Positions 1-64,000 of a stretch of 64,000 bases of DNA are shown here, one piece after another. The position numbers were made by a program, and so were the translations under genes. Within the stretch, counting starts at the first letter, position 1, and each line of letters begins with the position of its first letter. The notes under the pieces are model-generated. The model was given only the letters and a program-made list of their open reading frames with translations, ran no database searches and had not been told where the DNA came from. This stretch comes from Tropicimonas sp. IMCC6043 (GTDB lineage Bacteria; Pseudomonadota; Alphaproteobacteria; Rhodobacterales; Rhodobacteraceae), in contig NZ_SELO01000007.1 of the NCBI RefSeq assembly GCF_004146235.1, positions 62,001 to 126,000 of the forward strand. The letters run 5' to 3'.

Positions 1-480
1 CGCAATGTCTTCGAGCAATACGTCGCGACGAAGGGCCGGAAGGGGCTGGTTTCGGTGATCTCCGGCGAGGTGGCCTTCGAGGATGCCGTGATACGCGACG
101 ACCGGCTGGATTTCGACATTCTCGGCGGCGAATCCTCGCGGGTCAGCGCCGCGGATCTCTTTGCCTCGAAGCATTTCGCGGCGGTCATGAAGGACCTGCG
201 CGCGCATTACGACCATATCGTCATCGATTCGCCACCCGTGCTCGTGGTTCCCGACGCGCGCTCGATCGCCCGGCATGCCGATGCGCTCGTCTTCTGCGTG
301 AAATGGAACGCCACCACCGCGCGACAGGTCGAACAAGGCCTCGCCGCGTTTGAGACTGTCGACCTGAAGGTCACGGGCCTCGTGCTCACCCATGTAAGCC
401 AGAGAAAGATGCGCCAATACGGCTACGGGCGCTATTACGGCGGATATGGCTATAGCGCCAAATACTACGGCAAGCGCTGA
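1..480 (+). CDS. Polysaccharide-biosynthesis tyrosine autokinase (BY-kinase, CpsD/Wzc-like), C-terminal fragment
   Basis: The frame is open from base 1 and only the last 159 residues are present; the nucleotide-binding N-terminus is off the window. The visible part has the P-loop-kinase strand HIVIDSPP (Walker B-like) followed by a segment typical of the end of BY-kinase domains (DARSIARHADALVFCVKW). The protein ends in a tail with eight tyrosines among its last 22 residues, the autophosphorylation cluster these kinases use to control polymer length and export. The genes downstream (YjbH-like, YjbF-like, Wza-like) place it in an exopolysaccharide locus at the inner membrane. Family assignment is firm; whether a Wzz-type transmembrane domain is fused upstream cannot be seen. 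Confidence 0.85.
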   Translation, partial: RNVFEQYVATKGRKGLVSVISGEVAFEDAVIRDDRLDFDILGGESSRVSAADLFASKHFAAVMKDLRAHYDHIVIDSPPVLVVPDARSIARHADALVFCVKWNATTARQVEQGLAAFETVDLKVTGLVLTHVSQRKMRQYGYGRYYGGYGYSAKYYGKR

Positions 481-599
481 GCCGCGTGCGCGCCCGTTCC
501 GGGGCGTAAGCAAATTGCGGAACGGGGTCCCAGGCGGTATGTAGGGACGGATTTTGCCTTGGGGGGCCGCGAATCCGGCCTGGAAAGACGGGACGAAGA

Positions 600-2813
600 G
601 TGCTGGAGAGCGGTTCTGCCACCGCGACGGTCAGGGGTGGCCCGCGAAAGGCCCGGCGGTTCTATCGCCTGACGGCCGCCATGGTGGGCGCTCTGATCCT
701 TGCCGGGGCGCCGCCGCTTTCGGCCGAGGACCTCGCCGCGGAATGGGTCGCGCGGCCGCATCTGTCCTTCTACGGCATGCCGGGAATGATCGACATGCCA
801 AGTGGCGAGATGCTTCCGGACGGCGACGCGGCGCTGGCTCTCTCGATGCAGGACGGGCGCTGGCGCGCGACGCTCGGGTTCCAGTTCACGCCCTGGCTCT
901 ACCTCTCGCATCAGTATTCCTATTCCGAGGGGTTTTGGGGCGATTCCAGCGGCGGCGAGAGCGATCTTCATGACCGTGCGTTCGGTTTTGCACTCCGGCT
1001 CTTGCCCGAGACGCGTTGGCGACCGTCGGTCACCGTCGGCATCACTGATATCGCCGGCACCAGCGTTCTTGGCTCGGAATATGTCGTGGCGACTAAGGCG
1101 ATCGGCGAAAGGCTCAAGCTCACCGGCGGTATCGGCTGGGGCCGGATGGGCAGCTTTGGCGGCTTCGACAATCCGCTTTCCTTCCTGGGAGACAGCTACG
1201 AAACCCGGTCCGGTCTCGATGTCGAGCAGCGCAGGCAACCCGCCTCCGACCAGTGGTTCCGCGGCCCGGCCGCGCCGTTCGGCGGGCTGGAATGGAAGGT
1301 CAGCGAAAGCGTGTCGGCAATCCTCGAATATTCGTCCGATGCCTACGAGGAGGAAGTCGCGCGCACCGGCTTCGAGCGCGAGTCGCCCTTCAACTTCGGC
1401 CTCACCTACCGCCCGCGGCCCGGCATCGATATCGGCCTCTATTCGCTCTACGGCTCAAGCTTCGGCATCTCCGCAACCTTCACCGCGAACCCCACGGACC
1501 TGCCGTTCAAGGGCGCACGCGAGCCGGCACCGCCGCCGGTGGCACCGCGCGCCGGAAGCGCGGTCGACCTCTCGGCCTGGAACCTACCGGACCGGCAGAT
1601 CCCGGCCAGCGCGCCGGCGTCGATCCGAGATGCTGTCGCGCGCGGCCTGGAGGGGCAGGGGATGCGGTTCGACGGGCTCGAGATCCGCGGGAGCGTGGCC
1701 CGCGTCGCCTATACCAACACCCGCTTCGACGCCCAGACCCAGGCGCTCGGGCGCGCTGCCCGAGTAATGGCCGCGACGCTCCCGCCCGAGGTCGAGACCT
1801 TCGAACTGCAACCGCTGGTGTATGGCATGCCGACCTCCACGATCACCATTGCGCGTTCCGATCTCGAAGAGCTCGAATTCGCTCCGGACCGGATCTGGCA
1901 GTCTTATGTCCGCGCCGACATCGCCGATGCCGGCGACCTTGCCTTTGCCGAGTTCACCGCCGGCGCCTACCCGCAGCACGAATGGTCGGTCCGGCCCTTC
2001 ATCGCGCCGCCCTATTTCGTCTCCGACGCGCCGCTTCAGGTCAATGTCGGCCTCGATTTCGGCGCGAGCTACACGCCGGCCCCGGGTCTCGTCTTCTCCG
2101 GCGTCTACCGGCAGACGCTCGCCGGCAGCCAGGATGACTGGGACCATGACTCCGGGTCCGACCTGCCGCATGTCCGCTCCGACATCACGCGTTACGAGAA
2201 GGACGGCCGCTCCTATCTCAGCTACCTGACTGCGGAATACTTCTTCCGCCCCGGGCCGAACCTCTATGGCCGGGCGACCGTCGGATATCTCGAGCGGATG
2301 TATGGCGGCGTCTCGACCGAGCTCCTGTGGAAACCGACCGAGGGCCCGCTGGCCTTTGGCGCCGAGCTCAACTACGCCCGCCAGCGGGATTTCGACGGCG
2401 GCTTCGGCTTCCGCGACTACGACGTCGTCACCGGCCACGTTGGCGCCTATTACGATTTCGGCGAGGGCTATGCCGCCCAGGTCGATGTCGGCCGCTATCT
2501 CGCCGGCGACTATGGCGCCAGCCTCTATCTCAGCCGAGAGTTCGCCAATGGCGTTCGGTTCGGCGCCTTCGCCACGCGGACCGATGTCAGCTACGAGGAT
2601 TTCGGCGAGGGCTCCTACGACAAGGGGATCTTCTTCGAGATTCCCTTCGCCTGGGTCGCCGGCATCCCCTCCCGCGACGGCTATGCCGCGGCCTTCCGCC
2701 CGGTGCAGGGCGACGGCGGCGCGCGGCTCGACGTCCGCAACCGGCTCTACGAGATCGTCAAGGATTTCCAGGATCCCGAACTGCGACAGCGTTGGGCGGG
2801 GTATTGGCGATGA
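600..2813 (+). CDS. YjbH-like exopolysaccharide outer-membrane protein
   Basis: 737 residues from a GTG start at 600; an alternative ATG at 681 would begin right at the hydrophobic signal segment (MVGALILAGAPPLSAED), so the true start could be either. After the signal peptide comes a repetitive beta-rich sequence with aromatic, glycine-rich strands (SFYGMPGMIDMPSGEM near residue 58, many Y/F-x-Y pairs), as in YjbH, a large outer-membrane beta-barrel protein of the yjbEFGH/gfc type loci. Length is close to the roughly 700 residues of the E. coli protein. It overlaps the YjbF-like lipoprotein gene by four bases (ATGA), implying co-translation. Role in polysaccharide secretion or modification is known only by association. 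Confidence 0.85.
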   Translation: MLESGSATATVRGGPRKARRFYRLTAAMVGALILAGAPPLSAEDLAAEWVARPHLSFYGMPGMIDMPSGEMLPDGDAALALSMQDGRWRATLGFQFTPWLYLSHQYSYSEGFWGDSSGGESDLHDRAFGFALRLLPETRWRPSVTVGITDIAGTSVLGSEYVVATKAIGERLKLTGGIGWGRMGSFGGFDNPLSFLGDSYETRSGLDVEQRRQPASDQWFRGPAAPFGGLEWKVSESVSAILEYSSDAYEEEVARTGFERESPFNFGLTYRPRPGIDIGLYSLYGSSFGISATFTANPTDLPFKGAREPAPPPVAPRAGSAVDLSAWNLPDRQIPASAPASIRDAVARGLEGQGMRFDGLEIRGSVARVAYTNTRFDAQTQALGRAARVMAATLPPEVETFELQPLVYGMPTSTITIARSDLEELEFAPDRIWQSYVRADIADAGDLAFAEFTAGAYPQHEWSVRPFIAPPYFVSDAPLQVNVGLDFGASYTPAPGLVFSGVYRQTLAGSQDDWDHDSGSDLPHVRSDITRYEKDGRSYLSYLTAEYFFRPGPNLYGRATVGYLERMYGGVSTELLWKPTEGPLAFGAELNYARQRDFDGGFGFRDYDVVTGHVGAYYDFGEGYAAQVDVGRYLAGDYGASLYLSREFANGVRFGAFATRTDVSYEDFGEGSYDKGIFFEIPFAWVAGIPSRDGYAAAFRPVQGDGGARLDVRNRLYEIVKDFQDPELRQRWAGYWR

Positions 2814-3412
2814 GAGCGACCTTTCGCCTTCTGTGCCTCGCGCTGCTGCCGGCCCTCGCCGGCTGCGGCGATCTGGTTCCGATCGCCGGTCCCGAGCCCG
2901 CGGCGACCGGCGGGATCGCGGCCGTGGAGGAGCCTCGGATGATCGCGACGTTCGAGACAAGGGGCGCGCGCGAACCGCTCGCGCTGGTCTCACGTCGCGG
3001 GGCCTACGAGATCTGGCGAAACGCCGGCGGCACCACGATCACGCTGCGAGAGGGCGTCCTCAACGGCACGCAGGCGCTTTCTCCCGATCTCTTTTCGGTG
3101 GAGGCGGCAGTGCCGACGGACTGGCGGTCGCTCCGCCGGCCGGCGCTCTCCGAGCGCGTGCATCGCTATGTCGACGGAAACGAGGACGTCATCATCCGCG
3201 GCTACCGCTGCGAGATCTCCGCAGCCGCGCGCGACAAGATTCAAATGGGCGACCGGAGCCTTGCCACTGCGCGGACCGACGAGTCCTGCGGCAATGCCAC
3301 TCAATCCTTCACCAATTCCTATTGGCTGGACGGATCGGGCAGAATGGTGCAATCCCGGCAATGGATTGGTCCGAAGATCGGATATCTGCGCCTGAACCAC
3401 TTTCTGCCCTAG
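2810..3412 (+). CDS. YjbF-like group 4 capsule/exopolysaccharide lipoprotein
   Basis: Starts at the ATG overlapping the stop of the YjbH-like gene, giving 200 residues. The N-terminus is a lipoprotein signal with lipobox ALAGC (Cys at about residue 17). The C-terminal half carries the YjbF pattern of a conserved tryptophan and an ending of the type QWIGPKIGYLRLNHFLP. It is probably anchored to the periplasmic face of the outer membrane and acts with the YjbH-like barrel. The usual yjbE and yjbG partners are not next to it here. Family recognition is good, biochemical role unknown. Confidence 0.82.
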   Translation: MRATFRLLCLALLPALAGCGDLVPIAGPEPAATGGIAAVEEPRMIATFETRGAREPLALVSRRGAYEIWRNAGGTTITLREGVLNGTQALSPDLFSVEAAVPTDWRSLRRPALSERVHRYVDGNEDVIIRGYRCEISAAARDKIQMGDRSLATARTDESCGNATQSFTNSYWLDGSGRMVQSRQWIGPKIGYLRLNHFLP

Positions 3413-3439
3413 GGCAGCCGATCCGGGAGGGGTCCGTCG

Positions 3440-4816
3440 ATGAAAACACGCAACCTGCTTTCGCTCGCCCTGGGCCTGTTGCTGAGCCTTTCGGCATGCG
3501 ATGTGATCTACAACAGCCCGCAGGTGACCGAGGGCATTGCCAGCGGCGCAAAGGTCCGCGTGGTGCCGATCACCGCCGAGACGGTGATTGCCGCAAACCG
3601 CTCGCCCTACCGGCCGGACACGCTTCCGGCAGTGTTCTCGCAGAGCGCCGGCAGCGGCGGCGGATTGCGCAGCGCAGGCGCCTTGCCCGACCCGGCTGTC
3701 GACCGCCAGGAGCGGCCGGCCGCGCTGACCATGCGCGTGCCGCCCGAGCAACCCGTCCGGCCCTATCGCATCGGCATCGGCGACGTGCTGGTGCTGGCGA
3801 CGCCTGCCGGCGGCAGTTCCGTCGAGGAGTTGTCCGGCCTGCTGGCAGCCCAGAACCGGCGCCAGGAATACGTGGTTCAGGACGACGGCGCGATCTCGAT
3901 CCCCGATGTCGGCCGTATCATGCTTGCCGGCGAGACGGTGGACGAGGCCAACGAGATGGTCTTTCAGGCGCTGGTCGAGAACCAGATCGAGCCGGCCTTC
4001 AGTCTCGAGGTCTCGGGGTTCAACTCGCAGCGCGTCTCGATCGGCGGCGCCGTTCGCACCCCGGCCGTCCTGCCGGTGGACCTGCGCCCGATCTATCTCG
4101 ACGAGGCACTGTCGCAGGTCGGTGGTCCGACGGTTGCCGAGCAGGACTACCCCTACACGACGGTGCGTATCTACCGCGACGGGGAACTCTACCAGATCCC
4201 GCTCAGCGAACTCTATTCGAGGCGTAGCCTGCAACGCATCCGCCTGAACGACGGCGACAGCGTCTTTGTCGATACCGATTATGACCTCGAGCGCGCGCAG
4301 GCCTATTTCCGCGAGCAGATTCAGCTCACGGAGACCCGCCGCGCCGTGCGCCGCGACGCGGTCGCCGAGCTCGAGACGGAGATCGTACTGCGGCGGGCCG
4401 AGCTCGAGGAGCAGCGGGACAACTTCCTCGACCGGATCGACCTCGACGCGGTCGACCGCGACTATGTCTACCTGGCAGGCGAGGTCACCAAGCAACGGCG
4501 CTTCCCGCTGCCCTTCGATCAGCGCGCGACGCTGGCAGACGCGGTCTATGCCGAGGGCGGCATTCCGACTATCACCGGCAATATCCGCGAGATCTACGTG
4601 CTGCGCGGCGCGACCGATCCGCGGGACTTCGCCTCGATCACCGCCTGGAAGCTCGACGCCCTCAACGCGGCGTCCTTACTCCTTGCGGCGCGGTTCGAAC
4701 TGCGCCCCGATGACGTGATCTTTGTCTCCGAACAGCCGGTCACGCGCTGGAACCGGACGATCTCGCAGATCACGCCGGGCCTGCTGAACTCGACGATCAA
4801 CGCGCTGGCGCGGTAG
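3440..4816 (+). CDS. Polysaccharide export outer-membrane lipoprotein (Wza-like, Poly_export/SLBB)
   Basis: 458 residues with a lipoprotein signal (lipobox LSLSAC, Cys at about residue 20). A Poly_export domain begins near residue 110 (YRIGIGDVLVLATPAG) and is followed by the characteristic stretch YVVQDDGAISIPDVGRI and then by SLBB-type beta-grasp modules (around 195-280 and 340-420). Wza-like proteins form the periplasm-spanning and outer-membrane pore for polysaccharide. An inserted charged helical segment (about residues 285-340, rich in R and E) separates the SLBB modules and is probably coiled coil. It follows the YjbF-like gene by 27 bases with GGGAGG upstream of the ATG. This is the last visible gene of the exopolysaccharide locus. 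Confidence 0.9.
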   Translation: MKTRNLLSLALGLLLSLSACDVIYNSPQVTEGIASGAKVRVVPITAETVIAANRSPYRPDTLPAVFSQSAGSGGGLRSAGALPDPAVDRQERPAALTMRVPPEQPVRPYRIGIGDVLVLATPAGGSSVEELSGLLAAQNRRQEYVVQDDGAISIPDVGRIMLAGETVDEANEMVFQALVENQIEPAFSLEVSGFNSQRVSIGGAVRTPAVLPVDLRPIYLDEALSQVGGPTVAEQDYPYTTVRIYRDGELYQIPLSELYSRRSLQRIRLNDGDSVFVDTDYDLERAQAYFREQIQLTETRRAVRRDAVAELETEIVLRRAELEEQRDNFLDRIDLDAVDRDYVYLAGEVTKQRRFPLPFDQRATLADAVYAEGGIPTITGNIREIYVLRGATDPRDFASITAWKLDALNAASLLLAARFELRPDDVIFVSEQPVTRWNRTISQITPGLLNSTINALAR

Positions 4817-4947
4817 GGCACGACCGCCGGGACGCCGCACTGCCGGCTATGCTCGATGAACGGGCCACAACCTCCGTCAAAGGGCAGGTTGCGTTCGAAC
4901 CGCGGCCGGGTCAGGCGTCCCGATGCAACGTGCTTCGGCGGACCGAC

Positions 4948-5853
4948 TCAGTTCGCGCCGAGATGGCGCAGGCCGCGTGTCGTGGCGAGCTCCACTTGCT
5001 TCTGACGCTCGCGGAACCGCGCACGGTCGTCCTCCGAGAATTCTCCGATACAGTGCGGGCAGGACACGCCCTCCTCGTATTCGGCCGCAGCCCTGTCATC
5101 CGGTGAAACCGGCCGACGGCAGGCGTGGCACAGCGTGTGGCTGCCCTGTTCAAGGCCGTGTGTGAGCGCCACGCGCTGGTCGAAAACAAAGCATTCGCCA
5201 CGCCAGAGCGACTCCGCCTCCGGCATCTCTTCGAGGTATTTCAGGATTCCGCCCTTGAGATGGAAGACCTCGGCCTCTCCAAGCCCCAGCAGGTAGTTCG
5301 TGGATTTCTCGCAGCGGATGCCGCCAGTGCAGAACATAGCGACGCGCTTGTTGTGGAACCGGTCGCGATTGGCCTCCCACCAGGCCGGGAAGTCGCGGAA
5401 ACTGCCGATGCCGGGATCGACTGCGCCCTCGAAAGTGCCGATGGCGACCTCGTAATCGTTGCGCGTGTCGATGACCGCTACATCCGGCGCGGAGATTAGC
5501 GCGTTCCACTCGGCCGGTTCGACATAGCGCCCCACGGCGGCGGTCGGGTCCACCTCGGGCCGGCCCATCGTGACGATCTCGCGCTTGAGCCGCACCTTCA
5601 TCCGCCCGAAGGGCATTTTCTCGGCCGTGCTCTCCTTCCATTGCAACCCGGCGCATCCCGGAAGCGCCCGGAGATGGCCGATGACCCGGGCGATCCCCGC
5701 CACCGGTCCTGCAATCGTGCCGTTGATCCCCTCGCGCGCGAGGAGCAGCGAGCCTTTCACGCCCTCGGCGTCGCAGAGCGCGCGCAATGGTGGGCGCAAG
5801 GCGTCGGGGTCCTCGAAGCGGGTGAAATGATAGAGCGCGGCGACGGTCAGCAT
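4948..5853 (-). CDS. trhO: tRNA uridine(34) hydroxylase, rhodanese family (TrhO/YceA)
   Basis: 301 residues from the ATG at 5853, preferred over an upstream in-frame start at 5901 because GGAAA sits seven bases upstream and similarity begins at [10 protein letters not shown]. An N-terminal acylphosphatase-like domain is followed by a rhodanese domain with the catalytic cysteine loop [10 protein letters not shown] and the family hallmark [17 protein letters not shown]. The C-terminal part has a CHACRRP and CPHC cysteine pair. TrhO hydroxylates U34 of certain tRNAs on the way to cmo5U/mcmo5U. It stands alone, convergent with the polysaccharide export gene. Assignment to the family is secure. 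Confidence 0.92.
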
Positions 5854-6158
5854 GACGCGTTTCCTACGCCGCCCGGACGGGGCAGGGCAAGCGTTCGACA
5901 ATCCTCAATCGTCATGGTCAGGGCCGCTTGGTCTTTCCCGCATGGTGGATCAGCTTCACCGGGGCGCGCGTCAACTGCTCCGGCCCTGCCTCACCGGAGC
6001 ATGCAAGGTGCAGGAACCGGACCTTCCCGCGTTCCTGCCCTTCGCGATACCGCGGGAAACCCGTCGGCATGTACCGCGAAATCACGAGCACGTCCTGTCG
6101 GCGCGTGACCTGTGGTATCTTCAACGTCGTGGAACGCCCGAACAGAAGGAACTCCAAC
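5854..6158. other. Intergenic region between divergent trhO and methyltransferase genes
   Basis: About 305 bases holding the outward promoters of both flanking genes. No RNA gene or repeat is apparent. One minus-strand frame (5918-6160, 80 codons, ending ...VKLIHHAGKTKRP) has GC-rich third positions and protein-like composition, but its start codon overlaps the start of the methyltransferase gene. I list it under findings rather than as a gene. Confidence 0.5.
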
Positions 6159-6944
6159 ATGGATTTCGCAGAGACCTACGATTCCGTCCTCGTTCCGGTA
6201 ATCTTCCAACCCTGGGCCAGGGAACTCATCCGCAGAGTGCCGCCGCGGGACGGGATGCGGTTTCTCGACCTCGCCTGCGGGACGGGTGCTGCCACGCGGG
6301 AGGTCCTGGCGACCGGCGTCTCTCCCACAGCCATGACGGGTGTCGACATGGCCGCCGGCATGCTCGACGTGGCGCGCGCGAAGACCCGCGCCGCGAGTGT
6401 CGAGGTGAATTGGATCGAGGCGGATGCCGCGAAACTTCCGTTTCCGGATGATCAGTTCGACACGGCCTATTGTCAGCAGGCGCTGCAATTCTTTCCGGAT
6501 CGCGCGCAGGCTTTGAAAGAGTTGCGGCGCGTACTCGTCGGTGGCGCATCCGTGGCGTTCTGTGTCACGACCGGGTTGGAAGAGAACCCCTTGCTCCGGT
6601 CCCAGGCCGATGCGCTGGAACGGCACGTGGACGAGGCGGCCGGGGCCGCGGTGCGGGCCATCTGTAGCCTGTCCGACACGGAGGAGATCCGCGCGCTGTT
6701 CGAAGACGCCGGCTTCGAAGATGTCGAGGTCGACAGGGTATCTCTAACGCTCAGCCATCCCGATGGCCGGGTATACGCGGCCGGCGCAATGGGCGGAATG
6801 CATACCGGAGACAAGATTGCCGGGATGCCGCGGGAAGCGGTGGACGCCTGTTTCGACGATTTTCTCGCGGGGCTGGGCGAATGCTTCGACGGCGTGGGGA
6901 TCGAATTTCCGCATGTCGCGAACGTGGTGGTCGCGCGCGCCTGA
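6159..6944 (+). CDS. Class I SAM-dependent methyltransferase (Methyltransf_11/UbiE-like)
   Basis: 261 residues from the ATG at 6159, chosen because AGAAGGA lies nine bases upstream and the methyltransferase fold begins directly after it; the same frame is open further upstream but that part has no family character. Motif I is FLDLACGTGAATREVL (about residues 30-45), followed by an acidic GVDMA loop at the end of strand 2 and the motif FDTAYCQQALQFFPDR typical of small-molecule methyltransferases. The substrate cannot be deduced. It stands alone, divergent from trhO. Confidence 0.85.
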   Translation: MDFAETYDSVLVPVIFQPWARELIRRVPPRDGMRFLDLACGTGAATREVLATGVSPTAMTGVDMAAGMLDVARAKTRAASVEVNWIEADAAKLPFPDDQFDTAYCQQALQFFPDRAQALKELRRVLVGGASVAFCVTTGLEENPLLRSQADALERHVDEAAGAAVRAICSLSDTEEIRALFEDAGFEDVEVDRVSLTLSHPDGRVYAAGAMGGMHTGDKIAGMPREAVDACFDDFLAGLGECFDGVGIEFPHVANVVVARA

Positions 6945-7111
6945 CCGCTGGAATCGAAGGCCACGGGCCTGGATCAGCACCGTGACGGCAGTGCATGATG
7001 ACGCTCAGGCACTCCTGGCTGGACGTTCATGACGGCAAGATCGAACCGATCTTCCGCGATCATGTTTCTCCGATGGTCAAGAGCCAGCAGGGCCTCCTCT
7101 GGGTTCACGCC

Positions 7112-7642
7112 CTAGCGGCCGAAATATTGCAGCGGAAACCACTGGAAGGTGTGCGCCAGCCCGTTTCTCGTCTTGCTGTCGCCGCTCAGGATCCATTCGG
7201 TGGAGGATTTCCGAATTTCCATGGCCTCGTTCGGGTTGTACTCGTACCAGGGGTCGTAGTATTCCACCCAGTCATCCGAAACGCCGACGATGACATAGAC
7301 GTGGTTGGTGTTCTCAAACCACCGTCCGGTCGCCCAGACCGGGCTGTGGCGGACGAGTTCCCGGAGGTTGTGGACGGTCACCGGCTGTCCGTAGCCCCGG
7401 ACCTTCAGGCCGAGCGCCATGCCCGCCTTCTTGTTGTCCTTGAGCTTGAGGCCGGTACTCCGGGCATCCTGCATGTCGATCCCGGCACCGTCGAGCGTGT
7501 TCCAGACATGCTCTCGGATCTTCTTCTCCTCCATGCCGCGCCATCGGAACAGCATCGTGTAGCCGGCGAACCAGCACATGCTGTCGATGGATTGCGGCTC
7601 GCCGCGCAATTTCGGGTTCGGGCATCGGGAATAGTCGCTCAT
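7112..7642 (-). CDS. Papain-like cysteine protease, AvrRpt2/peptidase C70-like
   Basis: 176 residues with no signal peptide. A catalytic triad of papain type is visible: Cys23 in SMCWFAGYTM, His114 in NTNHVYVIVGV and Asp130 in YYDPW, with the spacing of the C70 family (founder: the Pseudomonas effector AvrRpt2). Bacterial chromosomes carry many non-effector members of unknown role. No secretion system gene is nearby; the neighbours are a methyltransferase and the nicotinamidase gene. The fold call is good; the function (protease, peptide processing or amidase) is unknown. Confidence 0.75.
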   Translation of the reverse strand: MSDYSRCPNPKLRGEPQSIDSMCWFAGYTMLFRWRGMEEKKIREHVWNTLDGAGIDMQDARSTGLKLKDNKKAGMALGLKVRGYGQPVTVHNLRELVRHSPVWATGRWFENTNHVYVIVGVSDDWVEYYDPWYEYNPNEAMEIRKSSTEWILSGDSKTRNGLAHTFQWFPLQYFGR

Positions 7643-7859
7643 TGCAGGTCTCCCCAGCTTCGCACCACGTTCGCCCGGGGTGCGATGACGTTAGGGAATT
7701 CTACCGCAGATGCCGCCGGTTTTCATGGAAATGTTGATTCGATTTCCTGCGTCCAGTGTCCGGGGGCGCGCTCCAGGGACTTTCGGCCGATCCCGCGCCT
7801 TCGATGGCTCCATTGACCCCGCCCGCCGGCTTGCCTAGCCATAACGCAGGAGGTGGCCC

Positions 7860-8462
7860 ATGTCCAAAGCCCTGATCGTCATCGACGTCCAGAACGATTT
7901 CTGCCCCGGCGGGGCGCTCGCCGTGCCCGGCGGCGACGAGGTCGTGCCCGTCATCAACACCCTGCTGCCCGATTACACGGTGCGTGTCTTCACTCAGGAC
8001 TGGCATCCCGCTGGCCATTCCTCCTTCGCCTCCGAACACCCCGGAAAAGCGCCCTTCGGGATGGTCGAGATGCCCTACGGGCCGCAGGTCCTCTGGCCCG
8101 ACCACTGCGTGCAAGGCAGCCCCGGCGCGAATTTCCACACTGGCCTCGAGACCGACCCCGCAGACCTCATTCTCCGCAAGGGGTTCCGCCGCGCCATCGA
8201 CAGCTACTCGGCCTTCTTCGAGAACGACCGGACGACGCCAACCGGGCTCGAGGGCTACCTGCGCACGCGCGGCGTCACGGCACTCACCATGGTCGGACTC
8301 GCCACCGACTTCTGCGTCCATTTCTCTGCCGTCGACGCCGGGCGGCTGGGGTTCGAGGTGACTGTCGACCTCGCCGCCTGCCGGGCGATCGACCTCGATG
8401 GCTCGCTCGCCGCGGCGCTGGACGCGATGCGCGAAGCCGGTGTCACCCTGACCGGCGTCTGA
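7860..8462 (+). CDS. pncA: Nicotinamidase/pyrazinamidase
   Basis: 200 residues, isochorismatase-like fold. The catalytic triad is visible as Asp9 (VIDVQNDF), Lys107 (ILRKGF) and Cys152 (GLATDFCVHFSA), with the metal-site cluster TQDWHP at 45-50. It deamidates nicotinamide to nicotinate in NAD salvage, in the cytoplasm. A good Shine-Dalgarno (CAGGAGG) precedes the ATG. The next gene, pncB, uses its product, so the two form a functional pair, although a 210-base gap suggests separate promoters. Confidence 0.95.
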   Translation: MSKALIVIDVQNDFCPGGALAVPGGDEVVPVINTLLPDYTVRVFTQDWHPAGHSSFASEHPGKAPFGMVEMPYGPQVLWPDHCVQGSPGANFHTGLETDPADLILRKGFRRAIDSYSAFFENDRTTPTGLEGYLRTRGVTALTMVGLATDFCVHFSAVDAGRLGFEVTVDLAACRAIDLDGSLAAALDAMREAGVTLTGV

Positions 8463-8672
8463 TCGAGGGGCAGGGGGCTCGTCGAGATTCCGTAGGGCCA
8501 AAAGCGACCCTGCCCGTTGAGATCGAACCAGCCACGAAATGATCCGACCGGCACCGCACACATGTGGTTCGAAGCCCCGACGACGGATCTGCACACCGGA
8601 TGAGCGCCTGCCCTTTTCTTCCGGAACCAGCCCCGCTAGCCTGCGCGCCGCTGCAGAAGGAAGGGTCGGCAG

Positions 8673-9965
8673 ATGGTGGACATCGCCACGCGCGTTTGGA
8701 ATCACAAGTGGAAGATCGACCCGATCGTTCGGTCGATGATCGACACGGACTTCTACAAGCTGCTGATGTGCCAATCGGTGTTCCGCAACAAGCCGGACGC
8801 CAACGTTACCTTTTCGCTGATCAACCGGACGAAACAGATCCGCCTCGCCGAACAGATCGACGAGGGCGAATTGCGCGAGCATCTCGACTATGTCCGCTCG
8901 TTGTCGCTGACGCGCGGCGAGAGCACATGGCTGCGCGGAAACACCTTTTACGGCAAGCGCCAGATGTTCCGACCCGATTTCATGGAGTGGTTCGAGCAGA
9001 TGCGCCTGCCCGACTACAACCTGGAGAAGCGCGACGGGCAGTATGAACTGACCTTCGAGGGCAAATGGCCGGAGGTGATGCTCTGGGAAATCCCCGCGCT
9101 CACCATCCTGATGGAATTGCGCGGCCGCGCCGTCCTCAACCGGATGGAGAAGTTCGAGCTTCAGGTCCTCTATGCGCGGGCGACGACCAAGCTCTGGGAG
9201 AAGGTCGAACGGCTGCGCGAGGTGCCCGAATTGCGAATCGCCGATTTCGGGACGCGGCGGCGGCACTCCTTCCTCTGGCAGGACTGGTGCAATCAGGCCC
9301 TCATAGAGGGGCTGGGAGAGAGCTTCATCGGCACGTCGAACTGCCTGATCGCCATGCGCCGGGAGGTCGAGGCGATCGGGACTAATGCGCACGAGTTGCC
9401 GATGGTCTACGCCGCTCTGGCGGAGAATGACGCGGAACTCGCCCGCGCGCCCTACCGCGTTCTCGAGGATTGGCAGGAAGAGCACGAAGGCAACCTGCGC
9501 ATCATCCTGCCGGACACCTATGGGACCGACGAGTTCCTTGCCCGCGCGCCCGACTGGCTTGCCGGCTGGACCGGGATCCGGATCGACAGCGGCGACCCTG
9601 TCGCCGGCGCCGAGGCGGCGATCGCCTGGTGGAAGGCGCGCGGCGAGGATCCGACCAAGAAACTGGTGATCTTCTCCGATGGGCTCGATGTCGATGACAT
9701 CCTCGCATTGCACGACCGCTTCCACGGGCGTGTCCGGGCCAGTTTCGGTTGGGGAACGCTTCTGACCAACGACTTCCGCGGTCTGGTGCCGAACGATGCG
9801 CTGCGTCCCTTCTCGCTGGTCTGCAAAGCGGTGTCTGCCGGTGGCCGACCGACCGTCAAGCTCTCGGACAATCCCAACAAGTCGATGGGGCCGGCCGCGG
9901 AGATCGAGCGCTACAAGCGGGTCTTCTCCGTCGGAGAGAAGACGCCGATCGACGTGATGGTATAA
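8673..9965 (+). CDS. pncB: Nicotinate phosphoribosyltransferase
   Basis: 430 residues, the usual length for bacterial PncB. Landmarks include [15 protein letters not shown] near the N-terminus, the conserved [14 protein letters not shown] (regulatory/phosphorylated-histidine region), [10 protein letters not shown] and [12 protein letters not shown] in the phosphoribosyl-diphosphate binding half. It converts nicotinate and PRPP to nicotinate mononucleotide with ATP hydrolysis, completing with pncA the salvage of nicotinamide. GCAGAAGGAAGG lies upstream of the ATG. It is convergent with arfB, with 24 bases between the stops. Confidence 0.95.
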
Positions 9966-9989
9966 CGGCCGCGTCCGCGCGGGAGCTCG

Positions 9990-10412
9990 TCACTCCTCGT
10001 CGGTCACGCGGCCGCGGAGCGATTTGACCGCGCCGCGATGGGTTTTGGCGTCCAGCCGCCGGCGTTTCGAGGCCAGCGTCGGTCGGGTGGCGACGCGGCG
10101 TCGTGGCGCAACGAGGGCCCTTCGGATCAGCTCGGCAAGCCGTTCACGCGCGATCTCCCGGTTTCGGGCCTGGCTCCGGGTTTCCTCCACGCGCAACAGG
10201 ATCGCGCCCTCAGCGGTCCAGCGCCGCCCGGCCAGGCGTTTCAGGCGGGCCTTCACCGGAGCAGGGAGGTTCGGGCTGCGCGCCGCCTCGAACCGCAGCT
10301 CGACGGCGGTCGAGACCTTGTTCACATTCTGCCCGCCGGGGCCCGATGCCCGGGTGAACTGCTCGGTGAGCTCCCATTCCTCGATGCTTGTATTGTCGTC
10401 GATCCGTATCAT
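9990..10412 (-). CDS. arfB: Alternative ribosome-rescue factor ArfB (YaeJ-type peptidyl-tRNA hydrolase)
   Basis: 140 residues from the ATG at 10412; the frame continues upstream but the family similarity starts at MIRIDDNTSIEEWEL. The release-factor catalytic motif GGQ is present in ASGPGGQNVNKVSTAVEL. The arginine/lysine-rich C-terminal tail (about residues 100-140) is the part that enters the empty mRNA channel in ArfB. It hydrolyses peptidyl-tRNA on ribosomes stalled without a stop codon. It lies directly downstream of the structured RNA candidate at 10596-10783, in the same orientation but beyond that RNA's terminator. Confidence 0.92.
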   Translation of the reverse strand: MIRIDDNTSIEEWELTEQFTRASGPGGQNVNKVSTAVELRFEAARSPNLPAPVKARLKRLAGRRWTAEGAILLRVEETRSQARNREIARERLAELIRRALVAPRRRVATRPTLASKRRRLDAKTHRGAVKSLRGRVTDEE

Positions 10413-10595
10413 CTTCGGCCACCTTCGGGGTCTTGCTACCGAAATCCCGACGGCGGAACCAGCCCCGACCGTGTCGCGAGGGGATCGAAGCCGCGACGGC
10501 CGCCCCGATCGCGATTCGGAAGGATGCGGCGGCGAATGCGTGCTGCGCCGGCCTCCTCTCTGGGCCAGACGATGCCCGGAGCGGTCCTGCAAACG

Positions 10596-10626
10596 AAAAG
10601 GGCCGTCCCCTTCCTGGGAACGGCCC
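10596..10626 (-). terminator. Rho-independent terminator of the small RNA candidate
   Basis: On the minus strand an 11-bp GC-rich stem (GGGCCGTTCCC with GGGGACGGCCC, one G-U pair, 5-base loop) is followed by TTTTCGTTTG. It ends transcripts that start at about 10783, before arfB. Confidence 0.8.
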
Positions 10627-10696
10627 TCCGAGCTATCGTGGAGGTGAGGTCTCGTGGACCCATAAGTCCGTCAGGTGGCAAAGCCCTTTGGGCTGC

Positions 10697-10753
10697 CTAG
10701 AGGCGAGCCGCCCTGATACTCCTGACACCTCTCTCCAGCATGACTCTCGACAC
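10697..10753 (-). CDS. 18-residue upstream/leader peptide candidate inside the small RNA
   Basis: A GTG start at 10753 sits seven bases after a perfect GGAGG and opens an 18-codon frame (MSRVMLERGVRSIRAARL) ending in TAG at 10697. The peptide is basic with six arginines. A longer frame on the same RNA, from the GTG at 10762 inside the Shine-Dalgarno sequence to the TAG near 10635, also avoids stops and ends in ...WVHETSPPR, but its start would overlap the ribosome-binding site. Which frame, if any, is translated is open. Confidence 0.4.
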   Translation of the reverse strand: MSRVMLERGVRSIRAARL

Positions 10754-10788
10754 TGGATCACCTCCTTTCGCTGATTTCGGTTGAGCTC

Positions 10789-10816
10789 AGCGTGACACAG
10801 AAGTGTTGCCTGTCAA
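10789..10816 (-). promoter_or_regulatory. Putative sigma-70 promoter of the small RNA
   Basis: Minus-strand TTGACA (10811-10816), a perfect -35 box that overlaps the yhhQ stop codon, is followed after 16 bases by CACGCT (10789-10794) as a degenerate -10. Predicted start is near 10783. Confidence 0.5.
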
Positions 10817-11445
10817 TGAATTTTCGCGGGCTGGGCGGAAAGCCGCGTGACGATGATGCGGAAGGGGATCAGTGCAATGAGCGCCAGTCCCAGCTTTACC
10901 ATCCAGTCAGCCAGCGCCAGGGAGGCCCAGAGCGGGGCTTGCGGACCAATGCCGAGGAGCGGCAGGCTGTCCTGCGCCCAGGCCGGAATATTTCCGGATT
11001 CCAATCCGTTGAAGGTTGCGGAGAAGGCGATGGAGAAGAAGATCAGCGTGTCGAGCGACGAGCCGATCAACGTCGACATGAGCGGCGCCCGCCACCAACG
11101 TCCTTGCCGCAGCCGGTCGAAGACCGCGATATCCATCAACTGGGCTGCCAGGAAGGCCGTGCCCGACCCGATGGCGACTCGCAGCGTCACCAGCGGCCCG
11201 AACTCGCCCTGGATCTGGCTGCCGATCAGCGAGCAGAGGATGCCGACGAGGAAGCCGGTCAAAACCACGCGACGGGCCGGACCCGGACCGTAGAGACGGT
11301 TCATCAGGTCCGTGACGAGGAAGGCGAACGGGTAGGTGAGCGCGCCCCAGGTCAGCCATTGGCCGAGCAGATGCTGCACAAGGATGTTGGAGGCCACCAC
11401 GATAACGGCCATGGCGAGGATGCCGGGGAGATAGGGTCGCGACAT
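10813..11445 (-). CDS. yhhQ: Queuosine-precursor transporter, YhhQ/VUT family
   Basis: 210 residues from the ATG at 11445 (AAGGA 10 bases upstream); an upstream in-frame start at 11553 adds only non-conserved sequence. About six transmembrane segments are visible, starting with YLPGILAMAVIVVASNILV, and the family core includes YPFAFLVTDLMNRLYGP (about residues 35-52) and IGSQIQGEFGPLVTLRVAIGS. These inner-membrane proteins import preQ0/preQ1 for tRNA queuosine. No queuosine synthesis gene is adjacent. I looked for a preQ1 riboswitch upstream and saw none. Confidence 0.88.
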   Translation of the reverse strand: MSRPYLPGILAMAVIVVASNILVQHLLGQWLTWGALTYPFAFLVTDLMNRLYGPGPARRVVLTGFLVGILCSLIGSQIQGEFGPLVTLRVAIGSGTAFLAAQLMDIAVFDRLRQGRWWRAPLMSTLIGSSLDTLIFFSIAFSATFNGLESGNIPAWAQDSLPLLGIGPQAPLWASLALADWMVKLGLALIALIPFRIIVTRLSAQPAKIH

Positions 11446-11719
11446 GGTCTGTTGTCCTTGATCGGTATCAGGTCGGCCGGTCAGGTGGCCGGGGGCTGCA
11501 TGTCCCGCTTTCCGGGAAGCCGACTGCGTAGCGAAGTCCGGAGCGAATAACAATCCCCGCGGTGCCCCTGCGGCAAGCCCTGAAGGGCCGCTGGAACTGC
11601 AAGCGAAGGATTTGGACTATGTTTCAAGCGGATCGGGCATCGGCATTAGGCGGATCTTAAACAGGATCTCTCAAACATGCGGCGTGGCTCAGAAGAGGCC
11701 GGCGCAAGGAGGATCTCGC

Positions 11720-13351
11720 GTGCAGAACGTACTGGGTGTCTGGGCAGGGCTGAACACGCGCCGCAAGGCGATCGTGATCGCCGCCACTCTGGCGATGTTC
11801 GCCACGGTGCTCGCCCTGTCCCAGATCGTCACGTCGACGCGGATGGACCTGCTCTATGCCGGGCTCGAGACCCGTGCGGCCGGCGAGGTCGTTGCTGCGC
11901 TCGAACAGGAAGGGGTCGCCTACGAGGTTCGGGGCACGTCGATTTATGTCGACGCGTCGCGGCGGGACGCGCTTCGCATGGTCCTCGCCAGCCAGGGTTT
12001 GCCGGCCAACGGCGCGGCCGGCTACGAACTGCTCGATACGCTGACCGGCTTCGGAACAACCGCCCAGATGTTCGACGCGGCCTACTGGCGCGCCAAGGAA
12101 GGGGAACTTGCCCGGACCATCCAATCGAGCCCGCAGGTCCGCGCCGCGAGGGTGCATATTTCGACTCCGCCCGCGAGCGGGTTTCGCCGCGATGCCGGCG
12201 CGACGGCCTCGGTGGTGGTCACACCGGCCGGGGTGCCGCTGTCGGAGGCCAACGGGCGCGCTCTGCGCTACCTCGTCGCTTCCGCCGTACCTGGCCTGAG
12301 GCCCGAGAATGTCTCGGTGATCGATGGCGAGAGCGGGGTGGTCCTCGGTGGCGAGGAGACGCCGTCCGTCGAGTCCGCCAAGCGGGAGGCGGCGCTCAAG
12401 CACAACGTCGAACGGCTTCTGGAGGCACGCGTTGGCCCCGGCAACGCGATCGTCGAGGTGAGCCTGGAAGCGGTCACCGAGCGAGAGTCGATCGTCGAGA
12501 CGCGGTTCGATCCCGAGGGGCGCGTCGCCATAAGCACCGAGACGGAGGAGCGCAGTTCCTCGTCGAGGGATGCGCGTGGCGGTGGTGTCACCGTCGCGAG
12601 CAACCTCCCCGACGGTGACGCCGGCTCTGGCGGCGGCCAGCAGGCGGAACAGGACAGCGAAACCCTCGAGCGCGTCAATTTCGAGGTTTCCGAGACTCAA
12701 CGTGAGATCCTGCGCGTGCCAGGGGCAGTCAAGCGGATCACTGTCGCGGTCCTTGTGAATGCGGTCCCGCAAACCGGCGATGCCGGCGGGGCGACGGTCG
12801 CGCCGCGCTCCGAGGAAGAACTCGCAGACCTCCGCTCGCTGATCGAGGCGGCGGTCGGTTTCGACGAGGCAAGGGGCGACCGGGTCACGATCCGCTCGCT
12901 GGAATTCCAGCCGGTTTCGCCGAGTGGAAGCGGCCCGGCGGGCGGTATGCTGGATGGCCTTGATCTCCTGTCGCTGGCGCAGATCGCCGTTCTGGCGGTC
13001 GTGGCGCTTATCCTCGGTCTGTTCGTCGTCAGGCCGATCATGACCAACAGGAGCGCGCCGCAAATGCTCGAGCTTGCGCAACCGCCCAAGATCTCCAAAG
13101 CCAGTGCAGTCGAGGGGGCTGCGGATGCGCCCGATGCGGCACTGACCGGTGAGATCGACAGCGGCGACGATGAGAATGGTCTGCCGGATATCGGCGGCTT
13201 CGGCGGGAACATGGCCGGCGGCCTGCCGATGCAGCCCATGGAAAGCAACGATCCGGTCGACCGGCTGCGGCAATTGATTCGGGATCGACAGCAGGAAACG
13301 GTCGAGGTCCTGAAAAGCTGGATGGAAGACGACAAGGAAAGCGTGAAATGA
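11720..13351 (+). CDS. fliF: Flagellar MS-ring protein FliF
   Basis: 543 residues from the GTG at 11720, chosen because AAGGAGG lies seven bases upstream; the frame is open from 11612 but without conserved sequence. An N-terminal membrane helix (IVIAATLAMFATVLALSQIV) is followed by the YscJ/FliF ring-building motif 1 (MDLLYAGLETRAAGEVVAAL), the conserved FGTTAQMFDAAYWRAKEGEL and VRAARVHISTP, a central low-complexity stretch (about 270-320), a second helix (LAQIAVLAVVALILGLFVV) and a C-terminal acidic tail that binds FliG. The length is usual. It opens a four-gene flagellar operon and overlaps the next gene by four bases. Confidence 0.95.
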   Translation: MQNVLGVWAGLNTRRKAIVIAATLAMFATVLALSQIVTSTRMDLLYAGLETRAAGEVVAALEQEGVAYEVRGTSIYVDASRRDALRMVLASQGLPANGAAGYELLDTLTGFGTTAQMFDAAYWRAKEGELARTIQSSPQVRAARVHISTPPASGFRRDAGATASVVVTPAGVPLSEANGRALRYLVASAVPGLRPENVSVIDGESGVVLGGEETPSVESAKREAALKHNVERLLEARVGPGNAIVEVSLEAVTERESIVETRFDPEGRVAISTETEERSSSSRDARGGGVTVASNLPDGDAGSGGGQQAEQDSETLERVNFEVSETQREILRVPGAVKRITVAVLVNAVPQTGDAGGATVAPRSEEELADLRSLIEAAVGFDEARGDRVTIRSLEFQPVSPSGSGPAGGMLDGLDLLSLAQIAVLAVVALILGLFVVRPIMTNRSAPQMLELAQPPKISKASAVEGAADAPDAALTGEIDSGDDENGLPDIGGFGGNMAGGLPMQPMESNDPVDRLRQLIRDRQQETVEVLKSWMEDDKESVK

Positions 13352-13950
13352 GCCGACTTTGGGACTTGGACAGCTTCGACACGGCAGACCCGGTTTCATC
13401 ACCGGCCGCCCAGCCCGTCGAGGCGTTGACAGAGGATGAGCGGCTTCAGGCCTTCGACGCCGGATACAAGGACGGCTGGGACGATGCGGCAAGGGCACAT
13501 GCCGAAGATCAGAACCGGATATCGGTGGAACTGGCAGGGCACCTCCAGGAGATGTCCTTTACCTACCACGAGGCCCGAAACGCCGTTCTCGGCGAGATGG
13601 AAGGTATTCTGAAAGGCATGGTTTCGAGCATCCTGCCCAGGACGATGGAGCATTCGCTCGGCCAGATGATCGTGGAAAGGGCTCTCGAGGCCAGCGCCAC
13701 GGCGGCCGACATCGCGTTCGAAGTCGTGGTCAGTCCAGCCAATACTGCTCGCGTCCGTACCCTCCTCGAGGGAATGATCGCGCCGCCGCTCGAGGTGGTC
13801 GCGGAGCCGACGCTCGGGGAGGGGCAGGCATTCCTGCGGCTCGGCCACTCCGAACAGAAAATCGACCTCGAAGCCGTTCTTCAGGGCCTTTCGGAGGCCG
13901 TAGATGAATTCTTCGAAACTCCTGAAAATCTGGAGGCACGCCATGGGTGA
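13348..13950 (+). CDS. fliH: FliH-like flagellar export-ATPase regulator
   Basis: 200 residues starting on the ATGA overlap with fliF. The sequence has the FliH layout: an N-terminal AFDAGYKDGWDDAARAHAED helix with spaced small residues (about 35-54), a helical middle and a C-terminal beta/alpha half of FliH/HrpE type (VVVSPANTARVRTLLEGMI, about 130-150). FliH proteins hold the FliI ATPase at the flagellar export gate. Similarity in this family is weak, so the name rests on position between fliF and fliN as much as on sequence. Confidence 0.7.
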   Translation: MSRLWDLDSFDTADPVSSPAAQPVEALTEDERLQAFDAGYKDGWDDAARAHAEDQNRISVELAGHLQEMSFTYHEARNAVLGEMEGILKGMVSSILPRTMEHSLGQMIVERALEASATAADIAFEVVVSPANTARVRTLLEGMIAPPLEVVAEPTLGEGQAFLRLGHSEQKIDLEAVLQGLSEAVDEFFETPENLEARHG

Positions 13951-14224
13951 TGCGCGGAACGAGGGTGGACATCCGTTTTCCATGGTCCCGGTCGAGGTCA
14001 CCGTGTCGGTCGGGCGTGCGCGACCGAAGATCGCGGATCTGCTCAAGCTGGAGCGCAACGCGGTCCTGATCCTCGACCGGAAGGTCGAGGATCCCGTGGA
14101 GCTTTATGTGGGCGACAAGCTCATCGCGCGTGGCGACCTGATCGAGCAGGAAGGAGACCAGGCCGGCCAGCTCGCCGTGCGCCTCACCGAGATCGCCGGT
14201 CCCGCCGACGACGGGACGAGATAG
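13943..14224 (+). CDS. fliN: Flagellar motor switch protein FliN
   Basis: 93 residues from the ATG at 13943, preceded by GGAGG six bases upstream and overlapping the fliH stop by eight bases; an earlier ATG at 13904 lies deep inside fliH. The SpoA domain is complete: VPVEVTVSVGRARPKIADLL, then LDRKVEDPVELYVGDKLIARGDLI and the final VRLTEI strand. FliN forms the C-ring base and docks FliH. No fliG or fliM is visible in the window. Confidence 0.9.
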   Translation: MGDARNEGGHPFSMVPVEVTVSVGRARPKIADLLKLERNAVLILDRKVEDPVELYVGDKLIARGDLIEQEGDQAGQLAVRLTEIAGPADDGTR

Positions 14225-14230
14225 CCCGCA

Positions 14231-14971
14231 ATGGCGCCGATGTTGTGGCGGATCGTGTTGCTGGCGCTTCTGCTTGCCGGGCTCGGCGAGGCTGCCCAGG
14301 CACAGGATCTCTCGGTCGCTCTGGGCGACGACGTGTCCCTGACCGGTCTGAGCATCGAGCTGTTCGTGATCGTCGCGCTTCTCGGGTTTGCGCCGGGGCT
14401 GCTGATCATGGCGACCTGCTTCCCGTTCATCGTGACGGTATTCTCGATCCTCCGGCAGGCGATCGGCCTGCAGCAGTCACCGCCGAACATGCTGATCATT
14501 TCGGTGGCGCTGGTGCTGACCTACTACGTGATGGACCCGGTCTTTCTCGAAGCCTGGACCAACGGGGTGCAGCCTTTCCTGCACGAAGACCTCGGGGCCA
14601 GCGAGGCCCTTGCCCGGGTCTTCGAGCCCTTCCAGGTGTTCATGATGGCGCGCGTGGATCCCGACACGCTTGAGGCGATGGCTGATCTGCGGGTGTCGAC
14701 CGCGGGTGCAGCAGTCGATCTGGCCGCCCCTCCCAAATCCATCCTCGTGCCGGCCTTCCTTCTTAGCGAGATGACGAATGCCTTTCAGGTCGGTTTCCTG
14801 ATCTTCCTGCCCTTCCTCATCATCGACCTCGTCGTCGCGGCGATCCTGATGTCGATGGGAATGATGATGGTCCCGCCGGCCCTGGTGTCGCTGCCGTTCA
14901 AGCTCGCGTTCTTCGCGATCGCCAATGGCTGGACCCTGATCGCGCAGTCTCTCGTGGCCGGCTACTTCTGA
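14231..14971 (+). CDS. fliP: Flagellar type III export gate protein FliP
   Basis: 246 residues, six bases after fliN. A cleavable-type signal segment (residues 3-25, ending AAQA) precedes the core, which has PGLLIMATCFPFIVTVFSILRQAIG, the signature PPNMLIISVALVLTYYVM and the C-terminal ILVPAFLLSEMTNAFQVGFL and MSMGMMMVPPALVSLPFKL. FliP, with FliQ and FliR, forms the membrane export channel. fliQ, fliR, flhA and flhB do not follow, so the rest of the export apparatus must be encoded elsewhere. Confidence 0.95.
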   Translation: MAPMLWRIVLLALLLAGLGEAAQAQDLSVALGDDVSLTGLSIELFVIVALLGFAPGLLIMATCFPFIVTVFSILRQAIGLQQSPPNMLIISVALVLTYYVMDPVFLEAWTNGVQPFLHEDLGASEALARVFEPFQVFMMARVDPDTLEAMADLRVSTAGAAVDLAAPPKSILVPAFLLSEMTNAFQVGFLIFLPFLIIDLVVAAILMSMGMMMVPPALVSLPFKLAFFAIANGWTLIAQSLVAGYF

Positions 14972-14985
14972 TTGGGGAATGCCAC

Positions 14986-15034
14986 GGCGCGCCTCTTTTC
15001 CCGGGGCACATGTATCGATGCCCCTGAGCGCGCC
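14986..15034 (+). terminator. Nested GC-rich hairpin after fliP
   Basis: GGCGCGC (14986-14992) pairs with GCGCGCC (15028-15034), and inside it GGGGCA (15003-15008) pairs with TGCCCC (15019-15024). It sits 15 bases after the fliP stop. No U-tract follows, so termination is likely but unproven. Confidence 0.45.
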
Positions 15035-15236
15035 CCGGCTCTGGACAATCCCCGAGGTGGGGCTCGCCATTCTCGTTTTCTGCTAGACGGTCTCCATTCC
15101 GTTTCGGCCGATAGCGGTGCCCTTGGCAATTGGGCTGAAAAAAAAGTGGATCCGCTTCGCGACTCCCGCATTGGCAAGAAGACCCCGTCGGTCGATGCTT
15201 AAGCGGCAGACAATTTCCTGTACCAGTTGCGACAGC

Positions 15237-16247
15237 TCAGGGCCGAGCCTTTAGACCGCTCGGCGTCTGTCCGGTCCAGCGCCGAACGGCCCGGGTGAGC
15301 GTTGCCTGGTCCGAATATCCAAGCTCCGTTGCGAGGTCTTTCAACGTCGGTGGATTGGCGCTGCTGAGCTTCTGCAGGCTGATTTCGGCACGGGTGCGCT
15401 CAAGGATGCCGGAAAAGCTGCTTCCTTCGGCCTGAAGCTGCCGCTTCAGGCTCCGCGAACTCGTCCCGACCGCTGCTGCGATTTGGTCGAGCGTGGGCCG
15501 CCGGTGCGGCAGGATGCTCGCCACCAGAACGGCGATGTCGTCTGTGAGCGACCTGTCCCCGTCCAGCTGCGGCCAGGACACCGTACCTTGCGCCGCTGCC
15601 GCTGTGCGGATCGATGCCGGAAAGACCCTTGCGGCGAAGGCGGTGTCCACGTGGATCAACAGAGTCCGGTCGACGCTCGCACTGACGCGGTCGCCGAGCC
15701 AGTGGTTCAGATGCGTCAGCCCGGCCTCGGGATGCGGCCGAATGGCGACATGGGACAGGGCAGGCCCGGCCCCGCCGGCCGCGCTGCAGACCGCGCCGAC
15801 CAGGGCGGTAACGTATTGCTGGGTGAGGTGAAGGGACTCCTCCTCGCCGAACTTGATCGCCCAGCCGTCGCTGATCCAGAGCCCGGCCTCGTCTTCGGTC
15901 ACCCGGAACAGCTCGTGCGTGCTGTGCTGCGGCATCACCCGCGGAACCCGCAGGAGCCCTTCGCGCAGGGTCGGGCCGCGCAGGGCCGCCGCGCTGACCA
16001 GTCCCAGCTCGCTGGCGCTGTGACGACCGACGATCCGAAAGGGGACGTCCGGCCCTTCAGACCGCGCGATCGCGACCAGAAGGCGAACAGCATTCCGAAG
16101 CGGAATAAGCATGAACGGGTCGTTGTCCGGCACCCAGGCAAGGTCAGCTTGCGCCAGAAACGGCCCCGGGTCCCGGCCGTCTTCCGACAACCATCGACGA
16201 ATCGGAGCGATTACGGCCGCACGTATGAGAGGAAGGGCATAGGACAT
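15237..16247 (-). CDS. AraC-family transcriptional regulator (arabinose-binding-like N-domain)
   Basis: 336 residues from the ATG at 16247; an upstream in-frame start adds 33 residues without family character. The N-terminal two thirds resemble the Arabinose_bd domain of OruR/ArgR-type regulators (ADLAWVPDNDPFMLIPLRNAVRL). The C-terminal helix-turn-helix pair is clear: LDQIAAAVGTSSRSLKRQLQ and LKDLATELGYSDQATLTRAVRRW with the final TGQTPSGLKAR. It is divergent from the sulfatase gene with a shared 200-base upstream region, which suggests that it controls it. The inducer is unknown. Confidence 0.88.
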   Translation of the reverse strand: MSYALPLIRAAVIAPIRRWLSEDGRDPGPFLAQADLAWVPDNDPFMLIPLRNAVRLLVAIARSEGPDVPFRIVGRHSASELGLVSAAALRGPTLREGLLRVPRVMPQHSTHELFRVTEDEAGLWISDGWAIKFGEEESLHLTQQYVTALVGAVCSAAGGAGPALSHVAIRPHPEAGLTHLNHWLGDRVSASVDRTLLIHVDTAFAARVFPASIRTAAAAQGTVSWPQLDGDRSLTDDIAVLVASILPHRRPTLDQIAAAVGTSSRSLKRQLQAEGSSFSGILERTRAEISLQKLSSANPPTLKDLATELGYSDQATLTRAVRRWTGQTPSGLKARP

Positions 16248-16445
16248 TGTGAATACGTGGCGAGCATCCCATGCCATGGCCCCGCAAGTCAAATCGTGGG
16301 GCCGTCGATCGAAGATCTTCTTTGTCAGGAAGGGAGGCTGTGGCAAGACAAGCTTGGGCCGGATGCGAGCAGTCGAGAGATCGACCAGCCTTGCATTTTC
16401 TTGTGTTGCGCCGGTAAGTTTATGAATTCATGGAGAAATGTCACG

Positions 16446-18944
16446 ATGATGCCAAAATCCGTGTTTGCGGCAATCGGCGCTGGCTGCCTGTTCGTCCTTC
16501 AGGCGACAGGTCCGGGCCTTGCGCAGTCGCCGACTGGCGCGCCCGATGCGACCATCACGCTCGACGGCAAGCAATTGCCGCCACCGCCCCTTCCGTTCGG
16601 CGGCGAGATCGCCACGGACGCTGTCAATTCGCAGACATGGTGGCCGCCGCGCGTGGTGCCGCCCGAAGATGCTCCGAACGTCCTTTTGATCCTCATCGAC
16701 GATTCCGGCTGGGGCATCCCCAGCACTTTCGGCGGCGTCATTCCCTGGCCCACGATGGACGCTCTGGCCGAGGAAGGGATCAGCTTCACCTCGATGCATT
16801 CGACGTCGCTCTGCTCGCCCACGCGGGCGGCGATGATCACCGGCCGCAACCACCACAATGTGGGCTTTGGCGTCATCTCGGAGCAATCCACCGGCTATCC
16901 GGGCTACAACAGCATCATCTCCGAGGACAAGGCGACCGTCGGGCGGATCCTGCTCGACAACGGCTACAACACCGCCTGGTTCGGCAAGGATCATAACGTG
17001 CCGGCCTTCGACGCCAGCCAGGCCGGGCCATTCGACCAGTGGCCCACCGGCATGGGCTTCGAGTATTTCTACGGGTTTGTCGGCGGCGACGCAAACCAGT
17101 GGCAGCCGAACCTGTTCCGCAACACGACGCAGATATATCCCTTCGACGGCAAGCCCGAGTGGAACCTTGTGACGGCGATGGCCGACGACGCCATCGACTG
17201 GATCAGCCGGATGCACCAGATCGATCCGTCCAAGCCCTTCTTCATCCAATATGCGCCGGGCGCGACGCATGCGCCGCACCATCCGACGAAGGAGTGGGTG
17301 GACAAGATCCACGATATGCATCTGTTCGACGACGGCTGGAACAAGCTGCAGGAAACGATCTTTGCCAACCAGAAGAAACTGGGGCTGTTCCCCGAGGACA
17401 CCAAGATCACGCCCTGGCCGACCGACTACATCAAGGCGTGGGACGATCTCGACGACGACCCCAAGAAGCTGTTTATCCGGCAGGTGGAGGTCTTTGCGGC
17501 CTACTCGGCCTATTCCGATCACGAGGTCGGCCGGGTCGTTCAGTTCCTCAAGGATATCGGCGAATATGACGACACCCTGATCATCTATATCAACGGCGAC
17601 AACGGCACGAGCGCCGAGGGCGGTCTCCTCGGCACCCCGAACGAGGTAGCCTATTTCAACGGGATCAACATGATCCCGGTCAAAGATCAGATGAAATGGT
17701 ACGATGTCTGGGGCACCGAGGAAACCTACAACCATATGTCGGCCGGATGGTCCTGGGCCTTCGATACGCCGTTCCCGTGGTTCAAGCAGAACGCGTCGCA
17801 GCTCGGCGGCATCCGGCAGAACATGGTCGTGACCTGGCCGAAGAAGATCACCGACAAGGGTGGCAAGCGCGACCAGTTCCTGCACGTGATCGACCTCGTG
17901 CCGACGATCCTGGACGTCTCCGGCATCCCGGCGCCGCAAAGCGTCGACGGCATCACCCAGGCGCCGATGGACGGCAAGAGCTTCGCCTATCTCTTTGACA
18001 AGGAGAACGCTGACAAGCCCGCGCCGCGCGACACCCAGTATTTCGAGATGATGGGTCAGTGGGCGCTCTGGCACGATGACTGGTTCCTCAGCACCAAGGT
18101 CAACCGCGCGCCCTGGGAAGCGTTCAGCGCGCCAAACCTCGATCCGCTGAACAACCAGGTGTTCCAGCTCTACAACCTGAAGGACGACCCGACCCAGACC
18201 ACGGATGTCTCGGCGGATCATCCGGAAATGGTTCAGAAGCTGCGCGAGCGCTTCGTGATGGAGGCCACAAAGTATCAGGTCTTCCCGCTCGACGCCTCGG
18301 TCGGCCAACGTGTGATCGCGCCGCGGCCGAACATCACCGCGGGCCGCGACGAGTTCGTGTATGTCCGGCCGATGGTCGGTCTGCCACAGGGCGACTCGCC
18401 GGGCATCCTCGACACGTCATACACGATCACGGCCGAAATCGACGTCCCGGCGGGCGGCGCAGAGGGCATGATCCTGACCTCCGGCGGGCGCTTCGCCGGC
18501 TACGGCTTCTACCTGCTCGAGGGCAAGCCGGTGTTCCTGTGGAACCTTGTCGACCTGGAGCGGATCAAGTGGGAAGGCAAGGAAGCGCTCGCGCCCGGCA
18601 AGCACACGCTGGAGTTCGATTTCGCCTATGACGGGCTCGGTCTCGGCACGCTCGCCTACAACAACATGAGCGGTCTCGGCCGGTCGGGCACGGGCACGCT
18701 GAAGGTGGACGGCACGGTCGTCGATACCAAGAAGATGGACAAGACCATCCCGATCATCCTGCAATGGGACGAGAGCTTCGATATCGGGTCCGACACGCTG
18801 ACCGGCGTCAACGACGCCGATTACAAACCGCCGTTCCCGCTGACGGCGAAGCTCGACAAGCTGACCATCAAGGTCGACCGGCCACAGCTCACGGAGGCCG
18901 ACAAGAAGAAGCTCGAAGAAGCCATGCTGAAAGCCAGCGACTGA
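16446..18944 (+). CDS. Secreted arylsulfatase, large AtsA-type
   Basis: 832 residues from the ATG at 16446 (GGAG about ten bases upstream); the very long open frame before it is antisense to the AraC gene and is ignored. A signal peptide (VFAAIGAGCLFVLQATGPGLAQS) sends it to the periplasm or outside. The sulfatase domain begins with VLLILIDDSGWG (metal-binding Asp) and has the formylglycine motif CSPTR at Cys123, in SLCSPTRAAMITGR. The sulfatase core ends near residue 610, and a C-terminal beta-sandwich-like region (about 620-810) completes the architecture of roughly 780-residue arylsulfatases. The required formylglycine-generating enzyme is not in the window. The substrate is unknown. Confidence 0.92.
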   Translation: MMPKSVFAAIGAGCLFVLQATGPGLAQSPTGAPDATITLDGKQLPPPPLPFGGEIATDAVNSQTWWPPRVVPPEDAPNVLLILIDDSGWGIPSTFGGVIPWPTMDALAEEGISFTSMHSTSLCSPTRAAMITGRNHHNVGFGVISEQSTGYPGYNSIISEDKATVGRILLDNGYNTAWFGKDHNVPAFDASQAGPFDQWPTGMGFEYFYGFVGGDANQWQPNLFRNTTQIYPFDGKPEWNLVTAMADDAIDWISRMHQIDPSKPFFIQYAPGATHAPHHPTKEWVDKIHDMHLFDDGWNKLQETIFANQKKLGLFPEDTKITPWPTDYIKAWDDLDDDPKKLFIRQVEVFAAYSAYSDHEVGRVVQFLKDIGEYDDTLIIYINGDNGTSAEGGLLGTPNEVAYFNGINMIPVKDQMKWYDVWGTEETYNHMSAGWSWAFDTPFPWFKQNASQLGGIRQNMVVTWPKKITDKGGKRDQFLHVIDLVPTILDVSGIPAPQSVDGITQAPMDGKSFAYLFDKENADKPAPRDTQYFEMMGQWALWHDDWFLSTKVNRAPWEAFSAPNLDPLNNQVFQLYNLKDDPTQTTDVSADHPEMVQKLRERFVMEATKYQVFPLDASVGQRVIAPRPNITAGRDEFVYVRPMVGLPQGDSPGILDTSYTITAEIDVPAGGAEGMILTSGGRFAGYGFYLLEGKPVFLWNLVDLERIKWEGKEALAPGKHTLEFDFAYDGLGLGTLAYNNMSGLGRSGTGTLKVDGTVVDTKKMDKTIPIILQWDESFDIGSDTLTGVNDADYKPPFPLTAKLDKLTIKVDRPQLTEADKKKLEEAMLKASD

Positions 18945-18955
18945 GGCACAGCGTC

Positions 18956-18980
18956 TTCCGCGCCCTCCGGGGGCGCGGAA
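18956..18980 (+). terminator. Hairpin between convergent sulfatase and dienelactone-hydrolase-like genes
   Basis: A perfect 10-bp stem, TTCCGCGCCC with GGGCGCGGAA, and a 5-base loop, lies 12 bases after the sulfatase stop. There is no long U-tract on either strand. Confidence 0.5.
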
Positions 18981-19083
18981 CGATCCTGCCGTTCAAACCT
19001 CAAGACGCGAGGCGCTCGGTGAGTGCCTCGCATTTTTGTCCGGAGGAGGCGCCCATCGGAGGCGCGGACCGGCCGGCTGTCGT

Positions 19084-19821
19084 TTATCCGTCAAGACGCG
19101 CGCCGAGGAAGGTCGAGAAGGCGTCCCAGCTCGCAATGTCTGCGGCCTCGCGGTAGCTGTTGGAGCCGAAGACCGTGAAGGCATGCGGGGCACCGGAATA
19201 GATTTCCAGTTCATAGGAATTGCCGGCGGTCTCCAGTTCGCCGACGAGCGCGGCGACATCCTCCATCTTGACGGCCGTGTCGGCGCCGCCGTGCAGGACG
19301 AGGAGCGGCGGCTCGTCGCCGGTCCATGTCTGACCCTCCGGCGTCGTCAGGCCGCCGTGGAAGGTTGCGAATCCCGTGGCGGTTTCCGCCATGTCGCTCC
19401 GTGCCATCTCCAGCGCCACCGCACCGCCGAAGCAATAGCCCGCGACCACCATGGCGTCGACGTCGGACAGCGCGTGTGCCTGTTCGACGCCGGCCGCGAT
19501 TAACGCCCGCATGCGGTCCCGGTCCTTGTAAAGGGCGCCGGTCGCGGCGATGCGGTGGTCCATCGTTTCGGTCGGCGTCGCGTTGCCGAACATGTCGAGG
19601 GCGAAGGCATTGTAACCCATCTCCGCCAGCATGTCGGCGCGCTGGCGCTCGTAGTCGGTCATGCCGTCCCAGTCATGGATGATCAGGACCAGGCCTTTCG
19701 GGGACGCGGCCTCGGCCCAGTATCCGGTGAAGGCCTCGCCGTCGATCGTGTAGGGAACGTCTTCCGCATGCGCTGTGGATGCGGCGACTGCGGCGGCGAG
19801 AAGAGATGTTGCAAGGCGCAT
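19084..19821 (-). CDS. Exported dienelactone-hydrolase family protein
   Basis: 245 residues from the ATG at 19821 (AGGAGA seven bases upstream); an upstream in-frame start is ignored because the signal peptide MRLATSLLAAAVAASTAHAED begins here. The alpha/beta-hydrolase core shows the DLH nucleophile elbow GYCFGGAVAL with Cys as nucleophile, Asp in LLVLHGGADTAV and His in GAPHAFTVFG, the Cys-Asp-His triad of the family. The signal peptide points to the periplasm. The substrate is unknown; the neighbouring sulfatase does not show a clear link. Confidence 0.88.
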   Translation of the reverse strand: MRLATSLLAAAVAASTAHAEDVPYTIDGEAFTGYWAEAASPKGLVLIIHDWDGMTDYERQRADMLAEMGYNAFALDMFGNATPTETMDHRIAATGALYKDRDRMRALIAAGVEQAHALSDVDAMVVAGYCFGGAVALEMARSDMAETATGFATFHGGLTTPEGQTWTGDEPPLLVLHGGADTAVKMEDVAALVGELETAGNSYELEIYSGAPHAFTVFGSNSYREAADIASWDAFSTFLGARLDG

Positions 19822-20288
19822 GATGTCTCCTGTTGATTGTTCAACCTGTCGGTCGGCGCAAGGCCAAGCCAACTTGCGTTGGAATGGTAGACCGAAGTTC
19901 CCATACGGCAAGCGCTGAGAGTGCTCTGCAGGGGACGCAAGGGCAGGTGTTACCAGCGATTCCGCAGCGCAAATAGAAAACGGCACCGGAGGGGGATCTC
20001 CGGTGCCGATACCTTTTAAAAATTTACTGTATTAGCGCTCCACTCACTCACGCCACGAAAAAGCCTTTTCGAAACACGTATGGTCCAGAAACGCGACGTC
20101 GGGACTTCGCCACGCCCCCCAGGACAAGATCAGCATCGCATAGCCGTGTAGGGTGCGAAATTGGTGTGTTTGCCTGCGTAGTATTGCCTATGCCGGCGCC
20201 TGCGCGGAGCAGTTGCCCGGATCGGCCGATTATGGAATGCAGGGAGGGTTGGCGTGGCGGCAATTGCCCGGCGGCGAAAGGAGACGGC
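19822..20288. other. Intergenic region between divergent hydrolase and sensor kinase genes
   Basis: About 465 bases with no convincing gene. It holds the promoter of the hydrolase near 19825-19900, an isolated strong hairpin at 19981-20008, an A+T-rich stretch (20009-20080) and presumably the kinase promoter. The hairpin is oriented so that neither flanking gene reads into it, so an unannotated short transcript is possible. Confidence 0.5.
19981..20008 (+). terminator. Orphan intrinsic-terminator-like hairpin
   Basis: CGGCACCGGAG (19981-19991) pairs perfectly with CTCCGGTGCCG (19998-20008), loop GGGGAT. The plus strand continues ATACCTTTT; the minus strand continues TTTTCTATTT, so it could terminate in either direction. 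Both neighbouring genes are transcribed away from it. Confidence 0.6.
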
Positions 20289-22598
20289 ATGCGGAATTCC
20301 CTCGGGGCATTGCTTGCGATCGGCCTTGCCGGGTTGCAGTTCCTTGCCGTGCTGGCGGTGGTTTTCTCCTCTTACGTTACTTCGGAGCGCGCCCTCCTGG
20401 ACCATGCGCGTGACCTGCTGAGCGATGTCGGCACCAACACGATCGAGCATTCCCGCGGCTTTCTCGGCCCCGCTCGCGGCGCCGCGGAGCTGTCGGCCCG
20501 ACTGGCGCAGGACAGGGTCATCGCCAGCGACGTTCCTGAACTGCTCGAACAGCTCCTGTTCCAGCAGCTCCAGCTCGCGCCGCAATTCGCCGGCGTGTTC
20601 CACGGCAGCGAGGATGGCGGCTTCGTCTACGTTATGCGGTCGGACGGGCCGGGCCCGTTCCGTACCAAGATCATCCGGATCGACGGCGACCAGCGGACCA
20701 CCGAGCTGATCTGGCGAAACAACGACTTCTCGGTGGTCGAGCGCCGGATGGACCCCGAAGACGTCTACGACCCACGGACCCGCCCCTGGTATATCCGCGC
20801 CCGCGACCAGATGACGACGATCTGGACCGATCCCTACATCTTCTTCTCCTCGCAGCAGCCCGGTATCACACTTGCCTCACCGGTCAGGGATGGGGCCGGA
20901 GGCGTGCGTGGCATCGTCGGCGTCGATATCGAGATTAGCGACATCTCGGACTTTCTCGCGCGCCTCCGGATTGGCAGCACCGGCAAGGCGCTCATTATCC
21001 ACGAGAACGGCGACGTCATCGCTCATCCCGACAAGTCGCTTCTGAAGACAAAGGATCAGGACGGCACGCTGCGGTTCGTCGACATCCAGAATTTCCCGGA
21101 CCCGATCGCCCGGGCGGCCTTCCGGCAGTTTTCGGAGATGCAGGTGATGCCGGTCGAGGAGGAGACGCTCTGGCAGTTCGCCTATGAGGGAGAGACCTAT
21201 GTCTCGGTGGTCATGCCGCCGATAAGCGCCAAGCTGCCCTGGACCATCGCCGCCTATGCTCCGGAGAGCGATTTCACGCAGGTGATCAAGCAGAACCGGC
21301 GCACGAACATCTGGATCGCCGCGTTGGTGGCGGCAGTCACCGGGATCTTCGGCCTGGTGCTGGCGAATTACATCTACAAGCCCGTGCGCGCCTTCGCCGT
21401 GCGCTCCGCGCTGATCTCGCAGGGCGAGCTTGACCCGTCCGAACCGCTGCCCAAGACCTACCAGGAGCTGGAAAACGCCAACGAGACGCTGATGCAGCAA
21501 ATCGCGGCGCGGCGCGACACTGAACTGGAGTACGGCCGGACCTTCGCGCTCTCATCGCGCGGCATGGCGCAGATCGACGCCGACAGCGGGCGTTTCCTGC
21601 GGGTAAACGACAAGTTCTGCTCGATCACCGGCTATTCGGAAGAAGCGCTGAAAAGCATGACCTTTTCGGACCTCGCCCATCCCGACGCCGCTCCGGCCAT
21701 GCTTTTCGACGGCACGCATGGCGACATTCCGCGCGAGATCAACCACGAGATGCGGTGCCGGCGCAGCAGCGGCGAGGTGATCTGGACATCGGTCAACGCG
21801 ATCATGATCTTCAACCAGAAGGGCAAACCGCTGCATGTGGTGCTGACCCTCGACGACATCACCCAGGCCAAGAAGACAGAGGAGCAGATCGCCGAGCTGA
21901 GCAAGGACCTCTCGAACCTGTCGCGTGACAACACGATGGGCCAGATGGCCGCGGGGCTCGCGCATGAACTGAACCAGCCACTGACGGCCATTGCCCAGAA
22001 TGCCGACAGCGCGCTCTATGCGCTCGACCAGATGGCCGGCGAGAGCACGGAGGTGCGGGAGATCCTCGACGAGATCGCTGCGCAGTCGCTGCGGGCCGGC
22101 GAGATCATCAAGGCGCTGCGCAGTTTCATCCGCCGCGACGACGGCGGACGCAGCGAGTTCGACCTTGCGGAACTGGTCGAACAGACCAAACGGCTGGTCA
22201 CCGCCGAGGCGCGGGCTGTCGGGGCCAGCATCGACAGCGAACTTGATGACCTGCCGATGGTTGTCGCCAACCGGATCCAGGTCGCCCAGGTGCTGGTCAA
22301 CCTGCTGCGCAACGCGATCGAATCTGTGGGAGAGGCCATACGCGCCGAGCGGCGGGTGATGGTCCGGGCGCGTCGGGAGGACGGCACGGTCCTCGTCTCG
22401 GTGATTGATACAGGACCGGGGGTCGATCCCGGAATCACACTTTTCTCGCAATACGAGACCACCAAGCCGGGCGGCATGGGGCTGGGGCTGTCCATCTGCC
22501 AGTCGATCGTCGAGGCCAATGGCGGCCGGCTCTGGCACGAGCCGGTCGAGCCGCACGGCGCCTGTTTTCACTTCACGCTGACCGCCTCTGGGGCATGA
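20289..22598 (+). CDS. Membrane sensor histidine kinase with dCache and PAS domains
   Basis: 769 residues from the ATG at 20289 (AAGGAGA seven bases upstream); earlier in-frame starts are ignored. Layout: transmembrane helix (about 4-28), periplasmic dCache sensor (about 40-340, with RPWYIRARDQMTTIWTDPY and GVDIEISDISDFL), second helix (IWIAALVAAVTGIFGLVLANYI), a short linker, a PAS domain (about 415-525), the HisKA box with His559 in GLAHELNQPLTAIAQNADSA and an HATPase domain with VLVNLLRNAIES, DTGPGVD and GGMGLGLSICQSIV. The HELNQPL box is typical of FixL/DctB-like kinases. The FixJ-like regulator follows, and the importer genes after that are its likely target. Confidence 0.92.
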   Translation: MRNSLGALLAIGLAGLQFLAVLAVVFSSYVTSERALLDHARDLLSDVGTNTIEHSRGFLGPARGAAELSARLAQDRVIASDVPELLEQLLFQQLQLAPQFAGVFHGSEDGGFVYVMRSDGPGPFRTKIIRIDGDQRTTELIWRNNDFSVVERRMDPEDVYDPRTRPWYIRARDQMTTIWTDPYIFFSSQQPGITLASPVRDGAGGVRGIVGVDIEISDISDFLARLRIGSTGKALIIHENGDVIAHPDKSLLKTKDQDGTLRFVDIQNFPDPIARAAFRQFSEMQVMPVEEETLWQFAYEGETYVSVVMPPISAKLPWTIAAYAPESDFTQVIKQNRRTNIWIAALVAAVTGIFGLVLANYIYKPVRAFAVRSALISQGELDPSEPLPKTYQELENANETLMQQIAARRDTELEYGRTFALSSRGMAQIDADSGRFLRVNDKFCSITGYSEEALKSMTFSDLAHPDAAPAMLFDGTHGDIPREINHEMRCRRSSGEVIWTSVNAIMIFNQKGKPLHVVLTLDDITQAKKTEEQIAELSKDLSNLSRDNTMGQMAAGLAHELNQPLTAIAQNADSALYALDQMAGESTEVREILDEIAAQSLRAGEIIKALRSFIRRDDGGRSEFDLAELVEQTKRLVTAEARAVGASIDSELDDLPMVVANRIQVAQVLVNLLRNAIESVGEAIRAERRVMVRARREDGTVLVSVIDTGPGVDPGITLFSQYETTKPGGMGLGLSICQSIVEANGGRLWHEPVEPHGACFHFTLTASGA

Positions 22599-22635
22599 TC
22601 CCAGGCACGTCTCGCGCCGGCCAAAATAGGCCAAT

Positions 22636-22664
22636 TTGACGAAAATTCATGCGATCTTTAGGTT
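22636..22664 (+). promoter_or_regulatory. Putative sigma-70 promoter before the response regulator
   Basis: TTGACG (22636-22641), a 17-base spacer and TAGGTT (22659-22664). It would give the regulator its own transcript with a leader of about 115 bases. Confidence 0.35.
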
Positions 22665-22786
22665 TGACGATGACATTGGTGGCACCCCCAAAACGAAATT
22701 ATGGGAAATCAGCAGCTTGCGATGGTGCTGCCCTTTTAGACAGTATACCGTTGCGCCGGTCGGGAGGGTGGAACGAGTGGGCCTGT

Positions 22787-23428
22787 ATGACTGATAGCAT
22801 GCCGGTGGTCTTCGTCGTCGACGATGACCAGGACATACGCACATCGCTGACCCGGGCGCTTGGTCAGCGCGGCTTCGAGGTGATCGCCTACGATTCGGCG
22901 GAAGCCTTCCTTGCCGCCTATGACGGCGAGCAGGCGGCCTGCCTCGTCCTCGATCACGGCATGCCGGAAATGACCGGCCTGGATTTACAGGCGCTGCTCA
23001 ACGCGCAGGACAGCCCGCTCGCGCTGGTCTTCATCACCGGCCATGGCGGGGTGCCGGAATCGGTGCAGGCGATGCGGGGCGGTGCCGTGGATTTCCTCGA
23101 GAAGCCGTTCCGTCAGTCGGTTCTCGTGGAGCGGATCGAGACCGCCCTGGAGCTCGCCGAAACCAGGCGTGCCGCGCGAGAGTTGCGGCGCGGGATCAAG
23201 GCACGATTCGATCGGCTGACCGCGCGCGAGGAGGAGATCGTCGCGCGGATGCTCGCCAACCCGGCGGAGGTCTCCAGCAAGGAGATCGGCAATTTCCTCG
23301 GCATCAGCCCGCGCACAGTCGACCATCACCGTGCTCGCATCCTGGAGAAGCTCGAGGTCCGGTCGGTGGTCGAACTGGTCGACCTCGTGACCCGTCTCAG
23401 GGCCAGTGGCGGGATGGCCTCCCCCTGA
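22787..23428 (+). CDS. FixJ/LuxR-type response regulator
   Basis: 213 residues from the ATG at 22787; ATG 22799 is an alternative and neither has a strong ribosome-binding site. The receiver domain has the acidic pair in VVDDDQD, the phospho-acceptor Asp56 in LVLDHGMPEMTG and the Lys of FLEKPFR. The output is a LuxR/GerE helix-turn-helix (LTAREEEIVARML, SSKEIGNFLGISPRTVDHHR). It partners the kinase just upstream, and its position in front of the ABC importer suggests it switches on that operon. The target is inference. Confidence 0.92.
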   Translation: MTDSMPVVFVVDDDQDIRTSLTRALGQRGFEVIAYDSAEAFLAAYDGEQAACLVLDHGMPEMTGLDLQALLNAQDSPLALVFITGHGGVPESVQAMRGGAVDFLEKPFRQSVLVERIETALELAETRRAARELRRGIKARFDRLTAREEEIVARMLANPAEVSSKEIGNFLGISPRTVDHHRARILEKLEVRSVVELVDLVTRLRASGGMASP

Positions 23429-23588
23429 CACTGACGCTGCGCCAGTGCTGATTTCCGACATTGCGATTGACCCCGCGGAACTGCCGAAATACCGGGCAGA
23501 TCGAGGATTTCCTGTTGCCCAAAACGATTTGAAGGCGTTTGCTAACGACCAGTAGACGTCAAAAAACGACACGATTGGGAGGGAAGAT

Positions 23589-24935
23589 ATGTCTCGTCAC
23601 CCCGGATTGCTTGCCGGAACCGCACTCGCGCTTCTGCTGTCGGGTCTTGCTGCAAATGCCGATTCGATTCGTTTCTGGACCACTGAGGAACAGCCCGAAC
23701 GCCTCGCGCGGCAGGAGGCGATGGCCAAGACCTTCATGGAAGAGACCGGCATCGAGGTTGAGGTAATCCCGGTCACCGAGTCCGATCTCGGGACGCGCGC
23801 CACGGCTGCCTTTGCCGCCGGAGACCTGCCCGACGTGATCTATCATCCGCTCTCCTATGCGCTGCCATGGGTCGAGGCGGGGATCCTGGACCCCTATGCG
23901 GCGACCGAGGTGATCGAGGCGCTCGATCCGGGCACCTTCGCGTCGGGCACGCTCGACATGGCCAGGACGGAGGATGGCTGGGCCAGCGTGCCTTCTGATG
24001 GCTGGACCCAGATGATCGTCTACCGCAAGGACAAGTTCGACGAGGCCGGACTCGAGCCGCCGAACACCTATGCCAACGTGCTCGCCGCCGTAGAGGCGCT
24101 GCACAACCCGCCGGAGATGTATGGCTTCGTCGCCGCCACCAAGGTGGACGAGGCTTTCATGAGCCAGGTGCTGGAGCATGTCTTCCTCGCCAATGGTGTC
24201 TCGCCTGTGGACGAGAACGGATTCGCGCCGCTTGACGAGGCCAAGACCACAGAGGTTCTCGACTTCTACAAGGCCATCGCCGAGGCCTCGCCGGCCGGCG
24301 AGCTCTACTGGAAGCAGTCCCGCGAGCTCTATTTCGACGGCAAGGCGGCGATGATCATCTGGTCGCCCTTCATCCTCGACGAGCTGGCCGGTCTGCGCGA
24401 CGACGCGCCGCCGACGATCAACGATGACCCGACCTCGGGCGAACTCGCCTCGCTGACCGGGATCGTCACCAATTTCGCCGGTCCGTCCAATCCCGACGGC
24501 GCCGCATGGTCGTCGACCAACCTCTTCGGGATCACCGCGGATGCGGATACCGACTCGGCCGTCGAGTTCGTCAAGTTCTCGATGGACGAGGGATATATGG
24601 ACACGCTGGCCATCGCGCCCGAGGGCAAGTTCCCGGTGCGCAAGGGCACCGCTGACGATCCGAGCAAGTTCGCCGATGCGTGGTCGAAGCTCGACGTCGG
24701 CGTCGACCGTAAGGCGCCGCTCTCCGATCTCTATGCGCCCGAAATGATCGACGAGATCGTCTCCGGGCTCGACGCGGCCCAGCGGTGGGGCGTGAAGGAA
24801 GGCCAGCTTGCGCTTGCGTCCAAGATGATCAACAGCCAGGCCATCAACCGGCTCGTGCGGGACTATATCGACGGGCGGGCGGATGCCGCTGCCACCGTCG
24901 CCGCGATGAACGACGAACTGGCCAAGATCCAGTGA
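23589..24935 (+). CDS. ABC transporter sugar-type substrate-binding protein
   Basis: 448 residues, with a signal peptide MSRHPGLLAGTALALLLSGLAANADS and a family-1 extracellular solute-binding fold beginning IRFWTTEEQPERLARQEAMAKTF. Landmarks include AAGDLPDVIYHPLSYAL (about residue 77) and the pocket-lining VPSDGWTQMIVYRKD. It is a periplasmic receptor for the importer encoded next. A good ribosome-binding site (GGGAGGGAAG) precedes the ATG. The ligand cannot be read from sequence; the GH63-like enzyme in the operon suggests a small glycoside such as glucosyl- or mannosylglycerate. Confidence 0.92.
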   Translation: MSRHPGLLAGTALALLLSGLAANADSIRFWTTEEQPERLARQEAMAKTFMEETGIEVEVIPVTESDLGTRATAAFAAGDLPDVIYHPLSYALPWVEAGILDPYAATEVIEALDPGTFASGTLDMARTEDGWASVPSDGWTQMIVYRKDKFDEAGLEPPNTYANVLAAVEALHNPPEMYGFVAATKVDEAFMSQVLEHVFLANGVSPVDENGFAPLDEAKTTEVLDFYKAIAEASPAGELYWKQSRELYFDGKAAMIIWSPFILDELAGLRDDAPPTINDDPTSGELASLTGIVTNFAGPSNPDGAAWSSTNLFGITADADTDSAVEFVKFSMDEGYMDTLAIAPEGKFPVRKGTADDPSKFADAWSKLDVGVDRKAPLSDLYAPEMIDEIVSGLDAAQRWGVKEGQLALASKMINSQAINRLVRDYIDGRADAAATVAAMNDELAKIQ

Positions 24936-25017
24936 TCTCCGAGGCCCCGGCGCCCAACCGGGGCCCTTTCCTGCCGCACCGGCCGGCGCCGCATGCCGGC
25001 GAACAGCGGAGATGACA

Positions 25018-26265
25018 ATGGCAACCGCAGTACCGCCCAAGGGGACGGGTCCTCTCGCCAGGCGCGAGGCGCGTCTGGCCTGGTCCCTCCTGGCTCCCAC
25101 GCTTTTCAGCGTCGCGATGGTGATCCTCCTGCCGCTGATGGCGATCTTCTGGATCTCGTTCAAACCCATCGGCCTTGCAGACCTGCGCCCGCCGATACCG
25201 GTGGTGCGCGAGCAGCTGCGCGGCTCCCCCGAGGCGCCGGGCGACGCCGCGACGATCGAATACCGGTTGCGCAATTCCAGCCAGGAGGAGGAGATCCGCG
25301 GCGTCACGCTCAGCGATATCTGGCCGCCGGGCGTCACCGTCACCGGCGATCTGCCCGAGGCCTGTTCACTGACCGGCACCGAGTTCTTCTGCGATTTCGG
25401 CGATATCGACCCGAAATACAATGACCGCTTCCGCATCGATGTCGAATTTGGTCAGGCGTTTTTCGATTGGGGAGGCGACCCGGAGGAGAGCGAACCGGTG
25501 GTGACCGGCACCGCTACGAACGTGCTCACCAACGCCACCTTCACGATGGAGAATTTCGCCCGGATCTTCGACGGCTCCGAGTTCTGGTTCGTCTTTGGCG
25601 TCACGCTGACCTACACGATCTTCGGCACCATAGGCGCCCTGGTCGTCGGGCTCTTCGCGGCAATGCTGCTGAACCAGGATTTCCGAGGCCAGGGTGTCCT
25701 GCGCGGGCTCTATCTCTTTCCCTATGTCGCCCCGGTCATCGCCGTGGCCTTTACCTGGGTCACTCTGTTCGATCCGACCTCGGGTTCGATCAACGAGCTC
25801 TTGCAGCGCATGGGCGTGACCGAGGGCGGGATCAACTTCTTCGGCCAGCGGCCGCTGGCGCTGATCATGGTGATCGTCTTCGAGATCTGGCGCTATTTCC
25901 CGCTCAGTTTCCTCTTCATCCTCGCCCGGCTTCAGGCGATCGATGGCGACATGTACGAGGCGGCCGACATGGACGGCGCAAGCCCGTTCCAGAAGTTCTG
26001 GTATCTCAGCCTGCCGATGCTGCTGGGGATCCTGTCGATCCTGTTCCTGTTACGCTTCATCTGGACCTTCAACAAGTTCGACGACATCTTCCTGCTGACA
26101 GGTGGCAATGCCGGCACGCGGACGCTCACCGTCAATGTCTACGAACAGGCCTTCGCGGTTGCCAATATCGGCGCCGGTGCGGCGGTGGCGGTGGTGGTGT
26201 TCCTCTGCCTGTTGGTCTTCTCCGTCTTCTTCTTCCGCTTCATCAGCCGCGAGGAGGGGCTCTGA
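25018..26265 (+). CDS. Sugar ABC transporter permease with inserted DUF11-like periplasmic domain
   Basis: 415 residues from the ATG at 25018 (GGAG six bases upstream; the ATG at 25012 is too close to it). The inner-membrane permease has the usual first helix (LAPTLFSVAMVILLPLMAIFWISF) and the EAA loop YEAADMDGASPFQKFWYLSLPML. Between helix 1 and the FTMENFARIF segment that normally follows at once there are about 120 extra residues (about 50-170). They contain IEYRLRNSSQEEEIRGVTL, the pattern LSDIWPPGVTVTG and two cysteines about a dozen residues apart, resembling a DUF11/CARDB-like beta sandwich in the periplasm. Standard MalF/UgpA-type family otherwise. Confidence 0.92.
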   Translation: MATAVPPKGTGPLARREARLAWSLLAPTLFSVAMVILLPLMAIFWISFKPIGLADLRPPIPVVREQLRGSPEAPGDAATIEYRLRNSSQEEEIRGVTLSDIWPPGVTVTGDLPEACSLTGTEFFCDFGDIDPKYNDRFRIDVEFGQAFFDWGGDPEESEPVVTGTATNVLTNATFTMENFARIFDGSEFWFVFGVTLTYTIFGTIGALVVGLFAAMLLNQDFRGQGVLRGLYLFPYVAPVIAVAFTWVTLFDPTSGSINELLQRMGVTEGGINFFGQRPLALIMVIVFEIWRYFPLSFLFILARLQAIDGDMYEAADMDGASPFQKFWYLSLPMLLGILSILFLLRFIWTFNKFDDIFLLTGGNAGTRTLTVNVYEQAFAVANIGAGAAVAVVVFLCLLVFSVFFFRFISREEGL

Positions 26266-26266
26266 C

Positions 26267-27481
26267 ATGCATACCATCCGCAAGGGCGCCGTGATCGCGC
26301 CGGTAATCGGCCTGCTCTGGCTCCTGGTCATCGCCACGACGGTTGCCGTCGCGATGTCCTTTGCCACCGGCGCGGCCTTCCGGCCCGGTCTCGCGGGCTC
26401 GGTGCTGATCGGGGCGGGCATCGGCTACGGCGCCCTGCGCCTGCCGAATCGCTGGCTCCTCGCCGCTGCAGCGGCCGTCGCGTCCTTCGTGCTGACGCTG
26501 ATCGGAGCCGGCGCCGTCCTGGTTGGCGAGGGCGTGTCGATCCTGTCCATCCTGATCGCATCGCTCCTGCTCGGCATCGGCGTCGGATTGCCGCTTGCCT
26601 CCATGCTCGGCGGTCATCCGGCGGGCGAGATGACTCGGCACGAATTCGAGGAAGTGGTGATCGGTTTTCTCACAGGCTTCGGTTATGTCTTCTTCACCGC
26701 GATTGTCATCATTCCCTTCTACGTGATGGTGATGACCTCGCTGAAATCCCAGCAGGCGCTGCTCGGCAACCCGCTCGATTTCACCATCGATCTTTCCCAG
26801 GGCTGGGGCCTCTTCCGCAGCTACGCGGAGCTTTTCCGCGATTTCCACTTCGGCACCTATCTCTGGACATCGTTCTTCGTCTCGGTGCTCACCGTGTTCA
26901 TCACGCTGCTCTTCTCGGTCCCCGGAGCCTATGCGGTGGCGCGACTGCGCTTCAGGGGCCGCGCGGCCTTCTCGCGCTCGATCCTGCTGATCTACATGGT
27001 GCCGATGATCGTCGTCGTCCTGCCGATCTACATCGTCTATTCGATGACCGGCCTCCGGAACACGCTCTTCGGCCTCGTCCTGATCTATCCGGTCACCACC
27101 ATCCCGGTCGCGCTCTACATGCTCCAGGGCTATTTCCGCGGTCTTCCGGCAGAAGTCGAGGAGGCAGGCCTGATGGACGGGCTCTCGCGCCTGCAGGTGA
27201 TCTGGAAGATCACCATGCCGCTGTCGCTCCCGGCGCTCGCCTCGGTGTCTCTCTATGTCTTCATGATCGCCTGGAACGAGTTCCTGCTGGCCTTCATGTT
27301 GCTGGACGATCCGTCCAAGTTCACGCTGACCCGCGGCGTGGCGATGCTCAACTCCTCCGAAGTGCCGCGCCAGCACCTGATGGCCGGCGCGGTGATCGCC
27401 ACCGTGCCGATCATGGTGCTGTTCCTCGGGCTGGAGAAGTTCATGACGCGCGGCCTGACAGCCGGCTCGGTGAAGGGGTAA
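26267..27481 (+). CDS. Sugar ABC transporter permease (MalG/UgpE-type) with extra N-terminal membrane region
   Basis: 404 residues from the ATG at 26267 (GAGGAGGGG upstream, one base after the previous stop). Family permeases are near 280 residues; here about 120 extra residues come first and contain about four hydrophobic helices (from VIAPVIGLLWLLVIATTVAV to ILIASLLLGIGVGLPLASML). The conserved permease starts near residue 140 (VFFTAIVIIPFYVMVMTSLK) and has the EAA loop EVEEAGLMDGLSRLQVIWKI. It pairs with the first permease to form the channel. The function of the extra helices is unknown. Confidence 0.92.
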   Translation: MHTIRKGAVIAPVIGLLWLLVIATTVAVAMSFATGAAFRPGLAGSVLIGAGIGYGALRLPNRWLLAAAAAVASFVLTLIGAGAVLVGEGVSILSILIASLLLGIGVGLPLASMLGGHPAGEMTRHEFEEVVIGFLTGFGYVFFTAIVIIPFYVMVMTSLKSQQALLGNPLDFTIDLSQGWGLFRSYAELFRDFHFGTYLWTSFFVSVLTVFITLLFSVPGAYAVARLRFRGRAAFSRSILLIYMVPMIVVVLPIYIVYSMTGLRNTLFGLVLIYPVTTIPVALYMLQGYFRGLPAEVEEAGLMDGLSRLQVIWKITMPLSLPALASVSLYVFMIAWNEFLLAFMLLDDPSKFTLTRGVAMLNSSEVPRQHLMAGAVIATVPIMVLFLGLEKFMTRGLTAGSVKG

Positions 27482-27485
27482 CGCC

Positions 27486-28738
27486 ATGCCGCTGGAAGAG
27501 CTTGACCGCGCCGCCGAACAGGTCCTGCGCGACAACGACAGGGGCCGCTACACCGTCCCCACCGACATCCTCTATCCGTTCCAGTGGAACTGGGACAGCG
27601 CCTTCGCCGCCTGGGGGTTTTCGCGCTTTGACATCCCGCGCGCCTGGGTCGAACTCGAGACGCTCTTCGCCGCCCAGTGGGAGAACGGCATGGTGCCGCA
27701 TATGATCTTCCACGAAGCGGCGCTGGGCTACTTCCCCGGTCCCGACGTCTGGGGCACCGGCCGCGAGCCGCCCACGTCCGGCATCACCCAGCCCCCCGTC
27801 GCCGCCACCATGGTGCGGGCGGTCTACCAGGCGGATCCCGGGCAGGGGCATCCCCATGCCGACCGCCTCTTCGAGCCGTTGTTGCGCTGGCACCGCTGGT
27901 TCATGACCGAACGGGTCGAGGACGGGATGGTCGCCATCACCCACCCCTGGGAGACCGGGCGCGACAATGCGGTTGACTGGGACGCGGCGATGGCGGCGGT
28001 CGATACCACTGGCGTCGCCGAATACAAGCGGCGCGACTTGGAACAGGTCGCGGCCGAGCAGCGCCCGACCAAGGCCGAATACGACCGCTACCTCGCCATG
28101 GTCTATTTCGGCCGCGAGTCTGGCTGGGATGAAGCGGCGATCCGCGAGCGCGGTCCGTTCCGCGTCGCCGATGTCGGCATGACCTTCATCCTGCTGCGCG
28201 CCTGTCGCGACCTCAGGGCGCTGGCCGACGTGCTCGGCCGCCCGACCGAGGAGATCGACGGCTGGATCGCCAAGCTCCAGGCCGGTGCGGGAAACCACTG
28301 GAATCCAGACGGTTACTACGACTCGCGCGACCTGCGCAGCGGTGACTTTGTCGGTGCGCTCGGCAATGCGGGCTTCCTGTGCTGGTATGCTGGGATCGAC
28401 AACGACAGGATGCGCGCGCATTTCGAGCGGATCTGCGGACGTGTCCGGTATACGGTGCCTTCGCTCGACCCCGATCACCCGGAATTCGACCCGCTGCGCT
28501 ACTGGCGCGGCCCGGTCTGGGCGGTGGTCAACGCGCTGGTCGGCATCGGGCTCGCCGAGGCCGGCCACGGGGCGCTGGCGGACCGGGTTCGCCGCGACAC
28601 GCGGGCGCTGATCGAGGGCGCCGGTTTCCACGAATATTTCAGCCCGACCGACGGCACAGCGGCCGGCGGCGGGCATTTCACCTGGACAGCGGCAATCTGG
28701 CGGGCCTGGGCTTCGCCGCAGGCCGAGGGAGGGATCTG

Positions 28739-28739
<1 letters not shown>
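27486..28739 (+). CDS. GH63-like glycoside hydrolase (mannosyl/glucosylglycerate hydrolase type)
   Basis: 417 residues, no signal peptide, so cytoplasmic. The alpha/alpha-barrel shows the GH63 landmarks [14 protein letters not shown] (residues 31-44), [14 protein letters not shown] (about 158-171, with the likely acid Asp) and, near the end, [20 protein letters not shown] with the likely catalytic Glu. This set is typical of MGH1-like mannosylglycerate/glucosylglycerate hydrolases. It lies inside the ABC operon, four bases after a permease and overlapping the ATPase start, so it most likely cleaves the imported glycoside. Related alpha-glucosidase activities cannot be excluded. Confidence 0.82.
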
Positions 28740-29791
<1,052 letters not shown>

Positions 29792-29900
29792 CGAACGACG
29801 CCCCGAAAGGTCCGGGGAAAAGAAACACAGCCGGCTTTACCGGTTGTTTGGACTTTATGGCCTACTACTGCGCTGACCCAGGAGGCAGACGGAGGCCAGG

Positions 29901-30398
29901 ATGAGCATTCACAGCAGTGTCGCGCCCGGACGTGGTCACGGGTTCATGGCGGGATACCTCGACACCCTGGCTCTCGTGGAGCGGCTTCACCGACTTCTTC
30001 TGGACGTGATCAAGGACGAGTTCGAGCGCATCGGAATCCTGGATATAAACGCTGTGCAGGCGCTTCTCCTGTTCAATATCGGCGAAAACGAAGTGACCGC
30101 GGGCGAGCTGAAATCGCGCGGCTATTACCAGGGGTCGAACGTGTCCTACAATCTCAAGAAGCTGGTCGAGACGGGATACATGCATCACCAACGCTGCGAA
30201 ATCGACCGGCGCGCGGTTCGGGTGCGTCTGACGGAGCGGGGCCGGGAGATCCGCAGGATCGTTGCCGAGCTCTTCGAGCGGCATGCCGAGGGGTTGGTCG
30301 AGCGCGAGATCATCACGCTCGCGGGGTTGGAGGACATCACCACGGCGCTCCGCCGGATGGAGCGCTATTGGGCCGACCAGATCCGCTACATCTACTGA
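29901..30398 (+). CDS. ldtR: MarR-family winged-helix regulator, LdtR type
   Basis: 165 residues with GGAGG upstream. The winged helix contains INAVQALLLFNIGENEVTAG and the recognition region GYYQGSNVSYNLKKLVETGY, which I recognise as the LdtR subgroup of alphaproteobacteria. The wing is CEIDRRAVRVRLTERG. LdtR in Liberibacter activates an L,D-transpeptidase gene for cell-envelope stress tolerance; no such transpeptidase is adjacent here. It is not obviously tied to the importer operon upstream, from which it is separated by 110 bases. Confidence 0.8.
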   Translation: MSIHSSVAPGRGHGFMAGYLDTLALVERLHRLLLDVIKDEFERIGILDINAVQALLLFNIGENEVTAGELKSRGYYQGSNVSYNLKKLVETGYMHHQRCEIDRRAVRVRLTERGREIRRIVAELFERHAEGLVEREIITLAGLEDITTALRRMERYWADQIRYIY

Positions 30399-30542
30399 GC
30401 GCAAATTGGCCGGGGCGTCGCGGGATTCGTAGCTGCGGGTCGAAATACCGTGCCTGCGAAGCGATGAAATTCAGCGCCGCCTCTCAGCCTCTGGGACGCA
30501 CCTTGAACCGGAAATGGCGCGGTCAGCGAACTGGGACTGTCG

Positions 30543-31283
30543 TTACAGCGCGTTCTCACTCAGCACGATGACCTGCAGTTCTTTCAGCAGCTTCCGTTTC
30601 ATCGCGGTGGCGTAATCCTCGTAGCCATCAGCGACCTCGAGGAAGGCCTCAGGGCCGCGCAGCACATAGGCGCGGAAATAGCCAGTGAGCTCGTCAGTTT
30701 CCCGCTTCTGCGACTGCGGCGCAGCAGGGCGATGCGTCGCGATCACAAGAGCGTTCACGATCGTGCTGCCAAGCGCCTCGCTGCCGACATCCTGCGGGCG
30801 GGGGCCGTCGTTGTTCTTTCCATCGCCCGAGACGTCGAGCACTCGGCGCGCGCAGGGCGGGGCGGTGGCGTGGCGGGCCGCGGCGAAGAGCATCGCCGCG
30901 CCAAGGCCGGTGCTGACCGGCATCTCCTGCCGCTGGGTTCCGCGCAGCCGTCCGGCCAGCGCCGCGATGTGCGCGTCCGAAAGAATGAATTGCCAGTCGC
31001 CAAGCAGCCGTTGCGCATCGCGGCCGCTCCACTCGTAGACGCTGAGCGCGACCGGAGCCGCCGGCATCGCCAGTAGCGCAGTCCGCACCTCGGGATCCTC
31101 GAGGGCCGCGGCGAGCCCGTCGAGTTGCAACCGGTATTCGCGGGTATCGACCGAGCCCGAGACGTCGAGCGCCAGTTGCAGCGACAGCCGGCAGGGCGTC
31201 TCGGCCCACACCGGCGCTGCGGCGAGGAGCCAGGCGAGGGCGCCGGCCCGCGACAGCCCCCTTATGACCCTACCAGTGGCCAA
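30543..31283 (-). CDS. DUF1194 family protein (VWA-like, exported)
   Basis: 246 residues from a TTG start at 31283, which lies within the end of the gloA gene (GGAG five bases upstream); no ATG exists before the signal peptide. The signal peptide (RAGALAWLLAAAPVWAET) is followed by a von Willebrand A-like fold with the metal-site motif LALDVSGSVDTREY and a second conserved RRVLDVSGDGKNND. DUF1194 proteins are periplasmic and of unknown function. It probably shares a transcript with gloA. Confidence 0.8.
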   Translation of the reverse strand: MATGRVIRGLSRAGALAWLLAAAPVWAETPCRLSLQLALDVSGSVDTREYRLQLDGLAAALEDPEVRTALLAMPAAPVALSVYEWSGRDAQRLLGDWQFILSDAHIAALAGRLRGTQRQEMPVSTGLGAAMLFAAARHATAPPCARRVLDVSGDGKNNDGPRPQDVGSEALGSTIVNALVIATHRPAAPQSQKRETDELTGYFRAYVLRGPEAFLEVADGYEDYATAMKRKLLKELQVIVLSENAL

Positions 31284-31698
31284 TGTTCTCCATGCTCGCC
31301 CAGGGCTCGGCCGGCGGAAGTGCCTCGCCGTCCTGCAGAAGCTCGACCGAAATGTTGTCCGGCGAGCGCACGAAGGCCATGTTCCCGTCGCGCGGCGGCC
31401 GGTTGATGGTGACGCCGTTGTCCATCAGTTTCTGGCACATCGCGTAGATGTCCTCGACCGCGTAGGCGAGGTGCCCGAAATGGCGGCTGTCCGATGGCAG
31501 GCCATCGTCGCCGTCCCAGTTATAGGTCAGCTCGACCGGGCATTCCGGCTGGCCGGGTGGCGCCATGAAGACCAGCGTGAAGCGGCCGCCTTCACTGTCG
31601 CGGCGGCGCACTTCCTCGAGCCCGAGCAGTTTGTAGAAGGCGATCGAAGCGTCGAGATCCTTCACCCGGACCATAGTGTGGAGATATTTTACTTTCAT
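31270..31698 (-). CDS. gloA: Lactoylglutathione lyase (glyoxalase I)
   Basis: 142 residues from the ATG at 31698 (an upstream in-frame start at 31716 is not needed). It is a VOC fold with two beta-alpha-beta-beta-beta units: HTMVRVKDLDASIAFYKLLG and FGHLAYAVEDIYAMCQKLMDNG. Metal ligands fit His8, Glu in CPVELTYNW, His in HFGHLAY and Glu in SVELLQ. It detoxifies methylglyoxal as the glutathione hemithioacetal in the cytoplasm. The DUF1194 gene overlaps its 3' end. Confidence 0.92.
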   Translation of the reverse strand: MKVKYLHTMVRVKDLDASIAFYKLLGLEEVRRRDSEGGRFTLVFMAPPGQPECPVELTYNWDGDDGLPSDSRHFGHLAYAVEDIYAMCQKLMDNGVTINRPPRDGNMAFVRSPDNISVELLQDGEALPPAEPWASMENIGHW

Positions 31699-31779
31699 TC
31701 GGTCAAGCTCCCGCAATTGTCTGGCCGCAGGCTAACGTCGAACGCGCTGGTGGGAAACGCCTGTTTCGCACGCAGCGGC

Positions 31780-33177
31780 TCAGAAATTTGACTGGAAACC
31801 GAAGTTCACGCCGGCATCGACCGTGTCGTAGCGGTCGTCGGTAGAGCGGGTTTCGGAATAGAGGACGGCCATCGTGGGCGAGAAGCCGTAATAGTCCACG
31901 TCGTCGAAGACGAAGCGGACGCCGACCGAGCCGCTCAGGTCGACCCGCTCCTTTTCGGTGTAGACGATAAAGAAGCCGCGGGTATCGAGGGTCGGGAAGT
32001 TGTCGTAAGTCTGCTTCTCGAGGCCGAGTTCCAGCGTTGTCCGCGCCATCGCGATCTTCTGCGGCAGGGTGTAGCCGATATTGCCGAGCACTCGGGTGTA
32101 GTCGAGCGAGCCGGTCTCGGAGTTGCTGTCCTTCACCCCGAGCGAGAATCTCAGGTCGGCGCCATTGTCGAACTCATGCAGCAGGGTCGCACCGGCGTGG
32201 AGCGACCGTTGGGTCGCGCCGTCTGTAATGCGATAGAAATGCTCGCCGCCGGCGCTGAAGCGGAGCTGCGTGTCCTCGCCGAGCACGAAGGGACGCGCGA
32301 TCGCGGAGCGCGTATAGCGCGAATAGTCTTGGCCGCCATACCATCCGCGACCGTAGAGAAGCGAGACCTCGAGCGGCGTGGTCCAGCTTTCGGGCCGCCA
32401 GAGGTGGCGCAGGCCGACGGCGACGGAGCTGTAGGCGAAATCGCTGCCCTTTGCGTCCGGCGCGATTTCCTTGGCCTCGTCGGAAAGGGTGTAAGTCTGA
32501 CCGAAAAGGTGCAGGCCGATGTCGGTCTGATGGGTTTCGCTTTCAGAGAACCGGTAGCGCGTCGTCACGCCGCCGGACCAGGAGACGCCGGAGAGCGCCT
32601 GCGCGGATCCGCTGAGCACGATCCCCTGGAGCCCGCCATAGCTGATCTTGTCATGCACCGAGCCGTCATTGACATTCGACGTGGGCGCGACCGAGAAGCT
32701 CAACTGGGTGTTCCAGGGGTTGCGGCTGCGCACATATTTGAAATCGCGGATGGCCCGGTCGCGAGCGGCGTCGTTCGGTGCGTTCTGGCTCGCCACGCGC
32801 AGCCAGTATTGCGCACGGGTACGCGCGCCGAGAGACGACAGGGCCTGGGCCCGGGCGAGGGCGGCGGCATAGGTTTCCTCGTCGCGCTCGGCGAGGCTAT
32901 TGGCCTTCTTCGCGGTTTCGAGCGCGGCGTCATAGCCCCCAAGATCCCGCTGAGCGCGGGATTTGAGCACGAGCGCCTCGATGTCCTCGGGGTCCCGGGC
33001 GAGTAGTGCCTCGGCCAGCGCGAGCGCCTGCGCCGGGTTGGCAGTGTCGAGCGAGAGCGCCGCGGCGTTGCGCATCTCCTCTGGCGTGAGCGTGACGCTT
33101 TCGGCCCAAGTGGAATGGGCGCCTCCCAGAAACAGGGAGGCGCCCAGAGCGAGTTTGAGCAGGTGGCGGCGCACCAT
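31780..33177 (-). CDS. Slam-like surface lipoprotein assembly modifier (TPR plus outer-membrane barrel)
   Basis: 465 residues from the ATG at 33177, where a signal peptide begins (LLKLALGASLFLGGAHSTWAES). Residues about 35-150 are helical TPR-like repeats (NPAQALALAEALLARDPEDI). The barrel starts with RNPWNTQLSFSVAPTSNVND, a pattern I associate with the DUF560/Slam family, and ends in a terminal phenylalanine (FGFQSNF) as outer-membrane proteins do. Slam proteins move lipoproteins to the outer face of the outer membrane, and their substrates are usually encoded next door. The gene just upstream is such a lipoprotein, ten bases away. Fold evident; family good; substrate link inferred. Confidence 0.82.
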   Translation of the reverse strand: MVRRHLLKLALGASLFLGGAHSTWAESVTLTPEEMRNAAALSLDTANPAQALALAEALLARDPEDIEALVLKSRAQRDLGGYDAALETAKKANSLAERDEETYAAALARAQALSSLGARTRAQYWLRVASQNAPNDAARDRAIRDFKYVRSRNPWNTQLSFSVAPTSNVNDGSVHDKISYGGLQGIVLSGSAQALSGVSWSGGVTTRYRFSESETHQTDIGLHLFGQTYTLSDEAKEIAPDAKGSDFAYSSVAVGLRHLWRPESWTTPLEVSLLYGRGWYGGQDYSRYTRSAIARPFVLGEDTQLRFSAGGEHFYRITDGATQRSLHAGATLLHEFDNGADLRFSLGVKDSNSETGSLDYTRVLGNIGYTLPQKIAMARTTLELGLEKQTYDNFPTLDTRGFFIVYTEKERVDLSGSVGVRFVFDDVDYYGFSPTMAVLYSETRSTDDRYDTVDAGVNFGFQSNF

Positions 33178-33187
33178 TCCCGGCTGC

Positions 33188-34189
33188 CTAGCGATAAAGG
33201 ATGAAGCCGCCGGTTTCACGGGCCGTGACGCCTTCGAAGCGCGGATCTTCGGATTCCACGACGATGACACCGACAATCTCTTCGGCATTCTTGCCGGAGA
33301 CGATGGCATAGTAGTTTCCGCCCTCGTATTGCTCCAAGGCACCTTTGTCATTGTAGTAGGTCGAGGTGACTCCACCGGAGATTTCGCCCGCCTCGGTCGT
33401 AACACCGGGGCCGATCTCGAATACAAGCGAGGGCAGGGCAGTGGCCCCTTCGATTGCCCCGACGATCTGGTCGGTGATGTCCGTCCCGTCCATGGCATAG
33501 ACCCGGCGGTTGAAGACCCTACCCTTGACGGCGTCGCCGTCGTTGAAGTCCTCGAAATCGATGTCGACGGTCATGTCGCCGGTTACGTATTCGAGATCGC
33601 CGCGTGCCTTGAAGTCACGCAAGCCGGCATAATCGCCCGCATAAGTCGCCTGACCCGCTGTCGGCAGGGTGACGGAGCCGTTCCGGGCATAGAGGAAGCC
33701 GCCGAAGCCGTAATCGATATAGGCACCGGTGCGGACGATGGCGAACTGGGTCTGGCCGGTGCGGGAGACGCCGTGGATCGCCTTGTAGGGCGTAAGCTGC
33801 GAGATCGGCTTGCCGGTCATCGAGTCGTAGAAGGTGTCGGAAGCCTCATAGACCCGGTAGGACCCAAGCGAGGCCACCTGATCGTCGCGCTTGTAGACGT
33901 TTGCCGCATCGAAACCGAGGTTATCGACATAGAACGTGTCGGTGGAGGAGTCGTAGGACACGCTCTGCGCATAACCGTTGCCCGAGGTGTCGTCCTGTTC
34001 CTCGTATCGGGTGATGCTGCCGTCTGAGGTGGGGTTCTTTGTTCCGGGAAGAACGGTCTCTTCCTCTTCGGATCCCCCTCCGTCCGTTTCTTCCTCGCCC
34101 GGTCGGTTGACCGGATTCGTGCCATCGCCGTCGCCGCATGCCGCAAGCATGCCGAACAGCGCCAGGAGTAGCGCCAGATTCTTGGTCAT
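33188..34189 (-). CDS. Outer-membrane surface lipoprotein, TbpB-like, probable Slam substrate
   Basis: 333 residues from the ATG at 34189, with a lipoprotein signal and lipobox LAAC (Cys18). A low-complexity Gly/Glu linker (residues 20-50) follows, then beta-rich sequence. The C-terminal part (about 195-333) alternates strands around ATYAGDYAGLRDFKARGDLE and ends GGFILYR, as small TbpB-type barrels do. The linker plus C-terminal barrel is the layout of Slam-dependent surface lipoproteins. It sits ten bases ahead of the Slam-like gene. The ligand is unknown; no TonB-dependent receptor gene accompanies it. Confidence 0.72.
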   Translation of the reverse strand: MTKNLALLLALFGMLAACGDGDGTNPVNRPGEEETDGGGSEEEETVLPGTKNPTSDGSITRYEEQDDTSGNGYAQSVSYDSSTDTFYVDNLGFDAANVYKRDDQVASLGSYRVYEASDTFYDSMTGKPISQLTPYKAIHGVSRTGQTQFAIVRTGAYIDYGFGGFLYARNGSVTLPTAGQATYAGDYAGLRDFKARGDLEYVTGDMTVDIDFEDFNDGDAVKGRVFNRRVYAMDGTDITDQIVGAIEGATALPSLVFEIGPGVTTEAGEISGGVTSTYYNDKGALEQYEGGNYYAIVSGKNAEEIVGVIVVESEDPRFEGVTARETGGFILYR

Positions 34190-34220
34190 TGAACTGCTCT
34201 GCCTCGAGTTGTTTTGCCCA

Positions 34221-34250
34221 ATCGTGCGCAAACGCAAGATTCTTTGTCAA
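34221..34250 (-). promoter_or_regulatory. Putative promoter of the surface-lipoprotein/Slam operon
   Basis: Minus-strand TTGACA (34245-34250), an 18-base spacer and CACGAT (34221-34226), about 30 bases upstream of the lipoprotein start. The degenerate -10 resembles that of the small RNA promoter at 10789-10816. Confidence 0.4.
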
Positions 34251-34317
34251 CATTCAAGGTTCGCTCGGGCGAACTCGTCCCGGCGCTGTGACTCATATGC
34301 TCGGACGCGCGGGGAAA

Positions 34318-34794
34318 TCAGCGGCGGATCAGTTCGTGGAGGATGCAGCGCGGAGCCTCGAGTCTGAGGGGCACGGTGGCGAGGCTGCGCCAGCCGGCGG
34401 GATCGAATTCGGGGAAAAAGGCGTCCGCGCCGTCGATCTCGAGTGCGACTTCGGTGATCAGCAGCCGGTCCGCCTGTGGCAGGAGACGGCGGTAGATCGC
34501 TTCGCCGCCGATGCCGTAGACCCGCCGGTACCCTTCCGCGAAGGCGCGCGCGACGGCGGCCTCGGGCGATGTGACGACATGCTCGGCGATCTTCGGATGG
34601 GACGAGACCACGAGGTTCAGCCGGTGTTTCAGGGGCCGCACCGGTAGGCTCTGCCAGGTCCGCCTTCCCATGACAAGCGCCCCGCCGAGGGTTTCGCGCT
34701 TGAAGAAGGCGAGGTCCTCGGGGGCATGCCAGGGAATCGTGCCCGCCTTGCCGATGGCGCCGTCGCGCGCCCGGGCGACGATCAATGTCAGCAT
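34318..34794 (-). CDS. folA: Dihydrofolate reductase
   Basis: 158 residues from the ATG that overlaps the thyA stop by one codon. The DHFR signature is present: VARARDGAIGKAGTIPWHAPEDLAFFK at the start (quoted in part: AIGKAGTIPWHAPEDL), VMGRRTWQSLP for NADPH binding and VYGIGGEAIYRRLLPQADRL. It reduces dihydrofolate produced by ThyA, so the pair forms a metabolic and translational unit. Confidence 0.95.
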   Translation of the reverse strand: MLTLIVARARDGAIGKAGTIPWHAPEDLAFFKRETLGGALVMGRRTWQSLPVRPLKHRLNLVVSSHPKIAEHVVTSPEAAVARAFAEGYRRVYGIGGEAIYRRLLPQADRLLITEVALEIDGADAFFPEFDPAGWRSLATVPLRLEAPRCILHELIRR

Positions 34795-35627
34795 CAGACG
34801 GCCACCGGCGCGCGGATTGCCGGATCGGGGTCGTAGCCGGTGATCTCGAAATCCTCGTAACGGAAATCGAAGAGCGAGGGCACGTCGCGGGTCAGGCGAA
34901 GCTGGGGCAGCGGTTTCGGGCTGCGCGCGAGCTGGGTTTTCACCTGTTCCATGTGGTTGGAATAGATATGGGCATCGCCGATCGTATGGACGAAATCGCC
35001 CGGCGCGTAGCCCGTGACATGGGCGAGCATGACGAGGAGCAGGGAGTAGGAGGCGATGTTGAAGGGCACGCCGAGGAACATGTCGGCCGAGCGCTGGTAG
35101 AGCTGGAGATGGAGCCGGCCCGCAAGGATGCGTACCTGCCAGAGCGTGTGGCACGGGGGAAGCGCCATGTCGGGCACGTCGGCGGGGTTCCAGGCGGAGA
35201 CGATGAGGCGGCGGGAATCCGGGGTCCGGCGGATCGACTCCACCAGCTCGGCGATCTGGTCGACCTCGCCGGCAAAGAAGAGCGGGCGGCCGTCGCGGCT
35301 CTCGCCGGCGGGCTCGAGTTTGGGGAAATGACGCCATTGGTGGCCATAGACCGGGCCGAGATCGCCGTTCTCGTCCGCCCATTCGTCCCAGATCGAGACG
35401 CCGTTCTCCTTGAGGTAGCCGATATTGGTGTCACCGGCGAGGAACCACAGCAGTTCATGGATGATCGATCGCAGGTGCAGCTTCTTGGTGGTGACGAGCG
35501 GGAAACCGTCGGAGAGCCGGTAGCGGCATTGCATGCCGAAATGCGAGATCGTTCCGGTGCCCGTCCGGTCGGTGGACTCGTGGCCGTGTTCGAGGATGGT
35601 GCGCAGGGCGTCGTGATACTGCTGCAT
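34794..35627 (-). CDS. thyA: Thymidylate synthase
   Basis: 277 residues. Landmarks are [33 protein letters not shown], the catalytic Cys in [10 protein letters not shown], the dUMP-binding [19 protein letters not shown] and [10 protein letters not shown]. It makes dTMP from dUMP using methylenetetrahydrofolate. It is about 13 residues longer than E. coli ThyA, with extra sequence around [17 protein letters not shown]. folA overlaps its end. Confidence 0.97.
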
Positions 35628-35725
35628 GGGGCCTCCGCTTACATTTCTCTGGGCGTGGCAGGCCGAATCCGGCCATGCACCAGGTTTCTTTCGCTATAGC
35701 CTGCCATAGGGGTGGTTTCAAAACT

Positions 35726-36204
35726 TCATGCGCGCGGGTGCCACTCGGAGCGCAGCATCGAGAGCACATCGAGATCTGCGACGTCGCCCGCCGGGCGGCG
35801 CCACCTGGCGCGCAAACGCCCTTCATGAGAAAAACCCGCCTTTTCATAAAGATGCCGGGCGCGGGGATTGTCGGAGACGACATCGAGCCAGAGGCAATCG
35901 GTACCCAGCACGGAAAACCCGTAGTCCCGCAGCGCCTCGACAAAACGAAGCCCATTGCCGTCTCCGGGATGCGCAAGCGCAAGGCGCCGCAGTTCCAGCC
36001 GGTTCGCAGGGTTGCCGCGTTCGCAGAAAAGCGCGAACCCTTCAGCTTTCTTGCCCAGTTCCCAGATCACGAGCGCGTAGTCGGGATCGGCGAGATAGCC
36101 GGAAAGGCAGGCCTCATCCACGTCATCAATGAAGCGGGCATTAGCGGGAGTCCCTGCAACGGAGCGGATAAAACCGAAATCCTCTTCTGTTGCCGGGCGG
36201 AGCA

Positions 36205-36205
<1 letters not shown>
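35726..36205 (-). CDS. GNAT family N-acetyltransferase
   Basis: 159 residues from the ATG at 36205 that overlaps the purL stop (ATGA), implying translational coupling. The GNAT fold is recognisable by RPATEEDFGFIRSV at the start, LELRRLALAHPGDGNGLRFVEAL with the acetyl-CoA pyrophosphate loop, and the C-terminal VVSDNPRARHLYEKAGFSHEG. The acceptor is unknown; the last segment resembles RimJ/RimL-type enzymes. Confidence 0.88.
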
Positions 36206-38364
<2,159 letters not shown>

Positions 38365-38604
38365 GGCTGTCCCCTCATGTCGGCTGCGCTTTTAGGCCCT
38401 GGGGCGACAAAGGGGAAGAGCCGAGCCTTCGGCAAGGCCAACCGGTCGCATTCCCCGCAGCGCAGCAGGGATGGTAGGCACAGGGCACTTACAAAAACCG
38501 AGGCCACATATGCCGGGACATCCCGGTTCCGCAGGTGAGGCGCCGCTTCGCCCGGTCATGATTTGTAAGACGGCCGGCTTTTACCGGCCACAAGGACCAT
38601 TCCC

Positions 38605-39429
38605 ATGTTCGACATCCTGAACGATTTCACCGCCCGCCCGGCGCTCTTTGCCGGTTTCGATACCGCCGCGCTCTGGGCAGATCCGCATGTCGCGCAGCAA
38701 ATGCTGAAACTGCACCTGGCGCCGGAGCACGGCATCGCCTCCCGCCGGCATGCCGAGATCGATGCCATGTGCCGCTGGATCGACGCCGAGATCGGCCTTG
38801 CAGGCACGCGCCTGACCGATCTCGGCTGCGGCCCCGGCCTCTATGCGCGGCGGTTTCACGCCGCCGGCACGCGGGTGACCGGGCTCGATCTCTCCGCGCC
38901 CTCGCTCGCCCATGCGCGGGAAGTGGCCTGTCCGGAGGGGCGCTTCGTCGAAGGCGACTACCTTCACGATCCGCTTCCGGAGGCTGATGTCGTGACGCTG
39001 ATCTATGGCGATGTCTGCGCCATGCCGGAGGCGGCGCGGCATCGCCTCTTCGGGCGGGTTCGCGAGACGCTCCCGCCGGGCGGTCGGTTCGTTCTCGACG
39101 CTTTCCCGCCCGCGGGCTTCGACGCGCGGGAGGAGGGGGCGGAGATCGGTCGCAGGCTCGGCGACGGTTTCTGGGCCGCCGGTGATTATGTCGGGCTTCG
39201 CGCGACCTTCCTCTACCCCGAGGCGCTGGCGGCGCTCGATCGCTACCTCATCGTCGAGCCGGAGCGGCAGCGCGAGGTCTTCGCCTGGCTGCAATATCTC
39301 GCGCCCGCCCGTCTGGCGGCCGAACTGGAAGCCTGCGGTTTCGAGAGCGGCCCGGCGCGCGATGCAGTGACCGGCGCGCCCTGGGAGGGTGGCGAGCGGC
39401 CCTATGCTCTGGTTGCGCGCGCCCGTTGA
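38605..39429 (+). CDS. Class I SAM-dependent methyltransferase
   Basis: 274 residues with AAGGA nine bases upstream of the ATG. Motif I is LTDLGCGPGLYARRF (about 71-85), followed by VTGLDLSAPSLAHAR and the acidic VVTLIYGDVCAMPE. The C-terminal half (about 180-270) is a lid typical of small-molecule methyltransferases. No partner genes help to name a substrate; it is divergent from purL. Confidence 0.85.
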   Translation: MFDILNDFTARPALFAGFDTAALWADPHVAQQMLKLHLAPEHGIASRRHAEIDAMCRWIDAEIGLAGTRLTDLGCGPGLYARRFHAAGTRVTGLDLSAPSLAHAREVACPEGRFVEGDYLHDPLPEADVVTLIYGDVCAMPEAARHRLFGRVRETLPPGGRFVLDAFPPAGFDAREEGAEIGRRLGDGFWAAGDYVGLRATFLYPEALAALDRYLIVEPERQREVFAWLQYLAPARLAAELEACGFESGPARDAVTGAPWEGGERPYALVARAR

Positions 39430-39448
39430 GACCTGAGCGGCGCCCGGA

Positions 39449-40249
39449 TCACCCGTCGATCTGGGCGCCCATCACGGCGAGGGATTGCTGGTAGACCGAG
39501 GCGGCGTTCCATTCCTTCAGCACGTTGAAATTATGCGTGCCGGGCTGGTAGCTCTCGCCCGGACGCCAGCCCTTCTTGCGCAGGTAGAACGCTGTGGAGG
39601 CGAGCGCGTCGGCCTGGTTGTTGAGGTCGACCCGGCCATCGCCATTGCCGTCGCGGCCATAGACATAGGCGTTGCCGGGCAGGAACTGGGTGTGGCCGAG
39701 TTCGCCGTGCTTGGCGCCGATGGCGTTGGGCGACATCATCCCTCGGTCGATCATCTTCAGCGCGCCGATCAGGTGCGGCGCAAAGAACTGCGGCCTGCGG
39801 CAATCATAGGTCAGCGTGGTCGTGGCGTTGAGCACGTTGGAATCGCCCATGAACCGGCCGAAGCCGGTTTCCATGCCGTGGATTGCGATAATCACCCCGG
39901 CGGGCACGCCATAGGCCTGTTCGAGCGAGGCATAGAAGCCCGCGCTCTGAGCCTTGCGTTGGCGCCCCTGGGCAACGATGACGTTGCAGCCGCGCACCTG
40001 GCAGAACTTCTCGTAGCTGTATTTGAAGCTCTTCTGGCCGCGATCGGCGTTGATCGTGGCCTGAGAATAGCTCGTCTGGGCGAGTGCCGACAGACCGCGC
40101 GCGCCGACGCCGGCCTTCGCGGCTTCCTGGGCGAAACTCTGTTTCCAGGCCTCGAACCCGGAGGCGTTGTTACCGCAACTGGCGGCGCGGCCCGGGCCGA
40201 CAGCGGCGAGAGCGATCAGTGCGGATACAGCGAGAGTGCGAACAAGCAT
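39449..40249 (-). CDS. Lytic murein transglycosylase, MltB-like
   Basis: 266 residues with a signal peptide (LAVSALIALAAVGPGRAAS). The SLT_2/MltB domain contains KSFKYSYEKFCQ, the catalytic Glu in IIAIHGMETGFGRF, TLTYDCRRPQFFAPHLIGAL and LGHTQFLPGNAYVYG, then an EF-hand-like DGNGDGRVDLNNQADA near residue 205. It cleaves glycan strands to 1,6-anhydro ends in the periplasm. Compared with E. coli MltB it lacks a lipobox and is shorter, as is common in alphaproteobacteria. Confidence 0.92.
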   Translation of the reverse strand: MLVRTLAVSALIALAAVGPGRAASCGNNASGFEAWKQSFAQEAAKAGVGARGLSALAQTSYSQATINADRGQKSFKYSYEKFCQVRGCNVIVAQGRQRKAQSAGFYASLEQAYGVPAGVIIAIHGMETGFGRFMGDSNVLNATTTLTYDCRRPQFFAPHLIGALKMIDRGMMSPNAIGAKHGELGHTQFLPGNAYVYGRDGNGDGRVDLNNQADALASTAFYLRKKGWRPGESYQPGTHNFNVLKEWNAASVYQQSLAVMGAQIDG

Positions 40250-40339
40250 AGGAATCCTCCGGTCAAATCAGGGGAAGCATATTCCAAGCCGGAGGTTTTC
40301 CAAATGCCGCTTTTCCACCCGATCCAGACCTGAGCGCAC

Positions 40340-40367
40340 AAAAAAAGGCCGAGAACAAGTCTCGGCC
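40340..40367 (-). terminator. Rho-independent terminator of small RNA candidate
   Basis: On the minus strand a perfect 8-bp stem GGCCGAGA/TCTCGGCC with a 5-base loop is followed by seven U. Confidence 0.85.
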
Positions 40368-40411
40368 CAAGTCCAACAGGGAGGTAAAGACGAACAAAAC
40401 CGTCCGTCGAT
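40340..40411 (-). ncRNA. Candidate small RNA of about 72 nt with a CCUCCC motif
   Basis: Between the LysR gene and the lytic transglycosylase the minus strand has promoter boxes TTGATA-17-TACATC (40418-40446) and, about 70 bases after the predicted start, a textbook terminator. The RNA body carries an unpaired ACCTCCC (40379-40385) that matches the anti-Shine-Dalgarno core and could base-pair with ribosome-binding sites. There is no credible reading frame. It could instead be only the end of the LysR transcript. Confidence 0.55.
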
Positions 40412-40417
40412 AGTCAG

Positions 40418-40446
40418 GATGTAGAAATTGGAGGCGTTCTTATCAA
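40418..40446 (-). promoter_or_regulatory. Putative promoter of the 72-nt small RNA
   Basis: TTGATA (40441-40446), 17-base spacer, TACATC (40418-40423) on the minus strand, about 7 bases before the predicted start. Confidence 0.45.
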
Positions 40447-40513
40447 GACGATTTTCGCCGCAACTGCGAATAGCGGTCATGCCTGTGTTGCATGAGCAAC
40501 GAATTTGGAAGGC

Positions 40514-41416
40514 TCAGGCGCCCTCTTCATCGCTGCGCCGCCGCGCGGCCTGGATCTCCTCGACGACGAAATCGCGGAAGGCGGCGATGCGCTTGGATTG
40601 GCGCAGCTCCTCAGGATAGGCAAGGAAAACAGGCACTTCCGCGCTCTCGACTTCCGGGAGTACGCGGATCAGGTCCGGCGCGGTCTCGACGATGTAATTC
40701 GGCAGGACGCCGATGCCGAGATTGTTTATGACGCACTGCAGCACGCCAAAATAGTTGTTGACGTTGAGCCGCGAGGTCACGCCATGGCCGAGCAGCCATT
40801 GCACCATGGCCGCGCCAGCGGCGACCTGGGTGGAGCTGGCGCCCTGGCAGATGAGCCGGTGGTGCTGCATGTCGTCCGGTGTGGCCGGCGTGCCGTGCTG
40901 CGCGATATAGGCCGGGGAGGCGTAGAGGCGCATGCGGACGGTCATCAGCCGCTTGCGGATAAGATCGGCCTGGGACGGCTCCTTCATGCGGATCGCGACA
41001 TCCGCCTCGCGCATCGGCAGGTCGAGCACGCGTTCCTCGAGCATCAGGTCGATATTGAGGTCGGGATACTTCGCGTAGAGATGCTCAAGCCTTGGCGCCA
41101 GCCAGAGCGACCCGAATCCGTGGGCCGTTGTGACCCTGAGCTCGCCGAAGACCTCTTCCTCGGAATCGCGAATCCGCGCCGAGGCTGCTTCGAGCCGCTT
41201 GCTCATGCCGGAGGTTGCCTCGAACAGCAACTCGCCCTGCTCGGTCAGGATCAGGCCGCGGGCATGGCGGTGAAACAGCGTCGTGTTCAGGCTCTCCTCG
41301 AGCGCCCGGATCTGCCGCGACACGGCGGATTGCGAGAGATGGAGGGAATCCCCGGCATGCGTGAGGCTCCCGGCGGAGGCCACAGCGTGGAAAATTCTCA
41401 GCTTGTCCCAATCCAT
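40514..41416 (-). CDS. LysR-family transcriptional regulator
   Basis: 300 residues from the ATG at 41416, where the LysR helix-turn-helix begins: MDWDKLRIFHAVASAGSLTH and LHLSQSAVSRQIRALEESL. The substrate-binding domain follows (about 90-290) with FGELRVTTAHGFGSLWLAP and a GcvA/TrpI-like flavour. It is divergent from the acyltransferase gene 245 bases away. The target and co-inducer are unknown. Confidence 0.92.
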   Translation of the reverse strand: MDWDKLRIFHAVASAGSLTHAGDSLHLSQSAVSRQIRALEESLNTTLFHRHARGLILTEQGELLFEATSGMSKRLEAASARIRDSEEEVFGELRVTTAHGFGSLWLAPRLEHLYAKYPDLNIDLMLEERVLDLPMREADVAIRMKEPSQADLIRKRLMTVRMRLYASPAYIAQHGTPATPDDMQHHRLICQGASSTQVAAGAAMVQWLLGHGVTSRLNVNNYFGVLQCVINNLGIGVLPNYIVETAPDLIRVLPEVESAEVPVFLAYPEELRQSKRIAAFRDFVVEEIQAARRRSDEEGA

Positions 41417-41661
41417 ATGAACGACCCGGCCTGTTGTTCGTGCAAGTTGCCTCGCGGGGCCTTTTGACATGGCTTGCAGGGAGATCAAATCCCCGTTGCG
41501 ATAAAAAACCATTTCGGAACGGAGTGTCGCGATTCGGCACGCCCGGCGCAGGGCTGCCGCAGGCGCGCCATGGCCCCTCCCAATCGTCGCATCCGCGTCG
41601 TATAGGGTGACAGGTCGGGGCGTTCCGCGATATGCGGCCCTGCAGGAAGGAGATCGAGTCC

Positions 41662-42567
41662 ATGCCTCACAGGCATGTCGCCCGCGACATCAGCTACGCC
41701 AATTCCGTGCGTTCGCGCAGCGGTAAGGCCGTGGTGCGCATGCTCGAGAACGCGACCGGGCGGATCGGCCTGATCCGGCGTGCGGAAGGCTACGAGCACG
41801 AGGTGGCCCGGGGGCAGGATTTCTGGGGCGTGATGGTGGCGCGCTACGGGCTGACGCTCGACGTGATCGGAGGGAGCCTGGACAATATCCCCAAGGAAGG
41901 GCCGCTGATCCTGATCGCCAATCATCCCTACGGCATTCTCGACGGTTTAATGATGGGGTACATCCTGTCCATGATGCGGGGCGATTTCCGGATCCTGGCG
42001 CATCAGGTCTTCCGCAAGGCGGAGGATCTCAACAGGATCATCCTGCCGATCTCCTTCGCGGAAACCAAGGCGGCGATGCAGGAGAATCTGGCGACGCGGA
42101 AGGCGGCGCTGGCCTATCTCGACGCGGGCGGCGCGATCGGTGTCTTCCCGGGCGGCACGGTCTCGACCTCGGCGAAGATGTTTACCCGTCCCATGGACCC
42201 GGGCTGGCGCAGCTTCACAGCGAAGATGGTGGCGAAATCGAATGCCGCGGTGGTCCCGATCTATTTCGAGGGCCACAACAGCCGGCTCTTCCAGTTCGCC
42301 AGCCACCTGCATTCGACGTTGCGCGTGGCGCTGCTCATCCAGGAGTTTCGCAAGCGGGTGGACGAGCCTGTCCGCGTCGCGATCGGCGAGCCTCTGTCGC
42401 AGGCCCGGCTCGAGGAACACGCCCATGATTCCCGAGCGATGATGGATTTCCTGCGCAAGGAGACTTATTCGCTTTCTCCCAAGCCTTTGAAGTCGCTGGA
42501 CTACGGTTTCGAGTTCGAGGAGAAGCACCGGACAAACAAGCGCGAGAAAGGGCTTCGGGTATACTGA
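41662..42567 (+). CDS. Lysophospholipid acyltransferase family protein (PlsC-like)
   Basis: 301 residues from the ATG at 41662 (GGAAGGAG upstream). The acyltransferase H-x4-D motif is [13 protein letters not shown] (about residues 88-100), followed by the substrate-binding [11 protein letters not shown] and a VVPIYFEG strand. There is no clear transmembrane helix, as in OlsA-like enzymes. It probably acylates a lysolipid at the inner membrane; ornithine-lipid or phospholipid synthesis are both possible. The murI start overlaps its stop (TGATG), suggesting coupling to an envelope gene. Confidence 0.82.
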
Positions 42568-43379
42568 TGGCGGTAGGAGTCTTCGATAGCGGGCTAGGTG
42601 GCCTGACGGTGTTGGATGCCGTGAGCCGGCGGCTTCCGGACGTGCCCTTCGTGTATTTCGGTGACAATGCGCATGCGCCCTATGGCGTACGCGATGCCGA
42701 GGATGTCTACCAACTGACCACTTCCGCGGTCGAGCGGATGTGGGAGGAGGGGTGCGATCTCGTGATCCTCGCCTGCAACACGGCCTCGGCTGCGGCGCTG
42801 CGGCGGATGCAGGAGACCTGGGTGCCGACCGACAAGCGGGTGCTGGGAGTCTTCGTGCCACTGATCGAGGCGCTGACCGAGCGGCACTGGGGCGACAATT
42901 CCCCGCCACGCGAGGTGGCCGTGCAGCATGTGGCGCTTTTCGCGACCCCTGCGACGGTCTCCAGCCGGGCTTTCCAGCGCGAACTCGCCTTCCGGGCGAT
43001 CGGAGTCGATGTCGAGGCACAGGCTTGTGGTGGCGTTGTCGATTCGATCGAGGAGGGCGACCTTATCCTCGCCGAAGCGCTCGTGCGCTCCCATGTCGAT
43101 GCGCTGAAGCGCAAGATGCCGCACCCGGAGGCAGCGATCCTCGGCTGCACACACTATCCATTGATGGAGGAGATCTTCGCCGACGCGCTCGGTCCGGAGG
43201 TCAAGGTCTTCTCGCAGGCCAACCTCGTGGCAGAGAGCCTTGCCGACTATCTCGATCGCCATCCCAAGCTGATCGGGTCCGGCCAGCATTCGAAGTTCCT
43301 GACCACGGGCGATCCGCGCAGGGTGTCCAACCGCGCCACGCAATTCCTTCGACGGAAGATCGAATTCGAGGCCGCGTGA
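42567..43379 (+). CDS. murI: Glutamate racemase
   Basis: 270 residues. The two catalytic cysteines are in [17 protein letters not shown] and [12 protein letters not shown]; the N-terminal [16 protein letters not shown] and [13 protein letters not shown] are classic. It makes D-glutamate for peptidoglycan. It starts on the stop codon of the acyltransferase gene. Confidence 0.96.
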
Positions 43380-43437
43380 TTGCGGCCCGCCCCGATCCTT
43401 CCTATCTCTTGAACGCTTGCAATCTTCAGGTCCCGCA

Positions 43438-44466
43438 ATGACCCACAAAGCCGCCATCCTCGGGGCGTCCGGCTATACCGGCGCCGAACTCATCCGCCTG
43501 ATCGCCACCCATCCGGGGCTGGAGATCGCGGCCCTTTCGGCCGACCGAAAGGCCGGGATGGCGATGGCGGAGGTCTATCCGCATCTGCGGCAGGTCGATC
43601 TGCCAGCGCTGCAGCGGATCGAGGAGTTGAACTTTTCGAACATCGACATCTGTTTCTGCGCATTGCCGCATGCGACGAGCCAGGCGGTGATTTCACAGCT
43701 TCCCGAAGCTGTTCGGGTCGTAGACTTGAGCGCGGATTTTCGTCTGCGTGATCTGGAAGCCTATGAAAAATGGTACGGCAAGCCGCATTCGGCCCCGGAG
43801 CTTCAGAAACAGGCGGTCTATGGTCTTACCGAGTTCTACCGGGACGAGATCCGCGACGCACGGCTGGTGGCCGGGACCGGGTGCAATGCCGCCGCCGGTC
43901 AGTTTTCGCTGATCCCGGCGATCAGGGCGGGGGTGATCGACCTCGACGAGATCATCATCGACATGAAGGTGGGCGTCAGCGGCGCGGGCCGCGCGCTCAA
44001 GGAGCATCTGCTGTTGGCGGAGTTGGGCGAGAACTGGTTTCCCTACAGCATGGGCGGCAAGCATCGGCATCTGGGTGAGTTCGACCAGGAATTCTCCCGC
44101 GCCGCTGGCCGTCCAGTGGAGGTGCAGTTCACGCCGACGCTGGTGCCGGCAGGCCGCGGCATTCTCGCGGCGAGTTACGTGCGCGGCGAGCCGGAGGCGA
44201 TCCACGCGGCGCTGGCAGCGGCCTATGCCGACGAGCCGTTTATCTGTGTTCTGCCCATTGGCGAAGTGCCAGCCGCCAAGCAGGTGCGGGCGACGAATTT
44301 CGTCCATATCGGCGTCGTGGCCGAGCGGAAGCCGGGGCGGGCGACGATCTATGCGGCGCTGGACAACCTGACGAAGGGGTCGTCGGGACAGGCGTTGCAG
44401 AATGCGAACTTGATGCTGGGGCATGCGGAAACCGAGGGGTTGATGCTGTCTCCGGTCTATCCGTGA
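43438..44466 (+). CDS. argC: N-acetyl-gamma-glutamyl-phosphate reductase
   Basis: 342 residues from the ATG at 43438. The Rossmann start is [18 protein letters not shown]; the catalytic Cys is in [19 protein letters not shown] and the conserved His in [16 protein letters not shown]. It carries out the third step of arginine synthesis. No other arg gene is adjacent. Confidence 0.96.
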
Positions 44467-44494
44467 CGACGATCCCGAGGGGAGGGGAGAGATT

Positions 44495-44956
44495 ATGGCT
44501 GGCATGAAAGGCCTGAAGAAGAAGCGCAGGGTGCAGATCATCCTCGTGGCCTTCGCGGCGCTGGCAGGCGCTGCGGCGCTTATCGGCTACGGGTTCCGCG
44601 ACGGGATCAACTATTTCCGCGCGCCCTCGGACGTCGTTGCCGAGCCGCCGTCAGAGCGCGAGGTGTTCCGCATCGGCGGGCTGGTCGAGGAGGGTACGCT
44701 GACGCGCGGGCAGGGCGAGACTATCACCTTCAGCGTGACCGATGGCGGCGCTTCGGTGCCGGTGTCCTACACGGGCGTGCTGCCGGATCTCTTCGACGAG
44801 GGGCAGGGGATGATCGGCACCGGCAGGCTGATCGACGGCACCTTCGTGGCGACCGATATCCTGGCGCGGCATGACGAGACCTACATGCCCAAGGAGGTAG
44901 TCGACGCGCTGAAGGAGCAGGGCGTCTATCAGGACCCGGCCGCGAGCGGCAGCTGA
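44495..44956 (+). CDS. ccmE: Cytochrome c maturation haem chaperone CcmE
   Basis: 153 residues. An N-terminal anchor (VQIILVAFAALAGAAALIGYG) is followed by an OB-fold and the haem-binding motif LARHDETYMPKEV with the covalent His. It receives haem from CcmC and passes it to CcmFH in the periplasm. The rest of the ccm genes are not here. It follows argC by 28 bases with GGGGAGGGGAG upstream. Confidence 0.95.
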   Translation: MAGMKGLKKKRRVQIILVAFAALAGAAALIGYGFRDGINYFRAPSDVVAEPPSEREVFRIGGLVEEGTLTRGQGETITFSVTDGGASVPVSYTGVLPDLFDEGQGMIGTGRLIDGTFVATDILARHDETYMPKEVVDALKEQGVYQDPAASGS

Positions 44957-45008
44957 CCCGGGGCGGAACGTGAGGAATGCCTCGTAAGGGGTTCTCCGGA
45001 TAGGTTTT

Positions 45009-45725
45009 TCAAAACAGAAGGCCCCAAAGGATCGGCAGGAGAAGTGCCGTGGCCAGGGCGTTGAGCCCCATGGCGAGGCCGGCGAAGGCGCCGGCGGTCT
45101 CATTGACCTGAAGCGCCCGCGCCGTGCCGATGCCGTGACTCGCGGTGCCGATGGCGAGGCCGCGGGCGGACCAAGACTTCACGCCGGCGAGGTCAAGTAG
45201 CATCGGTCCGAACATCGCACCGAGGATCCCGGTGACGATGACGAGTACAGCGGTCAGCGACGGCAGGCCGCCGAGTTCTTCCGAGATCGCCATCGCGACG
45301 GGTGCGGTGACCGATTTGGGCGCGATGGACGCGAGGATCTGTTCCGTGCCACCGGCCGCCCAGGCTACCGCGACCGCTGTAAGGATAGCGGTAAGCGACC
45401 CCGTCAACAGGCTCGCGGTCAGCGCGAGGGCCGAGGCACGGACGCGGTGCCACTGTCGGTAGAGCGGCACGGCAAGCGAGACGGTGGCGGGGCCGAGCAG
45501 GAAATGCACGAATTGCGCGCCTTCGAAATAGGTCGCGTAGTCCGTGCCGGTCAGCGATAGGATTGCCGTGATGACGATCACGGCGATCAACACAGGGTTG
45601 AGTATCGGGCTGCGTCCACCGCGTTCGAAAAGCCAGCTCGCCCCCTGGAAGGCCACCAGCGTGAGCGTGAGGTGAAAGAGCGGGCTGGCGCTGAGATAGA
45701 CCCAGGTCTGTTGAAGATTCGTCAT
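45009..45725 (-). CDS. lrgB: LrgB/CidB family membrane protein
   Basis: 238 residues, about seven membrane helices. Family patterns are FLLGPATVSLAVPLYRQW, KSVTAPVAMAISEELGG and RGLAIGTASHGIGTARALQ. It is encoded with lrgA in an ATGA-overlapped pair. LrgAB/CidAB proteins are holin-like membrane systems linked to murein hydrolase control and, more recently, to export of small organic acids. Confidence 0.92.
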   Translation of the reverse strand: MTNLQQTWVYLSASPLFHLTLTLVAFQGASWLFERGGRSPILNPVLIAVIVITAILSLTGTDYATYFEGAQFVHFLLGPATVSLAVPLYRQWHRVRASALALTASLLTGSLTAILTAVAVAWAAGGTEQILASIAPKSVTAPVAMAISEELGGLPSLTAVLVIVTGILGAMFGPMLLDLAGVKSWSARGLAIGTASHGIGTARALQVNETAGAFAGLAMGLNALATALLLPILWGLLF

Positions 45726-46066
45726 TCGGCGGGGTCCCGCGACAGTGCGCGCATCATCAAGCCGGTGACAAGGATGGTCAGCACAGTGCTTGCCAGGAGC
45801 GCGAGGCCAAGCGGCAGGATTGCACTGCCAAGCAATTGAAAATGCAGCATGACGCCGGCGCCTGCCGGTACAAAGAGCAGCGACATCGAGCGGAGCAGCG
45901 TGCCGGCGCTGGCGTCGAGGCCGGCCGGAACGTCGCCGCGGACCGCCAGGAAGGCGAAAAGAGCGACCATGCCGAGGACCGGTCCGGGTACCGGTAGAGC
46001 GAGCGCGCCGGCGACGAGTTCGCCTAGCAACTGGCAGACGAAGATCAGGGTGAGATATCCCGGCAT
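45722..46066 (-). CDS. lrgA: LrgA/CidA family holin-like protein
   Basis: 114 residues from the ATG at 46066. Four hydrophobic helices with the family motif PVPGPVLGMVALFAFL (about 24-39) and SMSLLFVPAGAGVM (about 59-72). It overlaps lrgB by four bases and acts with it in the inner membrane. It is divergent from the endolysin/holin cassette, so two unrelated holin-like systems adjoin here. Confidence 0.9.
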   Translation of the reverse strand: MPGYLTLIFVCQLLGELVAGALALPVPGPVLGMVALFAFLAVRGDVPAGLDASAGTLLRSMSLLFVPAGAGVMLHFQLLGSAILPLGLALLASTVLTILVTGLMMRALSRDPAE

Positions 46067-46171
46067 TTCGAGTTCCTTTCCGGCAGAGCCTCGGGCGCGC
46101 GCCGTGGTCCACACTTCTTAAACCCTTTGGGCGAGGCTCCGACACATCAATTTGGCCGGAGATCAGGGTCG

Positions 46172-46783
46172 ATGAAAGACATTGAGGCAATCGCACGCGA
46201 GATCGTCGCCCGGGAGGGCGGATATGTGAACGACCCGGACGATCCCGGAGGCGCCACGAAATACGGCGTCACGATCGGGACGCTGCGCCGACTGGGGCTC
46301 GATCTGGACGGGGACGGGCGGGTGACGGAAGCCGATGTGCGCAAGCTGGATCGCCGCACGGCCGAGAAGATCTTCCTCGAGCATTACTTCCATCGCCCGC
46401 GCTTTGCCGAGCTTCCGGACTGTCTGCATGCCGGAGTTTTCGACACGTATGTCAATGCGGGCTCAAACGCGGTCAAGATCCTGCAGCGGCTGCTCTGTCA
46501 GTTCGACGAGGAGGTGTCGGTCGACGGGGTTATCGGGCCGCAGACTCTCGGGGCCACAAGGCGCGTCGAACGCAAGGCCCCGGACTACCTGGCCGATGCC
46601 TACGGCATCGCGCGGCGCAACTACTATTACGCCTTGGCCGATCGACGCCCCGCCAGCCGCAAATACGCGACCCGGCGCGATGGCGGCAAGGGCGGCTGGA
46701 TCCGGCGCGCCGAGGAGTTCATCTCGCCGCGCTTTCATCTCAGCGACGGGCAACACAGGGCACGGGTGGAATCATGGGGATGA
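46172..46783 (+). CDS. GH108-type holin-associated N-acetylmuramidase
   Basis: 203 residues from the ATG at 46172, no signal peptide. The catalytic Glu15 is in AREGGYVNDPDDPGGATKYG, the GH108 hallmark, and the C-terminal half is a PG_binding_3 domain (GVFDTYVNAGSNAVKILQRL, VDGVIGPQTLGA). Such enzymes cross the membrane through a holin and cut peptidoglycan, as TtsA-type enzymes do in toxin release. It heads a five-gene cassette and overlaps the holin gene by ten bases. Confidence 0.9.
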   Translation: MKDIEAIAREIVAREGGYVNDPDDPGGATKYGVTIGTLRRLGLDLDGDGRVTEADVRKLDRRTAEKIFLEHYFHRPRFAELPDCLHAGVFDTYVNAGSNAVKILQRLLCQFDEEVSVDGVIGPQTLGATRRVERKAPDYLADAYGIARRNYYYALADRRPASRKYATRRDGGKGGWIRRAEEFISPRFHLSDGQHRARVESWG

Positions 46784-47406
46784 TCGGGCAGACGCTGGCA
46801 ACGATCCTCGGCGGCGGTCGAAACGTCGTGACGGAGACAGTGGAAGTTTTTCGCGAGAATGCCGAGAAGGGCGCGACGCGCGACGCTGAGCAGGTGCAGG
46901 CGGCGCTTGTGCAGTTCGCCTCCGAATTCGCGGCGGAACGAGGAACGGTGTTTGACCGCGTTGTCGACGGCCTCAACCGCATCCCGCGGCCGGCAATGGC
47001 GATTGGAACGCTGGGGCTCTTCGTCTCGGCGATGGTCGACCCGATCTGGTTCGCTTCGCGGATGCAGAGCATCGCGCTCGTGCCGGAGCCGCTCTGGTGG
47101 CTGCTCGGTGCGATCGTGGGCTTCTATTTCGGCGCGCGGCATCAGACGAAAGGGCAGGAGTTCCAGCGCTCCGTCGCCGCGACGCTTGCCCGCGCAAGTG
47201 AGGTGACCGAGGGGATCGCCGCGCTGCGGGCGCTGGATGCAGGATCGGCCGGAACCGCTTCGCGGATTGCCGATGCGTCCGTTCGTCGAGCGGCTCCGAT
47301 CTCCGAGGCCGCCGAGGCGCCGGCGGATTTCGCAGGACCGGGCCCGACCGGGAGTGAGTTTGCCGACAATGCCGCGCTTGCGGAGTGGAAACATGCCCAT
47401 TCCTGA
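46774..47406 (+). CDS. Holin family protein (3-TM type)
   Basis: 210 residues. After a helical amphipathic N-terminus come RPAMAIGTLGLFVSAMVDPIWF and LVPEPLWWLLGAIVGFYFGAR (two clear membrane helices, about residues 72-120), matching the HOLIN_3TMs family that accompanies GH108 enzymes. The C-terminal 90 residues are Ala-rich and probably cytoplasmic. It should form the pore through which the muramidase passes. Confidence 0.85.
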   Translation: MGMIGQTLATILGGGRNVVTETVEVFRENAEKGATRDAEQVQAALVQFASEFAAERGTVFDRVVDGLNRIPRPAMAIGTLGLFVSAMVDPIWFASRMQSIALVPEPLWWLLGAIVGFYFGARHQTKGQEFQRSVAATLARASEVTEGIAALRALDAGSAGTASRIADASVRRAAPISEAAEAPADFAGPGPTGSEFADNAALAEWKHAHS

Positions 47407-47587
47407 CGATTTCTGGATCTCCCTGGCCACCGAACACGGTCCCTGGGTGGTCCTCGTCTTCTACCTGCTGTTCCGGGACCATCAGAAGGACGATGCGACG
47501 CGGAACATTCTGAATCGAAACACCGAAATCATCGTGGAGATCACCACGCTGATCCGGGAACGCCTTCCGCGCGAGAATCCGAGATGA
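47393..47587 (+). CDS. Small one-helix membrane protein of the holin cassette
   Basis: 64 residues from the ATG at 47393, overlapping the holin stop by 14 bases. One membrane helix (HGPWVVLVFYLLF, about 15-27) is followed by a charged amphipathic segment (DDATRNILNRNTEIIVEITT). The layout recalls BhlA/UviB-like holin accessory proteins. The function is unknown; the tight overlaps on both sides argue that it is a real gene. Confidence 0.7.
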   Translation: MPIPDDFWISLATEHGPWVVLVFYLLFRDHQKDDATRNILNRNTEIIVEITTLIRERLPRENPR

Positions 47588-48027
47588 GGGGAGTGGGAGA
47601 TTTGAGACTGGCCCTTTCGATCTATGCCATCATCCTTGCGACGACACATCTGTGCTTCATGCTGATGGGATATGCAGGCACAGCGGAGCTTCTCTACGGC
47701 GCGCTGACGGTCATGGCGCTGATGATCTCGGCGATCTTCTTCTGGCTCTGGGGGATGCGGCTCTCGCCGCTTTCGCTGGGGATGGCCTTCTCCTGGGCCG
47801 GCTCGGCCATGGTCATGGGATGGTGGTGGCTCAAGCTGCAGCTGGGGAGTCCGATCCGGATGGATGAGAACGAGCTTCTGCTGCTCATAATCGGATTGCT
47901 GACGACTGGCGCGGTGCTGCATTTCGAGGTGCTGGAGACGTCTTTCGGCTATCGCCGTGGCGCCTTTCTGGTGCCGGTCGCCGGGGCGCTGGCGCTGTCC
48001 GCTCTGTTCCTGGCCTTTGCGGGGTGA
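47584..48027 (+). CDS. Unknown four-helix membrane protein of the holin cassette
   Basis: 147 residues beginning on the ATGA overlap with the previous gene. Four hydrophobic stretches are visible (LALSIYAIILATTHLCFMLM; LLYGALTVMALMISAIFFWL; SLGMAFSWAGSAMVMGWWWL; FLVPVAGALALSALFLAFAG) plus a LLLLIIGLLTTGAVL segment. I do not recognise a family. Its place inside the cassette suggests a role in the holin system. Confidence 0.65.
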   Translation: MRGVGDLRLALSIYAIILATTHLCFMLMGYAGTAELLYGALTVMALMISAIFFWLWGMRLSPLSLGMAFSWAGSAMVMGWWWLKLQLGSPIRMDENELLLLIIGLLTTGAVLHFEVLETSFGYRRGAFLVPVAGALALSALFLAFAG

Positions 48028-48198
48028 ATGGCCGTGGCGAAGTCGCGTGACGGTTTCGGCGTCCGGCGCCTGATGAGGGCGGGCGGGCGGTATCTGCATC
48101 GGATCCTGCTGGGGCGGCGCTTTGTTCATTCGCTTGAACGCAACCGCGAGGCGGCGGACCGGCTTGACTCCGCGATCAAGGAGATGTTGGGGCGCTGA
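48028..48198 (+). CDS. Small basic hypothetical protein closing the holin cassette
   Basis: 56 residues from an ATG directly after the preceding stop. It is strongly basic (RDGFGVRRLMRAGGRYLHRI) and ends in a helical segment (ERNREAADRLDSAIKEMLGR). Adjacent start/stop codons, a GC-rich third position and a terminator 27 bases downstream support it as a real last gene. No membrane segment and no known domain. Confidence 0.6.
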   Translation: MAVAKSRDGFGVRRLMRAGGRYLHRILLGRRFVHSLERNREAADRLDSAIKEMLGR

Positions 48199-48220
48199 CG
48201 GCGATGGCCGATGCGGAACG

Positions 48221-48248
48221 AAAAAGGCCGGGGTGTCCCCGGCCTTTT
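48221..48248 (+). terminator. Bidirectional terminator between the holin cassette and gltA
   Basis: AAAAAGGCCGGGG-TGT-CCCCGGCCTTTT: an 8-bp GC stem flanked by A and T runs, able to stop transcription from both convergent genes. Confidence 0.9.
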
Positions 48249-48266
48249 CCGTCGTCCAGTCGTTCC

Positions 48267-49559
48267 TCAGCCGCGCTCGCTCAAAGGCACATAGTCGCGA
48301 TACGCCGCGCCTGTGTAGAGCTGACGCGGACGGCCGATCTTGTGGGCCGGATCCGAGAGCTGTTCGCCCCATTGCGAGATCCAGCCAACCGTGCGCGAAA
48401 GCGCGAAGATCGGCGTGAACATCGAGGTCGGGAAGCCCATCGCCTCGAGGATGATGCCCGAATAGAAGTCGACATTCGGGAACAGCTTCTTCTCGGCGAA
48501 ATAGGGATCGTTCAGCGCCTGCTTCTCCAGTTCCTTGGCAACCTGGAGCGTCGGGTTATCGTGGACACCGAGCAGGTCCAGCACCTCGTCGGCCGATTCC
48601 TTGAGCACCTTCGCCCGCGGGTCGATGTTCTTGTAGACGCGGTGGCCGAAGCCCATCAGGCGGAACGGGTCGTCCTTGTCCTTGGCCCGAGCGATGAACT
48701 CAGGGATGCGGTCGACCGTGCCGATCTCGCGCAGCATCTCGAGGCAGGCCTGGTTTGCGCCACCATGTGCCGGGCCCCAGAGGCAGGCCGCGCCGGCCGC
48801 GATGCAGGCGAAGGGGTTCGCCCCCGACGAGGAGGCGAGGCGGACAGTCGAGGTCGAGGCGTTCTGCTCGTGGTCGGCATGCAGCGTGAAGATACGGTCC
48901 ATCGCCTTGGCGAGGACCGGGTCGACCTGGTATTCCTCGGCGGGCACCGCGAAGCACATGCGCAGGAAGTTCGACGCATAGTCGAGATCGTTCTTCGGAT
49001 AGACGAAGGGTTTTCCCGAGGAATAGTTGAAAGCCCAGGCGCAGATCGTCGGCATCTTGGCGATCATGCGGATAGAGGCGACCTCGCGCTGCCAGGGATC
49101 GTTGATGTCGGTGGAGTCGTGGTAGAAGGCCGACATCGCGCCCATCACGCCGACGATGATCGCCATCGGGTGCGCGTCGCGGCGGAAGCCGCGATAGAAA
49201 TAGGTCATCTGGTCGTGCAGCATCGTGTGATGCGTCACCCGGCTCTCGAAATCATCCATCTGCGCCTTGGTCGGCAGCTCGCCGTAGAGCAGAAGGTAGC
49301 AGACCTCCAGGTAATGCGACTGCGCCGCAAGCTGGTCGATCGGGTAGCCGCGATGCAGCAGGACGCCCTCGTCGCCGTCAATGAAGGTGATCGTCGATTC
49401 GCAGGAGGAGGTGGAGGTGAAGCCCGGGTCATGGGTAAAGACATTGCCCTGGGCATAGAGCTTGCGGATGTCGATGACGTCCGGGCCCGCGGTCGGCGAG
49501 TAAATTGGCAGTTCGAGCGTCTTGTCGTCGAAGGTGAGCGTCGCTTTTCTGTCGGTCAT
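48267..49559 (-). CDS. gltA: Citrate synthase
   Basis: 430 residues from the ATG at 49559 (AAAGGG nine bases upstream; the ATG two codons earlier is too close to it). Landmarks: [46 protein letters not shown] with the catalytic His, [15 protein letters not shown] and [15 protein letters not shown] with the catalytic His (quoted in part). It is a hexameric type II enzyme by length and makes citrate for the TCA cycle. Followed by gltX upstream on the same strand. Confidence 0.97.
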
Positions 49560-49637
49560 GGACATCCCTTTCTGGACTATTGCCCTCGCCGGGAGCGGCC
49601 CGGCCGGGGTCGACTTCGGCTTTCGCGGGCCGGCGGA

Positions 49638-51056
49638 TCAGGTCTCCGTCCGCCCCGCGGCATCTTCAATCCGGCCCAGGCTCTCCTCCCGGCCGATCAC
49701 GAGCATCATGTCGAAGACGCTCGGAGAAACCGTCCGCCCGGCGAGAGCCGCGCGCAGGGGCTGTGCGATCTTGCCGAGCTTGAGTCCCGTCGTCTCGGCA
49801 AATTCGGCGACGGCCGCCTCCAGCCCATCGCGCGACCAGCTAGCATTTTGCAGGTGCGGCGTCAATTCAATCAGTATACCGCGGGATACCGGATCGAGCG
49901 CCTTTGCGGCCTTCTCGTCCGGCTCGAATGGTCGGTCACCCAGAACAAAATACGCTTTGTCAATAAGTTCCGGGAATGTCTTCGCGCGCTCCTTGAGGCA
50001 GTCCATCGCGCGGAGCAATCCATCCTGCTTTTCCGGGGCAAGTTTTTCGGCGCCCGTAACGTCGAGATAGGAAAGAATTTCGGCCAGAAGAGCGTCGTTT
50101 TCTGCGGCTGCAATGTGCTGGCCGCAGAGATTCTCCAGCTTCTTGAAGTCGAACCGTGCGGCCGATTTGTTGATTCCGTCGAAGTCGAACCAGTCGAGCG
50201 CCTGGGCGTCCGTGAAGAATTCGTCGTCGCCATGGCTCCAGCCGAGGCGGGCGAGATAGTTGCGCATGCCGGCGGCCGGATAGCCCATCTTCTGGTATTC
50301 CTCGACGCCGGTCGCGCCATGCCGCTTCGAGAGCTTCTTTCCGTCCGGGCCGAGGATGAGCGGGATGTGAGCGTAGATCGGCAGATCCCATCCCATGGCC
50401 GCGTAGATGAGCGACTGCCGGGCGGCGTTGGCAAGGTGATCGTCGCCGCGGATGACATGGGTGACGCCCATGTCGTGGTCGTCCACCACGACGGCATGCA
50501 TGTAGGTCGGGGTGCCGTCCGAGCGCAGCAGGATCATGTCGTCGAGCTCGGTATTGCGGAAGGTCACGGGACCCTGCACCTGGTCATCGATCACGGTCTC
50601 GCCCTCCCGAGGGGCCTTGATCCGGATGACATAGGGCGCGTCGGGGTGTGTCGAGGGGTCTGCATCGCGCCAGGGCGAGCGGAAGAGCGTGGATTTCCCC
50701 TCGGCCTTCGCGGCATCCCGGAAGGCTGCGATCTCCTCCTGTGTGGAAAAGCACCTGTAGGCCGCGCCCCGCGCCAGAAGCTCCTGCGCCACCTCGGCAT
50801 GGCGGTCTACACGGGCGAACTGGCTCACCGCGTCGCCGTCCCAGTCGAGCCCGAGCCAGCGCATGCCGCGCAGGATCGCCTCGGTCGCCTCCGGCGTCGA
50901 GCGCGCGCGGTCCGTGTCCTCGATGCGCAAGAGGAATCTGCCGCCACGGCCGCGCGCATAGAGCCAGTTGAACAGCGCCGTGCGCGCCGTGCCGATATGC
51001 ATGAAGCCAGTGGGCGAGGGGGCGATGCGGGTGACGACGTCGGTGCTGTCGGCCAT
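49638..51056 (-). CDS. gltX: Glutamyl-tRNA synthetase
   Basis: 472 residues from the ATG at 51056; an upstream in-frame extension has no family sequence. The class I signature is [20 protein letters not shown] (HIGH as HIGT), and the KMSKS equivalent is [12 protein letters not shown]. Length is as usual. It charges tRNA-Glu and, in organisms without GlnRS, tRNA-Gln as well. It is transcribed towards gltA. Confidence 0.97.
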
Positions 51057-51400
51057 GCGGGCAAGCCTTTCGATTCTGTTCAAGGCGCGGACGGTGGGGC
51101 GCGGAACGCCGCGCCGGGCCTGGCCCGTCGCCCGGACATATTCGTTTCCGGGCAGGTATAGGACAGCGGATTCGGGAAGGGAAGCGTCGGGGAAGGGACG
51201 AGGCGCGTTGCGGAAAATTGGAAGTGCGATTGGTGAGTGACGCCACGCGGTGCCGAAAGACAAGTCGATACCGGCGCATCTGCCGGCAACAATTGAAACG
51301 CATGTCCACCTGACCTGACATCGAGCCGAAACGCCGTCGCTCTAGAACCGGTTGCAGTCCAACTCTTTCCCTTCGCAGCCATCCAAAGGAGGCCCCCGAT
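51057..51400. other. Intergenic region between divergent gltX and the HExxH-protein gene
   Basis: About 345 bases. It holds the outward promoters and, at its right end, a strong ribosome-binding site (AAAGGAGG) for the downstream gene. Nothing that looks like an RNA gene, repeat or further reading frame is visible. Confidence 0.5.
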
Positions 51401-52015
51401 ATGCTCGACGGCTACAACCGGACCACCAACATGGTCCTCGAGGTCCTGAAGGACCCTCGCATTCAGCTCCTGAACTTCAGCGTGTCGGTCTACCGGTTCC
51501 AACCGCACGACTACGCCCGGCTCGCGATCGAGATCCTGCGCGGCAACGTGAATGCCGAGTTCGACAGGAATGAGACCTCGACCGCGGGATACAACCCGCA
51601 GGAAGACACGCTCTATTTCGGTTTCAAGACGCTCAAGTTCATCGAATACAAGGCTGCCATTGTCCATGAATGCACTCATGCGATCTGCGACATGCGCGGC
51701 ATGAAGCTGATGGACCAGACAGCGTCTGAAATGGCGGCCTATATCGCCCAGTACATGTTCCTCGCCGCCTATATCCCGAAGTCGAAGCGCGCGGCGCAGA
51801 GATTCAACCTCGGCGGAGAGAACAATATCGGGGACATCAGCCGCGCCGCCTGGCGTATCGCGCATTCCTACCTGTGCCAGAACGATCCCCACAAAAAGGA
51901 GCTCGCGCCGGGCTTTGGCACCGATGCCGACTATGCCGACCTCGCCAACGCCATCCGCAAGAGCAATCTCTACAAACACAAGGCCGACAAGATGGTCGGC
52001 TACAACGGCGTGTGA
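51401..52015 (+). CDS. Unknown protein with metalloprotease-like HExxH motif
   Basis: 204 residues preceded by AAAGGAGG. The sequence AAIVHECTHAICDMRG (about residues 86-101) contains HExxH, and TASEMAAYIAQ (about 105-115) supplies a Glu at the distance used by gluzincins as third zinc ligand. No signal peptide or membrane helix. I do not recognise a named family; a minimal metallopeptidase or an inactive relative is likely. It is convergent with a 50-residue gene. Confidence 0.7.
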   Translation: MLDGYNRTTNMVLEVLKDPRIQLLNFSVSVYRFQPHDYARLAIEILRGNVNAEFDRNETSTAGYNPQEDTLYFGFKTLKFIEYKAAIVHECTHAICDMRGMKLMDQTASEMAAYIAQYMFLAAYIPKSKRAAQRFNLGGENNIGDISRAAWRIAHSYLCQNDPHKKELAPGFGTDADYADLANAIRKSNLYKHKADKMVGYNGV

Positions 52016-52037
52016 TTCCGCGTCCCGACAGCGTGCC

Positions 52038-52075
52038 GGCCGCCATCGCCGCGTGACATCGCGCGATCGGCGGCC
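52038..52075 (+). terminator. Long GC-rich hairpin between convergent genes
   Basis: GGCCGCC (52038-52044) pairs with GGCGGCC (52069-52075), and inner CGCG-type pairs extend it. There is no U-tract. Confidence 0.4.
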
Positions 52076-52083
52076 GTCCGGTC

Positions 52084-52236
52084 TCAGAACCACTGTCCCG
52101 GTTCCATCAGTCGCAACTCCATGAATTGCCGCGACGACCACTCAAAGGCACCGAATAGTGCCACCGTCTGCGGGTGCTGCAGGATTGCGCCGCGGAAGAC
52201 GGGTTTCAGGAGGTGTTCGAGATCGTTGACTCTCAT
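52084..52236 (-). CDS. Small hypothetical protein (50 residues)
   Basis: ATG at 52236 with GGAAAG about eight bases upstream. The sequence starts [20 protein letters not shown] and ends in an aromatic-rich [10 protein letters not shown] and GQWF. It has protein-like composition, no membrane segment and no family I know. It lies between miaB and the HExxH gene on the opposite strand. It could be a chance frame. Confidence 0.45.
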
Positions 52237-52366
52237 ACCGGGCCTTTCCTTTGGAGCAGCACTCCAATGCCGACGCGCTTGCCGGTGCAATGCCCACGCA
52301 CCGGCGGGACGTTGCGATAGGCTCCCGCCTGCGCTATGCCGCGCGCCAGCGACCAGGAGACCCGCC

Positions 52367-53686
52367 ATGCCCGACGCGCCGAAGAAGCTCTTCATCAAGA
52401 CCTACGGCTGCCAGATGAACGTCTATGACAGCGAGCGCATGGCCGAGGCCTTGGGCGGAAACGGCTATGAGCAGGTCGGCACGCCGGAAGAGGCCGACAT
52501 GATCCTGCTCAACACCTGCCATATCCGCGAGAAGGCGGCCGAGAAGGTCTATTCGGAACTCGGCCGCTACAAGGGACTCAAGGCGGCGAACCCGGACCTG
52601 AAAATCGGCGTGGCCGGCTGTGTCGCCCAGGCCGAGGGCGCCGAGATCCTGCGCCGGCAACCGCTGGTGGACCTCGTCGTCGGCCCGCAGAGCTATCACC
52701 GCCTGCCGGAAATGGAGGCGAAGCTTCGCGACGGCGGCACCGCGCTCGACACGGACTTCCCCGAGGAGCTGAAATTCGACCACCTGCCGGGCGCGCGCAA
52801 GGCAACGCGCGGTCCGACGGCCTTCCTCACCGTTCAGGAGGGCTGCGACAAGTTCTGCGCCTTCTGCGTCGTGCCTTATACCCGCGGCGCCGAGGTCTCC
52901 CGGCCCGTCAGCCGCGTGATCGCGGAAGCCGAGGCCCTTGTCGCGCAAGGGGTGCGCGAGATCACGCTGCTGGGCCAGAACGTCAACGCGTACCATGGGC
53001 CGGACGGCAGCGGGACATGGGGCCTAGCCCGCCTCATCCGCCGGCTCGCCGAGATTTCCGGTCTCGACCGCATCCGCTTCACCACCTCGCATCCAAGGGA
53101 CATGGACGACGATCTCATCGCCGCCCATGGCGATTGCGAGAAGCTCATGCCCTACCTGCATCTGCCGGTGCAGTCGGGCTCGGACCGCATCCTGAAGCGG
53201 ATGAACCGCGGGCACACCGCCGAGGCCTATATCCGCCTCGTCGAGCGCATCCGCGCCGTCCGCCCCGACATCCTGATGTCGGGCGATTTCATCGTCGGCT
53301 TCCCCGAGGAGACAGAGGCGGATTTCCAGGCGACGATGGATCTCGTCGCGGAGGTGGGCTACGGCCAGTGCTATTCCTTCAAGTATTCCGCCCGCCCGGG
53401 AACGCCCGCGGCCGAGCGCCCGCTGGTCGATCCCGCCGAGGCTAACGACCGGCTGCACCGCCTGCAAGCGCTCCTCGCGCGCCAGCAGCAGCAGGCGCAG
53501 GATGCGATGGTCGGGAAGGAGGTCGGCGTTCTCTTCGAGAAGCCGGGCCGCCTGCCGGGGCAAATGGTGGGAAAGTCGGACCACCTCCACGCCGTCCACG
53601 TCACCTGCGACGCAGCGCCCGGCGTGCTGGCCCGGGTGAAGATCACCGAAAGCGGCCCGAACTCGCTCGGCGGCATGCTCGTCTGA
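52367..53686 (+). CDS. miaB: tRNA-2-methylthio-N6-dimethylallyladenosine synthase
   Basis: 439 residues from the ATG at 52367 (AGGAGA upstream); the open frame before it is not coding. The N-terminal UPF0004 domain has the auxiliary-cluster cysteines in [24 protein letters not shown] and GVAGCVAQ. The radical SAM CxxxCxxC is [16 protein letters not shown], and the C-terminal TRAM domain closes the protein. It adds methylthio at position 37 of tRNAs reading U-initial codons. Confidence 0.97.
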
Positions 53687-53784
53687 CATCGCGCCCCGTG
53701 CCCCTGCACGGACGGCCATCCTCCCGCCGCCCGGCGGTCTTGCCTTAACGCTTCCTCAACCATGTTTAACGTAGCGTTTCGGCA

Positions 53785-55875
53785 ATGTTTGCAGACGGGA
53801 TGGCCGAGACCTCGCCGCATTCCGCGGCGACTAGGCGGCACTGGTTCGCCGATGCGCTTCTCGCGCAAAGGGGGAGCCTCATCCTCTTCGTGCCGATCTG
53901 TCTGGCCACCGGCATCGCCATCTGGTTCGGCCTCAGGGCCGAACCCGGCGAAATTGTCTACTGGACGGCCGCCGCCTGCGCCGCGCTGCTGTTGCTCTTG
54001 GGGCTTCTCGCCGGCGACGCCGTCGCCCCGCTCTTCTGGGCCGCGGCACTCGTCCTCTGCGGGCTGCTGCTGGCGGGCGGCCGGGCCCATTCCGTCGCCG
54101 AACCGATCCTCTCCTTCCGCTACTACGGACCGATACAGGGGCGCATCGTCGATATCGACCGCTCCGGATCCGACAAGATCCGCTTCACGCTGGACCAGGT
54201 GGTGCTCGAGGACATGCGGCCCGAACGCGTGCCCGCTCGCGTCCGCGTGTCGCTGCACGGCGCGCAGAACCATATGTCCCCGGAGCCGGGCCTCACAGTG
54301 ATCCTCACCGGCCATCTGCTCCCCCCAAACGGACCGGTCGAGCCAGGCGGGTTCGACTTTCGTCGGCTGGCCTTCTTCGAGCGTCTCGGCGCGGTCGGCT
54401 ACACACGCACCCCTGTCCTCGTCCTCGCACCGGCCGAGGAGGGCAAGGCGGGGCTCACGATCTTTCGCCTCCGCATGGCCTTGAGCCAGTGGGTACAGTC
54501 CCGCATTCCCGGCGATGCCGGCGCCTTTGCCGCTGCCATCATGACCGGGGATCGCTCCGCCATGCCATTTCCGGCGCTCGACTCGCTGCGCCGGTCAAAC
54601 CTGGCGCATCTGCTGGCGATCTCGGGCCTCCACATGGGCCTCCTGACCGGCGTCGTGTTCTCCGCCCTGCGCGCCGCCCTCGCGCTGATCCCCTGGCTGG
54701 CGCTGCGCGCGCCGATCCGAAAGATCGCCGCCCTCGGCGCGCTCGCGGTCGGCGCGGCCTATCTTGCGCTGTCGGGAGGCGCGGTTTCGACGGAGCGCGC
54801 CTTTGTCATGGTGTCGGTCATGCTCGTGGCCATCCTGCTCGACCGCCGGGCGATTTCGCTACGCTCGGTTGCCATCGCCGCCACGATCATCCTGATCCGG
54901 ACGCCCGAGGCGCTGTTCTCGGCCGGCTTCCAGATGTCGTTTGCCGCCACCACCGCCCTTGTTGCCGCCTTCGGCCTGCTGCGCGATCATCGTGCGCGCC
55001 TGCCGCGCTCCGCCCGCTGGTTGGCGCCGGCCCTCGCGGTTTGTCTTTCCTCCGCCGTGGCAGGCGTCGCCACGGCCCCCTTCGCCGCGGCCCATTTCAA
55101 CCGCATTGCCGATTATGGACTCGTCGCGAACCTGCTCTCGGTGCCGCTCATGGGCACGGTGGTCATGCCGGCCGCCGTCGCCACCGCGCTGCTCTGGCCG
55201 GTCGGCCTCTCGGCGATTCCGCTCTGGGTGATGGCGTGCGGGCTGGAATGGATCCTCGGTGTCGCCGGTTGGATCTCCGGCCTGGAGGGGTCCGTGACCC
55301 ATGTCGTCGCTCCCGGTCCCGCGGTCCTGCCGCTGCTGAGCCTCGGTATTCTCTGGCTCGTCGCCTGGAAGGGCCGCGGCCGCTGGCTCGGACCGCCCCT
55401 GATGCTCGCCGCGCTGCTCGCCTGGGGCCGGGCGGACCGCCCCGATATCCTCATTGCCGACAGCGGCGGCCTCGTCGGCATCGCCTCCCCCGCGGGTCGA
55501 GTGCTCTCGCGACCGAGCGGCGACGGTTTCGCCGCCGCAACCTGGCTCGAGAACGACGGCGAGTCGGTCAATCAGACCGAAGCCGCTGGCCGCCCGGGGT
55601 TCGTCGGCGGTCAATACGACCGCGTCGCCGACCTGAACGGGCTCAGCATTCGCCTCCTGCGCGGCAAGACTGGCGCGGCGGCGGTCGAAAGCGCTTGTGG
55701 CGCCGATATCCTCGTCACCAATATTGACCTTCCGGACGGCCACGCCGCCGATTGCGTCCTGTTCAACCCCGCGCGCCTCCGCGAAACCGGGGCGGTCGCG
55801 ATCTGGACCGACAGCACACCGCCGCGCATTCTCACCGCGGCCGATATCGGCGGGGATCGGCTCTGGACGCGCTGA
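53785..55875 (+). CDS. comEC: ComEC/Rec2-type DNA-uptake channel protein
   Basis: 696 residues, about ten membrane helices. The DUF4131-like N-terminus (about 95-215) is followed by the Competence domain: SNLAHLLAISGLHMGLLTGV and LSGGAVSTERAFVMVSVML. The C-terminal domain (about 545-690) lacks the HxHxDH zinc site of the metallo-beta-lactamase-like domain found in many ComEC proteins. It would carry single-stranded DNA across the inner membrane. It sits next to lexA, a pairing known from related genomes. Confidence 0.9.
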   Translation: MFADGMAETSPHSAATRRHWFADALLAQRGSLILFVPICLATGIAIWFGLRAEPGEIVYWTAAACAALLLLLGLLAGDAVAPLFWAAALVLCGLLLAGGRAHSVAEPILSFRYYGPIQGRIVDIDRSGSDKIRFTLDQVVLEDMRPERVPARVRVSLHGAQNHMSPEPGLTVILTGHLLPPNGPVEPGGFDFRRLAFFERLGAVGYTRTPVLVLAPAEEGKAGLTIFRLRMALSQWVQSRIPGDAGAFAAAIMTGDRSAMPFPALDSLRRSNLAHLLAISGLHMGLLTGVVFSALRAALALIPWLALRAPIRKIAALGALAVGAAYLALSGGAVSTERAFVMVSVMLVAILLDRRAISLRSVAIAATIILIRTPEALFSAGFQMSFAATTALVAAFGLLRDHRARLPRSARWLAPALAVCLSSAVAGVATAPFAAAHFNRIADYGLVANLLSVPLMGTVVMPAAVATALLWPVGLSAIPLWVMACGLEWILGVAGWISGLEGSVTHVVAPGPAVLPLLSLGILWLVAWKGRGRWLGPPLMLAALLAWGRADRPDILIADSGGLVGIASPAGRVLSRPSGDGFAAATWLENDGESVNQTEAAGRPGFVGGQYDRVADLNGLSIRLLRGKTGAAAVESACGADILVTNIDLPDGHAADCVLFNPARLRETGAVAIWTDSTPPRILTAADIGGDRLWTR

Positions 55876-55897
55876 CCGCCGAAGCTGAGCGCACGCG

Positions 55898-56596
55898 TCA
55901 GGTTGGGTAGCTGCGGATCAGGCCAACAAGCCGGCCCTGAACCTTTACCCTGTCATCGGGGAGGATACGCGTCTCGTAGGCCGGGTTCGCGGCCTCCAGC
56001 GCGATCATCCGCCCCTTGCGGCGATAGCGCTTGAGGGTCGCCTCGTTGGCGTCGACCACCAGTGCGACGACGATATCGCCATCGTCTGCGGTCGTCTGCT
56101 CGCGGATCACCACGATATCCCCGTCATTGATCCCGACGCCGATCATGGAATCGCCCCGGACCTCGAGCGCATAATGCTTGCCCGCGCCGACCATCTGCCC
56201 CGGCACCGCCACCGTGTGGCTCACCTCGCTGATCGCCTCGATCGGCACGCCGGCCGCGATCCGGCCCATGACCGGCAGTTCGGTTGCGTGCAGTTCGACC
56301 GGAAGCGCGTCACGAAGCGCCCGACGCGGAGTGGGCGCGTCGCCCTCGATCACGTTCGGCACGAAGCCCGCGCCACCGAGGCTGTCGGGAAGCTTCACAA
56401 TCTCGATCGCCCGTGCCTTGTGCGCCAGCCGCCGGATGAAGCCGCGCTCCTCGAGCGCCGTGATCAGGCGGTGAATGCCGGATTTCGACCGCAGATCGAG
56501 CGCATCCTTCATCTCGTCAAAAGATGGCGGCACGCCGTCGCGCTGCATCCGCTTGTGGATGAACTCGAGCAAGTCGCGTTGTTTTCTCGTCAGCAT
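55898..56596 (-). CDS. lexA: LexA repressor
   Basis: 232 residues. The N-terminal winged helix begins [20 protein letters not shown]. The self-cleavage Ala-Gly bond lies in [11 protein letters not shown], the catalytic Ser in [12 protein letters not shown] and the Lys in [12 protein letters not shown]. It represses SOS genes until RecA-stimulated cleavage. An SOS box lies 54 bases upstream, so it represses itself. Confidence 0.97.
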
Positions 56597-56649
56597 GGCA
56601 GACCCTCGCTTGTCCTGACGTGGCGCGAAAAGACGCGCGTTTGCCTGAT

Positions 56650-56664
56650 GTTCTGCCAGTGTTC
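56650..56664. promoter_or_regulatory. Alphaproteobacterial SOS box (LexA operator)
   Basis: GTTCTGCCAGTGTTC is an exact GTTC-N7-GTTC direct repeat, the LexA site of alphaproteobacteria. It lies between lexA and the end of moeA. Confidence 0.85.
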
Positions 56665-56687
56665 ACGTTTTGTGTCAACCTTTCCGC

Positions 56688-57860
56688 TCAGAGCGGCAGG
56701 ATCTCGACCGATTCGCCGGCCTGTCGCGGCCCATCTGCCACGGGTCGGACGAGGAGCGCGTTGGCGCGGGCCAGGATGGTGAGCAAGGCGGAGTCCTGGC
56801 TGTCGAACGGCGTAACCACGCCGTCTTCCAGCCGCGCCCGCATGAAGTGCTCCCGTGGACCATTTGCCGGCAGGTCGCAGCCGAGCACGGCCCTGCGCCG
56901 CGGCGCCGGAACCTTGCCGAGTCCCAGCAACGCCCGCAGTGCCGGTAGGATGAAGATATGCCCGCAAACCATTGACGAAACGGGATTTCCTGGAAGGCCG
57001 ATCATCGCGGTGCCGGCGATGCGCCCGGCCATGAGCGGCTTTCCGGGGCGCATCGCGACTTTGTAGAAGCTGCGCTCCATGCCGAGCTCGCCTGCCACCG
57101 CGCCGACGAGATCATGGTCGCCAACCGAGGCGCCGCCGATGGTCACGATGAGATCCGCTCCTTCCGCCAGTCGGAAGGTGGCACGCAGGCTCGCCTCGGT
57201 GTCGCGCGCGATCGGCAGCATCCGCGCTTCGCCGCCCGCCGCCTCGATCATCGCCTTCAAGCCGAAGGAATTCGACGCCACGATCTGGTCCGCCCGCGGG
57301 TTTTCGCCGGGCATCACCAGTTCGTCGCCCGTCGCCAGAAGCGCCACAACCGGACGCCGCCGCACGGCGAGCTCCGGCTGGTTCATCGCGGCGGCCAGCG
57401 CCACGTCGCCCGGCGAGAGCAGGCGCGGTGCCTCGATGCGGTCGCCGGGGCGAAAATCGCCGCCGGCGGGCCGGATATTGTCGCTGTGCTTGTCCGGATC
57501 GGTGATCGTCACGGTGTCACCGTCACGCGCAGTGTTCTCCTGGATCACCACCATGTCCGCGCCGTCGGGCAGCACCGCACCGGTGAAGATCCGCACGGCC
57601 TGGCCTACGCCGACCGTTCCGCCGAAGGCGCGCCCGGCCGGCGCCTCGCCGATCAGGGAGAGCCGCGCGCCCTGCACGACATCCGCGGCCCGGACAGCAT
57701 AGCCATCCATCGCCGAGGCTGCGAAGGGCGGCTGCATCCGTTGTGCCACCACCGGCTCGGCCAGCACCCGGCCCGCGGCCACCGCCAGCGGCACACGCTC
57801 TATCTCGAGCGGTGTCGCCAGCGCGAGCACTCTTTCCAACGCCTCGGCGACTGGGATCAT
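56688..57860 (-). CDS. moeA: Molybdopterin molybdenumtransferase
   Basis: 390 residues from the ATG overlapping the moaC stop. Landmarks: [51 protein letters not shown] and [12 protein letters not shown], then [19 protein letters not shown]. It inserts molybdate into adenylylated molybdopterin. It is the last gene of the trpG-trpD-ung-trpC-moaC-moeA operon. Confidence 0.96.
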
Positions 57861-58333
57861 TCTCCGACCTCGTAGCGCCCGGACTTTCCGCCGTCCTTGA
57901 GAACCACGCGTATCCCCCCTATCTCCATGCCCTTTTCGACCGCCTTGAGCATGTCGTACACGGTCAACGCCGCCGTCGAGACCGCGGTCAGCGCCTCCAT
58001 CTCGACCCCGGTTTGGCCGGTGGTCTTGACCGTGGCGGCAATGCGCACGCCGGGGAGGTCCGGGTCTGTTTCCAGCTCCAGCGCGACCTTGGTCACCGGC
58101 AGGGGATGACAGAGCGGGATCAGTTCGGCGGTCTTCTTGGCGCCCATGATGCCCGCAAGGCGCGCAACACCGAGCACGTCGCCCTTCTTGGCGCTGCCCG
58201 CCTCGACATGGGCGAGCGTCTCGGGCCGCATCCGGACCCAGCCCTCGGCCACTGCCAGCCGCGCGGTAACGTCCTTGCCGGAGACATCGACCATGTGCGC
58301 CTGGCCGGCCTTGTCGAAATGCGTGAGTGCCAT
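57857..58333 (-). CDS. moaC: Cyclic pyranopterin monophosphate synthase
   Basis: 158 residues from the ATG at 58333, overlapping the trpC stop. Family motifs: [38 protein letters not shown] and [20 protein letters not shown] with the active-site residues, and [20 protein letters not shown]. It catalyses the second half of the first step of molybdopterin synthesis. moaA is not here. Confidence 0.96.
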
Positions 58334-59157
58334 CACATGCCCCGGGCCTGGGCGCCGACAAGCGGGTTGGCGAGCAGGGTCCGCGTCGCCTCCTCAACGT
58401 CCGCGTGCCGCATCAGCGTCTCGCCGATGAGGAAGCATCGCGCACCATACATGGCCAGTTCAGACAGTTCCCGCGGGCCCGAGAGCCCGCTTTCGGAGAC
58501 GATGAGCCTGTTCTCCGGCACGAACTTGATCAGTCCGCGCGTCACATCAAGAGATGTCTCGAACGTATTGAGATCACGATTGTTTATCCCGATCAGGCGT
58601 GAGGCTAGCTTGGCCGCCCGGTCAAGCTCTTCCCGATTATGAACCTCGATCAGGGCGTCCATACCCCAGGCGACGGCCGCCGCCTCGAGTTCCTCGGCCT
58701 GAGCGTCCGAGACGCTCGCCATGATGATCAGGATGCAATCGGCACCGAGCGCGCGCGCCTCGACGACCTGGTAGGGGTCATAGAGGAAGTCCTTTCGGAG
58801 GACGGGCAGCGAGACCGCCTCGCGCGCCGCGGTGAGGTAGGCGTCGTCTCCCTGGAAGGACGGGCCGTCGGTCAGCACGGAAAGGCAGGTCGCGCCGCCG
58901 GCTTCATAGGCCGCCGCCAGCGCCTCCGGCTCGAAATCCTCGCGGATCAAACCCTTGGACGGGCTGGCCTTCTTGATCTCGGCAATCAGGCCATAGCCGG
59001 ACTGGGCCGCCTTGGAGAGCGCATCCGCGAAGGGCCGGACCTTCGGCGCTGCCCGCGCAGCCGCCTCGACCTCCCCGAGCGGCCGGGCCTCCTTGCAGGC
59101 AGCGATATGGTCCAGCTTATAGGCCTTGATCTTCTCGAGAATGGTCGGCGTACTCAT
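58333..59157 (-). CDS. trpC: Indole-3-glycerol phosphate synthase
   Basis: 274 residues from the ATG at 59157, overlapping the ung stop. The TIM barrel shows [51 protein letters not shown] and [17 protein letters not shown], all classic TrpC. It makes indoleglycerol phosphate in tryptophan synthesis. Confidence 0.97.
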
Positions 59158-59825
59158 ACTGCGGCCTCCGGGTTGGTCCAGTTGATCGGGGCGTGACCGT
59201 GTTCGGTCAGCCAGGCGTTGGTGCGCGAGAACGGGCGGGAGCCAAAGAAACCCCGGCGCGCGGAGAGCGGCGAGGGATGCGCGGTCTCGATCTTCAGATG
59301 CGCGTTTCCTGTTACGCTGCTGGCGGCTTCGGCCTGTGCCGGCCGGCCCCAGAGCAGGAACGCGCACGGTTTCTCCGAGAGCCTCGCCAGCACCTGCCGC
59401 GTCAGCGCCTGCCAGCCGAGCTTGCTATGCCCGCCGGCGACACCGGCCGGGACGGTCAGCACAGAATTGAGCAGCAGCACGCCCTGACGAGCCCAGAAAT
59501 GCAAGTCCGCGACTTCAGGTGATGCTCCAAGATCCTCTCGCATCTCCTTAAATATATTCGACAAGGATCGGGGAAGGGGGCGCGTGTCGGCGTCCGCAGA
59601 GAAGGCAAGCCCATGCGCATGGCCGGGTGTCGGGTAAGGATCCTGACCAAGGATCACGACCCGCACAGCCTCCGGTTGGGTCAGCGCCAACGCGGCGAAT
59701 ACCTGATCTGCCGCCGGAAGGATCCTGCGGGTCTCGCTGGCCAGTGCCGCCTCGATCCCGGGCAGCGTGTCGTGGAAGAACGGCAAGTCGCCCCAAGCGC
59801 CGATAGCTGCCGTCTCGAGCTTCAT
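59154..59825 (-). CDS. ung: Uracil-DNA glycosylase
   Basis: 223 residues, family 1. The water-activating Asp is in [20 protein letters not shown], the uracil-binding Asn in [12 protein letters not shown] and the His loop is [18 protein letters not shown]. It overlaps both trpD (upstream) and trpC (downstream) by four bases, so it is translated as part of the tryptophan operon. It removes uracil from DNA in base-excision repair. Confidence 0.97.
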
Positions 59826-60841
59826 GTCGCCTCGGAGGTCAGCTTGGCTAGGGCATGGACCTTGGCCTGCGCGGCGCCGCTGTCGATCGACGCCCGGCCG
59901 ATCTCGGCTCCCTGTTTCAGATCGTCCGCCAGGCCGGCAACGACCAGCGCGGCGGCGGTGTTGAGCAGCACCGCGTCGCGATAGGCGCCGGCCTCGCCGT
60001 CGAGCAGGGCGCCAAAGGCGCGACCGTTCTCCTCCGGCGTGCCGCCGAGGATCGCTTCGAAGGAGTGCACCGGCAGGCCCGCCGCCTCGGGCGTGACTTC
60101 GAATTCGCTGATCTCACCATCCTTCAGCGCGGCGACGAAGGAGGGCCCGGCGATCGACAACTCGTCGGTGCCGTCCCCGCCATGGACCAGCCAGGCCGCC
60201 TCGGAGCCAAGCGCGGCCAGCGTCTCGGCCATCGGCCGGATCAGGTCGCGCGAGAAGGTGCCGGTGAGTTGGCGCTTCACGCTGGCAGGGTTGGTAAGCG
60301 GCCCCAGCACGTTGAAGATGGTCCGCGTGCCGAGCTCAGTGCGCGACGGCATCACGTGGCGCATCGCAGGGTGATGCATCGGCGCCATCATGAAGGCGAT
60401 GCCGATTTCCTTCAGCGCCTCCTCGACCACCTCGGGGCCGACCATCACGTTGATCCCCATCTGACTGAGCGCGTCGGCGGAGCCGGACTTGGACGACAGG
60501 TTGCGGTTGCCGTGCTTGGCCACCGGCACGCCGGCGCCCGCGACGACGAAGGCGGTGGCCGTCGAGATGTTGAGCGTGCCCTTGCCATCGCCGCCGGTGC
60601 CGACGATGTCCATTGCACCCTCGGGCGCGGACACGGCGTTGCACTTGGCGCGCATGACGCGCGCGGCGGCGGCAATTTCCTCCACCGTCTCGCCACGAGT
60701 GCGCAGAGCCATCAGGAAGCCGCCGATCTGGCTCGGCGTCGCCGCGCCCTCGAAGAGCGTGTCAAAGGCGGTCTCGGCCTCGGCCGGTGTCAGGGGGCGG
60801 TCGGCGGCAATGCCGATGAGGGGTTTGATCGCGTCGCTCAT
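59822..60841 (-). CDS. trpD: Anthranilate phosphoribosyltransferase
   Basis: 339 residues from the ATG at 60841. Landmarks: [22 protein letters not shown] (PRPP loop GTGGD), [28 protein letters not shown] and VVHGxxG-like [14 protein letters not shown]. It is encoded separately from trpG and overlaps it by four bases. Confidence 0.97.
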
Positions 60842-61419
60842 GCCGGCACCTTCGCGGTTTCGAGGAAATTCCGCAGCATCCTGTGCCCATGCTGGGAGCG
60901 GATGCTCTCGGGGTGGAATTGCACACCTTCGATCGGCAGGCCGCGGTGGCGCAGCCCCATGATCGTGCCATCCTCGAGCCAGGCCGAAACCTCGAGGCAC
61001 TCGGGCAGGCTTTCGCGCTCGACCACCAGCGAATGGTAACGCGTGGCTTCAAACGGCCCATCGATGCCGGCAAAGACGCCGCGGCCGTCGTGATGGATAT
61101 GCCCCATCTTGCCGTGGACGATCTCGTGGCAGCGCACCACCTTGCCGCCGAAGGCCTCGCCGATTGTCTGATGCCCGAGGCAGACGCCCATCAGTGGCAC
61201 TCGCGCCTCTGCGGCCGCCTTGGTCAGCGCGAGGCAAATGCCGGCCTGGGCCGGGTCGCACGGCCCCGGCGAAAGCAGGATCGCCTCCGCTCCGAGCCCC
61301 ATCGCCTGCTGCACGTCGAGCGCGTCGTTCCGCCAGACCTGCACCTCGGCCCCCAACTCGCCAAGGTAATGCACGAGGTTGTAGGTAAAGCTGTCATAAT
61401 TGTCGATGAGCAGGAGCAT
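60838..61419 (-). CDS. trpG: Anthranilate synthase glutamine-amidotransferase component
   Basis: 193 residues. The class I amidotransferase triad is visible: Cys in [16 protein letters not shown], and His and Glu in [16 protein letters not shown]. The N-terminus is [22 protein letters not shown]. It supplies ammonia to TrpE, which is not in the window. It heads the overlapped operon; the short leader has no visible trp attenuator. Confidence 0.97.
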
Positions 61420-61559
61420 GTTGCAGGTCCGAGCATTGGGGGGTGAACCGCCGGGCGGGTCGGGCTATACATGTTCAGAGGCATCCGCCGGGGTCAAGGT
61501 CAAGCACTCTCCGGAAGATGTACGAGGCAAGGGCGCAACCATAACAAAAGAGGTGGGCC

Positions 61560-63569
61560 ATGGGACGAGGTATCCTCTCGGGGCTTGTCTGGGGCAGCAT
61601 CGTATCGATTTTCACGCTCGGCGCGGTTTCCCTCCTGGCGCCGCCGCCTGAGCAGTCCGCGTCGCTTGCGCCGGACAGCGCGGAGACGGCAACCGGGGGC
61701 GTCGCTCCGCTGATGGAGAGCCCCGCCGCCGAGGTCGAGCCACAGCCGGCCGAGGACCCGGCCGCGACGCCTGACACCGGGCGCGAATCGACCGGGCCGG
61801 CAACGGCGGTGGACCTGCCCGCAGGGTCGGAGTTCCGCAAGGCGCTGCCCGACACCGATGCGGCGCTGCCCGCCGATGCCGACGCCCCCTCGGGCGCGCG
61901 CGCGCCGGACGTGCCCGCGCCTGGGCGCGAGGCGGCAGCCCGGCCGGGGGCCTCGGCGCCGCGTCCGGAAACGCCGGGCATGTCGGTGACGGCGCCTGTC
62001 GCGCCGCAAGCCGAGACGCAGGCGGCGGAACCGGCCGGGCTTGGCGGGACCACCGCTGCGCGGCCCGCGCCGGAAACCGCGGCCGGCCCGACGCAGCCAC
62101 CCGAAGCGGGGGTGGAGGCGGCGCCGGAGTCCAGCGGCTTCCCGCCGCCCGTTCGCACCGAAGCGGTCGAGACCGCCAGCCGGGCCGAGGCGCTTGGGGC
62201 AGACGGCCGCCTCGGCGGAACTGCTGCCGACGCGATCGAGGCCGGCACCGACGCGCCAAGCGCGGTTGCCTCGACCGGGACCGAACTGGCGCCGTCGGCC
62301 ACGGCGGATATCGCGACCACGGTTCGCGCGGCGGCGGCCGATGCGGCGACGCAGCCGGACGAGACGGCAAGTGGGGTCGCGGGAACATCAAACGGCAGCG
62401 TCGCGGTCGCCGAACGTCTTGAAGCGGAGTCCTCCGCGCCGAGGGCGGCGGCCGCACCGGACACAGTGGAGACGGCGACCGGATCTCCGGAGCCCGAGCG
62501 GCTTGGTGGCGCAGCGGCCGAAGAATCCGCCGAGGGCGTCGAGGTCGCGGCCATGGACCGTGCGCCGGAGGTCTCCGTGGCGGCGCCGCGCGCGCCAACA
62601 GGCGGTGCGCCGGAGCCCGCGGTCGGGGAGACCACCGAAGACGGTGTGACAGGGCAGGCCGAAGCGGAGGCCGAGCCAGAGCCGGCCCCGGCCCCGGCGG
62701 AATCAACCATGTCCGAGGCGGCGCAGGGCGGACGCTTCACGCAGGTCGTCCGGCCACTGACCGAGCGCAGCGGCACCGGCTCGCGCCTGCCGCAGATCGG
62801 CGCGGAGCCTGACGCTGAGGTCGCATCCGAGACCCTGTCGCCCGGGGGGGAGGCGCCGTCATCCGAAGCAGCGCCGGCCGACGACCGGTTGACGCTCGAT
62901 GCGCTGGTGCGCAACGCGCGTCCCTTCGACAATCCAGAGGGCAAGCCGCTCTTCTCGGTGATCCTCATCTATGACGGCAGCACGACGCTCGACCGCGCGG
63001 TTCTGACTACATTCACCTTCCCGGTGACTTTCGCGATCGACCCGATGCTGCCCGATGCGGCCGAGGCGGCCGAGGAATTCGCTGCCGCCGGGTTTGAGGT
63101 GGTCGCTCTGGCCACCGGCCTTCCGGAGGGGGCGACGGTCAGCGATGTCGAGACGACACTCGGCGCACATCTGGCGAAACTGCCTCAGGCAGTGGCCGTG
63201 ATGGACCCGGAAACGGACGGGCTCGCGGGCCGGAACACGCTGGCCGAGCAGGCGCTGACGATGGCCTCGCAGGATGGGCACGGCCTGATCGGATGGGACC
63301 GTGGCCTCGGCGCGATGGAGGTGGCGGCGCGGCGCGGCGATGCGCCGGTGGCGTTGATCTACCGCCCGCTCGACGCCGAGGGCGAGCAGGGGCCGGCGAT
63401 CGGCCGCTACCTCGACCGCGCGGCCTTCAAGGCGGCGCAGGATGGCGAGGTCATCATGGTCGGTCATGCGCGGGTGGAAACGGTGACGGCGCTCTTCCAG
63501 TGGGCGCTCGGCAGCAAGGCGAACCAGGTCGCGCTCGCGCCGGTCTCGGCGATCCTGCGCGCGCGCTGA
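61560..63569 (+). CDS. Divergent polysaccharide deacetylase family protein with long disordered linker
   Basis: 669 residues. An N-terminal membrane anchor (GLVWGSIVSIFTLGAVSLLA) is followed by about 400 residues dominated by Ala, Pro, Glu, Thr and Gly (about 30-435), with no hydrophobic core. The folded domain starts near residue 445: LTLDALVRNARPFDNPEGKP, then FSVILIYDGS, FPVTFAIDPMLPDA and GHARVETVTALFQWA, matching the YibQ/DUF610 divergent deacetylases. It is anchored in the inner membrane facing the periplasm. The catalytic metal site of true deacetylases is degenerate in this family. Confidence 0.85.
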   Translation: MGRGILSGLVWGSIVSIFTLGAVSLLAPPPEQSASLAPDSAETATGGVAPLMESPAAEVEPQPAEDPAATPDTGRESTGPATAVDLPAGSEFRKALPDTDAALPADADAPSGARAPDVPAPGREAAARPGASAPRPETPGMSVTAPVAPQAETQAAEPAGLGGTTAARPAPETAAGPTQPPEAGVEAAPESSGFPPPVRTEAVETASRAEALGADGRLGGTAADAIEAGTDAPSAVASTGTELAPSATADIATTVRAAAADAATQPDETASGVAGTSNGSVAVAERLEAESSAPRAAAAPDTVETATGSPEPERLGGAAAEESAEGVEVAAMDRAPEVSVAAPRAPTGGAPEPAVGETTEDGVTGQAEAEAEPEPAPAPAESTMSEAAQGGRFTQVVRPLTERSGTGSRLPQIGAEPDAEVASETLSPGGEAPSSEAAPADDRLTLDALVRNARPFDNPEGKPLFSVILIYDGSTTLDRAVLTTFTFPVTFAIDPMLPDAAEAAEEFAAAGFEVVALATGLPEGATVSDVETTLGAHLAKLPQAVAVMDPETDGLAGRNTLAEQALTMASQDGHGLIGWDRGLGAMEVAARRGDAPVALIYRPLDAEGEQGPAIGRYLDRAAFKAAQDGEVIMVGHARVETVTALFQWALGSKANQVALAPVSAILRAR

Positions 63570-63681
63570 TCGGCTCAGGCCGCCCTGCCAGGGAAAACCT
63601 CCTGCCTGCCGGGTTGCCTGATCCGGACGGGTCGGGAATGATGGCCCGGGACCGGCGTGCCGCCGGGAGAGGGGGTGTCAC

Positions 63682-64000
63682 ATGTGGGTTTCAATCTGGG
63701 CAGCGGGCTATGTCGCTCTTGAAGGTCTCGCGATCTATTTCGCCTATCGCGCGGTTGCCCATGCCCGCACGCCGCAGGGTTCCATCGCCTGGGTCATCTT
63801 CCTGATTTCGCTGCCCGCTCTCTCGGTGCCGGCCTTCCTCTTTCTCGGTCACACCCGGTTCCCCGGCTACGCCGTCGCCCGGCGCGATTCGGCCGATGTC
63901 ATCGCCGGGATCGGCAGCTATGGCCGTGAGCACCTGCCACATGGCGACGGCGGCGCCTTCGGCTTCCACGCCTTCGAGAATCTCGCCGCGCTGCCTGTTC
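63682..64000 (+). CDS. Cardiolipin synthase, N-terminal fragment
   Basis: Open to the window end; 106 residues seen. Two membrane helices (WVSIWAAGYVALEGLAIYFA and QGSIAWVIFLISLPALSVPA) with the PLDc_N motif FLFLGHTRFPGYA. The HKD catalytic motifs would lie beyond the edge. GGGAGAGGGG precedes the ATG. Confidence 0.8.
   Translation, partial: MWVSIWAAGYVALEGLAIYFAYRAVAHARTPQGSIAWVIFLISLPALSVPAFLFLGHTRFPGYAVARRDSADVIAGIGSYGREHLPHGDGGAFGFHAFENLAALPV

Follow-up and report, generated by a model that had tools for sequence, protein, structure and literature searches.

What might an RNA do that has a perfect 17-nt complement of the 16S rRNA 3' end, continues with an open reading frame (ORF) of 18 codons and carries in its tail a segment able to pair with its own Shine-Dalgarno (SD) sequence? 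This question is raised by a locus of Tropicimonas sp. IMCC6043 on the minus strand at 10596-10816 of the window (the whole 64,000-nt stretch of DNA analyzed here), where, as read from the sequence, a complete small transcription unit lies between yhhQ and arfB.

Layout of the unit

The unit and its two neighbors comprise the following elements.

10813..11553, minus strand: yhhQ, upstream neighbor; an ORF named after an earlier reading of the sequence, start uncertain
10811..10816, minus strand: -35 box TTGACA, read from the sequence; overlaps the yhhQ stop codon
10789..10794, minus strand: probable -10 box CACGCT, 16-nt spacer, preceded by TGT; a TGTG-n-CA-nn-CT-like stretch is conserved in 115 relatives
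10753..10769, minus strand: 17-nt perfect complement of the 16S rRNA 3' end, GAAAGGAGGTGATCCAG, by comparison with the genome's own 16S
10759-10768, minus strand: 10-nt SD AAAGGAGGTG, inside the 17-nt complement
10697..10753, minus strand: ORF of 18 codons, GTG start, TAG stop, MSRVMLERGVRSIRAARL, by sequence reading
10596..10627, minus strand: intrinsic terminator by predicted fold; 12-bp stem at 10627-10600, T-run at 10599-10596
9990..10412, minus strand: arfB, downstream neighbor, 184 nt past the T-run; protein with a GPGGQ motif

Conservation was counted over 119 of 120 fetched Rhodobacteraceae loci, one irrelevant 200-base stretch being left out; of the 119, 115 were located by the SD pattern and four by eye; five of the 119 contain an exact training sequence of the covariance model described below and were retained in these counts. 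The TTGACA that an earlier note on this DNA had placed over the yhhQ stop codon is present on the minus strand (10816-10811), and among the 115 relatives the best match to it is complete in 57 and 5/6 in 34, mostly 63-66 nt 5' of the start codon, against 0 and 17, respectively, in a control of one shuffle per relative (n = 115). The -10 box is weak, yet it has the A and the T most conserved at those places among the 115 relatives, and we infer a transcription start near 10780. A consensus scan called neither a promoter nor a terminator of the small RNA; the RNA's own promoter, claimed earlier on the strength of its boxes, is probable. As for the clean terminator claimed with it, the strong stem lies where it was placed (across the 88 loci whose arfB start was resolved, the stem energy averages about -21 kcal/mol), but in the window the U-tract is short. 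The predicted fold of the whole RNA reaches -84.6 kcal/mol (z -3.51), equaled by 1 of 200 shuffles. No tRNA or tmRNA was found when sought in 8000-14000, and an Rfam match to MEG8_3 at 11568-11632, below its own cut-off and to a eukaryotic family, was taken as chance.

A divergent Rhodobacterales relative of CC2171

The RNA is conserved well beyond the strain, as the earlier note's reading of it as a functional element would lead one to expect. A covariance model of the sequences of 50 Rhodobacterales-type relatives (R1) detects it in 174 of 198 Rhodobacteraceae genomes, nearly always as a single copy; among the matches listed, one Rhodobacteraceae genome has two. The Rfam family CC2171 (RF01867) matches 10777-10600 with 46.3 bits (E 6.7e-8), short of its gathering cut-off of 75, in an alignment that spans positions 1-159 of the model and places the 5' segment and the terminator with high posterior probability. 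The same model has a match at E up to 1 in 47 of 60 relatives, some of them weak, and its cut-off is passed by a single one of these 60 genomes, belonging to another family; class-wide, 61 of 289 genomes contain a match with an E value no higher than 0.001. Since the threshold is missed, we regard the RNA as a divergent relative of CC2171 and not as a member. Conversely, R1 has matches in 13 of 190 genomes searched across the class, and six of the ten matches outside Rhodobacteraceae fall on RF01867 places, which supports common descent and leaves it unproved. Taken together, the sequence comparisons support the view that the small RNA forms a Rhodobacterales branch akin to, though divergent from, the CC2171 family.

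A 22-base pattern taken from the 5' segment has exact matches in at least 120 stretches of named genomes, and the matches listed are, by their titles, nearly all from Alphaproteobacteria or unassigned Proteobacteria, with one from an Acidobacteriaceae MAG. On that contig the exact 22-base SD stretch stands ahead of a 104-codon ORF, which presumably encodes a protein of VirB3/TrbD type, so that an extended SD of this kind can be found on an ordinary gene too. A MAG titled Pararhizobium (CP051237.1) carries a Rhodobacterales-type RNA with no yhhQ match or arfB motif in the 8 kb covered, and mis-binning, transfer or misnaming would each account for it.

A conserved extended SD rather than a 17-nt duplex

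The exact 17-nt complementarity claimed for this site is borne out by the genome's own 16S gene: it ends in CTGGATCACCTCCTTTCT, to which GAAAGGAGGTGATCCAG is an exact complement. The string AAAGGAGGTGATCC occurs twice in the 5.46-Mb genome, at the small RNA locus and in 16S, and AAAGGAGGTG followed 4-8 nt on by RTG occurs at one site genome-wide, the small RNA locus, against two for a reversed control pattern. In 61 Rhodobacteraceae genomes the same pattern is matched 87 times and its reversed control 27 times, with a single match to the pattern in 37 of the 61; when sorted by their tails, 51 of the 87 resemble the small RNA, and the remaining 36 are at about the control level. The excess over the control, together with the RNA-like tails, indicates a recurring extended SD of an RNA family.

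What is kept within this segment is shorter than the full complement. AGGAGGTG is invariant in 115 loci and AAAGGAGGTG is kept in 112 of them (with four further loci read by hand), whereas position -5 is the most variable base of the SD extension (A71/G36/C8) and 57 of the 119 loci retain the full 17 nt, four of the loci that do not keep them having altered spacers. Removing the training-identical loci leaves 52/110 pattern-found loci with the 17 nt and 102/110 with 18 codons. Class-wide, the best-scoring loci of the Rfam search (the top 23 matches minus one missed by the pattern, and no random draw) keep AAAGGAGGTG in 22/22 and the full 17 nt in 6/22. Contiguity is lost mostly at -5, a base that lies unpaired between P1 and P2, the masking helices described below, and we take this to mean that selection follows the fold and an SD of roughly 10 nt, not a single long duplex with 16S. 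The 17-nt complement, which the earlier note had stressed, is thus rejected as a selected unit, being broken in many relatives.

A short ORF that seems kept for its translation

The tiny translatable ORF proposed after this SD is present as a GTG ORF with its frame kept in relatives: the start is GTG in 115/115 and the length 18 codons in 107/115, with TGA (52), TAG (42) and TAA (21) as stops. Among the 107 ORFs of this length, premature stops occur in 0/107 in frame 0 against 48/107 and 47/107 in the other frames, and the stop place is occupied by TGA (49), TAG (39) or TAA (19) and never by TGG. Judged from these counts, the frame, the GTG start and the stop position are under clear selection.

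Constraint on the peptide is less apparent. Differences by codon position are 0.187/0.190/0.236 over codons 2-12 and 0.617/0.583/0.387 over codons 14-18 of the 107 ORFs, so that a third-position excess is not marked and the C-terminal third of the peptide varies freely; there is some synonymous preference at codons 2, 9 and 11. The peptide has a conserved MSRxxLERGVGT, with most of the conserved residues on codons used by helices P2-P4, and the peptides of other orders have little in common beyond MS. A known peptide family for the ORF was rejected as a candidate: five peptides, all from outside Rhodobacterales, had no NCBIfam match above the cut-off, the four short ones having no match at all and an Azospirillum peptide a sub-threshold one to MamI (E 0.18). 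At three Azospirillum loci the ORF after the same SD has 57-59 codons and a signal-peptide-like start. With frame and stop kept and no clear constraint at the amino acid level, translation itself seems more important than the peptide made, though the preference at codons 2, 9 and 11 would allow for some selection on the peptide.

A predicted fold masking SD and start codon

Four helices, P1 to P4, link the initiation region, the ORF and the tail, with the following strands in the window.

10734..10757, minus strand: helix P2, UCCAGUGUC (10757-10749, start codon included) with codons 4-7 (10742-10734)
10724..10731, minus strand: helix P3, 5' strand GAGGTGTC, within the ORF, by covariation
10646..10653, minus strand: helix P3, 3' strand GAGACCTC, with a single mismatch in the window
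10711..10719, minus strand: helix P4, 5' strand, ORF codons 12-15, partner 10668-10676
10668..10676, minus strand: helix P4, 3' strand, after the stop, by covariation
10640..10646, minus strand: anti-SD arm CACCTCC, partner of the SD core at 10759-10765 (helix P1), by pairing and comparison

The four-helix structure was tested on two alignments. In the 50 training sequences, aligned without structure, 87.6% of cells are paired against 84.1% in shuffled alignments, and two-sided changes affect 58 cells against 25.5 (0/500 shuffles) and 13 pairs, a number to be read against 10-13 in slid versions of the structure and against 5/500 shuffles that reach 13. In the second set, 100 of the 114 relatives distinct from every training sequence (the first 14 being left out), 93.2% of cells are paired against 87.8% shuffled, with 179 two-sided cells against 51.8, 15 two-sided pairs against 8.5 and a covariation of 0.280 against 0.178 (each 0/500), while slid versions leave 32-50% paired; this alignment was made to the model's own structure and so favors it.

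Helix P4 covaries most, with two-sided changes in 8/9 pairs (one pair occurs as CG 22, AU 21, GC 17 and UA 15); in the window it forms partly, as UCAGG/CCUGA or a shifted GUCAGG/CCUGAC. P3 has two-sided changes in 4/5 family pairs and genus-level compensatory changes seen by eye in two loci (GGUAUC/GAUACC and GGUUUU/GAAACC), and its register in the host's genus is shifted by two columns relative to the rest. P2 is paired in 94.2% of cells of the 100 non-training sequences, with a similar hairpin in the window fold, and P1, which joins the SD core to an arm of the form C(A/G)(C/U)CUCC, in 98.9%. Only the arm side of P1 varies, by G-U, because the SD core is invariant; two-sided covariation is absent, and on these alignments the pairing is kept, yet unproved by two-sided change. 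The test that the earlier note had proposed, compensatory change in GGAGGTGA/TCACCTCC (the latter at 10647-10640, minus strand), is therefore neutral for that pairing, and the helices that do compensate are the others.

Further support for masking comes from pairing statistics. Among Rhodobacterales-type loci the 3' UTR contains the best complement of the SD core in 51/51, and the arm's complement to the core beats dinucleotide shuffles in 45/51. Folding probabilities were computed for 152 distinct RNAs from 166 loci, eight being armless by the pattern and duplicates or short ones dropped: at full length the mean probability of the SD being paired with the arm is 0.919 (above 0.5 in 143/152, below 0.1 in 4/152), whereas in RNAs cut before the arm the mean probability of the SD being paired is 0.44. 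Across the family, the start codon has a high probability of being paired (0.84-0.89) at all lengths tested. In the window RNA the SD-arm probability is 0.966 at full length, in agreement with the earlier description of a discrete RNA whose tail can mask the SD; an alternative pairing of the arm with ORF codons 6-8 was discarded, its predicted probability being 0.013. The window SD is already largely paired before the arm is made (0.88 at +60, 0.65 right before the arm), so that an argument from timing is weaker here than in the family. Because P3 and P4 bring P1 and P2 together, SD and start codon would both be covered once the arm is made, and such a covering fold is supported by the alignments and predictions.

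A small hairpin GGG-CARN-CCC directly 3' of the stop codon and, ahead of P3, a CCUAAC segment are conserved in many Rhodobacterales relatives, and either is a possible contact site for a protein or an RNA.

Genomic neighbors

The upstream neighbor is yhhQ, on the same strand, in 50/51 Rhodobacterales-type and 107/115 Rhodobacteraceae loci. For the downstream neighbor we take the GPGGQ motif as the mark of arfB, which lies on the same strand in 95/115 Rhodobacteraceae loci; its nearness to the RNA, which the earlier note thought might be chance, is accordingly not chance within Rhodobacterales. The motif is downstream in 42/51 Rhodobacterales-type loci (in five of them more than 700 nt off; some of the nine without it have short flanks) and in 0/99 of the other loci, again with some flanks short, which rejects an arfB leader as the whole story. 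With the arfB start resolved in 88 of 166 loci (eight without a terminator), the arfB ATG follows the T-run within 30 nt in 30/88 and within 50 nt in 48/88, the median distance being 43.5 nt. Such short gaps leave little room for a separate promoter; the 184 nt of the window would leave room for arfB's own.

At loci of other orders the recurring neighbors likewise look like translation or RNA-turnover genes: what we take to be an RNase R-like gene at six loci (five Bosea and one Methylobacterium MAG) and an RF3-like one, assigned on the same assumption, at five Microvirga loci.

Possible masking in other orders

The way in which the SD might be masked differs among orders. In Bradyrhizobium, 10/10 loci have the SD core's best complement within the ORF, as GUCACCUC; at the 0.05 level the complement exceeds shuffles for the core in 4/10 and for the extended SD in 7/10. 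In the SHC type the core complement is above shuffles in just 9% of 56 loci, amounting to no excess, and the complement of the extended SD beats shuffles in 45%, mostly within the ORF at UGGAUC..GCCUC; in the predicted folds of the SHC loci inspected, most of the SD is not part of the main helices. A pairing of early codons with the segment before the terminator is supported by a swap test in the SHC (p 0.011) and SSE (p 0.0007) types, and unsupported by the same test in Rhodobacterales (p 0.47) and Bradyrhizobium. Swaps were made within groups, as Rhodobacterales arms pair with any SD and cross-group swaps are uninformative for the other types, and they exclude the Acidobacteriaceae MAG contig and loci lacking a detected terminator. 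In Rhodobacterales, P1 occupies the place of the CC2171 closing helix.

Proposed mechanism and alternative explanations

We tentatively propose, as a reading that is plausible and by no means assured, that the locus encodes a small structured, self-masking mRNA, kept for its translation, that acts as a co-transcriptional gate of ribosome availability with arfB as a possible lineage-specific output. The ORF would sequester the start codon through P2 and the tail arm the SD through P1, and masking would be complete only after synthesis of the arm, right before the terminator. As long as the arm is unmade, the strong SD would be free to capture a 30S subunit; a prompt ribosome would translate the 18 codons and hold the RNA open, and otherwise the RNA would snap shut, so that the open or closed state could report ribosome availability. 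The read-out in Rhodobacterales, the least certain step, might be arfB via leaky termination, the RNA's own stability or pairing, or both. Roles as a switch or a leader are possible ones. 

A bolder extension, which we consider doubtful, is that CC2171-like RNAs are standalone ribosome-availability sensors of Alphaproteobacteria, with timed SD docking, an ORF indifferent to its product, ArfB tuning and order-specific masking. If this were true, the closed or open state would tune the rescue factor ArfB in Rhodobacterales, and the SD would be masked by a 3' arm in Rhodobacterales, by ORF codons in Bradyrhizobium and perhaps by ORF codons also in part of the other Hyphomicrobiales.

Several other explanations draw on the same observations. 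The RNA might be a cis leader or attenuator of arfB in Rhodobacterales, translation of the short ORF setting read-through into arfB: the gene lies downstream on the same strand in 95/115 loci, often within 30 nt (30/88) or 50 nt (48/88) of the T-run, and short U-tracts could permit read-through. Yet the motif is missing from 9/51 Rhodobacterales-type and 99/99 other loci (some flanks being short), the gap in the window is 184 nt, and no antiterminator was noticed in the predicted folds inspected, where the terminator is a separate hairpin; we hold this account to be rather unlikely. It is similarly improbable, in our judgment, that the locus is a dual-function or plain trans-acting sRNA whose single-stranded segments (CCUAAC and the CARN loop) pair with mRNAs and whose ORF is secondary. 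The related CC2171 is filed as an sRNA in Rfam, a member was predicted in Mesorhizobium huakuii (PMC5596092, in the portion available to us) and the conserved segments lie outside the helices, but the frame, GTG start and stop position are clearly selected and no seed common to Rhodobacterales and the other types was noticed by eye.

A conventional gene, encoding a small basic protein and furnished with a strong, self-regulated ribosome site, would explain the 18 codons kept in 107/115 loci and the conserved MSRxxLERGVGT. Most of its conserved residues, however, fall on P2-P4 codons, there is no marked third-position excess, the C-terminal third is variable, peptides of other orders share little beyond MS and the five non-Rhodobacterales peptides are without an NCBIfam match over the cut-off, and we regard such a gene as unlikely. 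Far less probable still is a decoy role, in which pairing of the 17 nt with 16S would tie up 30S subunits; such a role would fit the exact complement and its being the sole site of its pattern in the genome; the 17 nt are contiguous in just 57/119 Rhodobacteraceae and 6/22 class-wide loci, a loss that weakens the ribosome-sequestering idea of the earlier note, and in the full-length RNA the SD is for the most part engaged in cis pairing.

Comparison with known systems

Judged by titles and the beginnings of abstracts, none of the papers listed, mostly outside subscription journals, describes such an arrangement; the accessible parts of the Paracoccus and marine Rhodobacterales sRNA literature name no match, and the part of a ribosome-rescue review available to us (PMC8012679) has nothing on arfB control in the Rhodobacterales group. 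CC2171-like RNAs occur across Alphaproteobacteria and the literature passages at hand assign them no function, though in the excerpt at hand of a Caulobacter ribosome profiling study two former noncoding RNAs are said to be translated (PMC4117421). The RNA described here resembles CC2171 in its 5' segment GAAAGGAGGUGAUCCAGUGUC, its size, its terminator and its alphaproteobacterial host. In the Rfam consensus of CC2171, filed as an sRNA, most of the SD is unpaired, whereas here a 3' arm masks it and a selected 18-codon ORF has covarying helices inside it. With a Rhodobacterales branch that appears self-masked, translatable and conserved in frame though not clearly in peptide, an annotated sRNA becomes a testable ribosome-gated device, and its position ahead of arfB offers a concrete read-out for a possible coupling of ribosome supply and rescue.

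A type I toxin with a masked SD finds no counterpart here, since inspection revealed no hydrophobic peptide and the peptides are basic or mixed and variable. The Sinorhizobium trp attenuator rnTrpL carries tryptophan codons, and a column-wise table of the 107 ORFs contains no single-residue run that could serve as such regulatory codons. According to the passages available, rnTrpL is likewise a small alphaproteobacterial RNA with a translated ORF, of 14 codons, and a dual function, but it is leaderless (PMC10117765), whereas the RNA described here has a very strong SD. Pos19 of Rhodobacter sphaeroides is also a small coding RNA of a Rhodobacterales species; it differs in its 219 nt, its 150-nt ORF, its RpoE promoter and its position between cxp and fadB, and the available part of its description reports it in R. 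sphaeroides strains only (PMC5036791).

The closest working precedent is the DUF1127 upstream ORF of S. meliloti, in which, as described in the available part of the report (PMC12218461), the ribosome-binding site pairs with the ORF's own codons unless a ribosome binds in time, an arrangement that its authors propose to sense ribosome availability. The likeness is one of working principle; the read-out there is premature termination, probably by Rho, ahead of the DUF1127 gene and with no intrinsic terminator (PMC12218461), whereas the RNA described here ends in an intrinsic terminator of its own.
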